The position numbers and the translations under genes were made by a program. Below are positions 1-48,896 of a stretch of DNA of 48,896 bases, in pieces. Position 1 is the stretch's first letter. Each line of letters begins with the position of its first letter. The stretch is from Clostridia bacterium (GTDB lineage Bacteria; Bacillota; Clostridia; UBA1212), in the NCBI GenBank assembly GCA_017959965.1, contig JAGCZO010000051.1:1-48896 (forward strand), given 5' to 3'. Below the pieces are notes generated by a model. It searched no databases. It saw only the letters and a list, made by a program, of their open reading frames with translations, and had not been told where the DNA came from.

Positions 1-184
1 AAAAAGCTCCGGCGTCTTCGGCGCCGACGTACAGCTGACTGTTGTTTTTTGTATCATCACCCGGAGTATACCATATTTCCGCACTTTTTTACAGGAGGTT
101 TTTGAGTTATTTTGCCACTACAAAAACAGGACGGAATGTGGTATCATATTGCATATATGAAGACACGGAGGTAGTGTTCAACAA
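1..184. other. Leader region before the first operon
   Basis: No gene is visible here. A short G+C-rich stem (CGGCG at 10-14 pairing with CGCCG at 22-26) preceded by five A residues at the very edge could be the end of a terminator for a minus-strand transcript, but it is weak. The rest is the upstream region of the redox operon that starts at 185 and holds its putative promoter. Confidence 0.4.
119..147 (+). promoter_or_regulatory. Putative extended -10 promoter of the redox operon
   Basis: The string TGTGGTATCAT (137-147) is a TRTG-type extended -10 with hexamer TATCAT at 142-147. No good -35 is seen at 17-bp spacing (TACAAA at 119-124). The same 11-mer occurs in the capD promoter at 24690-24700 on the other strand, which supports the call. 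Confidence 0.45.
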
Positions 185-1579
185 ATGTATGACGTTTTGA
201 TAATTGGAGCCGGCGTTGTCGGAGGGATGATCGCCCGCGAACTGTCCGGTTTCCGGCTTTCTGTTGCCGTGCTTGAAAAGGAAAACGACGTCGCGAGAGG
301 CGCTACGGGTGCCAACAGCGGCATCGTTCACGCGGGTTTTGACGCCAAGACCGGCACTCTCAAGGCAAAGCTCAACGTGCTTGGCTGCGCCATGATGGAA
401 AAGGTCGCCGCCGAACTGGGCGTTCGGTACGAAAAGTGCGGATCCATGGTGGTCGCCTTCGGCGATGAGCAGGATAAGACTGTCCGGGAACTCTGCGACA
501 GAGGCATTGCCAACGGCGTTCCGGAGCTGAGCATACTTACCGGAGACGAGGCCAGAAAAATTGAGCCCGCCCTTTCCGGAAATATAACCTCGGTCCTTTT
601 GGCGCCCACTGCGGGGATCATTTGCCCCTACAGCCTGGCCATCGCGGCTGTTGGCTGCGCCATGGACAACGGCGCGGAGCTTTTCCTTAACACGGAGGTC
701 ACAGGGGTCGAAAAGACCTCCGGCGGTTACGTTATAACCTCAAAGGACGGCCGTAAATTCGAGTCACGGTTCGTCGTTAACTGCGCCGGGCTCTATTCCG
801 ACAAGGTGGCGGAGTTTGCAGGCAAGTGCGATTTTTCAGTCAGGCCCAGGAGCGGAGAGTACATGCTCTGCGACAAGGACGCGGGAGAGCTGGTCTCGCA
901 CACAGTATTCAAGGTGCCCACGAAGATGGGCAAGGGCATACTGGTTTCCCCCACCGCCCACGGAAACCTTATTTTGGGTCCCACTTCCACCGATATCGAC
1001 GATAAAGAAGATAAAAGCACCACCGCTGCGGGCCTTGAGCTCATTGCCAAAGGCGTGAGCGAAAGCGTTGACAACGTGCCCCTCCGCTCGGTCATAACCT
1101 CCTTCACGGGGCTCCGGGCAGTAGGCTCCACAGGCGATTTCATAATCAACGAGAGCGAAGGCTTTGTGAACTGCGCAGGTATCGAGTCCCCCGGACTCAC
1201 CAGCGCCCCTGCCATCGCGGTATACGTGAGAAATCTTCTCATCGGCGCCGGCATGGATCCGGACCGCAAGGAGGACTGGAACCCGGGCAGGAAAATATAC
1301 AAGGCGGATCCGAAAAAGTACGGCAGGATCATCTGCCGCTGCGAGACCGTCAGCGAAGGCGAGATCATTTCGGCGATACACACGAATCCCGGAGCCACCG
1401 ACATCGACGGCATAAAAAAGCGTACGAGAAGCGGCATGGGACGCTGTCAGGGAGGCTTCTGCCAGCCCTTCGTGGCTGAGATCCTGGCACGGGAGCTCGG
1501 GGTGAGCCTTCTTGAGATAACCAAGTCGGGCAGCGGTTCAGAGCTTCTCATGGGAAAAACAAAGGAGGCCGGGATATGA
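185..1579 (+). CDS. GlpA-like FAD-dependent oxidoreductase with C-terminal [2Fe-2S] domain
   Basis: A 464-residue flavoprotein of the DAO / anaerobic glycerol-3-phosphate dehydrogenase (GlpA) type. The N-terminal dinucleotide fold (GAGVVGG, residues 7-13) binds FAD. The C-terminal BFD-like region has four cysteines spaced for a [2Fe-2S] cluster: C384, C386, C421 and C426. Likely role by family: oxidation of glycerol-3-phosphate or a related 2-hydroxy acid, passing electrons to the partner reductase encoded next. The SD CGGAGGT (166-172) lies 12 nt before the ATG. It overlaps the next gene by 4 nt (ATGA), so translation is coupled. The trio with a second flavoprotein and DUF1667 is common in Clostridia, often near glycerol kinase, but no glpK is in the window, so the true substrate is uncertain. 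Confidence 0.88.
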   Translation: MYDVLIIGAGVVGGMIARELSGFRLSVAVLEKENDVARGATGANSGIVHAGFDAKTGTLKAKLNVLGCAMMEKVAAELGVRYEKCGSMVVAFGDEQDKTVRELCDRGIANGVPELSILTGDEARKIEPALSGNITSVLLAPTAGIICPYSLAIAAVGCAMDNGAELFLNTEVTGVEKTSGGYVITSKDGRKFESRFVVNCAGLYSDKVAEFAGKCDFSVRPRSGEYMLCDKDAGELVSHTVFKVPTKMGKGILVSPTAHGNLILGPTSTDIDDKEDKSTTAAGLELIAKGVSESVDNVPLRSVITSFTGLRAVGSTGDFIINESEGFVNCAGIESPGLTSAPAIAVYVRNLLIGAGMDPDRKEDWNPGRKIYKADPKKYGRIICRCETVSEGEIISAIHTNPGATDIDGIKKRTRSGMGRCQGGFCQPFVAEILARELGVSLLEITKSGSGSELLMGKTKEAGI

Positions 1580-2838
1580 AAAAAACTGACCTTGTTATAA
1601 TCGGCGGAGGCCCCGCGGGCCTTGCGGCAGCAGTCGCGGCTTACGAAAGCGGAACTAAAGATATACTGATCCTGGAGAGGGACGTTGCCCTTGGCGGCAT
1701 CCTAAACCAGTGCATCCACGCCGGCTTCGGTCTCCACAAGTTCGGAGAGGAGCTCACAGGCCCCGAATACGCCTCAAGGTACGTAAGAAAGGTTATGGAA
1801 CTGGGAATTCCGGTGAAGACCGGTGCGATGGTCGTCGGGCTCACTCCGGAAAGAGTCGTGACCTACGTGAGCGAGGAGGACGGAAAAGTCGATATTGCCG
1901 CGGGAGCTGTCATATTGGCAATGGGAGCCAGGGAAAGAAGCCGTGGCGCCCTGAACATTCCCGGCACCAGACCCGCAGGCGTATACACTGCAGGCACAGC
2001 CCAGAGATTTGTCAATATCAAAGGGTATCTCCCCGGAAAGAACGTGGTGATACTGGGGTCGGGCGACATCGGTCTCATCATGGCCAGGCGTATGACACTT
2101 GAAGGTGCGAAGGTGAAGGCGGTGTGCGAGCTTCTGCCCTACTCCGGCGGGCTTGCCAGGAACATTGCCCAGTGTCTCAACGACTTCGGCATTCCCCTGC
2201 TCCTCAGCCACACGGTGACGGAGATCCACGGAAAGAAAAGAGTGACGGGTGTGACCATCTCTGAGGTCGACCGGAACAGAAAGCCCATTCCGGGAACGGA
2301 GCAGTATATAGAATGCGACACTCTGCTGCTCTCCTGCGGGCTCCTGCCCGAAAACGAGCTGACAAGAAAAGCGGGAATAAAGATCGACCGGGTGACCGGC
2401 GGAGCCGTGGTGAGCAGTTCCAGAGAGACCTCCGTTCCGGGTATTTTCTCCTGCGGAAACGTTCTGCACATACATGACCTTGTGGATTACGTTTCCGACG
2501 AAGGCGAGGTCTGCGGCATCTGCGCGTCACAGTTTCTCAGAGAACACGGTGAGAACGCTTCGGCCGTGGAGGCTATTGCGCTGAAGGCGGCGGGCATAGT
2601 GAGATACACGGTTCCCCAGATCATCACCTCCAAGGAAAACGACGTCAGAATATTCTTCAGAGTCGGAGAGAACCTTCGGAACGCGAAGATCGAGGTTATA
2701 TCCGGCGGAGAGACGCTGCTTTCGAAGAAGAAGCAGCGCGTTGCACCGGGCGAAATGGAAAACATCACCGTAACAAAGGCGAAGCTTCAAAAGACGGGCC
2801 CCGAAATAACCGTCAGAATAGCGAAGGAGGATGCGTGA
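1576..2838 (+). CDS. NAD(P)/FAD-dependent pyridine nucleotide-disulfide-type oxidoreductase
   Basis: A 420-residue two-dinucleotide-fold flavoprotein. The FAD motif GGGPAGLAAA is near residue 10, and a second Rossmann motif (GSGDIGLIMARR, around residue 160) should bind NAD(P)H. The N-terminal half also has a QCIHAGFG segment typical of this GlpA-associated reductase family. It probably moves electrons between the GlpA-like subunit and pyridine nucleotide or an iron-sulfur acceptor. The start ATG overlaps the previous stop (ATGA at 1576-1579), with AAAGGAGG just upstream. It ends inside the SD region of the DUF1667 gene, so the three products are probably made in step as one complex. The membrane-anchoring GlpC of proteobacteria is absent. 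Confidence 0.87.
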   Translation: MKKTDLVIIGGGPAGLAAAVAAYESGTKDILILERDVALGGILNQCIHAGFGLHKFGEELTGPEYASRYVRKVMELGIPVKTGAMVVGLTPERVVTYVSEEDGKVDIAAGAVILAMGARERSRGALNIPGTRPAGVYTAGTAQRFVNIKGYLPGKNVVILGSGDIGLIMARRMTLEGAKVKAVCELLPYSGGLARNIAQCLNDFGIPLLLSHTVTEIHGKKRVTGVTISEVDRNRKPIPGTEQYIECDTLLLSCGLLPENELTRKAGIKIDRVTGGAVVSSSRETSVPGIFSCGNVLHIHDLVDYVSDEGEVCGICASQFLREHGENASAVEAIALKAAGIVRYTVPQIITSKENDVRIFFRVGENLRNAKIEVISGGETLLSKKKQRVAPGEMENITVTKAKLQKTGPEITVRIAKEDA

Positions 2839-2839
2839 T

Positions 2840-3187
2840 ATGGTTACGATGACTTGTATAGTCTGCCCTCTGGGCTGCACTCTGAGCGCCGAAAAGGATG
2901 AAAACGGCGTAGTCAAGGTTACGGGAAACACCTGCCCCAGGGGAGCAAAATACGCGGAAACCGAGCTGACGTTCCCGGTACGCACCCTCACCACAACGGT
3001 GATGACCGATACCGATATGATGCTTCCGGTAAAGACTTCGGCTCCCATTCCCAAGGATAAAATAATAGAAGCTGCGGCGTCCCTCCGGGGCGTGGTGGCG
3101 AAATGTCCCGTCAGGATAGGCGACGTCATTGTCAAGGACATTCTCGGCACCGGTTCGGATATCGTGGCCGCAAGGGATATCGGCTGA
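2840..3187 (+). CDS. DUF1667 small cysteine protein
   Basis: A 115-residue cytoplasmic protein of the DUF1667 family, which is nearly always encoded after GlpA-like and FAD-reductase genes. The N-terminus has CxxCxxxC spacing (C6, C9, C13) with a fourth cysteine in a CPRG motif (C32), suggesting a metal or Fe-S site; the exact function is unknown. I chose the ATG at 2840 over the in-frame ATG at 2831 because AAGGAGG (2824-2830) sits 9 nt before 2840 but directly abuts 2831. It is the last gene of the operon and is followed by the terminator at 3235. Confidence 0.85.
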   Translation: MVTMTCIVCPLGCTLSAEKDENGVVKVTGNTCPRGAKYAETELTFPVRTLTTTVMTDTDMMLPVKTSAPIPKDKIIEAAASLRGVVAKCPVRIGDVIVKDILGTGSDIVAARDIG

Positions 3188-3234
3188 CCTTTTCGAAGTT
3201 TTCCGAAAATCGTTTAAAACCAAACAGTATTAGT

Positions 3235-3267
3235 AAAGCCGGCAGTCCACGGGATGCCGGCTTTTGT
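3235..3267. terminator. Bidirectional terminator between convergent operons
   Basis: The perfect 10-bp stem AAAGCCGGCA (3235-3244) / TGCCGGCTTT (3255-3264) has a 10-nt loop. It is flanked by T residues on the plus strand and A residues on the other side, so it can end both the redox operon and the minus-strand operon whose last stop is at 3289. Confidence 0.85.
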
Positions 3268-3288
3268 CAAATTATTGTCAGGTCCTTA

Positions 3289-4419
3289 TCATTCCTGTTT
3301 CGGTTCGTCAGGCAGGAAGTCGGATTTTCTCCTGTGAAGCTGTCCGCCGCTTGCTATCACCGCCTCCCTCTGAGCGGATTTGTCGACGTACATTTCCTGG
3401 TCGGAGCGTATCAGGGTATTCTCAACGGTCTCCCTCTCGCCTTTCATGGCGTACCCGAAGGCGCAGGAATAGCCGGTCCTCGCAAGCTGTTTTCTCATTT
3501 CCTCCACGTCGTTCTTAACTTTATCCTCGCTCTGTCCGAAGAAAAGTATGGCAAACTCGTCGCCGCCGATGCGGTATGTGGTCTTCCGCAGACGCATGCC
3601 GTTGCGGAGGCACTCCGCAACGGTCTTGATGGCATTGTCGCCCTCAAAATGGCCTTTGGTGTCGTTTATCCACTTCAGTTCGTTCATGTCCACGGAGGCA
3701 ACGGCGGTGATCATTCCGCTGTAGATCCTCATGTCACGGTAAAAGCTTTGGCGGTTCAGAAGCCCTGTCAGATGATCCACTTTCGACATATGGATGTACG
3801 TGAAAAGGTAGTACAGAAGGATCGCCGCGGCGAATAATGCGCTCAGCGATTCTGTCTCTCCCTTCGCCAACGAGACAGCCGCTCCTGCAGCGGCGAAGAA
3901 AACGATCAAAAAGCTCGCGATTCTGTCTTTGATCAGATATCCACTAAAATAAACGAAATTCTGCACCATAAAGACAACTACGTAGAACCCGAACACAGCG
4001 AACGGAAGATAGCGGAGGGGGCCCGCAATCCAATGATTGTCTTTAGTGAAGGAGCAGACATACCCGTTCCATATCGACAAATAGCAGACGACGATATTGA
4101 CGATCTCAGGTATAAGCACCAGCCAGTAATACTGCTTTTTTACAGGTGCGGAAATCTGCATGGTCAGGAACAGTATGGCGGGGTAAAGAACGTATATCGT
4201 CTGCGTCAGGATCGGTCGCCAGATATTCAGGGTCTCGAAGGTCTGCAGGTACGATTCCACGTCGTAAGCGATGGCGTTCAGGAGAAGCAGAACGCTTGCG
4301 AAGCTTGTCAGGACAACAGTCCGTTTGGACACGGTTACGGAAATAGCCAGAAGTATCCACAATCCGACTATCTCGAGGATCATAACGTAATGCTTCAGAA
4401 TGAAATCAAATACTACCAT
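3289..4419 (-). CDS. Membrane diguanylate cyclase (GGDEF)
   Basis: A 376-residue protein with about seven hydrophobic segments in residues 8-210 followed by a GGDEF domain (about 215-360). The catalytic signature GGDEF is intact at residues 285-289, and the DHLTGLLNR entry motif is present, so it should make cyclic-di-GMP from two GTP at the inner face of the membrane. The N-terminal membrane part probably senses an unknown signal; no known sensor family was recognised. No EAL domain is attached; an EAL protein lies at 42842. It is the last gene of a minus-strand operon: its ATG shares one base with the TGA of the aldo/keto reductase gene (TGATG), so translation is coupled. Confidence 0.92.
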   Translation of the reverse strand: MVVFDFILKHYVMILEIVGLWILLAISVTVSKRTVVLTSFASVLLLLNAIAYDVESYLQTFETLNIWRPILTQTIYVLYPAILFLTMQISAPVKKQYYWLVLIPEIVNIVVCYLSIWNGYVCSFTKDNHWIAGPLRYLPFAVFGFYVVVFMVQNFVYFSGYLIKDRIASFLIVFFAAAGAAVSLAKGETESLSALFAAAILLYYLFTYIHMSKVDHLTGLLNRQSFYRDMRIYSGMITAVASVDMNELKWINDTKGHFEGDNAIKTVAECLRNGMRLRKTTYRIGGDEFAILFFGQSEDKVKNDVEEMRKQLARTGYSCAFGYAMKGERETVENTLIRSDQEMYVDKSAQREAVIASGGQLHRRKSDFLPDEPKQE

Positions 4420-5633
4420 CAGTTCTTTTTTCCTTTTTCCAAATCACCAGAGCCTTTTCGCAGCATAAACTTTCTGGCTGCGGCGTAAAACAATTTATAG
4501 GGCAATGGTCTCAGCGCCTTATCCGCTTCTTTCAGCTTTTCCCGGATCGGCAGTGACTGGGGGCAATGGCTTTCGCATTTGCCGCAGCCAACGCACTGGG
4601 ACGCGAAAGCAGGCTTTCCCGACAGGGCCACAGCTCTGAAAAACTGTGTCCGCCCTTCTGCCTTTGACTCGATGGACATGGCGTTGTAACAGCTGAAATA
4701 GCCCGGAATGTCAACGCCCTTCGGACACGGCATGCAGTACCTGCAGCCTGTACAGCCCACCTTTTCGCGTTTTTTTATCCCCGACACCACATTGGCAACG
4801 GTCCCGAAGTCTTCTTCCGTAAAATTCCCTGCTTCCGCCTCGGAGGCGATCCTGCAGTTTTCACGCACCATATCCTCGGAGTTCATGCCGGACAGTACGA
4901 CAGTCACCTCGGGCTGGTTGAAAAGCCATCTGAAGCCCCATTCCGCCGGCGACCATCCGCGGCCGCTCCGTTTCATGGCGTCCTTCGCGCTTTCGGGAAG
5001 CATATTGACAAGCTTTCCTCCCCGCAGAGGCTCCATGATCACCACCGGGATCCCTTTGGCGGCAGCTTCCTTAAGCCCCCGCACCCCTGCCTGAGAGACC
5101 TCGTCGAAATAGTTGTACTGGATCTGGCACATGTCCCAGTCGTAATCGTTCAGTATTTTCAGAAAGCCTTCCGTGTTTCCGTGGTACGAAAAGCCCACGT
5201 TTCTGATGGCACCGCTTTTCTTTTTGTCTTCTATCCAGCCGATGACGCCAATATTCTTCAGCTTCTCCCACATTTCGAAGCTTGTGAGCAGGTGCATCAG
5301 GTAGTAATCCACGTAGTCGGTCCTAAGTCTTACGCACTGTTCGTTGAAATACCTGTCAAGGGCGCTTCGGTTGGCGACAAGATACTGGGGAAGCTTTGTG
5401 GCTATGTTGATCTTTTCGCGGATACCGTTTTTTTCGAATATCTCGCCAACGGCCGCCTCGCTGCCGGGATAGATATATGCGGTGTCATAATAATTCACGC
5501 CGGACTCGTACGCAAGCATTATCTGGCGCTCGGCCTCATCCATATCGATCTTCCCGTTTTTCCGGGCAAACCTCATGCATCCGAAGCCCAGCTCCGACAG
5601 CTGTTCGCCGTATTTGTTAAGTCTGTACTTCAT
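4419..5633 (-). CDS. Aldo/keto reductase with C-terminal 4Fe-4S domain
   Basis: A 404-residue protein with an N-terminal aldo/keto reductase TIM barrel (about 1-290). The usual catalytic neighbourhood is visible: D and Y in NYYDTAY, K in ATKLPQY, H in YYLMHLL. The C-terminus carries a ferredoxin-like part with two cysteine runs, CTGCRYCMPCPKG and CVGCGKCESHCPQ, each followed by proline. This Fe-S aldo/keto reductase subfamily is common in anaerobes; the substrate is unknown. The start is ATG 5633, 10 nt after the lipase stop, and the stop overlaps the GGDEF start. Confidence 0.9.
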   Translation of the reverse strand: MKYRLNKYGEQLSELGFGCMRFARKNGKIDMDEAERQIMLAYESGVNYYDTAYIYPGSEAAVGEIFEKNGIREKINIATKLPQYLVANRSALDRYFNEQCVRLRTDYVDYYLMHLLTSFEMWEKLKNIGVIGWIEDKKKSGAIRNVGFSYHGNTEGFLKILNDYDWDMCQIQYNYFDEVSQAGVRGLKEAAAKGIPVVIMEPLRGGKLVNMLPESAKDAMKRSGRGWSPAEWGFRWLFNQPEVTVVLSGMNSEDMVRENCRIASEAEAGNFTEEDFGTVANVVSGIKKREKVGCTGCRYCMPCPKGVDIPGYFSCYNAMSIESKAEGRTQFFRAVALSGKPAFASQCVGCGKCESHCPQSLPIREKLKEADKALRPLPYKLFYAAARKFMLRKGSGDLEKGKKN

Positions 5634-5643
5634 AGCGGCTCCC

Positions 5644-6975
5644 TCACAGTCCTCTATCCTTCAGATCGGATACCATTTTAACATAAAACTCACGGATGTC
5701 GAAGTCCTTTATGTTTTCTCTGTTCAGATCGATCATATCTCCGTGGGATATGCCCCGTCCGTGGCGGGGAACGATGTAGGTGAACTTTTCGCCGAAGCTG
5801 AAGGAATCGTAGGCAACTAAGCCGTCGTTTCTCCCGCCGTAGCTCTTGACGATGTGGTAGCAGAAATTGAGAGGAAACTTCGCGTAGCCTCCGTGCTTAA
5901 GCTCGGAACCGAAGCTCTGGCAGTAAATGCCCTCCGGTACCGTGAATTCCTTGTCGTAGACGGCGCACTTTTCGGCGGTAAGATCGTAGACTCCAGCCAG
6001 AAAATCGGGATTTTTGTCTCCCAGCTTCTTTTGGGTGTAATTGTAGGCATCGGCGACCTTCTGCTGCACCTTGGGCGATATCTTTTTAAGCAGAGCGTCG
6101 GCAAAAAGGCAGCCTCTGTGGGGTGTGCTGACGGTGGTGAGGGACGCCACGTAAGGCGCCATTCCGTTGTGGATAGCGCAGCGGGTGTCAAGGCCGCCCT
6201 TTGAATGGGCAATTATGTTGACTTTTCCGCAGCCGGTATCCTCAACTATCTGCTTTATCCTTTTTGAAAGCTCCTCCGCGCTGTCCGCGACTGAGGCGGC
6301 GGACTGCTGCTCCCCGTAGTAAACTATCGCGCCGTTGGCGGAAAGTTCGAAGGGGATCCGGCCCCAGTAGTTGAAATGCTTGTAGTCTCTGAAGAAAAAG
6401 CCGTGTACGAGAAGGATCGGATATTTAGTCGCGCAGACCTTGTCCTCCGCCCTGGAAAGGTTCAGGAGACTTTTCTCCGTCTCAAAGGTGACCTCCTCCC
6501 TGCAGGTGCGCATTATGACCCAGAGCGCCATGAGATTGGCAAGGGGTATCATTCCCACAAGCAGGCCGATGACCCTGATGCGTATACCCAGCTGGACGGA
6601 GGAGCAGTAAACGCTGATGATCCCGTTCCAGAAGATCACAAACTCGCAGATGGCAAACATTCCAGCGCTGATGTAGAAATTCTGGCGCAGAGCCTCGTCC
6701 GGGATATATTGAACGCCAATGGCAGCCTGCCAGAAAATACCTATAATAAGCGAAAAATAGAAGACTTCTATGCAGACCGTGCCGTGGTTGACCATCTTCA
6801 GCCTTGTGGTGGGGATGTCGGAATAGCCTGCCCCGGCGATCAGATTCACCGCGATGAGAACAGGCACCGCGAAAACAAGATACTCATATCTTCCGATAAT
6901 GAATATACCGCAGTTCGAGGCTGCCGTGTACAGAAGTATCAAAATAATATCAATGATATAATTTTTGGCTTTCAT
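5644..6975 (-). CDS. Membrane-anchored lipase-like alpha/beta hydrolase
   Basis: A 443-residue protein. The first ~170 residues have four to five hydrophobic helices, and the rest is an alpha/beta hydrolase of the triacylglycerol lipase class. The oxyanion region is in ILLVHGFFF and the nucleophile elbow AHSKGG has Ser258, a variant of GxSxG with Ala first. A DGLVAYDS segment and a C-terminal H (RGISHGDM) could supply the acid and base. It probably acts on lipid or ester substrates at the membrane. It sits mid-operon, 40 nt after the Ig-like protein and 10 nt before the aldo/keto reductase. The substrate is not predictable. Confidence 0.82.
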   Translation of the reverse strand: MKAKNYIIDIILILLYTAASNCGIFIIGRYEYLVFAVPVLIAVNLIAGAGYSDIPTTRLKMVNHGTVCIEVFYFSLIIGIFWQAAIGVQYIPDEALRQNFYISAGMFAICEFVIFWNGIISVYCSSVQLGIRIRVIGLLVGMIPLANLMALWVIMRTCREEVTFETEKSLLNLSRAEDKVCATKYPILLVHGFFFRDYKHFNYWGRIPFELSANGAIVYYGEQQSAASVADSAEELSKRIKQIVEDTGCGKVNIIAHSKGGLDTRCAIHNGMAPYVASLTTVSTPHRGCLFADALLKKISPKVQQKVADAYNYTQKKLGDKNPDFLAGVYDLTAEKCAVYDKEFTVPEGIYCQSFGSELKHGGYAKFPLNFCYHIVKSYGGRNDGLVAYDSFSFGEKFTYIVPRHGRGISHGDMIDLNRENIKDFDIREFYVKMVSDLKDRGL

Positions 6976-7015
6976 CGGTTATTCTCAGCTGTCCCCGGTA
7001 TCTGACCTGCGGCGG

Positions 7016-8227
7016 TCATTTCTTTTTCGACGCGTTCTTTTTGGAGGACCCCGATCTTCCGGATGAGTTTTTCGAAGCTCCTTTGCCCGAGGACTTTTTC
7101 CCCGTCGAGCCGGACCGTGAGCCCTTGCCGGAGGAGTTTTTACTTCCGCCGTCGTTACGGTTCCTTGAAGAGGCTACCGCTATTATTATGATCACCACGA
7201 TCACCGCGGCGATGCCGATTATGATGTAGATCTTGTATTTTTCAAAAAACGTGTTGTCCGTATTGTTCGTCTTCGGAGTCTCCAATGGAATATCCGTGGG
7301 CTGAGAGGGAGCCCCGGTCTCCCCGGCGGGAGTTTCGTTCCCGGCAGTTTCCGTCGGAATATCTGAAGCGCCGGGAGTATCCGAAACGTAAGGGGTCTCA
7401 GTGGGTGAGGAAGCTGTGGGCGTCGGCGTTTCCTGAGGCTGCTTCGTGGGGTCCGGAGTATTTGCGTCGGGAGTTCCTGTGGGAGCTTCCGTGGCGGGCT
7501 CCGTCGGCTGCTCTGTGGCAGGCAGGTCAAGGACCGTGACCTCGATCACCGAAGACATCGAAACGGCGGACTTTCCCTTGGAAGCCGCCTTAACAGCAGC
7601 AAAATAGTAGTATTTTCCGGCGGCCGCATGGGTGATCCTGAGCTCATTGGCGGTTCCGGCCGTGTTGTGAGGCTCGAGTCTGTCCTCGCCGCAGCTGAAC
7701 CATTCAACGGAGTACTCCACTCCCTCAACGGGTGTGAAGCCGCAGGTCAGCGATATTTCTTCGCCGGCATAACATTCCTTTCCCGCGGGGACGGTTATCA
7801 TCGGAGGATAAGGCGCGTCGCTGTCACCGATACAGATAGTCGCGGACTGGGACCTTACCTCGGTGCCGTTCTCGTCGATAACGCAGTAGATCGAAGCGCC
7901 GTTGAAGTCCTTGGGAACGTTTTCAAGATAAACGCCCTTCCCGTCAGGATCGACGCCAAAGCCTCCGCCTTCAAGGAGAATGATCCAGGGAGCCTCATCG
8001 ATCTCCGGGGAGTCAAGGTCGTAGTCAACTCCGTCAAAACGCAGGAACCAGCGGTACACCGCAGACTCCGAGTCCGATTCACAGTTGTATGAAATATCCG
8101 AAAATTCGGGAAATACAACGCTTTGCGGCTGCTTTGTGACGTCCGCAAAGGAGCCGGCGGCGAAAAGCCCGAAGCTCAGAGTCAAAGCAAACAGAACGAT
8201 GAACGTAATGATCCTGATCTTTTTCAT
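7016..8227 (-). CDS. Secreted Ig-like membrane-anchored protein with basic tail
   Basis: A 403-residue surface protein of no recognised function. A signal peptide (residues 1-28, ending near SFA) leads to two Ig-like segments (about 30-120 and 135-230), each with paired cysteines. A Thr/Pro/Glu-rich linker follows (about 230-310), then one transmembrane helix (IYIIIGIAAVIVV...) and a very basic Ser/Gly/Lys/Asn-rich C-terminal tail of about 50 residues. I use ATG 8227 because GGAGG lies 5 nt upstream; a GTG at 8248 in frame lacks a site. The topology implies an outside Ig stalk and an inside cationic tail, an uncommon plan. It lies between the DUF1622 and lipase genes in the same operon. Confidence 0.8.
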   Translation of the reverse strand: MKKIRIITFIVLFALTLSFGLFAAGSFADVTKQPQSVVFPEFSDISYNCESDSESAVYRWFLRFDGVDYDLDSPEIDEAPWIILLEGGGFGVDPDGKGVYLENVPKDFNGASIYCVIDENGTEVRSQSATICIGDSDAPYPPMITVPAGKECYAGEEISLTCGFTPVEGVEYSVEWFSCGEDRLEPHNTAGTANELRITHAAAGKYYYFAAVKAASKGKSAVSMSSVIEVTVLDLPATEQPTEPATEAPTGTPDANTPDPTKQPQETPTPTASSPTETPYVSDTPGASDIPTETAGNETPAGETGAPSQPTDIPLETPKTNNTDNTFFEKYKIYIIIGIAAVIVVIIIIAVASSRNRNDGGSKNSSGKGSRSGSTGKKSSGKGASKNSSGRSGSSKKNASKKK

Positions 8228-8291
8228 AAATACCTCCCGACGGTCCACCGGGTCACCCCGTACCGCGGTACAACGTCAGCCTGTTAAAACG

Positions 8292-8813
8292 TCAGGCTTT
8301 TGTCTGTGTCTCTTTTTTTGAATTTTCTTCCGCGGCCGGTTTATTTTTCGGATATTCCGCCTTCTGAGGCTCCTCCGCTGCGGTCTCCGCCGGAGCGGTC
8401 AACGGCTCCTCGTCTTTTTTGCCTTCATCCTTTTTGGCGGAAGCGGCCTCGTGCTTCTGTTTCAGTTCATTCTTGAACAGCTCTTCGTAGTCTTTTTTGT
8501 GGGTCTTAATTTCCCAGTGGATAAGGATCGCCATGGCGGCCCTCAGCACGATCACTATGCCGAGAAGAAGCAGCTCCTGCCAGGTCCTTGAGTAGACCGT
8601 ACGAAGCAGCTCGCTGACCATCTTGAATTCAAGCGCCAACGCGGTGCCCTGAGCCAGCTTAAGACGCATTTTTTTATCTTTCTTTATGGCTCCCACCACC
8701 GCTCTCACCACAGTGTAAAGAGCAACGACAACGCCGACCAGTTCCACCGCCAGCGCGGCGAATTTGGTTGCCGTGAAAAATATATTCTCAACTTGTTCAA
8801 AAACTGCGTCCAT
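8292..8813 (-). CDS. DUF1622 membrane protein with charged tail
   Basis: A 173-residue protein. The first ~115 residues match the DUF1622 pattern: helix 1 at about 14-42, a loop, GTALALEFKMVSELLRT, then helix 2 at about 80-98. The last 60 residues are a Lys/Glu/Ala-rich low-complexity tail predicted to be disordered and cytoplasmic. The family function is unknown. The ATG (8811-8813) lies 3 nt after the TGA at 8817-8819 that would end the upstream glycosidase gene if its last TAG is read through, or 9 nt after that TAG if it is not. Confidence 0.82.
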   Translation of the reverse strand: MDAVFEQVENIFFTATKFAALAVELVGVVVALYTVVRAVVGAIKKDKKMRLKLAQGTALALEFKMVSELLRTVYSRTWQELLLLGIVIVLRAAMAILIHWEIKTHKKDYEELFKNELKQKHEAASAKKDEGKKDEEPLTAPAETAAEEPQKAEYPKNKPAAEENSKKETQTKA

Positions 8814-8816
8814 GAT

Positions 8817-9665
8817 TCAGACCTACCCCTTGAAGACAAAGCAGAACCTGCCGCCGGGAGCCGCCTCGCCGTCGGTGTACAGATTCATTATATTTCCTTC
8901 ATTCTCACCAAACAGATTATTGTCGGTCCACTTGTAGCCAAACCGGCCCGGTGTTCCGCCGTTTCCGAGGCCCAGTATTTCTCTTTCCACCCTGATCTGG
9001 ATGATATTCTTCCTGACAACTACGTCGGCGGTGCCCGCGGTCTCCCACTGCCAGCCGCCCGTCGAACGCTCCACAGCGGCCTTCGTGCCATCCGGGCTCT
9101 GCCTGTTGATTACGAATTCGAAGCCCTCCCAGGAGTTTTCACTGTATCCGGTGTCAATGAAAAGCCTCATCCAGCCCTCACCGTCTGCGGGAGTTATTTC
9201 GTCCGCGCATTCCGCGTAGAAGAAGATGTACTTATCGTTATACGCGGTCTTGACCGCGGCAACGTCGTTTCTTGCGGTGCTACTCTTGTATATCTTGTTC
9301 CCGTAGCCCTGGGAACCGTTCTTTTTGCTTCTCTCTATGGTGCTTCCCACGTAGGTCTGCATCCCCTCGATAGCGTTCCACTGGGATATCCTGCCGAAAA
9401 TATCGATGGATAGCTTTGGCGATACCGGAGTTTTGTCCTCCACTCCCTTGAAGCGTCTGATGTTCTCGACAAGCTGGTAGTAATAATAGTCTTTCATCAC
9501 GCCGGAGGAAGGCTCGCAGTCGCGGCTGTACTCGGTGTCGAACTGGTCCACCATGGTATTCTTCAGGGTGGTGTCTCCCGCCCAGGTCTCCATACGCATG
9601 GCCACCCACTCGTTCCAGCCGGTAACGAAAATGAATTCCGGGTCCTGTTTGATGGCAAAATCCCA
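8817..9665 (-). CDS. GH71/99-like lipoprotein, part after the in-frame TAG
   Basis: This is the same reading frame as the preceding piece (9666-10895), continuing directly after a TAG codon. It begins WDFAIKQDPEF and at once gives FVTGWNEW, the conserved acidic block of GH71/99-like (DUF5010-like) hydrolases, so the fold is split by the TAG, not by a domain border. From about 9310 down lies a beta-rich carbohydrate-binding-like (CBM9/DOMON-like) domain with a W/Y/F-rich core. Annotation with the standard code would start at ATG 9605 and stop at TAG 8823-8825. ATG 9605 has no convincing SD and would leave TGWNEW untranslated. After TAG 8823-8825 comes GTC and then TGA (8817-8819). Confidence 0.75.
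8823..8825 (-). other. Terminal TAG followed by one codon and TGA
   Basis: Under the standard code this TAG ends the glycosidase gene. The next codons in frame are GTC and TGA (8817-8819), so reading the TAG as sense adds only two residues before a normal stop. It is the only TAG in the window that could serve as a true terminator. Confidence 0.6.
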
Positions 9666-9668
9666 CTA
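9666..9668 (-). other. In-frame TAG inside the GH71/99-like gene
   Basis: The codons read CAG CAG TAG TGG GAT. The frame is open on both sides (to 10925 above and 8825 below). The residues around it, NFQQ-stop-WDFA, resemble the F-x-x-Q-W run I recall from related proteins, so the TAG falls where a Gln is expected; this alignment is from memory. A single C-to-T change in CAG would also create it. Confidence 0.8.
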
Positions 9669-10895
9669 CTGCTGGAAATTCAGGCCGTAAAATTTGGAGT
9701 TTTCTATGTTTTTATCCGCCACCACGTCCTGACCGCCAAGCTTGTAGGTGTAGCTGTAGCTGCCCTTTGTGTAGCTGCGGCCCATGACGTTGTAGCCGCT
9801 CATAGCCGTTATGACGTTTCTCTTATAGTCCGCGTTCTGGGCAACGCCCACAGTGACCTGCTCCACCTTGCCGTCGGCTTTTTTGTAAACGCACTGAGGA
9901 TATACAGAAAGCCATCCCCAATACGTATTGTCTCTCTCGTCGTGGAAATACGATGCGTCGTTCCTTCTGAAGGTGAAGAACTTGTAGATCTCGTTGTCCA
10001 GCGAGCTTTCTCCGATCTTAAGGGATTCCGGATATGCCATGACAAGGGGTTTGCCTTCCCAATAGAACCAGGCATCCTTATAGAGTCCCTTTTGGTAAAG
10101 CTTCTGGTATATGTCCTGAAGCTGATATCTCGTATCCTCGGTGGGTGCGAAATTCATCATGAACACTATGCCGGGAGCGTTGACGCCCTCTTTTCTGGCG
10201 AGGCTGAAGCCCTCAAACAGTGCCATGTATGATTTTTCCCAGGTGAATCTGCCGTTGGTGTTGTCAAGAATTATGCAGTCGACGCCTGCGTCCGCCAGAA
10301 GCTCCGCCTGCTTTCTTATGACGTATTTGTCGGCGGTCGAATAGTATCCGTAGACCGGCTCATCCCAGAAGTGGTACCCCGTCAGCTTTTTCCAGACCTT
10401 ATGGTCAAAGTCATGCTTAGCGGCTTCCCGCTCTTCATCGGTCTCAAGAGACGCCAATATCTGGGTCACGTTTCTGGCGGAATTCGATTTGGCAAGCTCC
10501 TCGTGCCAGGAGGAATAGAATATTCCAACAAATTTAGTCTGATCCTTTTCGGATGAGACTGTGCCGCTGAGGAGCTTGGAGGTGTACTCCGAACCCGACG
10601 TAGAAAGGACTCTTCCCAGTCCGTCCACAGCCGCATAGCTCTGGGGGAATATACTGTTTACGTCTCTCTCCTTTATCGGATAGGACACCTCTATATCGTA
10701 CGCTTCCTCAGGTGAAAGAGGAGACGGCTCCGGTGTTTCCTCCGCGGGAGCCTCCGTAGGCATTTCGGTCGCACTCATATCGTTTCCTTTCGTGCCGCAG
10801 GCGGATAGAAGCAAAACGGCCGCGAAAACGAGCACAGTCAGAAACAATATCCCGTACCGTCTTCCCGGCGCTTTATTATCGGCTTTGTGACCCAT
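9666..10895 (-). CDS. GH71/99-like secreted lipoprotein, part before the in-frame TAG
   Basis: This is the N-terminal 409 residues of a protein that would be about 692 residues with the TAG codons read. A lipoprotein signal peptide ends at LLLSAC (C33), followed by a Glu/Pro/Thr-rich linker. The catalytic TIM barrel (about 75-409 and onward past the TAG) has the GH71/99-like features GIFYSSWHEE, HFWDEPVYGYY and DCIILDNTNG. It likely hydrolyses an extracellular glycan; the bond is unknown. I prefer ATG 10895 (SD AAAGGA upstream) to ATG 10925, which lies at the predicted transcription start and has no SD; 10925 adds ten residues. It is the first gene of the six-gene minus operon. The barrel lacks its C-terminal strands unless TAG is read through. 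Confidence 0.8.
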   Translation of the reverse strand: MGHKADNKAPGRRYGILFLTVLVFAAVLLLSACGTKGNDMSATEMPTEAPAEETPEPSPLSPEEAYDIEVSYPIKERDVNSIFPQSYAAVDGLGRVLSTSGSEYTSKLLSGTVSSEKDQTKFVGIFYSSWHEELAKSNSARNVTQILASLETDEEREAAKHDFDHKVWKKLTGYHFWDEPVYGYYSTADKYVIRKQAELLADAGVDCIILDNTNGRFTWEKSYMALFEGFSLARKEGVNAPGIVFMMNFAPTEDTRYQLQDIYQKLYQKGLYKDAWFYWEGKPLVMAYPESLKIGESSLDNEIYKFFTFRRNDASYFHDERDNTYWGWLSVYPQCVYKKADGKVEQVTVGVAQNADYKRNVITAMSGYNVMGRSYTKGSYSYTYKLGGQDVVADKNIENSKFYGLNFQQ

Positions 10896-10933
10896 ATTAC
10901 CGGCGATCCTTTCAAAAGTTTTCATTCATATTT

Positions 10934-10962
10934 ATTATAAACTAAAGAAGCCTTCTTTTCAA
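10934..10962 (-). promoter_or_regulatory. Promoter of the six-gene minus operon
   Basis: The minus strand reads TTGAAA (10962-10957), a 17-bp spacer and a perfect TATAAT (10939-10934). The start of transcription should be near 10927, divergent from the CotH gene. Confidence 0.8.
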
Positions 10963-11013
10963 CCTCGCCGGGAGGACTTCAGCATTCTTTTGATATGGTA
11001 TTTCCGGTTTATT

Positions 11014-11024
11014 TGTGGTAAAAT
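11014..11024 (+). promoter_or_regulatory. Extended -10 of the CotH-like gene
   Basis: TGTGGTAAAAT (11014-11024) matches the TRTG extended -10 pattern seen at three other places in the window. No clear -35 is present at standard spacing. The start codon at 11057 would leave a short leader of about 25 nt holding the SD CGGAG. Confidence 0.5.
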
Positions 11025-11056
11025 CCCGGGGAGTATTCTTGATACGGAGACGCCAA

Positions 11057-13291
11057 ATGAATTCCGACACCAGCACAGGAACAAAAATATTCAGAATAAC
11101 GATAGCGGCGCTCGCGGTCGTCGCGGTGGCGCTGTTTGTGGTTTTTCTGATCGTGAACCATCAGCAGCCTTCCTCACCTCCGGAAGAAACCGTTTCTCCC
11201 TCGGAGACCGCTGCTCAAAGCGATGAGACACCGGACCCTTCCACGGAAGGACCTTCGGAAGACCCTGCGAAGGATACCGGTGAAGCACCCTCCGAAGGCT
11301 CAAGCGTTTCTCCCGACGCAACTCCCCCCGCGGAAAATACGCCCGAAGTCACAGCCGCTGATCCTTCCGCGGTGAACCCGACTGCCGCACCCACCGAAAG
11401 ACCCACGGAAAAACCAACTGAGAAACCTACGGAAAAACCAACGGAAAAACCTACCGAGAAGCCCACGGAGGGTCCGGCTCTTACGGAAGCCGAGCTGCTT
11501 GCGAAGCCTCTCAAGGCTCCGGAGAGATCCGGCGGCACTCTCGTGTTCTCCGAGATAATGTCTTCAAACACAAAATATTGCGCGGTCTCGGGCAAGTACC
11601 ATGACTGGGTCGAGCTGACGAACATCTCCTCCTCTCCTATTGACCTCTCGGACTATTCAATGACCGACAGGATGATGAAGCCGGACAAGTTCCAGCTTCC
11701 CTCGAAGACCCTTGCTCCCGGAGAATACGTGATCATTTACTGCTCCGGCCTTACCGGCGACTGCCACGCGCCCTTCAAGATCTCATCCTCCGGCGAGACT
11801 CTGTACATTTTCAAACAGGGTCAGCTGGCCGACACCGTTGACGTGCCGGACGATCTCGGAACAGACAACAGCTACGCGCGGTACGGGGCGGACTGGCTCT
11901 ATGCCGTTAAGCCTACACCCGGAGGCGCCAACGCCGCCGGAAGGACTATAAGACTTGCAGCCCCCTCCGCAAACATTCTGTCCGGCTGCTACAGCGATAA
12001 GATAACAGTATCCCTCTCGGGACAGGGAAAAATATATTACACCCTTGACGGCTCGGCCCCCTCCACAAGCTCAAAGCTTTATTCGGGCCCCGTCGAGATC
12101 TCAAAGCCGACGTCGATCAGAGCCGTCTGCGTAAAAGACGGCGAAATTGGCGCGGAAGGTGATTTCACCTACGTTATCGACAAAGAGCTGTCCCGGCTCC
12201 CGGTGGTGAACATTGCCGTCGACATGTCTCTCCTCACCGGCGAGAACGGAGTTTTCAGCGACATCACGGAGCCCTTCAAGGGCACCGAGGCGCCCATTCT
12301 TCTCACCCTGATCGAAAACGGCAAAGAGGAGTTTTCCGTGCCCTGCGGCTTCAAGCTCAACGGCAACGACAGCAGAAAAGGCGCAAAGCAAAGCTTCAGG
12401 CTCCGTTTCAGATCCGAATACGGTCCCAGCAAGCTGAGCTACAAGCTGTTTGACGACCGGAACATCGACGCCTTCGAGTCTCTGATACTCAGGGGCGGCA
12501 GCGAGGACTTCACCCGCGCCATGATGCGTGACGAGGTGCTTTCCGCAGCCTTTGACGGCCGGACAAATCTCATGGTCCAGGCTATCAAGCCCGTGGTCCT
12601 TTATATTGGCGGTGAGTACTGGGGTATCTATTATTTCAGAGAACGTCTTGACGAGGACTATTTCGAGGAGCATTTCGGCGTTGACGCCAAGAGCGTTGAG
12701 ATCGTTGAGAGCTTCTCCTTCGTGACCGAGGGCGACCCTAAGGACTACAACGCGCTGGTCAGCTTCTGCAAGACGAAGGACCTTGGCGTCGAGGAAAACT
12801 TCAATTACGTCAAGTCCCGCATCGACCTCACCGGGCTCATAGACTGGTACCTATGCAGATCCTACTCCGGCGACCACGACATAGGGAACTCCCGCCTCTT
12901 TAAGTCAAAGGAAGGCGACAATATCTGGCACGTCAGCTGCTTCGACCTCGACTGGCCGTTCCTGGAGGGCAGGACCAACGAGGACACCTTCACCTGGTAC
13001 GTCAACAACACCTCCGACGTCATTTTCAAGAACCTGATGAAATCGAAGCTATTCAGAACTATGCTCCTGGATCGCTTCGAGGAGCTGAAAAAAGGCGCCC
13101 TTTCAGACGCCAATATACTTGCCCAGATCGAGAAGTTCGAAAATCTCCTCTCCTCCGACATCGAGCGTGACAGGATCCGCTGGAACTCGTCCCTGAAATC
13201 CTGGAAGGCTCAGGTCGCCTCCATGAAGAAATTCGTCACGGACGGCAGGCTGGAGATATTCTCGAATTATCTTAAGAAATACGCTGTTTGA
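11057..13291 (+). CDS. Membrane-anchored CotH kinase-like protein with lamin-tail domain
   Basis: A 744-residue surface protein. Domains in order: short cytoplasmic N-terminus; signal anchor (about 10-33); Ser/Thr/Glu/Pro-rich linker with a PTEK repeat to about 145; lamin-tail domain (about 155-290, starting at VFSEIMSSN); chitobiase-like beta domain with IYYTLDGSAP (about 305-375); and a CotH kinase-like domain (about 385-740). The CotH domain has FKLNGNDSRKG, the RGGSEDFTRAMMRDE segment and the metal-site-like FDLDWPF. CotH proteins are atypical kinases; in gut Clostridia such fusions are extracellular and of unproven function. I start at ATG 11057 (SD GGAG, 7 nt) rather than GTG 11015, which overlaps the promoter. 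It converges on the isomerase gene with a shared terminator. Confidence 0.87.
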   Translation: MNSDTSTGTKIFRITIAALAVVAVALFVVFLIVNHQQPSSPPEETVSPSETAAQSDETPDPSTEGPSEDPAKDTGEAPSEGSSVSPDATPPAENTPEVTAADPSAVNPTAAPTERPTEKPTEKPTEKPTEKPTEKPTEGPALTEAELLAKPLKAPERSGGTLVFSEIMSSNTKYCAVSGKYHDWVELTNISSSPIDLSDYSMTDRMMKPDKFQLPSKTLAPGEYVIIYCSGLTGDCHAPFKISSSGETLYIFKQGQLADTVDVPDDLGTDNSYARYGADWLYAVKPTPGGANAAGRTIRLAAPSANILSGCYSDKITVSLSGQGKIYYTLDGSAPSTSSKLYSGPVEISKPTSIRAVCVKDGEIGAEGDFTYVIDKELSRLPVVNIAVDMSLLTGENGVFSDITEPFKGTEAPILLTLIENGKEEFSVPCGFKLNGNDSRKGAKQSFRLRFRSEYGPSKLSYKLFDDRNIDAFESLILRGGSEDFTRAMMRDEVLSAAFDGRTNLMVQAIKPVVLYIGGEYWGIYYFRERLDEDYFEEHFGVDAKSVEIVESFSFVTEGDPKDYNALVSFCKTKDLGVEENFNYVKSRIDLTGLIDWYLCRSYSGDHDIGNSRLFKSKEGDNIWHVSCFDLDWPFLEGRTNEDTFTWYVNNTSDVIFKNLMKSKLFRTMLLDRFEELKKGALSDANILAQIEKFENLLSSDIERDRIRWNSSLKSWKAQVASMKKFVTDGRLEIFSNYLKKYAV
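11389..11473 (+). repeat. 12-nt tandem repeat encoding PTEK units
   Basis: About seven imperfect copies of a 12-nt unit (like ACGGAAAAACCA) encode PTERPTEKPTEK-type repeats in the stalk of the CotH-like protein. It is probably a cell-wall-spanning linker and likely variable in copy number between strains. Confidence 0.85.
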
Positions 13292-13314
13292 AAACCGTGA
13301 AACGGTAAAAATCG

Positions 13315-13353
13315 AGCGCCGGCGTAAATGAGAAAAACGCCGGCGCTTTTTTC
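13315..13353. terminator. Bidirectional terminator between CotH and isomerase genes
   Basis: The perfect 10-bp stem AGCGCCGGCG (13315-13324) / CGCCGGCGCT (13338-13347) has a 13-nt loop and is followed by TTTTTT on the plus strand. The A-run before the stem (AAAAA at 13307-13311) gives a T-tract for the minus direction. Confidence 0.85.
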
Positions 13354-13384
13354 TAACTATAAATCATTGCCGATCAAAAGATCG

Positions 13385-14107
13385 TCAATCCGCCGCTTTC
13401 AGAAAATCGATGCAGCGCTTTGACTCGGAAAGTCCGTCGGGATCAAGTCCTTCGCTCTCCACGACAACGGTTAGGCCCAGTTCCTTTGCTTTTTCAAGCA
13501 CTTTGAGCACAGGCGCCTCGCCCTGCCCCAGGGACTTGCCGATGCCGCCCTTGAAGCCGTCCTTTAGGTGTATGACCTCGATGCGGTCCTTGAGGCGTTC
13601 CAGCATTGCCACGGGGTCCTTGTCCGCGTTGAAGGCCCAGTAGGTGTCGATCTCAAAAAGGATCGACGTTCTCTTTTCAAGCTCCTCGTGGATGTAAAGG
13701 CCGTCAAGGTTGGGGTAGAACTCGTGGGAGTGGTTATGGTAATGGAGCTTTATGCCGTTGGCAAGAAGCTTCGGCTGAGCCTCGTTTACGATCTCGATAA
13801 ACCGGTCAAGTTTTTCCTTCGTGGAAAGATCGTCACCGGGGATGATGTAGTTGGAGCAGCCGATGCCCTTGTGGAAGCGAATGCTCTCGTCAATGTTTTC
13901 AGGCAGCAGGCCCGCAGTGCCCGAGTGAGTTCCGGAGGCCTTGAGGCCGTTCATGTCCAGCATTGCCTTGACGGCAACGTCAGAATATCCGAAAAATCCG
14001 GCAAATTCAACAAATTTGTAGCCCATTTCCGCCACCTTGGTCAGTGTGCCGGGCAGGTCCTTGTCTGTGAAATCTCTTACGCTGAAAAGCTGAAGTCCGT
14101 ATTCCAT
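13385..14107 (-). CDS. Sugar phosphate isomerase/epimerase-like TIM barrel protein
   Basis: A 240-residue protein of the xylose isomerase-like TIM barrel family (AP endonuclease 2 fold). Typical features are QLFSVRD at the start, then metal-ligand candidates in KLHYHNHSHEF, FEIDTYW, VIHLKDG and VVESEG. It likely isomerises or epimerises a sugar or inositol derivative in the cytoplasm. The ATG at 14107 has GGAGA 7 nt upstream; the in-frame ATG at 14113 would sit inside that SD. It is last in the 17830-13385 operon, where a glycosidase-like lipoprotein and an SGNH esterase precede it, so it may process released sugars. Confidence 0.87.
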   Translation of the reverse strand: MEYGLQLFSVRDFTDKDLPGTLTKVAEMGYKFVEFAGFFGYSDVAVKAMLDMNGLKASGTHSGTAGLLPENIDESIRFHKGIGCSNYIIPGDDLSTKEKLDRFIEIVNEAQPKLLANGIKLHYHNHSHEFYPNLDGLYIHEELEKRTSILFEIDTYWAFNADKDPVAMLERLKDRIEVIHLKDGFKGGIGKSLGQGEAPVLKVLEKAKELGLTVVVESEGLDPDGLSESKRCIDFLKAAD

Positions 14108-14122
14108 GAGCATTCTCCGATC

Positions 14123-14923
14123 TTATTCGCAATATTTCCAGGGAGTTCCGATGAATCCCGACTGGTTGAATTTTTCAATGTTGTGGCGCACGATATAGTC
14201 GATGTACGAGCCGATGAGCTTCGCGGTCAGGTAATACCCTGCGGAATTCAGGTGTCCGCCTGTCCAGAAAAGCCTGTGGTATTCGCTCCGGTTGAAGGGA
14301 GTTGCGTATTTGCGCAGGTCTATAACGTATGTATTTGTGAAATAGTCGGCCAGGTCTGTCATCAACTGCTCGTGGGCGTCGTGCCTTGCCCTTATATCCG
14401 CCGGGAAGGTGTCGTCCTCGTCGGGCATCGTGACCAGGAAGAAGACCGCGTCGGGCTGGATCAGCTTGTACTGCTGGATGATCTTTGCGAAGTGTCCGCA
14501 GAAGGTGTCCGCGTTTCTGTGAAGGTCCTCGTTTATATCCGCGACGGATCCCACCGCCTGGCCGAGGCCGTCAAGGTCGTTGCAGCCAAGGGCAATGATA
14601 TATGCCTGAGCCGCCTTGTCCTTGTCCCAGAAGCCGTTCATGGCTGCCCATCCGTTGCAGTATTCGCTGGCGGTCATTCCGCCTCTCGTGAAGTTGAGCA
14701 CCGTGGTACCGCTCATCCTGGCAAGGTACTGGCCCCAGGAGATGTCGAAAATATCGTGGTAGCCTCTCGGGCAGCCTGCGTCCATGGACTCAAGCTCGCC
14801 CGAAGCAAGGGAGTCTCCCACCACTGCGATCTTCCTGAAAATAGAGGTAAATCCGCCGTCGTCCTTGATAATATCAAGAGGCTTTTCCTCCGGATCTCTC
14901 GAAAATAATTTGTTAATGTCCAT
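14123..14923 (-). CDS. SGNH/GDSL-family hydrolase
   Basis: A 266-residue protein of the SGNH hydrolase superfamily. Block I is VVGDSLASGE (nucleophile Ser in GDS), block II has the conserved Gly in RGGMTAS, block III is GCNDLDG, and block V is FWTGGHLNSAGY with the catalytic His. There is no signal peptide, so it appears cytoplasmic. By family it is an esterase, often a carbohydrate de-acetylase. ATG 14923 has SD AAAGGA; an in-frame upstream start at 14953 is less likely. The gene lies 69 nt after the lipoprotein gene and 15 nt before the isomerase gene. Confidence 0.87.
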   Translation of the reverse strand: MDINKLFSRDPEEKPLDIIKDDGGFTSIFRKIAVVGDSLASGELESMDAGCPRGYHDIFDISWGQYLARMSGTTVLNFTRGGMTASEYCNGWAAMNGFWDKDKAAQAYIIALGCNDLDGLGQAVGSVADINEDLHRNADTFCGHFAKIIQQYKLIQPDAVFFLVTMPDEDDTFPADIRARHDAHEQLMTDLADYFTNTYVIDLRKYATPFNRSEYHRLFWTGGHLNSAGYYLTAKLIGSYIDYIVRHNIEKFNQSGFIGTPWKYCE

Positions 14924-14992
14924 AAGCAATCCTTTCCGCGCCCTGCCGGGCACATTCCGAGCTGATCTGTCAATGTATGCACTGTCTGCGGC

Positions 14993-17830
14993 TTAATGGC
15001 CGGCGCTGTTTTCCGTTTCTTTTTCTATGGTCGTGCCGACCTTTTCAAGCATCTTCTTCATCATCTTGTCAAGCTTTGACTGGGTGAGCACGCCTTTGGC
15101 GCTGCTCGAGCCGGCGGTCTTTTCGATCTCGCCAATGACCGACTTGTAGTCCGCGTCGTCGGGGCTGCCGCCAAGCTCTATAAACCTCGCGGCCAGTTTT
15201 TCAGCCTCCGCATAGTCAATGCAGGGCGTTCCGTATACCTCTATCTCGCCAAGCTGCAGCATGTAGCCGTCTGCGGCAGTGTTCGTCAGCTTCGTTCCCA
15301 GGAACAGAACGTATCTTCCCGACGCGCCGCCTCCGCTGCACGAATAACGTTCGCCGGGTTTTTTACTGTTTGTTTCCGAGGCGATGACGGTCCAGTTTGT
15401 CATGTCGTCGGAGACCCTGATCTCGAAATTCTTGGGCCAGCAGCCGTTGGGATATACGTCCACCTCGCTGATTGTGAAGCAGTCGCCCAGATCTATGATC
15501 GCGTATTCCGCGGAATCGGCGGAGGTATTGGCCTTAACGTTTGAGGTCCAGCCCCTCACCCTGTCGCCGTCAACGAGATTGTCCGGCCACCAGCCCCAGC
15601 TCTTGTAATCCGGGCTTGCGGGATATGAGGAGACAGTTACGCTTCTGCCCAGGGCAAGGTTGGCGCCTTCTTTATAGGAGACTGTTTTCACGCCCCTCGT
15701 TTCCCGGACGCAGGCCTCGGTGGATACCGGGTCCGGCACGTTTCCTTTGTCGTTGTAGACCTCGATCTCAAACAGGTTGATCTTGTGTTTGGCGTTGTCG
15801 CATTCGATCCTGAGATATGCCGCGGTGACGGTCCCGAAAGTGATCTTTTTGAGTTCATCTCTGTCGCAGGAGGCGACGTTGGCGTCAAGAGCCTTCCATT
15901 CCTTGCCGTCGTCGGAGGTGTACAGAACGTAGCTGTCCGGAGCGTTGTCGCCGTAGCGGATAAAATTCCCCTTCGGGTAGACGTCAACGCGGTTGAACTC
16001 CGCCGGCTTCTCAAACGCCAATGTGATAGTCGACGCTTTTTTCGCGCCCTCTGACTGCCAGCCGTCGGAAGTCTTGCCGTAACGGTCGCCGTTGTTCAGG
16101 TTGTCCATATAATGTCCGCCTGAGCCTGCGGAGCTGCTGCAGGTAATCTCTGCATGGCGGGCAAGATTCTCGCCGTCTTCGGGGTTCCAGATGTTCTTTG
16201 AGCTGTAGTCATACTCTTCGGGAAGAGCAATGATAATGGCGGCTCCTGCTTCAAGTTCCAGATCCACCGAACCGTCATTCTTCACCGCCAAAGCTTTCAG
16301 CGTGCCGTCTTTTTCGTCAACATAGGCAAAATTCCCTTTGATACCGCTGTCGAACACCAGGGTGCATTTTCCCGCCTTCTGGAAGCTGTTGTTCACTGCC
16401 ATGACGTAGTTTCTGCCGTTGTATTTGTCACGAAGATACGTCAGGGTGAAATCCGCCTTTGATTTGAACTTTACGAAATAGTCCTCGGGAACGAGCTCCG
16501 CGGCGGAATAAGTGGATCTTCCCTGCCATACCTCCGGCGCGTCGCAGCGTATGAGGGTCTTGCCGATCTTGTGGACGTAGTCGTTCAGCTCACATATGAA
16601 TGAATATTTGGGGTTCGGCACGCCGTACCTTGAGATTATACCGTCCTCAAAAGGCTCGGACCTGTCGTGAGGCGTAAACCATGTGAAATAGGATATCTGC
16701 TTTATTCCGTAGGCGAGAGACATGTTGATCTCGTAAAGAGTCTCCTCCCTGTTGGGGGACCTGAAGGCAACGGACTGCTCCACGGATTGAATGTAATTGG
16801 CGGTCTTGACGTTGTTTCTGAGACCCGCGATCCTGATGGCATTGAGGTTGGTGAGGAAAGCGGTCCTGTTCATGCTTCCCTTTTCAAGGCCGAAGGGATA
16901 CAGGTCGTACATCAGATATTCAAGGGGATAGCCCGCCCCGGCGCAGAGCTTTGCCCAGTCGTTGACCTGGCTGACGTAGGTCTCAACGGAGCCGTAGGCG
17001 CCGTAGGGCAGGAAGTTAAGATGCATGTATGCGGAGGGGTCCTGTTCCTTCATAGCAATATAAGCGTTCAGGAAGGTATTCGGGTTCAGGGGCTCGTCAA
17101 GCATGTAATAGCCGTTGACCCCGGGTATGTTTCTGTACTTTTCCACCACGTTCTTTATGTCCCGGGAGGAACTGGAAAGAAGCGCGCTGCCCGTGCCGTG
17201 AGGCGCGGCGGTCATGTGTATTCCGTATTTATAGCAAAGCTCCAGCATTTTAAGCTGCACTTCGTCGTCATTCAGATCGTCACCGGCGCTCATCACCCAG
17301 TCTATCTGGGCGTCCGCCATGTACTTGTACTGTTCATCGTTTACGTATTCCCTGGTGGGCGGCCAGAAAATGGAGATCAGTATATTGTCGTCGAAGGAGA
17401 ACTCCTTCTCCACAACGTAGACTCTGCAGGAGGCTTTCACGTCGGTTCCTTTGGCAATGATGACGCAGTTTCCGCAGCCTACGCCCGTGATCTCGCCGGT
17501 CTCCTCGTCCACAACGGCAACGCCGGGATCAGTGGTCTCCCACTTCACCGAGGCAAAGGTATCTTTTATCGATATTTTGTCCTTCTCGCCAATGAAAAGC
17601 TCAAGAGTTTTTTTGTTCATCTCAGCATTGTCTCCCTTGTACGTGTCCGCTTCCGGTATGATAACGACCGGCGTCGGCCCCGGCTCCGGAACCGTACCGT
17701 CCGGTCCCGCGGTGGGCTGTGTCTCGACCGGCGGACCTCCCGGAGAGGCGCATCCGCAGAGCAGCAGTATCAGAGTCAGAACAGCCGCCGCAGCAGCAAT
17801 ACATTTAAAACCGGTCCCGGTCTTTTTCAA
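14993..17830 (-). CDS. Lipoprotein with Ig-like, glycosidase-like barrel and two discoidin domains
   Basis: A secreted lipoprotein of about 945 residues. The signal peptide has its lipobox cysteine at C27 (LLLCGC). Next come a Big2/Ig-like domain (about 60-140, KWETTDPGVAVVD), a central TIM-barrel region (about 150-470) with YYMLDEPLN as a candidate catalytic acid block, a small beta domain (about 480-560), and two F5/8 type C (discoidin) domains (about 565-690 and 710-855) for glycan binding. An alpha-helical C-terminus ends the protein. The barrel family was not identified. Start: a GTG at 17839 overlaps GGAGG (17843-17839), while TTG at 17830 lies 8 nt after it and begins MKKTG, so I chose TTG. 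Confidence 0.82.
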   Translation of the reverse strand: MKKTGTGFKCIAAAAAVLTLILLLCGCASPGGPPVETQPTAGPDGTVPEPGPTPVVIIPEADTYKGDNAEMNKKTLELFIGEKDKISIKDTFASVKWETTDPGVAVVDEETGEITGVGCGNCVIIAKGTDVKASCRVYVVEKEFSFDDNILISIFWPPTREYVNDEQYKYMADAQIDWVMSAGDDLNDDEVQLKMLELCYKYGIHMTAAPHGTGSALLSSSSRDIKNVVEKYRNIPGVNGYYMLDEPLNPNTFLNAYIAMKEQDPSAYMHLNFLPYGAYGSVETYVSQVNDWAKLCAGAGYPLEYLMYDLYPFGLEKGSMNRTAFLTNLNAIRIAGLRNNVKTANYIQSVEQSVAFRSPNREETLYEINMSLAYGIKQISYFTWFTPHDRSEPFEDGIISRYGVPNPKYSFICELNDYVHKIGKTLIRCDAPEVWQGRSTYSAAELVPEDYFVKFKSKADFTLTYLRDKYNGRNYVMAVNNSFQKAGKCTLVFDSGIKGNFAYVDEKDGTLKALAVKNDGSVDLELEAGAAIIIALPEEYDYSSKNIWNPEDGENLARHAEITCSSSAGSGGHYMDNLNNGDRYGKTSDGWQSEGAKKASTITLAFEKPAEFNRVDVYPKGNFIRYGDNAPDSYVLYTSDDGKEWKALDANVASCDRDELKKITFGTVTAAYLRIECDNAKHKINLFEIEVYNDKGNVPDPVSTEACVRETRGVKTVSYKEGANLALGRSVTVSSYPASPDYKSWGWWPDNLVDGDRVRGWTSNVKANTSADSAEYAIIDLGDCFTISEVDVYPNGCWPKNFEIRVSDDMTNWTVIASETNSKKPGERYSCSGGGASGRYVLFLGTKLTNTAADGYMLQLGEIEVYGTPCIDYAEAEKLAARFIELGGSPDDADYKSVIGEIEKTAGSSSAKGVLTQSKLDKMMKKMLEKVGTTIEKETENSAGH

Positions 17831-17882
17831 TGCAGACACCTCCGTACCTTTGTATCAGGTTTTCTTTTATGATCTTTGAGGA

Positions 17883-17926
17883 TCAAAAAGATCCGGCTTT
17901 CCGCTCATGGCCGCAAAAAGCCGGAT
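17883..17926 (-). terminator. Terminator of the polysaccharide operon
   Basis: The stem ATCCGGCTTT (17891-17900) / AAAGCCGGAT (17917-17926) is followed on the minus strand by CTTTTTG. It lies just after the stop of the NahK-like gene (17933) and separates that operon from the lipoprotein gene at 17830. Confidence 0.85.
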
Positions 17927-17932
17927 GACAGT

Positions 17933-19039
17933 TTACATATTGACGGACTCTTCAACGATCCTGGTGAGCTCGTCGAACTTTCTCATGATATCCTTGGCAA
18001 GAGCCAGCTGGCATCTCGTCCTCACCAGATTGTGTCCGGGGTAATCGATCTTAAAGTACACGTCTCCGAGAATGTAGTCGTCCAGGAACCTGGCGGCCAG
18101 TTCGATGGTGATGGAAAAAGTCGCCAGCACCAGGCTGTCGATCTCCTCCTTGGTGAGAATGCCCTTCACCTGACCCAGATAGCCCTTGCAGAACGCTCTG
18201 AACTTTGAAGTGTCGAAGAACACCTTTCTCACGTCCGGCTCGTCCTCGTGGCAGGAATTGGCAATAAATCTTACGGCGTCGCCAAAGTCATACATCGCCA
18301 TGCCCGGCATTACCGTGTCGAGGTCAATGACAACGAGGGGACGTTTTGTGTCTTTGTCAAAAAGAACGTTGTTGCATTTTGTGTCGTTGTGGGTGACTCT
18401 CACCGGGAGCTTCCCCTTGAGGAATTTGTCGCTCAGCTTCCTGGCCTTGTGGCCCACGTCGTGGATATAGCGCAGCTCGTTTCTGCACTCGTCCAGCACC
18501 TCGTCGGGGGCAAGAGCCTCGTGCTTAAACAGTGTGTCAAGCCTTTTCCCCGTGTTGTGAAAATCCGGTATGGTCTCGTGAAGCTTCGAACCGTCAAGCT
18601 CCGACAGAAGCATCACGAACTGTCCGAAGGCCTCTCCCGTGGAAGCGATGATGTAAGGGTCGTCCGAAAGATCGAAGGTCACCGAATCGATATAATTCAT
18701 AACACGCCAAAACGAGCTTTCGTCGTCGTAGCAGTAGTTCTTTCCGTCCTTCGTATGGCGGAATTTCAGGCTGGGCTTGCCAATGCTCTTCTTCTCGATG
18801 AAGGAAGTCACGAGCTCGATATTCTCCATGATCTCCACCGGGCTTTTGAACACGAAGGTGTTGATTCTCTGGAAAATGTAGGTCTCTATGGTCTCTTCTT
18901 CCTGTTTGAAGGTCACCTTAAAGGTGGCGTTGATGTTTCCTCTTTTAATGACCGAGAAGGCGTAGATGTCTCCCGGTATCATGAACTGCCTGCCGATGGC
19001 GGCAAGCTTTTTAGTCATTTCAAAATCTTTCTCAACCAT
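17933..19039 (-). CDS. NahK-like sugar 1-kinase (aminoglycoside phosphotransferase fold)
   Basis: A 368-residue cytoplasmic kinase. The phosphotransferase catalytic loop VTHNDTKCNNVLFD (Asp as base) and the metal-binding DLDTV segment are intact. The spacing and the RFIANSCHED and FLDDYILGD regions resemble N-acetylhexosamine 1-kinases (NahK/LnpB), which make GlcNAc-1-P or GalNAc-1-P from ATP. Choline or aminoglycoside kinase is less likely given the location at the end of a nucleotide-sugar operon. The ATG directly follows the TAA of the DUF362 gene (TAAATG), with AAAGGA 8 nt upstream inside that gene. Confidence 0.83.
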   Translation of the reverse strand: MVEKDFEMTKKLAAIGRQFMIPGDIYAFSVIKRGNINATFKVTFKQEEETIETYIFQRINTFVFKSPVEIMENIELVTSFIEKKSIGKPSLKFRHTKDGKNYCYDDESSFWRVMNYIDSVTFDLSDDPYIIASTGEAFGQFVMLLSELDGSKLHETIPDFHNTGKRLDTLFKHEALAPDEVLDECRNELRYIHDVGHKARKLSDKFLKGKLPVRVTHNDTKCNNVLFDKDTKRPLVVIDLDTVMPGMAMYDFGDAVRFIANSCHEDEPDVRKVFFDTSKFRAFCKGYLGQVKGILTKEEIDSLVLATFSITIELAARFLDDYILGDVYFKIDYPGHNLVRTRCQLALAKDIMRKFDELTRIVEESVNM

Positions 19040-20041
19040 TTACTGATCCTTTCCGAAAGGTTTCACGTCTTTCACGGCATCCGCCGCACTGATCTCTTTT
19101 CCGCCGTTGTCAAGATCCATGAGCCTGTATTTCATGCTTCCCATGCCCATTTCGGCCATATATGTCAGCTGTCTGTGGCCGTGCCTGGACTCGATGCGCT
19201 CCTGCAGAGCTTTGCGGTCCTCCGGCTTCATGGCGTAGATAAGGTCAACGCAGGCCGTGTCCACCGCGGCGATATCCAACGACGCCAGAATGCCCACGTT
19301 GGGAGTTACCACCGGCTGAGCCGCCAGGCCTTCGCAGTCGCAGGAGACGGACATGTTTCTCATGACGTTGATGTAGCAGACGTTCTTTCCGAAGTAGTCT
19401 ATAGTGGCCTTTGTGGACTCGGTGATCTTCTCCATGAGCTCCTCATGGGTGATGCCCCAGGGATTGAGTCCCGACGCATGGATCATCTTTTTGCCTATCC
19501 TGCCGTCCGCGCAGCCGATGCCGATGTTTTTGTTGGAACCGCCGAAGCCGCCCATCATGTGGCCTTTAAAGTGTGTGAGAGTCAGCATGGAGTCGTAGTC
19601 CGTAAGGTGTGAGCCCACTGACATTTCCTTAAATCGCCTGCCGCCCTTCACCGGAAGCATTTTCGTCCCTTCCTCGTCGATTATATCCACCGGGCAGAAG
19701 GTCCAGCCGTTCACGGCAATGGTCTCTCTGTGCTCTTCGGTGGTATACCGGTCGCCCTTATAAAATGTGTTCGTTTCTATGATGGCGGCATTGCCGTCAA
19801 GCCTCTCCGCGAACAGCTTCTTCACCCAAGATCTCGGAATTATATTGGGGCCGTTTTTCTCGCCCGTATGGAGCTTGACCGCCACCCTGCCCTTCAGGCA
19901 GCCGCATACCGCGTCATACATTTTCAGGAGTCCGTTCTCCGAAAGGTCTCTTGTGAAATAAACGACGGATTCCTCTCCTTCTCTGAGATCGTACGGAACG
20001 TATACCGAACCGTCTGCTTTTTTGTCTTTCTTTGTCTTCAT
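19040..20041 (-). CDS. DUF362 domain protein
   Basis: A 333-residue protein of the DUF362 family. Family features are VAVKLHTGE, HFKGHMMGGFGG and a conserved cysteine-containing stretch (GIGCADG). The usual ferredoxin-type CxxCxxCxxxCP cluster of some members is not present; scattered cysteines (VCGCLKG, SCDCEG, ACVD) remain. The function is unknown; some members are Fe-S proteins linked to redox or surface genes. The start has an excellent SD (GGAGG, 7 nt). It lies between CapF and the NahK-like kinase. Confidence 0.85.
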   Translation of the reverse strand: MKTKKDKKADGSVYVPYDLREGEESVVYFTRDLSENGLLKMYDAVCGCLKGRVAVKLHTGEKNGPNIIPRSWVKKLFAERLDGNAAIIETNTFYKGDRYTTEEHRETIAVNGWTFCPVDIIDEEGTKMLPVKGGRRFKEMSVGSHLTDYDSMLTLTHFKGHMMGGFGGSNKNIGIGCADGRIGKKMIHASGLNPWGITHEELMEKITESTKATIDYFGKNVCYINVMRNMSVSCDCEGLAAQPVVTPNVGILASLDIAAVDTACVDLIYAMKPEDRKALQERIESRHGHRQLTYMAEMGMGSMKYRLMDLDNGGKEISAADAVKDVKPFGKDQ

Positions 20042-20086
20042 AACTCTGCCTCCCCCGCGCGGTCCCGAAATCGCGGCATTGTCAAA

Positions 20087-21316
20087 TCAGTTCAAATAAA
20101 CTTCTTCCCGGAAGGTATCCGGTCTTTCGCCGTTAAATAGCTCATTGGCGTACATTATTGTCACAAGGTTTTCGGTATCCGAAAGGTTGGTGATACTGTG
20201 GGTGTACCCCGGGATCATGAATATCTCCTTCGGATCATCGCCGGAGACCTCAAATTCCCTGACCTCCGAAGAGCCTATTTTTCTTTCTCTTATCAGTCCT
20301 CTTCCCGACACCACAATGAACAGTTCCCATTTCGTATTGTGCCAATGGAGACCTTTGGTCTCGCCGGGATACGTAACGTTGACGCTCACCTGGCCGGCTT
20401 CCGGCATTTTCAGCAGCTCCGCGAAGGAACCCCTGCTGTCGGACCTGACCTTCGGGCTGACGGTAAAAGCTTCCTCCGGCAGGTATGAGACGTAAGTGGA
20501 TATGAGCTTTTTTTCAAATGAATCCGCGGGCATTTCCGGCAGCACAAGCTCATCCTGAAACCGTTTGAAGCCCTGCAGGATGTCCACGATCTCTCCCAGC
20601 GTTTTTTTGTAGGTGACCGGGCATTTGCAGAAAAGCGTTGGCTGTCCGTCAGAATTTTCTCCCTCTTTAAGAGGAGCCGATCCCTCCGGACCACACCTGT
20701 GGGGTCTTCCCGTCAGTGCGCAGTCGATCATCTCGTCCACCAGATCCTCAACGAACAGTATCTCGAGCTCCGTATCCCTGTCGTTCACCTTAACGGGAAG
20801 GTTCCTTGAAATGTTGTAGCAGAAGGTGACGACGGCGCTGTTGTAGTTGGGCCTTGCCCACTTTCCGACAACGTTGGGGAACCGGTATACGTACACCTCC
20901 GCGCCTGTCTCCCGGCCGTAATCAAACACAAGTTTCTCGCTTTCCTTCTTTGAAACACCGTACTCGGTGACTCCGAATCTGCCCGAAAGCGACGCTTGGG
21001 CCGAGGAAGAAAGCATCACAGGTGTTTTTCCGTTTTTCTTTTCCAGGAGCTCCAGCAGCTTCGCGGTGAGTTCCACGTTTCCGGTCTTAAATTCCGAGCT
21101 GTCTTTAGGTCTGTTTACGCCTGCGAGATGGAAAACAAAATCAGCTTTTGATACGTAAAGAGAGAGCTCGTCATCGGAGGAATCCGTGTCGAATTCGTAG
21201 ATGTCTTCTATGTGAATATGCGGCCTGGCGGGGTCCTTACAGTCTCTGACGTTTTTCAGGTTCTCGCAGAGATTGCGTCCTATAAAGCCCTTGGCGCCGG
21301 TGACGAGTATATTCAT
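20087..21316 (-). CDS. capF: CapF-like bifunctional reductase (SDR plus cupin)
   Basis: A 409-residue enzyme with an N-terminal short-chain dehydrogenase domain (GAKGFIGRNL near residue 8; YGVSKKESEK holds the YxxxK catalytic pair) and a C-terminal cupin (about 290-405; GLHWHNTKWELFIV with metal-binding His). This fusion is the hallmark of CapF/FnlB/WbjC, which converts the 4-keto-6-deoxy sugar to UDP-2-acetamido-2,6-dideoxy-L-talose on the way to UDP-L-FucNAc. ATG 21316 overlaps the capG stop (TGATG) and has GGAG 9 nt upstream; ATG 21331 lies inside that SD region. Confidence 0.87.
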   Translation of the reverse strand: MNILVTGAKGFIGRNLCENLKNVRDCKDPARPHIHIEDIYEFDTDSSDDELSLYVSKADFVFHLAGVNRPKDSSEFKTGNVELTAKLLELLEKKNGKTPVMLSSSAQASLSGRFGVTEYGVSKKESEKLVFDYGRETGAEVYVYRFPNVVGKWARPNYNSAVVTFCYNISRNLPVKVNDRDTELEILFVEDLVDEMIDCALTGRPHRCGPEGSAPLKEGENSDGQPTLFCKCPVTYKKTLGEIVDILQGFKRFQDELVLPEMPADSFEKKLISTYVSYLPEEAFTVSPKVRSDSRGSFAELLKMPEAGQVSVNVTYPGETKGLHWHNTKWELFIVVSGRGLIRERKIGSSEVREFEVSGDDPKEIFMIPGYTHSITNLSDTENLVTIMYANELFNGERPDTFREEVYLN

Positions 21317-22485
21317 CAGTGCTTTCTCCATACCATTTTGTCAACGATCCCGGTGAAGGACTGGATGATCTTGATCACCTTTGAAGATACGTTGACGCCA
21401 ATATAATCACCTACCGGCTCTCCCCAGTCGCCTTTGGCGTTGGAGGAGACCGCAAGATCCACTGCACACAGCAGCCCCTTCGTGTCTATTCCCGAAAGCA
21501 CGAAAGCGCCTTTTTCGAGGGCCTCGGGACGCTCCGTGGAGGTCCTTATGCATACCGCCGGGAAAGGTTCATCGATCATCGCGAAGAAGGACGACTCCTC
21601 CGGAAGGGTACCGCTGTCTGACACGACGCAGAACGCGTTCATCTGAAGCTTGTTGTAGTCTGTGAAGCTGAGGGGCTCGTGGATCCTTACCCTGCCGTCA
21701 AGTTTAAAGCCTGTTTTCTCAAGCATCTGCTTGGACCTCGGGTGGCAGGAATAGAGCACCGGCATGTCGTATTTCTCCGCCATTTTGTTGATCGCGGTGA
21801 AGAGGGACGTGAAATTGGCGGGGGTATCGATATTTTCTTCCCGGTGAGCGGAAAGAAGTATGTATCCGCCCTTCTCAAGGCCAAGGGTCTCGAGTATTGT
21901 GCTGTTTTCGATCTTTTCAAGGTTCTCAGAAAGCACCTCCGCCATGGGCGAGCCGGTGACGAATATTCTCTCCTTCGGAAGCCCGCACTCGATAAGGTAT
22001 CTTCTGGCATGCTCGGAGTAAGGCAGATTGACGTCGGAGATAATGTCAACGATCCTTCTGTTTGTCTCTTCCGGCAGGCACTCGTCCTTGCACCTGTTGC
22101 CGGCTTCCATGTGGAATATCGGAATGTGGAGGCGCTTTGCGCTTATTGCAGAAAGACAGGAATTGGTGTCGCCAAGGACCAGCAGCGCGTCGGGCTCCAG
22201 TTCCTTAAGGAGCTTGTAGGACTTGGCAATGATGTTTCCGCAGGTCTCGCCAAGGTCATCGCCGACGCAGTCCAGGCAAACGTCAGGGGCGTCCAGTCCC
22301 AGGTCCTCGAAAAAGACTTCGTTAAGACTGCGGTCGTAATTCTGACCCGTATGGGCAAGGATCGTGTCAAAGTATTCTCTGGCACTTCTGATCACCGCGG
22401 ATAGTCTTATGATCTCAGGTCTCGTACCCAATATGATCATGAGCCTAAGCTTTCCGTTGTATTTCCAACTGATATTTTCAAACAT
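21316..22485 (-). CDS. capG: CapG-like UDP-HexNAc 2-epimerase (non-hydrolysing)
   Basis: A 389-residue enzyme of the WecB/MnaA fold. The start motif is GTRPEIIRLS, the form I associate with CapG/FnlC/WbjD rather than WecB. HTGQNYD, VLGDTNSCLSA, FHMEAGNRC and LPEETNRR are also present. It should epimerise C2 of UDP-2-acetamido-2,6-dideoxy-L-talose to give UDP-L-FucNAc. ATG 22485 follows AGGGTGA and matches where the family starts; a TTG at 22557 overlapping the upstream TGA would add 24 unlikely residues. It sits between the CapD-like and CapF-like genes. Confidence 0.86.
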   Translation of the reverse strand: MFENISWKYNGKLRLMIILGTRPEIIRLSAVIRSAREYFDTILAHTGQNYDRSLNEVFFEDLGLDAPDVCLDCVGDDLGETCGNIIAKSYKLLKELEPDALLVLGDTNSCLSAISAKRLHIPIFHMEAGNRCKDECLPEETNRRIVDIISDVNLPYSEHARRYLIECGLPKERIFVTGSPMAEVLSENLEKIENSTILETLGLEKGGYILLSAHREENIDTPANFTSLFTAINKMAEKYDMPVLYSCHPRSKQMLEKTGFKLDGRVRIHEPLSFTDYNKLQMNAFCVVSDSGTLPEESSFFAMIDEPFPAVCIRTSTERPEALEKGAFVLSGIDTKGLLCAVDLAVSSNAKGDWGEPVGDYIGVNVSSKVIKIIQSFTGIVDKMVWRKH

Positions 22486-22553
22486 AACGTTCACCCTGTC
22501 CTGCGTTCTGATTTCGGCCGCCCTTTCCGGAGGATCAAACGGCGTCCGGCTTC

Positions 22554-24551
22554 TCAACTGTTTTCATCATCCTCCGGCATGCCGACGTTGCAGTTCACGT
22601 CCTCCGGATCTTTAAATTCCGGCACTATCTCCATAAGAGCCTCCCGGACCTTGGCGTCGTCGCCCGTGTCCACGGCCTTCTTAAGAATCTCCAGCTTGGC
22701 TTCAACGTCCTTAAGCGAATGAGGCCTGTCCCTCTCGATAAAGATCATCTCGTTGGGCGTTTTGTCAAGATTTTCCGTCCTGAGAAGCAGCTCCTCGTAG
22801 AGCTTTTCTCCCGGTCTGAGTCCCGTCTCGACTATGTCGATATCAACGTAAGGACGCAGCCCGGAAATACGGATCATGGTCTCGGCCAGCTCGAGTATCT
22901 TCACCGGCTCTCCCATGTCAAGCACAAAGAGCTCGCCGCTGGCGGCCATTGCCCCGGAAATGAGCACAAGGCTCGCGGCTTCGCTGATAGACATAAAATA
23001 TCTGATGATGCGCTTGTCGGTGACCGTAACCGGCCCGCCGTAAGCGATCTGTTTCTTGAATAAAGGCACAACGGAGCCTGCGGAGCCAAGAACGTTTCCG
23101 AACCTGGTGGCACTGAAATTGACTTTGTTTCCCTCCTCCGCGGCGTAGGCGGCAATGATCATCTCGCAGAGTCTCTTGGTGGCGCCCATCACGTTGGTGG
23201 GGTTCACCGCCTTGTCGGTGCTGAGCATTATAAACCGCTCCGCCCCGGTCTCGACGGCGCACTGCACCGTGTTCAGGGTGCCGAAAACGTTGTTGTACGC
23301 CGCCTCTACGCAGTTGTTCTCCATGAGAGGCACGTGCTTGTGGGCCGCCGCGTTAAGAACTACCTCGGGACGGTACTTTTCAAATATCTTCAAAAGGCCC
23401 GGTTTGTTTGTCACGGACACGATCTCGATCCTTACGTCAAGCTCGTCGCCGTAGATTATCTTGAGCTCCTGCTTAACGTCGTAAGCGCCGTTTTCGTAAA
23501 TATCCGCAATGACTATCATCGCGGGCTTCATTTTCGCCAATATCCTGCAAAGCTCCGCTCCGATGGACCCGCCGCCGCCTGTGACCAGGACGCGCTTGCC
23601 CTTGTAAAAGGAAGCGGTCTTACTGTCAAGTATGCTTTTGGGCTTTCTGAAAAGGAGATCGTCAAGGCCCATGCTTCTCAGCTTTCCGCGCTCGGACACC
23701 TCGGTCCTGAGCTGGTTATGGTCGAAGGTCCTGACCTTGAAGCCCCAGTCCCTGTACTTTGTGTAAAGCGTCTTCGCCGTTTCCTCATCCAGGCCGGGGT
23801 CGGCGAAAATAATATCGCTTATCTCGTATTCCCGGAGCATAATGTCCGTAACGGCTTTGGCGTCGTATATTTTAAGGCCGTGGATCTGGCGGCCTATCTT
23901 GTCGGGATTGGTGTCCGCGAAAAATTTGGGGATGTAGCTTGATTCCGCATCCGAAATAAGCTCCTCCGCAAGAGCGCTGCCCTCGTCCCCCGCGCCCAGG
24001 ATCATCACGTTGCTCACGGAAAGCCTCACCTCGTGGGAGGTTCCCGAGCCGGACCTTGCGAAGAAATTGAACAGTCCCATCAGGAATCTGCCGAAGCCCG
24101 TTCTGGTATTTCCGCACTTGTAGGCGTATCTGTAGAACATTCTCAGCGCCAATGCCCCGAGGAGGTTCGCGCAGTACACGGAAAAGCCTCTCGACACCGT
24201 AATGTGAGTGGGAAGCGGCAGGAAAAGCTCAAGCAGGATGTACACCGCGAAGGCGCAGGCGTCCACCACGAGAAGCCTGATGTAGCACTGTATTCCGCCG
24301 TAGCGCCAGATCTGGTTATATACCTTTCCGATAAACCTGGCTGTGAATACAGGAGCCGCCGCCAGCAGGATATGTATCACAAGATCAAGGGGACCCAGCA
24401 CCTCTTCTGCGGAGCGGTTTTGGTACAGGATGAGCATGATAAGACATACGAGGAGAAATATAACGAAATCATAAACCACAAGGGCTGCCTGTCCTGTGTG
24501 TCTTCTGACTTTTTTTGGCTTTTGTGCAGGTTCTTTTTTAGCTTCTGTCAT
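22554..24551 (-). CDS. capD: CapD-like membrane nucleotide-sugar 4,6-dehydratase
   Basis: A 665-residue protein of the WbpM/CapD/PglF family. It has four N-terminal transmembrane helices (about 20-170), a CoA-binding-like Rossmann region (MILGAGDEGSALAEEL, about 190-300), and the SDR dehydratase domain (about 325-600, VLVTGGGGSIGAEL). The catalytic segment is MLSTDKAV, with Met in place of the usual Tyr, as in this subfamily. Product by family: UDP-2-acetamido-2,6-dideoxy-4-keto-hexose from UDP-GlcNAc. I start at ATG 24551 because the longer frame (from 24701) would cross the promoter at 24690-24718. No typical SD is seen; the leader of about 130 nt is long. Confidence 0.87.
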   Translation of the reverse strand: MTEAKKEPAQKPKKVRRHTGQAALVVYDFVIFLLVCLIMLILYQNRSAEEVLGPLDLVIHILLAAAPVFTARFIGKVYNQIWRYGGIQCYIRLLVVDACAFAVYILLELFLPLPTHITVSRGFSVYCANLLGALALRMFYRYAYKCGNTRTGFGRFLMGLFNFFARSGSGTSHEVRLSVSNVMILGAGDEGSALAEELISDAESSYIPKFFADTNPDKIGRQIHGLKIYDAKAVTDIMLREYEISDIIFADPGLDEETAKTLYTKYRDWGFKVRTFDHNQLRTEVSERGKLRSMGLDDLLFRKPKSILDSKTASFYKGKRVLVTGGGGSIGAELCRILAKMKPAMIVIADIYENGAYDVKQELKIIYGDELDVRIEIVSVTNKPGLLKIFEKYRPEVVLNAAAHKHVPLMENNCVEAAYNNVFGTLNTVQCAVETGAERFIMLSTDKAVNPTNVMGATKRLCEMIIAAYAAEEGNKVNFSATRFGNVLGSAGSVVPLFKKQIAYGGPVTVTDKRIIRYFMSISEAASLVLISGAMAASGELFVLDMGEPVKILELAETMIRISGLRPYVDIDIVETGLRPGEKLYEELLLRTENLDKTPNEMIFIERDRPHSLKDVEAKLEILKKAVDTGDDAKVREALMEIVPEFKDPEDVNCNVGMPEDDENS

Positions 24552-24689
24552 TTTATATCGTCCGGACCGTCGTTCAATCAATAGTTTCACGCGGCTTTTC
24601 AGGGCAGCTTTCACGAAGTATCTGCGAAGCTTCAGCGCCGCGAAAACCGGCTTTTCCGTCGCCTTTTTCGGGCCACCGCCGGTCTTTTG

Positions 24690-24718
24690 ATGATACCACA
24701 TCCGGCGTTTATTTGCAA
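24690..24718 (-). promoter_or_regulatory. Promoter of the capD-capG-capF operon
   Basis: The minus strand has TTGCAA (24718-24713), a 17-bp spacer and TATCAT (24695-24690) with the TRTG element (TGTGGTATCAT). The leader to the capD ATG is about 130 nt. Confidence 0.78.
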
Positions 24719-24765
24719 TAAAATAAATATATAAGTAGACCCCGGCGCGATTTCTTCAGCTTTTG

Positions 24766-24792
24766 TTAAAAAAGGCTCCGGAAAGGGAGCCT
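24766..24792 (-). terminator. Terminator after the nucleotide-sugar dehydrogenase gene
   Basis: On the minus strand AGGCTCC (24792-24786) and GGAGCCT (24779-24773) form a 7-bp stem with a 6-nt loop, followed by TTTTTTAAC. It splits the polysaccharide region into two transcription units. Confidence 0.82.
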
Positions 24793-24814
24793 CTCAACGT
24801 GCGTTCCGGAAGGA

Positions 24815-26131
24815 TCACAGCCTCCACCAGATAAAGCCGGAGTTTTTGATCTCCTCTCTCGGCACGATCCCCTTCACGTCCACGAATATTCTTTTCCCGT
24901 CCTTTTTGAAAAGCTTTGAGAGCCCGGAAAGGCCCATCTGCTTATACTCCGAATGGGCGACGGCAACGATGACGCAGTCGCAGTCCTTTATCTCGCCAAT
25001 GTCCTTCAGCGGGATCCCGTATTCCCGCATGGCGGCTTCCTTCTCGGCGCAGCAGTCCGTCACCTCCGCATCGATCCCGTACTCCTTAAGTCTGCTTACG
25101 ATATCCACCACCTTGGTGTTTCTGATATCCTTACAATTTTCCTTAAAGGTCAGCCCCAGGACCGCGGTCTTCACGTTCTTAGGCTCTAAGCCTGCCTCCC
25201 TCATCTTCTTCACCGCCGCGTCGGCAACGAAATAACCCATTCCGTCGTTGACCTTTCTGCCTCCGAGAACGATGGTGCTGTGGACTCCGAGCCTCTCCGC
25301 CTGAAAGGTGAAATAGTACGGATCGACGCCGATGCAGTGTCCGCCTACAAGTCCCGGCCTGAAGCCAAGGGCATTCCACTTCGTATTCATGCCGTCGGCG
25401 ACCTCTCCCGAATCAATGCCCATCCTGTCGAAGACCATTGCCAATTCGTTCATGAAAGCGATATTCACGTCTCTCTGGCTGTTCTCAGCCACCTTGATAG
25501 CCTCCGCGGTCCTGATATTTGACACCGGATAGGTGCCCGCCTCTATGATGGTGTCGTAGACTGCCTTGACGTCAGCCAGGGACTCTTCGTCCATGCCGGA
25601 GACCACCTTTTTAATGTTGGCAAGTCTGTGGACCTTGTCGCCGGGATTGATGCGCTCCGGCGAATAACCCACCTTGAAGCCGGTTCCGCACTTAAGTCCG
25701 GACTCCTTTTCAAGTATGGGGACGCAGGTGTCCTCCGTGCAGCCCGGATAAACGGTGGACTCGTAGACAACCAGCGAACCCTCTGTGAGATTTCTGCCGA
25801 TAAGAGTGCTGGCGGAGATCACCGGAGTGAGGTCCGGAGTGTGGTCAAAATTGATGGGCGTCGGAACCGTGACAACGAAAAACGACGCTTTTTTCAGTTC
25901 GCTTTCGTCGTTTGTGAACAGTATGTCAGCGTTTTTTACCGCCCGGTCTCCCACCTCCTCGGTGGGATCGTATCCTTTTTTCAGCTCTCCGATTCTTCTT
26001 TCCGAGATGTCAAAGCCAATGACCTTGAGCCCTTTCCCGGCAAAGGCAACGGCAAGCGGCAGGCCCACGTACCCGAGGCCCACCACCGCAATGTATCTTT
26101 CACGGTTTTTGATTTTTTCCGAAAGAGTCAT
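24815..26131 (-). CDS. Nucleotide-sugar dehydrogenase (TviB/WbpO type)
   Basis: A 438-residue enzyme of the UDP-glucose/GDP-mannose dehydrogenase family. It has the NAD-binding GLGYVGLPLAVAF (about 18-30), the central VAENSQRDVNIAFMNELA helix, and GGHCIGVDPYY with the catalytic Cys. The length and the GTRxG-free SPERINPGDK segment fit the TviB/WbpO/CapL group, which oxidises UDP-GlcNAc or UDP-GalNAc to the uronic acid, rather than UDP-glucose dehydrogenase. It follows the sugar transferase gene by 54 nt and ends before its own terminator. Confidence 0.88.
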   Translation of the reverse strand: MTLSEKIKNRERYIAVVGLGYVGLPLAVAFAGKGLKVIGFDISERRIGELKKGYDPTEEVGDRAVKNADILFTNDESELKKASFFVVTVPTPINFDHTPDLTPVISASTLIGRNLTEGSLVVYESTVYPGCTEDTCVPILEKESGLKCGTGFKVGYSPERINPGDKVHRLANIKKVVSGMDEESLADVKAVYDTIIEAGTYPVSNIRTAEAIKVAENSQRDVNIAFMNELAMVFDRMGIDSGEVADGMNTKWNALGFRPGLVGGHCIGVDPYYFTFQAERLGVHSTIVLGGRKVNDGMGYFVADAAVKKMREAGLEPKNVKTAVLGLTFKENCKDIRNTKVVDIVSRLKEYGIDAEVTDCCAEKEAAMREYGIPLKDIGEIKDCDCVIVAVAHSEYKQMGLSGLSKLFKKDGKRIFVDVKGIVPREEIKNSGFIWWRL

Positions 26132-26185
26132 ATATTCCCCGATCTCCCGTCCGCATTTACGGCCGTTTCAGGTCCCGCAGGCGGG

Positions 26186-26821
26186 TCAGTTTGTCTTGTT
26201 TTCGTTTTCTCTGTCTTTGTTTTCGCTTTCCTTGTCCTTGTTTCCGCCTTCCACGACGCCGTCCGCTTTAAAAACCGCTTTTACGGTGCCGAAAATGCAT
26301 TTCAGATCAAAGAGCGGCCCCATCTTTTTAACGTATTCGCCGTCGTAGGATGCTTTGACGGGGATAGGCAGCTCGTCCCTGCCGTTGATCTGCGCCCATC
26401 CCGTAAGGCCCGGCTTCACGTCGTTCGCCCCGTATTTGTCTCTTTCCGCCACCAGGTCATCCTGGTTCCAGAGCGCCGGTCTCGGGCCCACAAAGCTCAT
26501 CTTAAAAGTGAGAATGTTGAAAAGCTGTGGCAGCTCATCCAGCGAATATTTGCGTAAAAAACGTCCCACACCGGTGATGGTCTCTTCCGGGTTTTCAAGG
26601 AGATGGGTCGCCACCTCAGGCGTGCCCGTTTTCATCGTCCTGAATTTCAGGAGCGTGAACAGTTTTTTCCCTTTGCCGACCCTTTTCTGGGTGTACAAAA
26701 CAGGGCCGGGGCCGGACACCAGAACGGCAACGGCAATGACCGCCATCGGCAGCAGCAGGATCAGGATGCAGCAAACGGCCGCAGCAAAATCCAATATTGG
26801 CTTAACGATTTTTGCGTACAT
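26186..26821 (-). CDS. Initiating sugar (undecaprenyl-phosphate) transferase
   Basis: A 211-residue monotopic bacterial sugar transferase. The membrane helix is at about 6-36. The catalytic domain has LYTQKRVGKGKK, KFRTMK, YSLDELPQLFN (Asp-Glu pair), MSFVGPRPAL and KPGLTGWAQINGRDEL. By family it moves a phospho-sugar from a UDP-sugar to undecaprenyl phosphate, starting the polysaccharide repeat unit. The last 25 residues are a Lys/Glu/Asn-rich tail (KESENKDRENE) not typical of the family. No flippase, polymerase or other glycosyltransferase is in the window, so they must lie elsewhere. Confidence 0.9.
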   Translation of the reverse strand: MYAKIVKPILDFAAAVCCILILLLPMAVIAVAVLVSGPGPVLYTQKRVGKGKKLFTLLKFRTMKTGTPEVATHLLENPEETITGVGRFLRKYSLDELPQLFNILTFKMSFVGPRPALWNQDDLVAERDKYGANDVKPGLTGWAQINGRDELPIPVKASYDGEYVKKMGPLFDLKCIFGTVKAVFKADGVVEGGNKDKESENKDRENENKTN

Positions 26822-26836
26822 TCTTCAGGCTGAGAC

Positions 26837-27946
26837 TCAGATCAGGTTTGCTTTTTCGAATTTTTTCTTTTCGGAGATGAGCGATTCGACTGCCGTTTCC
26901 GCAGTCTTCGCGGCGGTCTTTTTGTCTTTAAGGGTCTGAGGGAACTTTGCCTCGATCTCCTCTATCGCCTTTTTGGACGTAAAGAGCCTCCACCTCTTGT
27001 AGACCTTCCCGTCTTCCGGATTTGCCGCGAAATATTCCTCGCTGGAGCTCTTGTAATCTTCTATGACGGCGCGGTTTGCCGAGATCTCCTCGTCGAACTT
27101 TTTGATCCTGTCCACCGTGGAAGGCACCGCGTTGTACTGGGTCTTCAGCTTCTCGGCAACGGTCTTGTACTGAGAGCTGAACGGGCAGTTCATCTTCTCT
27201 TCGACCCTGGTGGGCACGATCAGACCGCCGCTCTTCACGACGTTCTTGTACCCGATAAGGTAGTTGACGGGCTTCCCGACGAGCTTTATATAGTCAAGAG
27301 TCTCGCTTATCAGCGACTTCTTCACCGCTTCAAGCTCGGGCCATTTGCGGAGAGTTTCAAGATTCATCAGATCGGCGCAGGCCTCGTAGTACTCGACAAA
27401 CCTGCAGGTACCGTCAAAATGATCCTTGGCAAGGTTCGCGTCGCCGTACACAAAGCCGGGGTCGTGGGTGTAGAATTCCTTTGTGAAGCCTGTCACCAGC
27501 GCCCTGAGTCTGGGAGCGAGAGCGGCAACGGCAGTACATCTGTCATCGCCAAAGTAACCGGAGGCCGCGGCGTTTTTGGCGGCGGTGATACCGTCTCTGA
27601 ATTTAAGTTCGAGAGGCTTTGAGAGCGCAGCGTTTGCAAGGCCTGCGAAAAGCTTTGCGCCGAAGGCATCCTTTCCGTCTCCGCCAAGAGCGGCAAAGGC
27701 CTTGTACGCGGTCTCAAACTCGCCTCTGTCGTAAGCCGCAAGAGCATCGTCAAAGGTCTCCGGAACCGCAGCGGGGACAACGCTTGCGTCCGGTGTTACG
27801 GCAGGTACGTTTGCGGCCGGATCCGGCTGGGGAACCGCTTCACCGGCAACCATTTTGGCCCCGCATTCTTCGCAAAAAAGCTGTTCTGTGCTGTCGTCGG
27901 CTTGAACCGAAAGTCCGCATTCCGGGCATTTGAAATATATAAGCAT
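26837..27946 (-). CDS. Zinc-ribbon protein of unknown function
   Basis: A 369-residue protein. The N-terminal zinc ribbon is visible (C7, C10, C25, C28), then a Pro/Ala/Val-rich linker (about 35-65), then an all-alpha region that begins with a TPR-like unit (DDALAAYDRGEFETAYKAF) and ends in a Lys/Glu-rich coiled-coil-like segment. I do not recognise the main domain. It is transcribed from its own promoter at 27981-28010, divergent from the AAA-peptidase gene, and is 15 nt from the sugar transferase gene. A second zinc-ribbon/TPR protein is at 40604. Confidence 0.8.
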   Translation of the reverse strand: MLIYFKCPECGLSVQADDSTEQLFCEECGAKMVAGEAVPQPDPAANVPAVTPDASVVPAAVPETFDDALAAYDRGEFETAYKAFAALGGDGKDAFGAKLFAGLANAALSKPLELKFRDGITAAKNAAASGYFGDDRCTAVAALAPRLRALVTGFTKEFYTHDPGFVYGDANLAKDHFDGTCRFVEYYEACADLMNLETLRKWPELEAVKKSLISETLDYIKLVGKPVNYLIGYKNVVKSGGLIVPTRVEEKMNCPFSSQYKTVAEKLKTQYNAVPSTVDRIKKFDEEISANRAVIEDYKSSSEEYFAANPEDGKVYKRWRLFTSKKAIEEIEAKFPQTLKDKKTAAKTAETAVESLISEKKKFEKANLI

Positions 27947-27980
27947 AACAGGCCTCCTTCTGGTTTTTATTGACGCTTTG

Positions 27981-28010
27981 ATTATACTATTTTCGGGTCT
28001 CCGTGTTCAA
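27981..28010 (-). promoter_or_regulatory. Promoter of the zinc-ribbon/sugar transferase unit
   Basis: The minus strand shows TTGAAC (28010-28005), an 18-bp spacer and a perfect TATAAT (27986-27981). The start ATG (27946) has GGAGG upstream. Confidence 0.75.
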
Positions 28011-28052
28011 GACAAAAATGTCTTCTCAGGCCCTTCCCCGCAAACTGTTCCC

Positions 28053-28081
28053 TTGACATTCACCCTTATCGCAATTAAAAT
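28053..28081 (+). promoter_or_regulatory. Promoter of the AAA-peptidase gene
   Basis: A consensus TTGACA (28053-28058), a 17-bp spacer and TAAAAT (28076-28081) give a strong vegetative promoter. The leader of about 90 nt runs to ATG 28180. Confidence 0.85.
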
Positions 28082-28179
28082 GAAGACTTGGAAGACCACT
28101 CTTTTGTCTACAATCGATTTCGGATCATTTCAGACTGCCGGCGGCGAAAAGACTGCCGCCCCGGCGCTAGGAGCATAGC

Positions 28180-31100
28180 ATGGCTGATACTAAAAACATT
28201 CAGATCTTTACGTGGGAGCCCTTGAACAAGCTGAACGTCATCGACGACGTTTCGTTTTCGAAGGCAATGGATTTTTTCAACAAAGGATATGTTGAAAGTG
28301 TAAAACCGGGCAAGAACGACTCCGGCGAAATCATTATCGAGGCGTATTTCAATGTCAAAGTGTGTTCACCCTTCCCCGAGGGGCTTGAACTTGAGTCCCA
28401 GAACAGATCTTCCAGGCTGACCATTAAGCCTAAGGCCGCCATCGGCACCTGCAGCGCGTGCACCTGCGACGAGCACAGATGCATTCCGCTGACTGCCGCA
28501 TATATCAAGTATCTTTCGGAGAGGAATCTGCTGAATTCCGCGCTGACCGAACGTGAAAGATTCAGATCTGCTCCGGGGTTCAGGAATTCGGTTTTTGAGT
28601 TTCAGTGGACCCCCGCCGGCGAGACCCTGGAGGTGATCCCTCAGCATTACATCGATTCCGCCTTGAAGATGCTTGACAACAGGCTTCTCACCATAAGGCC
28701 CAGACCCAATGATTCGGGATACATCAGCATCGATTTTGACGGAAGGATCTGCCACAAAAAGCAGGAAAACGATCCTCAGTTCACCTTCTCGGATCTCAAT
28801 CTGTTTCTCGAGAGACTTGAAGGTCAGCAGTCGAACATGGAGGACGGCATTGCCATCGGTCCCAAGTTCAATCCCTCCGTTTCCATATGCGAATCGGTCT
28901 GCCCCAACTGCAACTGCGAATTCTGCGTACCGGTGGTGGCCGCGTATATAAAGTATCTCAGGGACACAGGCAACGAGGACGCGGTGAGAAAAGCAGACGC
29001 CGCGAGGCATGAATCCCCCGAAAAGATACGTTACGGCACGAAGATGCCCTTGGCGGAAAACGAGGAGTTATCCAAAAACCTTGTGGAGCAGATCTCCTAC
29101 CTTCCCAAAAACCTTCTGGAAGGCGTTCAGAAACTCCTTGACAGCGGAAAGGCCTCGGTATTTCCGCACAGAAAGACGGAAAACGACGAGGAAGGGATCA
29201 TTGCCGATCTGGCTCTTTGGTACTACACCGACGGAAAAAAGCTTTCCGACGCGAAGACCATTGACGATTTCTTCTGCGACGACGCCGGCGGCGGGATCTT
29301 TGTCTACCACATCAAGACTCTTGAGTTCACGCGCAAGGACATACCCTTCTGGGACAAGGTGCTGAGGGCCACCGTTGCCCTTGATTACCTGAGAAAGTCC
29401 TCCTTCAACACCGAGACTCTCCAGTGGAGGCGCGCAAAGGTGGTCGACAAATTCATGCGCCACACGAAAAAAGTTCCCGGCCTTGAGAAGATCATGCGGC
29501 TTGCCGATAACGATAAGACCAACTCCCTTTTTGCCATCATCGAAGGAAGCAAGGACACAGGCAAAAAGAGGATCGTTGAGATCATCGCGGAGGTCCTTGC
29601 CCAGAGCGGCAAGATCAAAACCAAGGAATATCAGAAGTGCACCTTTGAAGAGCTGGGCCGCACCCTCATAAGAAACTATGAACCCGCCTACCGGGACGAG
29701 ACGAATCCCTACAGCTATCCCGCGGGCGCCTACTACGAGGGGCCGAAATACAATTTCTTCGAGCGTCAGGTTCTTTACGTTCTCACCGGTCTGAACCGCT
29801 TTTTGCGGGACGTTGAGGAGCAGGGACGCACGGACAAGAAGATCGAACACATCCTCCGGGTGCTGGGCCGCGCAGAGAAGGACACCTACGTGATAATCCT
29901 GGGCCTTACCCCGGAAGACGTGGACAGTTTCCTGGCCCTTGAGAACCGCTACAAATTCCTCTACGGCCAGAACAGGATCCACCTTGCCAATATGACCACG
30001 GAGGAGCTCTGCGACTCCTATCTTTCGGAGCTCTCCAAGAACGTCAGGGAGCAGATCACGGACGAGGACGCCTTCAGACAGGAGTTTGCCGAGTTCATGG
30101 CCTTCAACGAAAAGTTCCTGCCCATGGGCAACACCGAGCTGGTGAACTACCTTTCGAACTACAGCAACGTCGAAGGGAAGCCCGTTCTTCCGCCCAACGC
30201 CTACGATAACAGAAAAGCCGCCCTTGCCCTTGAGGAAATGGTTGGCATGAGCGCCATCAAGCAGCAGGTCAGGGACTTTGAGTCCTTCATGGCCTTCCAG
30301 AAAAAAGCCAAGGCCGCGGGTATCAACGTGGAGCACGGAAACCTTCACATGCTCTTTACCGGAAACCCCGGCACCGGCAAGACCACGGTGGCGAGGATCA
30401 TCGCGTCCATGCTTTTTGACATTGGCGTGCTCCCCAACAACAAACTTATCGAGGTCGAGAGGAAGGACCTTGTGGCTTCCTACGTGGGCCAGACCGCCAC
30501 CAAGACAGGCGATGTAATAAAGAAAGCCATGGGCGGCGTGCTTTTCATTGACGAGGCATACTCCCTTGCCCTTGACGACCACGACAGCTTCGGAAAGGAG
30601 GCCATCGCCACTCTCGTAAAAGCCATGGAGGACCACAAGGACAAACTCATCGTCATCCTCGCAGGCTACGAAAAGGAGATGTCGGAGTTCTTAAAATCCA
30701 ACTCGGGAATCGAGTCCAGGATCGGCTACACCTTCAGATTTGAGAACTACACCGTTTCCGAGCTTTCGGAAATGTACATAAGCACCCTGACAAAATACAA
30801 TTTCACTCTTTCTCCCGAGGTGCGCAAGGCCATGGAAGCGGTCACCGAGTTCTTCGTGAACAGGCGCTACTTCGGCAACGGCCGTTTTGTAAAGAAGATG
30901 GCCCAGGAGACTATAATAAGACACGCCAAAAACGAGGGCAAGGAAGGCTGGCAGCTGAACATCATCTCGGAGGACGACGTTCCCTCCGTTGAAGACATGT
31001 CCGCCAAGACCTCCGCCGAGGAATCCCATTCCTCCGGGCTTGAGAACCTCATCGGCCTTGACGATATCAAAGAGCAGATAAGAAAATTCAGAAACACCGT

Positions 31101-31887
31101 CGCCTTCAGAAGAAAAGCCCGTACCTACGGCGTAAGTATTCCCAGGGGCAACAACCACATGCTTTTCTGCGGCAACCCGGGAACCGGAAAGACCACCATC
31201 GCCAGGATCATGGCCCGGGAGCTTTACGACGCAGGCATCGTACCTGAAAACAAGCTGATCGAATGCGGCAGGCAGGACCTTGTGGGAATGTATCTCGGGC
31301 AGACGGCTCCGAAGACTCAGGACATGATCACGAGAGCCCTTGGCGGCGTACTCTTCATAGACGAAGCGTATTCTCTCACCTCCTCCGGAGGCCGGGGCGG
31401 CGACTCCTACGGCGAGGAAGCCGTGACGACGCTGGTAAAGGCAATGGAGGATTACAAGGACAACCTGGTGATCATATTCTCCGGCTACTCGGACAAGATG
31501 GACGAGTTCGTGGCCTCCAACCCCGGCATTGCCTCCAGGATCGGCTTCACCTTCAATTTCAAGGACTATACCGCCCAGGAACTCACCGATATTTTCAAGC
31601 TCAAAGTCAGAAAGACGGGGCTCAATGCCGACGATCCGGAGATGCTGGCAAAAGCCAAGAGCATTATGCAGTATTTCATTTCCGTGCCGAATTTCGGAAA
31701 CGGAAGATTCGCGGAGCGTGTGGTGCAGATGACCTACGAAATACACGCCGAGCGCTGCATGAATATTGACGATCCGGAGGAGCTCACGAAGATCACCTCC
31801 GCGGACATTCCTTCCATCAAATACCTCATCGAGCACATGTCCAACGGCGACGAAATGCTCAACCCCGAGGAGATCGAGGAATCCTAG
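28180..31887 (+). CDS. Multi-AAA+ protein with SWIM-like cysteine modules, part before the in-frame TAG
   Basis: The first 1235 residues of a protein that would be 1404 long with the TAG read. Residues 20-265 hold two related modules, each with an NDSG strand, a tight cysteine cluster (C91 C94 C96 H99 C101; C241 C244 C246 C249) and AAYIKYL: SWIM-like zinc sites. A degenerate AAA-like domain follows (about 400-620, GSKDTGKKR at 456). Two CbbX/SpoVK-type AAA+ domains come next, with GNPGTGKTT at 728 and again at 998; both have GGVLFIDEAYSL Walker B and SRIG arginine-finger regions. An acidic linker then reaches the TAG. SD AGGAG lies 6 nt before ATG 28180. The role is probably ATP-driven unfolding or remodelling for the peptidase domain beyond the TAG. 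Confidence 0.85.
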   Translation: MADTKNIQIFTWEPLNKLNVIDDVSFSKAMDFFNKGYVESVKPGKNDSGEIIIEAYFNVKVCSPFPEGLELESQNRSSRLTIKPKAAIGTCSACTCDEHRCIPLTAAYIKYLSERNLLNSALTERERFRSAPGFRNSVFEFQWTPAGETLEVIPQHYIDSALKMLDNRLLTIRPRPNDSGYISIDFDGRICHKKQENDPQFTFSDLNLFLERLEGQQSNMEDGIAIGPKFNPSVSICESVCPNCNCEFCVPVVAAYIKYLRDTGNEDAVRKADAARHESPEKIRYGTKMPLAENEELSKNLVEQISYLPKNLLEGVQKLLDSGKASVFPHRKTENDEEGIIADLALWYYTDGKKLSDAKTIDDFFCDDAGGGIFVYHIKTLEFTRKDIPFWDKVLRATVALDYLRKSSFNTETLQWRRAKVVDKFMRHTKKVPGLEKIMRLADNDKTNSLFAIIEGSKDTGKKRIVEIIAEVLAQSGKIKTKEYQKCTFEELGRTLIRNYEPAYRDETNPYSYPAGAYYEGPKYNFFERQVLYVLTGLNRFLRDVEEQGRTDKKIEHILRVLGRAEKDTYVIILGLTPEDVDSFLALENRYKFLYGQNRIHLANMTTEELCDSYLSELSKNVREQITDEDAFRQEFAEFMAFNEKFLPMGNTELVNYLSNYSNVEGKPVLPPNAYDNRKAALALEEMVGMSAIKQQVRDFESFMAFQKKAKAAGINVEHGNLHMLFTGNPGTGKTTVARIIASMLFDIGVLPNNKLIEVERKDLVASYVGQTATKTGDVIKKAMGGVLFIDEAYSLALDDHDSFGKEAIATLVKAMEDHKDKLIVILAGYEKEMSEFLKSNSGIESRIGYTFRFENYTVSELSEMYISTLTKYNFTLSPEVRKAMEAVTEFFVNRRYFGNGRFVKKMAQETIIRHAKNEGKEGWQLNIISEDDVPSVEDMSAKTSAEESHSSGLENLIGLDDIKEQIRKFRNTVAFRRKARTYGVSIPRGNNHMLFCGNPGTGKTTIARIMARELYDAGIVPENKLIECGRQDLVGMYLGQTAPKTQDMITRALGGVLFIDEAYSLTSSGGRGGDSYGEEAVTTLVKAMEDYKDNLVIIFSGYSDKMDEFVASNPGIASRIGFTFNFKDYTAQELTDIFKLKVRKTGLNADDPEMLAKAKSIMQYFISVPNFGNGRFAERVVQMTYEIHAERCMNIDDPEELTKITSADIPSIKYLIEHMSNGDEMLNPEEIEES
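31885..31887 (+). other. In-frame TAG between AAA+ and M41 peptidase regions
   Basis: The codons read GAA TCC TAG CAC ACA AGG ACC GCG GTG CAT GAG. The frame continues without a break and gives HTRTAVHELGH two lines on, the zinc site of an M41 peptidase. The TAG falls in a linker before the peptidase helix, so no specific residue is demanded here. Confidence 0.8.
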
Positions 31888-32394
31888 CACACAAGGACCG
31901 CGGTGCATGAGCTTGGCCACGCTGTGGTCTGCAAGATCCTCTTCCCCAATACCCCCATCGAGCGCATCACGATCTCAGCGGAGGGCAACGGCGCTCTCGG
32001 ATACGTGTCCCACAAGGGATACGGCCTTGGGAATAAGACCGCCTCCGACCTCAAGAAGCAGATCTGCGTCAGCATGGCCGGCATAGCGGCGGAGGAGCTG
32101 TTCCTCGGCGAGTACGGCAACGGCGGCACCTCCGATCTCGAAAACGCCACGGAGATCGCCTGGGCAATGATCTCCCGCTACGGCATGTCCTCAACCGGCT
32201 TCACGGTTGTCAAGGAACGTACCGAAAAGAGCAAGCAGGAGATCGACGAGATCCTCAGGAACTGCTTCGAAGACGCAAAGCACATCATTTCCGGAAACGT
32301 CAAGGCTCTCGAAAAGGCAAGAGACGTACTGCTTGCGCAGAAGAGCATCTCAGACGGGGAATTCACGAAAATACTGGAGTCCTCCGGAACCTGA
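31888..32394 (+). CDS. FtsH-like M41 peptidase domain, part after the in-frame TAG
   Basis: 168 codons in the same frame as the AAA+ part, directly after its TAG. HELGH (first His at residue 1243 of the joined protein) is the M41 zinc-binding HExxH. The pieces RITISAEGNGALGYVS, MAGIAAEEL and GGTSDLENATEIAWAMISRYGMS match the conserved order of the FtsH protease domain, including the third-ligand Asp in TSDLENAT. The gene ends at TGA 32392-32394. A separate start is possible at GTG 31903 (AAGGA upstream), but it would begin one residue before HELGH and cut off the first peptidase helix. The natural product is therefore most likely the joined AAA+/peptidase. Confidence 0.8.
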   Translation, partial: HTRTAVHELGHAVVCKILFPNTPIERITISAEGNGALGYVSHKGYGLGNKTASDLKKQICVSMAGIAAEELFLGEYGNGGTSDLENATEIAWAMISRYGMSSTGFTVVKERTEKSKQEIDEILRNCFEDAKHIISGNVKALEKARDVLLAQKSISDGEFTKILESSGT

Positions 32395-32423
32395 CACCTT
32401 TTAGAACTATATGACGCCAAAGA

Positions 32424-32456
32424 GGCCGGCCCCTTTTACAGTCAAATGGGCCGGCC
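32424..32456. terminator. Terminator between the convergent peptidase and rhamnosidase genes
   Basis: A perfect 9-bp G+C stem, GGCCGGCCC (32424-32432) / GGGCCGGCC (32448-32456), with a 15-nt loop. T-tracts are short (GTTTCG on plus, TCTTTGG on minus). It lies 30 nt after the plus stop and 33 nt after the minus stop. Confidence 0.7.
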
Positions 32457-32488
32457 GTTTCGTACGATCTTAATTATCTGATTTTCCG

Positions 32489-35050
32489 TCAAATTACGTC
32501 AAAAGTCCACTCGCCGGAACCCTTGACGTCGAGGGTTTTGCCGCCGATCATCACCGTGCAGAGCGTGCCCGCGGGAACCGTGATCACGTACCTTCTTACG
32601 CCTCCCTCTGAAGGCCCGTAGTTTACGGATATGGTGCCGTAAGGCGACTCCACGGAACAGGCCAAAGCGTTCACCTCTTCGACCTCAGATGGACATACGA
32701 TAAAGTGTTTATAGCCCGGAAGCGTGGGGATGATGCCCGCGATGCGCTCGTAGTACGACGCCATGAAGCCGCCGTGCATCGGATGGTTGTATGAAGCCAC
32801 GCCCACGTTTCTGTTCTTTTCCACAAAGTGCATGTCCGGACACTCCCACATTGACGTTGCTCCCGCGTCAAGCATGGTCCCGAAGCTTTCGTGAGCTCTG
32901 TTGAACAGGAACTTCATGGCAACGTCCGAACGGCCCTCCTCCATCAGAACGGGCACAAGGTACTTATTGGCGTATATGCCGGTGTACATCGCGTAGTCGT
33001 CCTCCTCAAGCTCTTTCAGCGTTGCCTCAAGCAAGAGTTCTCTTTCGCCCATAGGATACAGTCCCAGAGCCAGTGCGACGCCGTTGGAGCCGCTGTAGCG
33101 GTATGAATGCTTTTCAGCGTCGTAGAAGTGCCTTATCACTGACTTTTTTATCTTCTCCGCCAATTCGAAATACTTTTTTTCGTCGCTGTCTCCCAGCTCG
33201 CGGCAGATCTCGCCAAGCTTTTTGGCAACCTCGTAAAACATCATTGTCGAGGAGTGGGGCACAGGCATCCTGCGGGGCCATTCGTTGCCCCTTGGCGGAT
33301 CCCAGTCGCCAAGGCCGACGGAAATAACGTAGTCCTCCGCCCTGTCGCACTCATGCTTCAGCCACTTTTTCATCATATCGAGATTGGCTCTGATGGCATG
33401 CCTGTCGCCGGCATATTTCCAGAGCCAGTAGGGAATGATCACCTGAGCGCAGCCCCAGAGAGGTGAAGCCTCGCCGCAGCCTCTTTTGCCGGGGGCGATC
33501 ATCTGCCATACACCGTAGACCTTGTCGCTGGTTCTGATATCCTCCAGGTATTTTTCATAGGCCGCCACGCTGTCGTAGGAAAGAATGCCCCAGTTGCACA
33601 CCACCTGCGCGTCCCCCAGCCAGCCGCACTTTTCCCTTGCGGGGCAGTCCTCCGGGTAGCCGTGGTAGTTGGATCGGTAGGTGTTTCTCATGACTTTGTC
33701 AAGGTCGTTAAGGTCCTTGCAGTCAGAGTCAAAGCTTCCGGTCTCCTTGAAATCTGTTGAAAGCGCCAGGCCTTTTATCATGGACGGATCCGGCTCCGTA
33801 CCGTAGCCCTTTGAGAAATCGTGTATTCCGGTTATCTCAACGTATCTGAAGCCGTGGTAGGTAAACCTGGGCCTGAAGGTCTCGGGCTCAGGGCCTCCGC
33901 CGGCAATAAACATATCCTGCTGGATGCACTGTGTGGCGAAAGCGCCTGTGGATCTGTGGTCGAGATTGCCACCCTCCGAAAGCGCCTCCGAGGTCCTGAA
34001 AACGTAGCAGGCGCCTCTGGGGGAATTGGCGGGTATGGTGACCTCATAGGTCCCGGCGAAGTTCTCGCCCATATCGAATATCCACGCGCCGTCGCTTTTT
34101 CCGCTTTCGCAATGGTAACCGATGCAGGGGATCTCCCTTATGATCCTGACAGGTTCCATCAGGCATGGCGTCAACGCGCCCTTTGGCGTATCGTCTGTTC
34201 TGACTGCGCCCCATCCGGTCTCGGACCCCTCGGGATCCGCGAAATCTTCCGTCTCAAGTCTTCTGTCATACACTTCGCCGGCATAAATATTGTTGAGTGA
34301 GATCGGACTGTATTTGTACTTCCAGTTCTCCGTGCCGGTGAGAACTTCGGCGCTGCTGCCGTCCTCAAAAAGAAGCCTTAAGACCGCCTTTACGCAAACG
34401 TCACCGAAGATCATTCCGTTGCTCCCCCAGACTCTGCTTTGGGAATAAAAGCCCTCGCCAAGCAGGACAGCCAGGCAGTTTTTGCCTTCTTTTACGAGTT
34501 TTGTCACGTCGTGAGCTCTGTAGAGGAGCGTCTCCTCGTAGTTGGTTGCCGGCGGGTCAATGTAATTATCGTCCGTCCTCTCGCCATTGATATAGAACTC
34601 GCCAATGCCGAGTCCGCATCCCCAGAGGATCGCCCTACTGACCTTTTTGGCGACGTCAAATTTCGTTCTCAGATACGGAGCCCAGCCTGAGATATGCTCG
34701 GCAGGTTTTATCCACTCCGCCATGTTCCAGTCGGTTTCCGAAAGCTCCGTGATGAAGCCCGCCTCCTCCGACGCGGAATTGCCCTTGTTGTCAAAGGACG
34801 TGATCTTCACAACGTATTCGCAGGCATATTCAAGCCGGAGCCCCGAAGGCGACACGTCAACGCTCTCCTCTCCCGGGTCCACAACACCGGTATCGAAAAC
34901 TCTTTTTCCGCCCTTCAGTATCTCGATCCTGTAGGCTGTCTGGAAAACCTCGCTGGCGTCGTCTTCATATTTCCAGCCGAATCTGAGTCCCATGACCGGA
35001 ACGTTGAGGCACGGCGCCGCTCTGTTGATCTTGATATCATACACTCTCAT
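32489..35050 (-). CDS. Alpha-L-rhamnosidase (GH78)
   Basis: An 853-residue cytoplasmic enzyme without a signal peptide. Domains in GH78 order: an N-terminal fibronectin-like strand domain (to about 95), the rhamnosidase N and concanavalin-like domains (about 105-420), the (alpha/alpha)6 catalytic barrel (about 430-750) and a C-terminal beta-sandwich (about 760-853). The signature DCPAREKCGWLGDAQ holds the catalytic acid Glu, and GLGDWDPPRG lies further on. It should release L-rhamnose from glycosides taken up by the cell. ATG 35050 has GAGGTG 6 nt before it; GTG 35059 lies within that SD. It is 24 nt after the nitroreductase gene, probably co-transcribed. Confidence 0.9.
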   Translation of the reverse strand: MRVYDIKINRAAPCLNVPVMGLRFGWKYEDDASEVFQTAYRIEILKGGKRVFDTGVVDPGEESVDVSPSGLRLEYACEYVVKITSFDNKGNSASEEAGFITELSETDWNMAEWIKPAEHISGWAPYLRTKFDVAKKVSRAILWGCGLGIGEFYINGERTDDNYIDPPATNYEETLLYRAHDVTKLVKEGKNCLAVLLGEGFYSQSRVWGSNGMIFGDVCVKAVLRLLFEDGSSAEVLTGTENWKYKYSPISLNNIYAGEVYDRRLETEDFADPEGSETGWGAVRTDDTPKGALTPCLMEPVRIIREIPCIGYHCESGKSDGAWIFDMGENFAGTYEVTIPANSPRGACYVFRTSEALSEGGNLDHRSTGAFATQCIQQDMFIAGGGPEPETFRPRFTYHGFRYVEITGIHDFSKGYGTEPDPSMIKGLALSTDFKETGSFDSDCKDLNDLDKVMRNTYRSNYHGYPEDCPAREKCGWLGDAQVVCNWGILSYDSVAAYEKYLEDIRTSDKVYGVWQMIAPGKRGCGEASPLWGCAQVIIPYWLWKYAGDRHAIRANLDMMKKWLKHECDRAEDYVISVGLGDWDPPRGNEWPRRMPVPHSSTMMFYEVAKKLGEICRELGDSDEKKYFELAEKIKKSVIRHFYDAEKHSYRYSGSNGVALALGLYPMGERELLLEATLKELEEDDYAMYTGIYANKYLVPVLMEEGRSDVAMKFLFNRAHESFGTMLDAGATSMWECPDMHFVEKNRNVGVASYNHPMHGGFMASYYERIAGIIPTLPGYKHFIVCPSEVEEVNALACSVESPYGTISVNYGPSEGGVRRYVITVPAGTLCTVMIGGKTLDVKGSGEWTFDVI

Positions 35051-35074
35051 ATTCTTCACCTCTTTGATGATCGT

Positions 35075-35737
35075 TCAGTCCGCCCATTTGAAATTGTCTT
35101 TTCCCGCGGCGGCCTCGAAATGATATTTGACAATGCCGTAGTCGATATATCTGCAAGGTCCCGGCAGAGACTTGATCCTTACGCTTTTATCCGGAAGCAG
35201 CTCTATCCTGAACTGCTGCTGGTTGATCGCCGTCGGCGCCAGCATGGCCCCCTCGGCTCCTCTTTTGAACCATTCAGGCACGTCGCCCTCCGCCTTTATC
35301 AGCTTTTCGTAGGGCTTAGACCTGTGCTGTACACCTTCGTTCTCACCGTAGCCAAGGGCAATGACCACGTATATCTCATTGCCTTTTTCGGCGGTCACCT
35401 TGGATCTTTCGTAAGTTAGCGCTACCCAGCAGGTGTTCAGGCCAAGCCTCTGTGCATAAAGCACGAGCCTTTCTCCGTAATAGCCCGCCTGTTCCGCCAT
35501 GTTCTCCGGTCCTTCGATCACAAAATAGTTTCTGCAGCCGGAGAAGCTTCCGTAGTGCGGTTTTGCCGCCTTGAAAGCCTCGGGCTCGTCCACGAAAAGC
35601 CTTACGTTAAGTCCGCTTTCCCTGTTGACAGTCTCCGCTTCAGCCCTCAGGGCGTCCGCAAGCTCCTTCTCCACCGCAACGTTTTTATATCGCCTGACCG
35701 AATGTCTCCGGCGCATTATATCAAGAATATCCTCCAT
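35075..35737 (-). CDS. Nitroreductase-family flavoprotein
   Basis: A 220-residue protein of the nitroreductase / FMN-dependent family. The N-terminus MRRRHSVRRYKN holds the phosphate-binding Arg pair, and the middle has YGERLVLYAQRLGLNTCWVAL, a family hallmark. The C-terminal half (MLAPTAINQQQFRIE) also fits. It probably reduces an organic substrate with NAD(P)H. ATG 35737 begins at the family's usual place; upstream codons to 35812 would cross the terminator hairpin. The SD is weak (GGTGGA). It precedes the rhamnosidase gene. Confidence 0.85.
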   Translation of the reverse strand: MEDILDIMRRRHSVRRYKNVAVEKELADALRAEAETVNRESGLNVRLFVDEPEAFKAAKPHYGSFSGCRNYFVIEGPENMAEQAGYYGERLVLYAQRLGLNTCWVALTYERSKVTAEKGNEIYVVIALGYGENEGVQHRSKPYEKLIKAEGDVPEWFKRGAEGAMLAPTAINQQQFRIELLPDKSVRIKSLPGPCRYIDYGIVKYHFEAAAGKDNFKWAD

Positions 35738-35760
35738 AAAAGTCCACCGTCCGATCTTTT

Positions 35761-35798
35761 TAAAAAAGACCGGAAGAAAATGATCGATTTCTCCGGCC
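35761..35798 (-). terminator. Terminator hairpin in the nitroreductase leader
   Basis: On the minus strand GGCCGGA (35798-35792) pairs with TCCGGTC (35774-35768), one G-T pair, followed by TTTTTT. A competing hairpin (CCGGTC...GATCGG, 35773-35751) would occupy the T-run. It may end the upstream DUF6935 transcript or act as an attenuator, since it lies only 24 nt before ATG 35737 and downstream of the possible promoter at 35921. Confidence 0.55.
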
Positions 35799-35920
35799 TT
35801 TAAAATGATCACATATTCATGCGTTAAACCTTATCATGTTATTGCCAATGCAAACACTCTTATTTCGCTATCATGCGCGTTTGTTGTCTCTCGATCAAAA
35901 CAAACAATCTTTCTTCTGAT

Positions 35921-35948
35921 TTTATATGCCCCTTGTTATTCAAGGCAA
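35921..35948 (-). promoter_or_regulatory. Possible promoter with palindromic operator before nitroreductase
   Basis: The minus strand shows TTGCCT (35948-35943), a 16-bp spacer and TATAAA (35926-35921). A perfect inverted repeat, CCTTG-TTATT-CAAGG (35930-35944), overlaps the -35 and spacer, as a repressor site would. Confidence 0.4.
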
Positions 35949-35977
35949 ATTGCGAAAAGAGCATTAAGATTTCGTTG

Positions 35978-36568
35978 TCAAGCCCAGGGATTCTGGCTGT
36001 CGGGAGTTCTTATATCGCCCAGGCACTGGATGTCGCGCACGAACCACTCGCCTGTGGAAGGCTTCTGGCGAAGAGCGACCGATCTCGGGTTGTCGGCGCC
36101 GGAGCTCTGGAGCCAGAGGGTGGCGTAGGTGGCATTGTCAAAGGAATAAGGATTTGCCATCACGTCGATGGTGTAAGGCTCTGTAGGTGTATAGTCGTTC
36201 GTCTTCGATGAGCCCTTGAAGAAGGATCTGACGACGTACTCTTTTCCCTTCAGGCGGTCGCTGAGGAACTGCTTTGTATAAGGGTTCACAGTCTCGGGTC
36301 CGTTGAGGAAGTCCAGCATTTTGTAGGTCTCCTCCGGATTATCTTTATAGCTGCAGAGAGCCAGCATCACAAGCGCGGTGGTCTTGAACGGAGTGTCGAG
36401 AGATGCCTCGGGAAGCTGTTTCAGCTCCTCAAGGGTCTTCGGAATGCTTTTGAATACGAATGTCTGAACTTCTTTCTTTCCCTTGCCAACGGCGGGTTCA
36501 CTGTTACCGGAGTCGGAGCCGGAAAAAAGTCCCGAGAAAAAATTCTTAATGCTGGTCAAAAAACTCAT
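35978..36568 (-). CDS. DUF6935-like protein
   Basis: A 196-residue protein. A Ser/Gly/Asn-rich N-terminus of about 35 residues is followed by the DUF6935-type domain (LPEASLDTPFKTTALVMLALCSY, then TEPYTIDVMANPYS and LGDIRTPDSQNPWA). The family function is unknown. A good SD (AAGGAG) precedes ATG 36568. It is 72 nt downstream of the solute-binding protein gene, likely in the same transcript. Confidence 0.78.
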   Translation of the reverse strand: MSFLTSIKNFFSGLFSGSDSGNSEPAVGKGKKEVQTFVFKSIPKTLEELKQLPEASLDTPFKTTALVMLALCSYKDNPEETYKMLDFLNGPETVNPYTKQFLSDRLKGKEYVVRSFFKGSSKTNDYTPTEPYTIDVMANPYSFDNATYATLWLQSSGADNPRSVALRQKPSTGEWFVRDIQCLGDIRTPDSQNPWA

Positions 36569-36640
36569 AGTAAGTCTCCTTAAATCACAGCCGGAATTTC
36601 ACCGGCAAAACCGTCCCCTCTTTGCAGAAAGGGCAAACTA

Positions 36641-38044
36641 TCAGTCAGTGTAGAGTGTATCCCACATCTGGTTGGCTTTTTCCTGTGTCACGGCAAGCTG
36701 GTCCTCCCATGCAGACTGGTTGGAGCAGTAGCTGTTGAAAAGCTTGGTTATTCCGTCGTGTACGATATTGGCGACCTCCGGAGGCACGCAGGTTCCCAGC
36801 TGTCCGGGAACGTAGTTCTCGTAGTTGGCGGTGAAAGCGGCGTAGTTCTTTCCGTCGTAGCCGTCACCCTTAAGATGCCAGAAGTCCTGTTCGCCCAGCT
36901 TCTTCAGGATCGGCACGTCTCCGCCGGCCTGAGAGTGAAGCGCGTACTGGCCGTCCTCAGTGAGCAGGAAGAGTGCGAGAGCGGCAGCGGTGTCTCTGTT
37001 CTTAGTGTAGCTGAACACAGAGAAGCCCAGGCAGCCGCAGGGAGAAGCGGCGTTCGGGAAGAGCGGGTAAGGAGCGCAGTCCCATTCGACGCCCTTCGGG
37101 TAGTTCTTGACTCTCTCTGTGAGAACCGTATAGGACTCGTTGAAATTGAAAACGCAGCCGTTATACTGTCTGCAGTTTCCGTACTCCTTCTGGAGCGCGG
37201 CGCTCATCGTGGTGCCCACCGGGTAAGCAAGACGTCTGTCGATAAGCTCAATAGCCTCGCTTATGCCTCTTCTTACGTTTTCATTGTCGAGGTTGACGCG
37301 CTTGTTTTCCTTGTCATACCACTTTCCGCCGTAAGCGTAAAGGAAAGGCGAATAGAGGTTCTGCCAGGTGAAGTTATATGCGCAGCCCACCTGTGTAAGG
37401 GTCTGTCCGTCAACGTCGTAGGTCTTCAGCCTTTCGCAAACATCCTTGAAGTCTTCCCATGTCCAGTCATTCGCGACTCTCTCGCCGGGAGCAAGAATAC
37501 CTGCCTCGATCATGGCGTCAACGTTGTACGTGAAAATAACGTTTCCGCAGGTCATGCCCACCATGTACATCTTTCCCTCAACGTAGCTGAGATCAAGGAT
37601 ACCGGTGTAGATCTCCGTGAGGTCGATCCCGTAAGCCTCGACATAGGAGTCAAGTGGCATCATGGTCTGGTTCGTAACGGCGTACTGATATAGCGTGTCG
37701 TTGGGTCCGAGACCTCCGTCCGAAATGTAGAACAGATCGCCAAGGGTCTTCGACGCGATCAGCGGAGCGTAATCGGAAAGGTTGAACTCAGTCTCGATAG
37801 TCACATCGGGATATTTGTTGCGGAAAGCGTTGAGCCAGCTTCTGATTCCTCTCTGAGACTCTTCGTTCTGATAAAGGTGGTTGATACAGGACACCTTCAC
37901 CTTACCGCGGATCTCCGGTACGTAGTCATCGGGAAGCTCACCGGTCTCTCTCGGACGGTTGTCGCATGCGGCAAGCGGAACGATCAGAGCCACCGCCAAC
38001 AGCACAAAAATAATCTTAACAATCATTTTACGAAACGGTTTCAT
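36641..38044 (-). CDS. Extracellular solute-binding lipoprotein (ABC transporter, family 1)
   Basis: A 467-residue lipoprotein. The signal peptide has its lipobox cysteine at C27 (PLAAC). The rest is a type 1 periplasmic-binding fold, with VKVSCINHLYQNEES at the start, VANDWTWEDFKDVCERL in the middle and a tryptophan-rich C-terminus. By family it binds sugars or oligosaccharides for an ABC importer; no permease or ATPase gene is next to it. ATG 38044 has GAGGAG upstream and begins MKPFRKM; a longer open frame up to 38386 has no coding features and covers the promoter. Confidence 0.87.
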   Translation of the reverse strand: MKPFRKMIVKIIFVLLAVALIVPLAACDNRPRETGELPDDYVPEIRGKVKVSCINHLYQNEESQRGIRSWLNAFRNKYPDVTIETEFNLSDYAPLIASKTLGDLFYISDGGLGPNDTLYQYAVTNQTMMPLDSYVEAYGIDLTEIYTGILDLSYVEGKMYMVGMTCGNVIFTYNVDAMIEAGILAPGERVANDWTWEDFKDVCERLKTYDVDGQTLTQVGCAYNFTWQNLYSPFLYAYGGKWYDKENKRVNLDNENVRRGISEAIELIDRRLAYPVGTTMSAALQKEYGNCRQYNGCVFNFNESYTVLTERVKNYPKGVEWDCAPYPLFPNAASPCGCLGFSVFSYTKNRDTAAALALFLLTEDGQYALHSQAGGDVPILKKLGEQDFWHLKGDGYDGKNYAAFTANYENYVPGQLGTCVPPEVANIVHDGITKLFNSYCSNQSAWEDQLAVTQEKANQMWDTLYTD

Positions 38045-38079
38045 TTTCGTACTCCTCACATCAGGATATTTGTATTGAC

Positions 38080-38108
38080 ATCTTACCACATTCACGTATC
38101 CAATGCAA
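38080..38108 (-). promoter_or_regulatory. Promoter of the solute-binding lipoprotein gene
   Basis: The minus strand has TTGCAT (38108-38103), a 17-bp spacer and TAAGAT (38085-38080) preceded by TGTGG, the TRTG extended -10. Confidence 0.75.
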
Positions 38109-38162
38109 CATTTAAAATAAAAGAAAGCCTCCGAATAAGCCGTTGCCTGTGGCCCGATCCGC

Positions 38163-38190
38163 TTGACAAAAACCGCCAAAGTGTTACAAT
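38163..38190 (+). promoter_or_regulatory. Promoter of the VUT transporter-amidase operon
   Basis: A consensus TTGACA (38163-38168), a 16-bp spacer and TACAAT (38185-38190) with the TGn extension (TGT at 38182-38184). A perfect 6-bp hairpin (38194-38209, TCGGGA/TCCCGA) lies at the transcription start. Confidence 0.82.
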
Positions 38191-38273
38191 ACATCGGGAT
38201 TTTTCCCGAAAAAAGCGGAGTTCGGCCTCTAAATCCTTCGCGATACAAATTAAAACCAAGGAGAACAAAACGA

Positions 38274-39023
38274 ATGAGAGCGGAAGAAAGCCCCGGTCTT
38301 ACGGCGGCAAAGTCAATTCCTGCGATGACAGTATGTCTTCTGAAGTCGCTTCCCATAGCAGTTACAGTCATTTTTATCATCGACAATCTACTGATGAACC
38401 TTCTCGCGGGCTACAGCATTATCAGTCTGCCCTGGCTTGCCCTGAACTGGGCAATTACCGTGTCATGGATATCTTTTCTGATCCTTGACATTGTGACCAA
38501 ACGCTTCGGCCCCGGCGCCGCAAACGTACTCTCGATAATTGCCGCCGCCTGCAATCTGACCGCGGCGCTGCTGTGCTTTGCCCTCAGCAAAATATTCAGC
38601 AATCCCGCCCTCGACCTGCTGCTCGGCGGGCAGTGGTCCGTGTTTACCGCCAGCACCGTTGCGTTCATACTTTCCGCCATTCTGAACAACTGTCTCAACG
38701 CACTTATAGGCCGCCTTTTCCGTAAGGACCCGGACGGAAAGGCAGCGTATGCCGCAAGGTCGTTTGTTTCCACGTTTTTGTCCCAGTTTACCGACAATTT
38801 CACATTCCTGTTTCTCGCCTTTTTCCTGTTTCCAATGATCCCGTCGGCTCTTCAGGTGACGTGGACGATCCCTCAGATCCTGGGCTGCTCCGCAGTGTGC
38901 GCGGTGCTTGAACTCGTTTCGGAGATCGTTTTTTCTCCCATTGGCTATTACACAGTGAAAAAATGGAAGGAAAAAAACATCGGCAGCGCCTATATCGAGA
39001 AATACGGGGACAAGGAGGAATGA
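38274..39023 (+). CDS. VUT-family (YhhQ-like) queuosine precursor transporter
   Basis: A 249-residue integral membrane protein with about six hydrophobic helices. LILDIVTKRFGPGAAN, the inner KDPDGKAAYAARSFVSTFLSQFTDN segment and the closing SEIVFSPIGYYTVKKWK match the VUT (vitamin uptake-like, YhhQ/QueT-like) family, thought to import queuosine precursors. Start ATG 38274 follows AAGGAG by about 10 nt; codons upstream cross the promoter. It is followed by the amidase gene with one nucleotide between stop and start. No preQ1 riboswitch pattern was found in the leader. Confidence 0.82.
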   Translation: MRAEESPGLTAAKSIPAMTVCLLKSLPIAVTVIFIIDNLLMNLLAGYSIISLPWLALNWAITVSWISFLILDIVTKRFGPGAANVLSIIAAACNLTAALLCFALSKIFSNPALDLLLGGQWSVFTASTVAFILSAILNNCLNALIGRLFRKDPDGKAAYAARSFVSTFLSQFTDNFTFLFLAFFLFPMIPSALQVTWTIPQILGCSAVCAVLELVSEIVFSPIGYYTVKKWKEKNIGSAYIEKYGDKEE

Positions 39024-39024
39024 C

Positions 39025-40506
39025 ATGGACTTGAACAGACCGGAAGAGATGTCGGCCCTTGAGCTGGCAGAATCGATAAAAAACAGACATATATCCCCTG
39101 AAGAGGTCATCGATCATTTCGCGGACAGGATCGCAAGGCGCAGCCCTTCGATAAACGCCTTTGTTTACGAAAAGATCGAATACGCAAGGAAGGAGGCCTC
39201 GAAGCTTTCCGAAAGACTCTCCCGGGGCTTTGACGCAGGCGATTTTGCCGGTGTACCCTTTGCATTGAAGGACTTTCTGCCTTCCAAAAAAGGGTGGCAA
39301 AGTTCTCACGGCGGAGTGCCCTCCTATGTGAGGACAGATGACGAAGACTCGGAATTCTGCGCCGCGATGGAAAGAGCGGGAGGCATTGCGATAGGAAAAA
39401 CCAACGCCCCTGCTTTCGGATTTTCGGGCACCTGCGACAACGTGCTCTACGGTCCCACTTCGACCCCCTTTAATATCGAATACAACTCAGGCGGCTCCTC
39501 AGGCGGAAGCGCGGCGGCTGTCGCAGACGGGCTCGTTCCCATTGCCGAAGGCTCTGACGGAGGAGGCTCCCTCAGGATCCCCGCGGCGTGGTGCTCCTGC
39601 TACGGCTTCAAGCCCTCTGTTGGCACCGTGCCCCAGATCATTAGACCCGACGGTTGGTCCGCATCCCACCCCTATTGCTTTAACGGAGGCATCACGAAGA
39701 CCGTTGAAGACGCGGCGGCACTTCTGAACTATATGGCCCGCTACGACTCCCGGGATCCCCGCAGTTACCCGCGGGCAAAGAAGAATTACAGAAAGCTGAT
39801 GGAAGTGCCCATCGAAGGAATGAAGATAGGTTTTACCCCGGACTTCGGCATATTTCCCGTTGAAGCGGAGATCGCCTCAGTCACGGAAAACGCGGTCCTC
39901 GCATTGGCGGAAGCAGGCGCGAAAGTTTCCTATATAAAGCCGGAAATTCCATACACCGTCAATGAGCTTGCGGACCTCTGGTGCCTTTCCATCAGCATTG
40001 ACACCGCCATCGAGCTTGCCCGCCTTAAGGAAAACGGCAGCGACCTCTTGGGAGCTCACAAAGACGAGCTTCCCGAAGCGTTTGTATACTGGAACGAAGC
40101 CGCCGCAAAAACGGGGATATTCGACTACTGCCGCTTCAACGAGATCAGGACCGCCCTGCTCGACGCCCAGGGGGCCCTGTTCGACGATTTTGACATAATA
40201 ATTTCGCCGACCACTGTCTGTGCTCCGGTCAGGAACGAGAAAATCAAAGGCGCCACCCAGGGACCCGAATCCGTGAACGGCGTGAAGCTTGAAAGACGGA
40301 TAGGCTACTGCGAGACCTTCATTGAAAACTTTACCGGCAATCCCGCCGCTTCCGTCCCCGCGGGGCTGACAAAGCAGGGACTTCCCGTGGGCATGCAGAT
40401 CATTGCCAAGAAATTCCGGGACGAGGACGTGCTCTCGGTCTCAAGAGCTTTTGAAAAGCTGAGGCCCTGGAGAGAGTATTACAAAATTCCACTGGGAAGG
40501 ATGTAA
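39025..40506 (+). CDS. Amidase signature enzyme
   Basis: A 493-residue enzyme of the amidase signature family. The Ser-cisSer-Lys triad is visible: K82 (FALKDF), cis-Ser at 158-159 (GGSSGGS) and nucleophile S182 (SDGGGSLRIPAA). It is closest to the GatA-like amidases but no gatB or gatC is near and the N-terminus is ordinary, so a stand-alone amidase acting on a small amide is more likely. SD AAGGAGG lies within the end of the VUT gene, 7 nt before ATG 39025. The last bases are duplicated beyond the stop (see 40494-40536). Confidence 0.88.
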   Translation: MDLNRPEEMSALELAESIKNRHISPEEVIDHFADRIARRSPSINAFVYEKIEYARKEASKLSERLSRGFDAGDFAGVPFALKDFLPSKKGWQSSHGGVPSYVRTDDEDSEFCAAMERAGGIAIGKTNAPAFGFSGTCDNVLYGPTSTPFNIEYNSGGSSGGSAAAVADGLVPIAEGSDGGGSLRIPAAWCSCYGFKPSVGTVPQIIRPDGWSASHPYCFNGGITKTVEDAAALLNYMARYDSRDPRSYPRAKKNYRKLMEVPIEGMKIGFTPDFGIFPVEAEIASVTENAVLALAEAGAKVSYIKPEIPYTVNELADLWCLSISIDTAIELARLKENGSDLLGAHKDELPEAFVYWNEAAAKTGIFDYCRFNEIRTALLDAQGALFDDFDIIISPTTVCAPVRNEKIKGATQGPESVNGVKLERRIGYCETFIENFTGNPAASVPAGLTKQGLPVGMQIIAKKFRDEDVLSVSRAFEKLRPWREYYKIPLGRM

Positions 40507-40536
40507 CTGCGAAACACCTCCGGGAAGGATGTAACT
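40494..40536 (+). repeat. Duplicated 15-nt segment at the amidase stop
   Basis: GGGAAGGATGTAACT occurs at 40494-40508, carrying the amidase stop codon, and again at 40522-40536. Each copy is followed by a near-match (GCGAAAC and ACGAATTGCGAAAC). It looks like a short tandem duplication or a slip at the palindrome that follows. Confidence 0.8.
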
Positions 40537-40538
40537 AC

Positions 40539-40581
40539 GAATTGCGAAACAGGCCCGCGGCGCGGGCCTGTTTCGCAATTC
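40539..40581. terminator. 20-bp perfect palindrome between convergent genes
   Basis: GAATTGCGAAACAGGCCCGC (40539-40558) pairs perfectly with 40562-40581 around a 3-nt loop. It lies 33 nt after the amidase stop and 23 nt before the DUF6273 gene stop, so it can serve both strands. There is no strong T-tract; inside it, the G+C core plus TTTC/GAAA arms resemble a terminator. The exact symmetry exceeds what termination needs and could instead be a mobile or structural repeat. Confidence 0.7.
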
Positions 40582-40603
40582 ATTGGCAATATAATTTCAT
40601 GTT

Positions 40604-42724
40604 TCAAGGAGTAACGGTGATCCACATTGCGGGCCTTGCCACGTCAAACCGGTACCCTACCTTGCGGCCGTAAAGATCGAAGGAGCCGTCGTGGCAGACC
40701 TCGGCGGCCAGCTTTTTGTTGTCGCCGGGAGACCTCAGCCACCACCAGCAGTGGCCCTCGTTGACGGTGGTCACGCCGCTGATGTAGCCGCCCTTATCCT
40801 TAACGTACATGGTGGGCTCGCATTTCATTTCTTCTTTTCCCCCAAGGTAACGTTCCGCCTCGTCAAGGCTGAGCAGGAACACGTAGTCCTCCGTTTTTTC
40901 GTTCAGATACGTGTTATACTTGGACTCGGGGTCGTTGGTATTCACAGTCAGGCTGATGGACGAGCGCTCCTCGTCTGTGAAGGCGGAGTTGTAAAAATCG
41001 TTGTTCATCCATCTCCTTAAGGTGCAGTCCTTCCAGGTTATCCGGACGTTTTCGCTGTTGTAGGCGGTGACCTCCAGAGCGTACTTGCTTATCACCAGAA
41101 AAGACATACCTCTTCTGTCCAGAACTATCCACTCGATATCCTCGGGGCCGTTGGACTCGTCGGCGTCCTGTTCGTACTTGCCCATGGTGACGGTCCCGCC
41201 GACTTTGATGTCCTTGACGCGGTTGTAGGTCTCCTCGCCCACCATCGCAATGCAGCATTTTTCTATGAGCTCCGAAGCTCCCTCGTGGTAATATATCGTA
41301 TCAAGTATCGCGATGGATTCCTCGAAATTTCCGGAGTTGTAAAGTTCCTGGGCTTTTTGAAATCTTTCGTCGTCGTAAGCCGCCTTGCTTTTCTTAAGAA
41401 GCTCCTCGCTGTCCCCGTATTCCTCCAGCTCAGCGAAAGCCTCCGCCGCTTCCTCGTACTTTCCGGCCCCGTAAAGGCTGACGGCGGCGTTATATTTAAA
41501 CAAGGGAACGATAACGGTCACTGCCAGAACAAATATCGCGGCGCAGAGGATCATCGCCAATGCGGCAATGCAAAGAGCTATCCCGGTCTTTTTCTTCTTT
41601 TCACGCTTGGCAAGGCGTTTTGCTTCCTCCTCCGCCTCTATCTCACGTATCTTCTCCTGACACGCCAGGATCTTTTCGCCTGAGTCCTTCCAGCCCTCCA
41701 GAGAGGCGAACTTCGACGCCGCGTCTTCGTAACGGTTCTTTTCGCTTCCGGTCATCAGCGCCGACGCTTCCGCGTAGACTGCGTCTTTGCGGCAGTTTTC
41801 AGCTTCGAGGAGGCATCTCTCGGCAAGTGCGTCCGCGTTCTGATATCCCGGGATCTTACGGAACAGTTCGGATGCCTTTATGAAATCCGATTCGCTTTTC
41901 GCGGAATTGAAGCACTCGGCAGCCTTCCTGAACAGGTCGGCCTTGTATCTTTTCTCATATGAAGTCCTTGCCGCCTCCGCATAGTTCCGGAGAGCTTCGG
42001 TCAGGTCCTCACCGCCGGTTTTGACGGCCATTTGGTAGTTCTTATTGGCGTCGAAGGGCCTTAGCGAATTCCTGAGATCTTCGATTTTCGTAAGATGAAG
42101 GTCTGCGAGAAGCTTTGCCGCGTAAGCCCGAGCGTTTCCCGGATCCGCCGCCAATGCTCTGTCGGACAGTATCACGGCGCCGTTAAAGTCCTTCGACTCA
42201 AGGCGTTCAAAGGCCTCCCTCACGCAGTCGGACGGATCGTCAGTCGCTCCGCTGACGGCCGCCTCAGGCGTTTCGGTATCCTCCGCGAGACTGCAGCGGA
42301 CCGCTTCGATAGCTTTGGCTTCCTCCGAATAGACCCACTTTTGTATGTCGTCGGCAAGCCTCTCCGCGGATCTGTAATACGTGTCCTCCGGAAAAGGCGC
42401 CGCGAGCTTTTTCCCTACGGAGGGGACCATTCTGCCTGAGCCCGGAGCCTTCGAATATCTTACGCAATACCTGCACAGCGCAAGAAGCCAGTACACCTCA
42501 GGATCGGAGTCATCCTTTGAAAGAACGCTCTCCAGGACCGCCGCAGCCTCTTCAAAACGGCCGCCGCATCTGAGATCATTGGCGTAATTCAGGTCTGTTT
42601 CCTTTGCTTCATCATCTGCGCGGGGCAGAGTCTGCATGGTTCCGCAGCAGACACAGGAGCCGGTGGAGGCGCCGGATCTGAACGAAATATTCGCTCCGCA
42701 CATTTTGCACTTTATAATAGGCAT
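40604..42724 (-). CDS. Zinc-ribbon, TPR and DUF6273 membrane protein
   Basis: A 706-residue protein. The zinc ribbon is at residues 6-27 (C6, C9, C24, C27). TPR-like helical repeats follow (about 40-360), then one transmembrane helix (about 375-405), a short TPR-like part (LYGAGKYEEAAEAFAELEEY), and a C-terminal DUF6273 domain (about 500-706) with IEWIVLDRRG, LRRWMNNDFY and the hallmark WWWLRSPG. DUF6273 is a common sugar-binding-like surface domain of unknown role in gut Clostridia. Here the ribbon and repeats should lie inside and DUF6273 outside. SD GGAG lies before ATG 42724. Confidence 0.83.
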   Translation of the reverse strand: MPIIKCKMCGANISFRSGASTGSCVCCGTMQTLPRADDEAKETDLNYANDLRCGGRFEEAAAVLESVLSKDDSDPEVYWLLALCRYCVRYSKAPGSGRMVPSVGKKLAAPFPEDTYYRSAERLADDIQKWVYSEEAKAIEAVRCSLAEDTETPEAAVSGATDDPSDCVREAFERLESKDFNGAVILSDRALAADPGNARAYAAKLLADLHLTKIEDLRNSLRPFDANKNYQMAVKTGGEDLTEALRNYAEAARTSYEKRYKADLFRKAAECFNSAKSESDFIKASELFRKIPGYQNADALAERCLLEAENCRKDAVYAEASALMTGSEKNRYEDAASKFASLEGWKDSGEKILACQEKIREIEAEEEAKRLAKREKKKKTGIALCIAALAMILCAAIFVLAVTVIVPLFKYNAAVSLYGAGKYEEAAEAFAELEEYGDSEELLKKSKAAYDDERFQKAQELYNSGNFEESIAILDTIYYHEGASELIEKCCIAMVGEETYNRVKDIKVGGTVTMGKYEQDADESNGPEDIEWIVLDRRGMSFLVISKYALEVTAYNSENVRITWKDCTLRRWMNNDFYNSAFTDEERSSISLTVNTNDPESKYNTYLNEKTEDYVFLLSLDEAERYLGGKEEMKCEPTMYVKDKGGYISGVTTVNEGHCWWWLRSPGDNKKLAAEVCHDGSFDLYGRKVGYRFDVARPAMWITVTP

Positions 42725-42776
42725 CGTTTTCTCCTATTTTCCCGTGTTTTACAAACAAGCTTCAACAACTTTGTGA

Positions 42777-42805
42777 ATGATACAACATCAGCCGCTTTTT
42801 TGCAA
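42777..42805 (-). promoter_or_regulatory. Promoter of the zinc-ribbon/DUF6273 gene
   Basis: The minus strand has TTGCAA (42805-42800), a 17-bp spacer and TATCAT (42782-42777). The leader to ATG 42724 is about 45 nt. Confidence 0.75.
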
Positions 42806-42841
42806 TCGCGGCTGTCAGAAGGTACAGGAATATTTAAGGTT

Positions 42842-44791
42842 TTATGGCTGCAGGATCCGTTGATTTTTCTCTTTGATGAGATCAATAAACTCATCCGCGG
42901 GGAGAGGCTTTGAGAAGTAAAAGCCCTGGATGTAGTCGCAGCCCATATTTTCAAGCATCTCCACCACCTCAGGAGTTTCCGCGCCTTCGACCACCAGCAG
43001 CTTGCCGGTCTTCTGCATCATGCGCATTGTATACTCAAGGATGGTGCGGCCGTTTTCGGTGTATATCTCGTCCAGGACGCTCTTGTCGATTTTGACGAGC
43101 TTCAGCGGGAGCTGATTTACTCTCTGAATATTGGAATAACCTGTCCCGTAATCGTCCAGGGCAAAGCTGTAGCCCATTTTTATCAGCTCGCCTATGTTCT
43201 CCAGCATGATCTTGCTGATGTCTTCGTAGGTGGTCTCCGTGATCTCCAGGTTGATCCTGGCGGGGTCCACGTCGTATTTTTCCTGAAGCGCCCGGAGCTT
43301 CTCCGGCAAAGCGCTCTCCATGCACTGGGCAACGGAAATATTCATCTCGATAAATCTCAGCCCGAGAATGTCAAGATCGTGCTCCGAAACAAACCGGAAC
43401 ACCTGCTCCATGATCGCGTCACCCAAAGGTATGATAAGTCCCTGGGCCTCTGCCTCCGGAATAAACATTCCGGGAGGAAGGAGTCCGTACTCGGGATCAT
43501 TGATGCGTGCCAGCGCCTCAGCTGAGCAAAAGCGCCCGGATTTGACGTCATAAATGGGCTGATAGTGCATTTCGATGCGGTTTTCCCTGATGGCATTGCC
43601 AAGAATATCCTCGATATGCACCTCCACGGCAAAGGTCTTGGCGTTGACGATATCTTTGGCCTGGGCAACGGTCTGTTCCCGGCTGTCGATATTGGAAAAC
43701 TTGTGTCCGAGGCTTATGATATCCTCCGCCTTGTTAAGATCCTCCGGGCAGCGGATCATGCAGACCCGGGTCTCAGAACGGACACCCAGGTTCGTGTCTT
43801 TCCGGACGTCCTCGCCTACCTTTAACATCAGATGCTTCACCGCGTCTTCCGTAAGAGACTCATCCGCTTCAGTAATGATGTAGAATGTGCCGGGACGTTC
43901 GAAATAGATTTCCGCCCGGTTTGTATGCTTCAACTTAATTGAACGTATCACGTCCGCGATCCTTGACAGATATTCGTTATACTTCTGGTCGCCCAGATAG
44001 TTCCGCATCTCCCTGCCGTTCTGCAGCAGGACCACGATGATCTGAACGTGCTCGTGGGAACGCAGAATGTTTTTCAGATCCCATTGGTAGGAAGCCCAGC
44101 TCAGCATCCCCACCTCGCTGTCCATTCTTTCCTCCGGACGCATGACTGCCAGCATGACCAGCATTTCTCCCATCGCGGTAAAGAACATTTCAAGCAGCGA
44201 ATCGGGGCTGAAAAACTGAATAAAGACAGCAGTATAGGCCAGCAGGTATATACTGAGCAGTGAGAGCCATTTTTTGAGGGGAAGATAGCGGCGGCAGAAA
44301 ATACTGTAGGCAAAACCTACGATGCCGTAGATCAGTGCGACGATATAAAGCACCAGCATCAGCGGTCCGCGCTCGTATCCGGTCTCCACCGAGACATAGA
44401 AAACGTTGTGGGTAAAGGGATTCTGCATAAGCAGGATCAGGATCACCGCGTACGGCAGACTGAATATGATCTTGACCAGCTTGTTTCGGATCAGGAACGA
44501 CGTCCGCGTAAGGTGCAGCAGGAACAGCAGAAGAACAACGCTGGTGGCGTTCCGCATTATCAGGTAAACGTAGGTGGAAACGTTGCAGAAAACGCGGCTT
44601 GCCTGAGACATAGGCAAGCTTCCCTGAGGTATCTCGATACAGAGATCTGCCACCGCGGTGATCAGTGAAATGAACACCACCGCAATAAACAGGTGATTTG
44701 TGTTCCCTTTGATCATTCTGCGGGAGTAGCAGACGAAAAGGATGATCAAAAACAGGGGTATGGCGCAAATGTCAAAATATATATTTCCCAT
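42842..44791 (-). CDS. Membrane EAL protein (c-di-GMP phosphodiesterase-like) with degenerate GGDEF
   Basis: A 649-residue protein. About seven N-terminal membrane helices (1-215) are followed by a GGDEF-like region (about 225-375) without the catalytic GGDEF signature (the position reads YFERPGTFYI), so it is probably a regulatory remnant. The EAL domain (about 395-645) has the EAL signature at 425-427, MNISVAQC, the LEITET, LDDYGTGYS and KIDKS blocks and VVEGAE, so it is likely an active cyclic-di-GMP phosphodiesterase. It could balance the diguanylate cyclase at 3289. The start ATG 44791 has no clear SD. TAA at 42842-42844 ends it. Confidence 0.88.
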   Translation of the reverse strand: MGNIYFDICAIPLFLIILFVCYSRRMIKGNTNHLFIAVVFISLITAVADLCIEIPQGSLPMSQASRVFCNVSTYVYLIMRNATSVVLLLFLLHLTRTSFLIRNKLVKIIFSLPYAVILILLMQNPFTHNVFYVSVETGYERGPLMLVLYIVALIYGIVGFAYSIFCRRYLPLKKWLSLLSIYLLAYTAVFIQFFSPDSLLEMFFTAMGEMLVMLAVMRPEERMDSEVGMLSWASYQWDLKNILRSHEHVQIIVVLLQNGREMRNYLGDQKYNEYLSRIADVIRSIKLKHTNRAEIYFERPGTFYIITEADESLTEDAVKHLMLKVGEDVRKDTNLGVRSETRVCMIRCPEDLNKAEDIISLGHKFSNIDSREQTVAQAKDIVNAKTFAVEVHIEDILGNAIRENRIEMHYQPIYDVKSGRFCSAEALARINDPEYGLLPPGMFIPEAEAQGLIIPLGDAIMEQVFRFVSEHDLDILGLRFIEMNISVAQCMESALPEKLRALQEKYDVDPARINLEITETTYEDISKIMLENIGELIKMGYSFALDDYGTGYSNIQRVNQLPLKLVKIDKSVLDEIYTENGRTILEYTMRMMQKTGKLLVVEGAETPEVVEMLENMGCDYIQGFYFSKPLPADEFIDLIKEKNQRILQP

Positions 44792-44980
44792 GTCTGTATC
44801 GACTGCGGCTGCGCATCGGCGTGAGGATCGCCCCGTTATTTTCTCTTCTTAAGAGACGCCAACGCCTTTTTCACTGCCTTTATTCTGCATTTTCTTTGCG
44901 TTCACGGCCGATCATTAAGTATTGGTTCCGGAACAATGTCAAAAGGCCGAAGCGCAGCCGCCGTGGAGCATTTCCCTCCG

Positions 44981-45017
44981 GACCGGTCACGGAAAAACAG
45001 TATCGTTTTCCGTCCGG
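44981..45017. repeat. Inverted repeat in the 295-base gap before the EAL gene
   Basis: ACCGG-TC-ACGGAAAA (44981-44995) pairs with TTTTCCGT-CCGGT (45005-45017), leaving a 9-nt loop and a 2-nt bulge. No T-run follows the stem on either strand, so a terminator is doubtful. It sits in the gap 44792-45086, which otherwise shows no gene; the M15 peptidase stop is at 45087. Confidence 0.6.
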
Positions 45018-45086
45018 TTTAATGCGCTTCCGCCGACAGTAATGATACTCTATTTCGCGCCTGTTTTCAACTTCAACGGTGCAGCC

Positions 45087-45860
45087 TTAATTGCCTTTGG
45101 CGTACTGTTCGGAATACTTTTCGGTGATCTCCGTCGGCAGTTCAAAATGCTGGTAATCCTTGGTATTCGTCCAGTCTCCGCCCCACTCGAAGCCCTTTTC
45201 GATAAAAAGTCTGTAGCACAGGTCGTCCTTGTTGATCTTGTAGTCAAAGTCCTTTGTCCTGTCAAGGTAGTCCTTTCCCGTGGCAGGCTCTATCACCTCC
45301 TCCGTGGTGCCGTCTTCGTTCGTAACGGTTTTGTGATAAGGATTGTAAAGTGTGTTGATGTCCACGGCCATTCCCAGTCCGTGCTTTGAGATCCTGTTCG
45401 TATGAGATATGAACCTGAAATTGAAGCACGATGAGTTATTGTCGCGCATCATGATCTCATCGTCGGCCATGTAGTTGTCCGGCAGAACCATGCGTTCGAT
45501 GGGATAACCCTCATCGTACAGCTCCATAAAGATCTCCAGCACGTCCTCGGCGATCAGTTTATGCACCACCATTTCGCCCTGATGGGTATTGCCGTCAATG
45601 TCCTTGTGCAGGACCAGCAGGTAGCGAAGGTCTTCCCTGGGCACGACGCAGTCATCCTTGTAGGTTTTGCCTGCCTTCATCCTGTCATACAGGTCGTCCG
45701 AGATCTCCCTTATGGAAAACCCTTCTCTGTATTCGGTGACGTTCCCTTTGGCGGTACTGTCCCCGGTTTTACCGGTACTGACGCAGGCAGCCAGCAATAC
45801 GGTTATTGCCAATGCAATTACCGTTACGAGCATTTTTTTCATGTATTCAGCTTTGTTCAT
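45087..45860 (-). CDS. M15-family D-alanyl-D-alanine carboxypeptidase-like lipoprotein
   Basis: A 257-residue lipoprotein. The signal peptide has its lipobox cysteine at C26 (LLAAC). The peptidase M15 zinc site is seen as SKHGLGMAVDIN (H160, D167) and the closing WGGDWTNTKDYQHFE (H238). It likely trims D-Ala from peptidoglycan or a related peptide at the outer cell surface. SD GAGGAG lies 7 nt before ATG 45860. The structured leader at 45900-45945 lies just upstream. Confidence 0.87.
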   Translation of the reverse strand: MNKAEYMKKMLVTVIALAITVLLAACVSTGKTGDSTAKGNVTEYREGFSIREISDDLYDRMKAGKTYKDDCVVPREDLRYLLVLHKDIDGNTHQGEMVVHKLIAEDVLEIFMELYDEGYPIERMVLPDNYMADDEIMMRDNNSSCFNFRFISHTNRISKHGLGMAVDINTLYNPYHKTVTNEDGTTEEVIEPATGKDYLDRTKDFDYKINKDDLCYRLFIEKGFEWGGDWTNTKDYQHFELPTEITEKYSEQYAKGN

Positions 45861-45899
45861 TTTCGATCTCCTCTCAAAAAACAGAACGTTGTACTTGAC

Positions 45900-45945
45900 A
45901 GCGGTGAATAAGAAATGCCCGAGTTAAAGGTTTCCGGGCACCGCT
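45900..45945. repeat. Nested inverted repeats upstream of the M15 gene
   Basis: Outer arms AGCGGT (45900-45905) / ACCGCT (45940-45945) enclose inner arms GCCCG (45917-45921) / CGGGC (45935-45939), 11 nt apart from the outer arm on one side and adjacent on the other. It may be an RNA leader of the peptidase gene (minus strand). It resembles no riboswitch class I know. Confidence 0.5.
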
Positions 45946-45953
45946 AAATAACC

Positions 45954-45985
45954 GGGGGCGGCCGCGCAGGCTGCCCCCTCTTTTT
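45954..45985. terminator. Hairpin after the dockerin lipase gene
   Basis: GGGGGCGGC (45954-45962) pairs with GCTGCCCCC (45970-45978), one G-T pair, loop of 7 nt, then TCTTTTT on the plus strand. It lies 23-54 nt downstream of the minus-strand lipase stop (46008), yet its T-tract faces the plus direction, so it is an odd terminator. Confidence 0.6.
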
Positions 45986-46007
45986 GTGTATTGTAAGCTA
46001 TTTGATA

Positions 46008-48482
46008 TCAGCCGAATTCGACCTGCCAGCCCGCAAGACTGCGTGCCAGCATGATGGAATCCCAGTCGGAGAGCTCTCCGTCGCCGTCAAGATCAAGCGC
46101 TTCCTCAGCGATTTCTACGCGCCAGCCTGCAAGATATCTCTCGAAGAGAATGGAGTCCCAGTCTGAGATCTCACCGTCTCCGTCGGCATCGCCAAGAAGA
46201 ACAGAAGCTTCACCGCCGTGACCGCCCTTCCTGGTTTCGGCAGCCTTGCACCATGCAACGCTGCCCTCGTTGTAATGTGCAAGAGGTATCATTGACGCGG
46301 AGCCTGCAAGGGTAGCGGCATTGCTTATGGCGGTTTTTGCTCCGAAGGGCTCGCCTTCACTGTACATCAGCAAGGACATGACTATTTTCCGGAGATTTGA
46401 AACGTTATTTCCCGAAAGCAAGGTATCAAAGTGGCTTTGGAGCTGGCTGTCGAACTGATCTCCGTACTTGCCTGTGTGGGCTACGATCAAAGGCAGGATG
46501 ACTGTCTCTGCGGCCGCCGCCAGTTTCGCGTCAGCGCCCTCGTCAAGAGAGGAATAATATGCGGCAGCTTTGCCTTTGTCGTCCTTTTCACTGACCAGCA
46601 GATATTTGAGAACATATGAGGTAAGAGAAGACGTTGGCGATGACCCGTCGTATCCGACGGCATTTCCCAAGTCTGAATCCACCATGCCGAGTGTTGCGTA
46701 TATGAGCGCACGGACGGTCTCAGCCTGTGTTCCGTTTTCATATGCCTGAGTTCCCTCCTCAGGACCGTATACACAGGCCTTCAGAAGTGCTCCGATCATT
46801 TCCTCGTTGGTCGCGTTATCGGGGTCGGTGACGAACTGTTTCATCAGGCTGACCGCCAGTTCGGCAGCGAAGCCTTCTTTCGGAAGCATTACGGAGACCT
46901 CCGCGACAGCGGTGTTGTAGAGAGGCGAGCCCTCGTGTTCAGCAATATACGTGAGGAGCGCCAATACAGTCTCGTCGGTCGTTGTCTCTCCGGTGATCTC
47001 TGTGCCGATAAGATAGGACAAAAGCTCACAAAGAACCGCACACGCGGCTTCATCGTCGGACGCGCTCTGAGGAAGACGTCCCTCGGCTTTGAGCTGATCT
47101 CTGCCGTAAGCAATGTAGGAGAGCGCCAGAGGCTCAAGCATAATGCCCGCCGCGCTTTCAAGCGCAATACCCTTGAAGCTGTGAAGCATTCCGTAAAGTC
47201 CCGCGACAGCCTTCAGAGTCTCATCGTACCCTGCGGAAATATAATCGGCGTTTGAAGGCGCCAAATGAACAAGGCCATTCATTCTTGCCTCAATAAACTG
47301 AGCCAGACTCACGTCCTTTGAGGCGGAAGCATCGTCGGCTATCGCCAATGCAGCGAGATCGAAGGTCTTCATGGAGAAGGAACGATAATCGCCCCCGTTT
47401 ATAAACTCCTCGTACGCGAAAGGCGCAAAGGTATTAAGCTGTGCCAGCATTTCCTCCACAGTGACCTGTCCGTCCAAATCGTAGCTTTCCACCTTGCCGA
47501 AGTAAGTGTATCCCCATTCAGCCGGAGGAAGCTTTGTGATGATATCGTAGGGCAGCGGATAGTTCCTGATGCAGTCAAACACAGGATCGTGGGGATCAAG
47601 AGTACCCACTCCGGAATAGATATACGCTTCGACCTGAGTGTCGTTGACATATACCGCATCCGCTCTGGGGCCGGAAACGCTGAGCCAGGCCTTCTTTGAG
47701 ACGCTGCCCGTGACGGTTCTCGGGGTGGCAAAGGTGTAGCAGTAGACGTTGTCGGGAGTAATGGTGACGTTGTCGAAATAGGAGGCTCCGCCGCCGGCAA
47801 AGAATCCGCCGAGAGCATTGGCAATTGCCGCGCCTCTCGAATGTCCCGCCGTCCAGATCTTCAGATCGCCGGTGATGCCGTTGGCGGTGAGATACTGTTT
47901 TACAAAGCGGAGTATTTCATCTCTTCCCTGTTTGAATCCGTCGTGATATTCGCCGTCGCCCACTGTGAAATTGCCGGCCCACTCCTGTTTGTAATTGGCG
48001 CTTCTCGGGATCACGGCCAGCAGCGTATAGGTCTTTTCGCCCGCTTTTATCGTCCTGTGACCCACCGCGGCACCGGCGCTGTTCTCCTGCTTTTCGAGGG
48101 TATAGTATTTGTTCGTTTCAATATCCGAAAAGCCCATTTTAGCCAGCATGTCGATGATATTTTGGGCATTGCCGGAGGGGTCGTCGGCGTAAGTCGTATC
48201 TATGTCGTCGCCCCAGCGGCCCGCAGAAGCTAACGCCGCCTGAGCCGACAAAGTCGCCAAGTGTGCGCAGCCTTCATAAGACGAGTACGTAAAGCAGCTC
48301 TCCCTGAAGGTAAACGTGTCGGTCCCCTGCTGATTTATCTCGCCCTCGTTTGACGTGTAGCTGTACGTCCCGCTTATCACAGCCGGAGCTTCTCCGTCCG
48401 CGAGGGAACTCAGCGGCAGACCTGCGGCAATAAACAAAGTCAGTATAACCGCTAAACTTCTTTTCCCGATACTTTTAAACAT
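46008..48482 (-). CDS. Secreted lipase-like hydrolase with C-terminal dockerin
   Basis: An 824-residue secreted protein. The signal peptide spans about residues 1-28. The alpha/beta hydrolase (lipase class 3-like) region is at about 60-360, with the nucleophile elbow AGHSRGAA (Ser215) and YCYTFATPRTV nearby. A long all-alpha region of unknown fold follows (about 370-745). The C-terminal dockerin type I has two calcium-binding repeats, DADGDGEISDWDS and DLDGDGELSDWDS, each ending in LAGW. The dockerin would plug it into a cohesin scaffold; no scaffold gene is in the window. SD AGGA lies in the 13-nt gap after the upstream permease stop, so the two are probably co-transcribed. Confidence 0.87.
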   Translation of the reverse strand: MFKSIGKRSLAVILTLFIAAGLPLSSLADGEAPAVISGTYSYTSNEGEINQQGTDTFTFRESCFTYSSYEGCAHLATLSAQAALASAGRWGDDIDTTYADDPSGNAQNIIDMLAKMGFSDIETNKYYTLEKQENSAGAAVGHRTIKAGEKTYTLLAVIPRSANYKQEWAGNFTVGDGEYHDGFKQGRDEILRFVKQYLTANGITGDLKIWTAGHSRGAAIANALGGFFAGGGASYFDNVTITPDNVYCYTFATPRTVTGSVSKKAWLSVSGPRADAVYVNDTQVEAYIYSGVGTLDPHDPVFDCIRNYPLPYDIITKLPPAEWGYTYFGKVESYDLDGQVTVEEMLAQLNTFAPFAYEEFINGGDYRSFSMKTFDLAALAIADDASASKDVSLAQFIEARMNGLVHLAPSNADYISAGYDETLKAVAGLYGMLHSFKGIALESAAGIMLEPLALSYIAYGRDQLKAEGRLPQSASDDEAACAVLCELLSYLIGTEITGETTTDETVLALLTYIAEHEGSPLYNTAVAEVSVMLPKEGFAAELAVSLMKQFVTDPDNATNEEMIGALLKACVYGPEEGTQAYENGTQAETVRALIYATLGMVDSDLGNAVGYDGSSPTSSLTSYVLKYLLVSEKDDKGKAAAYYSSLDEGADAKLAAAAETVILPLIVAHTGKYGDQFDSQLQSHFDTLLSGNNVSNLRKIVMSLLMYSEGEPFGAKTAISNAATLAGSASMIPLAHYNEGSVAWCKAAETRKGGHGGEASVLLGDADGDGEISDWDSILFERYLAGWRVEIAEEALDLDGDGELSDWDSIMLARSLAGWQVEFG

Positions 48483-48495
48483 GTCACTGTTCCTT

Positions 48496-48896
48496 TCATT
48501 TGATATCTCTTCTGCAGAAGGCGTCCCTTGCGGCCCAGATGATCAGCACCGTAAGCAGTGCGGTAAAAATGACCGAATAAAGCACCGAAAAAGGATGGGC
48601 AACGTATTGCGCACAGTAGTCGCCGCCCATCAGCATATCGGCTTCGGAGACGATCATTTTGCTGAGGTTAATGAGCGCGGGAGCGTCTTTGGAAAAATAA
48701 AGATTACTGAAATTGCCAAGAGGAAGCACGGCCCTCACAAGGCGGTCGTTGGTGACTCCCCCTCTTAAGTCGGTGATCAGTTTGGCGATGAAATAACCTG
48801 CCGGTGCTATCACGGAGGCAATGGCATTGCGTGTGAGTGCCGACAGAAGCAATGCGAGCATCGCGAAGAAGAATATGCCGAAGGCGTCGATAAGCG
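48496..48896 (-). CDS. ABC-2-type transporter permease, C-terminal fragment
   Basis: An incomplete gene cut by the window's right edge. The open frame runs to 48896; the ATG at 48861 is internal, as the codons before it (IDAFGIFFFA) continue a membrane helix. The visible ~133 residues have three hydrophobic segments and the closing FTALLTVLIIWAARDAFCRRDIK, typical of ABC-2-type permeases. The substrate is unknown. It precedes the dockerin lipase in the same direction. Confidence 0.7.
   Translation of the reverse strand, partial: LIDAFGIFFFAMLALLLSALTRNAIASVIAPAGYFIAKLITDLRGGVTNDRLVRAVLPLGNFSNLYFSKDAPALINLSKMIVSEADMLMGGDYCAQYVAHPFSVLYSVIFTALLTVLIIWAARDAFCRRDIK

Follow-up and report, generated by a model that had tools for sequence, protein, structure and literature searches.

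An in-frame TAG in a gene joining SpoVK/CbbX-type AAA+ modules to an M41 peptidase in a Clostridia MAG

A GY pair at sensor 1 is a feature defined for the SpoVK/CbbX/EccA clade of AAA+ proteins, and a survey from 2023 found no association of this clade with peptidases (PMC10659427). The clade has been described as one of dedicated chaperones without peptidases, and we found no report of a peptidase association in the open-access literature. Here, we describe a gene in which modules of this clade are joined to a peptidase and whose frame is interrupted by a TAG.

The DNA analysed (the window, 48,896 nt of contig JAGCZO010000051.1) stems from a MAG of a gut bacterium, which comprises 2.45 Mb in 235 contigs with a completeness of 96.6% and a contamination of 8.35%. 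Its congeners include the MAGs Mageeibacillus sp. UBA1243 and Clostridia bacterium RGIG3519, the latter from goat rumen. The census of in-frame stops covered 829 kb of the 2.45 Mb genome, and stops and frameshifts were compared with congeners over 187 kb, about 160 genes. Several contig ends (L049/L231, L090/L214 and L218/L237) overlap at 96–97% identity over 340–413 bp, which suggests a mixture of strains in the MAG and makes polymorphism or a consensus error plausible.

The joined gene and its in-frame TAG

The initial annotation had placed an in-frame TAG between tandem AAA+ domains and an M41 peptidase domain, with the HELGH zinc motif following six codons later, and both observations hold. 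One open frame extends from ATG 28180 to TGA 32394, and the TAG, codon 1236, is the sole stop within it. The features of the locus are as follows.

28180–32394, plus strand: joined SpoVK-type AAA+/M41 gene, ancestrally a single gene; 1404 codons including the TAG, uninterrupted in congeners
30229–30927, plus strand: first AAA+ module, SpoVK/CbbX/EccA clade, residues 684–916; matches to TIGR02881, TIGR02880 and TIGR03922
30997–31809, plus strand: second AAA+ module with lid, SpoVK/CbbX/EccA clade by PDB matches and tree, residues 940–1210
31873–32370, plus strand: peptidase M41 domain interrupted by the TAG, residues 1232–1397; PF01434 and PDB FtsH matches
31885–31887, plus strand: in-frame TAG, codon 1236; CAG (Gln) in four congeners
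31903–31905, plus strand: possible internal start at GTG; four congeners have the Val codons GTC or GTT instead, which are not start codons
31906–31920, plus strand: HELGH zinc motif, residues 1243–1247; H, E, G and H invariant in 17 aligned sequences
32134–32136, plus strand: Asp1319, invariant in 17 aligned sequences

Uninterrupted homologues of the joined protein, which had been proposed as a check, were found in congeners. The four closest share 58–75% identity with it and carry CAG (Gln) at the TAG codon within conserved flanking DNA; a fifth, more distant congener also encodes the protein without interruption and has GAA there. Downstream of the TAG, dN/dS is low and about equal to that upstream, thus the frame was constrained until recently. 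Together with the single frames in the congeners and with GTC or GTT at the candidate start, this argues that the peptidase part does not form a gene of its own and that the lesion probably arose recently. Apart from a paralogous AAA module, no further copy of the lesion region was found in the assembly. The neighbourhood of the joined gene offered no functional hint.

These data bear directly on an arrangement of two genes, in which the AAA+ part would stop at the TAG and the peptidase would restart at GTG 31903. An AAGGA lies 5 bases upstream of this GTG and could serve such a start, but it sits on coding sequence that is largely common to the congeners, and among the homologues found none is split at the TAG position. 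The M41 match (PF01434, E 5e-25) begins at residue 1232, before the TAG residue. A predicted structure with a mean pLDDT of 85.5 places the TAG residue close to where the HExxH-bearing helix begins. A start at GTG 31903 had been expected to cost the domain its first helix; according to the model it would shorten the active-site helix by two turns rather than remove it entirely. Given the GTC and GTT codons in all four congeners, we rejected split AAA+ and peptidase genes as improbable.

Both AAA+ modules fall within the SpoVK/CbbX/EccA clade. TIGR02881 matched across both of them with 467.8 bits, above its cut-off, and the best PDB matches of the second module were EccA1 (3.6e-47) and CbbX (1.4e-45), as compared with 4.8e-8 for FtsH. 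In a phylogenetic tree, both modules and SpoVK split from the AAA+ domains of FtsH with a support of 100/100, and G1102 and Y1103, the GY of sensor 1, are invariant in the 17-sequence alignment. The first arginine finger, four residues after the Asn, is absent and replaced by Ala1118, which is nearly invariant in the family; several SpoVK proteins likewise lack this Arg. The C-terminal part matched FtsH proteases (3kds, 6.5e-17), FtsH chains ranked first in a fold search, and Asp1319 is likely the third zinc ligand by analogy with FtsH. Hydropathy predicted no transmembrane helix, with a 19-residue maximum of 1.2 vs 2.2–3.0 for FtsH. By analogy with FtsH and CbbX, a hexameric motor would likely thread substrates to the M41 sites. 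The N-terminal part (window 28180–30200) contains two repeated Cys-rich motifs followed by AAYIKYL, with several Cys invariant or nearly so, possibly a metal-binding repeat.

Further in-frame stops and the reading of UAG

A second gene in the window had also been reported to carry an in-frame TAG, and this was confirmed.

9666–9668, minus strand: second in-frame TAG, in a hydrolase-like gene with a WNEW motif (8826–10925); Gln in every homologue compared

The end of this hydrolase-like gene (window 8823–8825, minus strand) reads TAG-GTC-TGA, and congener G001 has TGA at the position of that TAG. Altogether, five in-frame TAGs in bacterial genes without a good downstream start were detected in the 829 kb: those at 31885 and 9668, and one each in cdd (contig L041), a membrane protein gene (L094) and ruvX (L225). 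The cdd lesion (L041:1955, minus strand) lies in a deoB-cdd fusion gene, at precisely the codon of the catalytic Glu in its cytidine deaminase part, and intact deoB-cdd fusions exist in congeners G003 and G002. The TAG in ruvX, also called yqgF (L225:672, minus strand), replaces a codon for Tyr or Phe in congeners; ruvX is often essential in other bacteria. In the membrane protein, the residue is variable among congeners (Gln, Glu, Arg or Leu). The residues replaced are therefore Gln (CAG), Gln, a catalytic Glu, Tyr/Phe and a variable one, and the commonest ancestral codons (CAG, GAG and TAC/TAT) are one step from TAG. None of the congeners shares a TAG at any of the five sites, and by eye no readthrough context common to the sequences after the TAGs was seen. 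A survey of ABC domains yielded no further stops among the matches listed. In addition, a phage portal gene (L200:14235, minus strand) contains an in-frame TGA and probably belongs to a decaying prophage.

Based on the two genes of the window, the initial annotation had favoured recoding of UAG, a reading that these results do not support. TAG still ends ordinary genes in the MAG (about 3% of stops), for instance in contigs L093, L084 and L089, with the one in L093 overlapping its neighbour. RF1 and RF2 are both encoded, and RF1 possesses the PxT (PQT) and GGQ motifs with only two private substitutions. The proposed search for a suppressor tRNA detected no CUA tRNA, neither by ARAGORN on 829 kb of contigs nor by searching the entire assembly with two patterns; its absence is not proven, because several tRNA isotypes are missing from the assembly. 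Pyrrolysine coding was rejected, as the best match to pyrrolysyl-tRNA synthetase (PylS) reached 22.8 bits vs a cut-off of 178. Reassignment of UAG throughout the genome to a single amino acid, for example glutamine, would fit the Gln at both TAGs of the window. However, Glu and Tyr occupy conserved sites elsewhere, and a single reassigned residue cannot account for such a mixture. Considering also the terminating TAGs, the presence of RF1, the missing CUA tRNA and the lack of TAG at these sites in congeners, we rejected such a reassignment as extremely improbable.

A probable recent nonsense mutation compared with possible amber suppression

We consider it probable that the TAG at 31885 is an ordinary, recent CAG-to-TAG nonsense mutation and that UAG acts as a stop codon in this organism. 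A single transition would have recently broken a conserved gene for a soluble AAA+ protease with two motors, whether in this lineage itself or in the strain or consensus behind the MAG. With termination at UAG in vivo, which we infer, the main product would be an AAA+ protein of 1235 residues that stops just short of the M41 active-site helix, and the protein in this MAG is probably truncated just ahead of the protease active site. The other four in-frame TAGs would be independent mutations of a like kind; the mixture of replaced residues is as expected of point nonsense mutations in a MAG that is fragmented and mixed from strains.

Several observations count against a nonsense mutation and in favour of a natural, partial suppression of amber codons, through a CUA tRNA missing from the assembly or through near-cognate reading, under which TAGs would persist in working genes while TAG mostly still terminates. 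Each of the five bacterial-gene lesions is a TAG, including the one in ruvX. The 187 kb compared with congeners contained three in-frame stops, all TAG, and neither a frameshift nor any other in-frame stop. TAG ends genes somewhat less often than in congeners, at about half the frequency (16/497 vs 27/431, P 0.03; P 0.08 against G003 alone). The missing tRNAs leave room for a CUA gene, and there is precedent, since one survey found suppressor tRNAs in 0.3% of bacterial genomes (PMC13092985). On the other hand, RF1 is normal, the tRNA searches gave no candidate, and a suppressor that inserts Gln or Tyr would leave the deaminase without its catalytic Glu. Also the bias itself is marginal: given the codon usage, TAG is expected to make up 48–57% of new nonsense codons, so that five of five lesions correspond to P 0.024–0.06, and five of six, with the phage TGA counted, to P 0.09–0.19. 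We take this bias as a weak hint of amber tolerance, not a demonstration, and regard amber suppression as unlikely. Less likely still is an early, reversible amber tolerance, in which a leaky UAG would allow stops to persist in working genes and the gene of the two-motor protease would yield two products, a chaperone without the peptidase and the full protease.

Both readings have precedents in the literature. In-frame stops in bacterial genes are reported to be read through frequently (PMC7918605). Those cases resemble ours in having TAG where relatives have CAG and a frame under purifying selection, but they are shared by two or more species, whereas ours occur in one genome only. Similar false signals of stop reassignment were met by the authors of Codetta, who blamed pseudogenes (PMC8629427). 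The TAG alone is ordinary, and it warns against concluding from two genes of a single MAG that a codon is recoded.

Relation to FtsH and to SpoVK/CbbX/EccA chaperones

The joined protein is more important than the TAG, and its gene family deserves attention for its architecture, a SpoVK/CbbX-type motor with a complete M41 peptidase and without a membrane anchor. At least 16 other MAGs encode intact joined homologues, some with a single motor module, and the full fusion was present in only a few of 291 genomes sampled from the class. The interrupted gene represents a kind of protease that is intact and widespread in related bacteria and apparently undescribed so far. If active, such proteins would provide a direct test of whether the SpoVK/CbbX-type clade also unfolds substrates for degradation. 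With the SpoVK, CbbX and EccA chaperones the joined protein shares the AAA+ sequence, GY at sensor 1, an NPG motif and AAA_lid_6, but it differs from them by its additional C-terminal peptidase. Like FtsH, it has a C-terminal M41 domain with HExxH and Asp and an AAA+ module directly ahead of it; unlike FtsH, it has a motor of the SpoVK/CbbX/EccA clade, usually of two modules, and no transmembrane helix. If active, it would be a soluble equivalent of FtsH that is driven by another motor.
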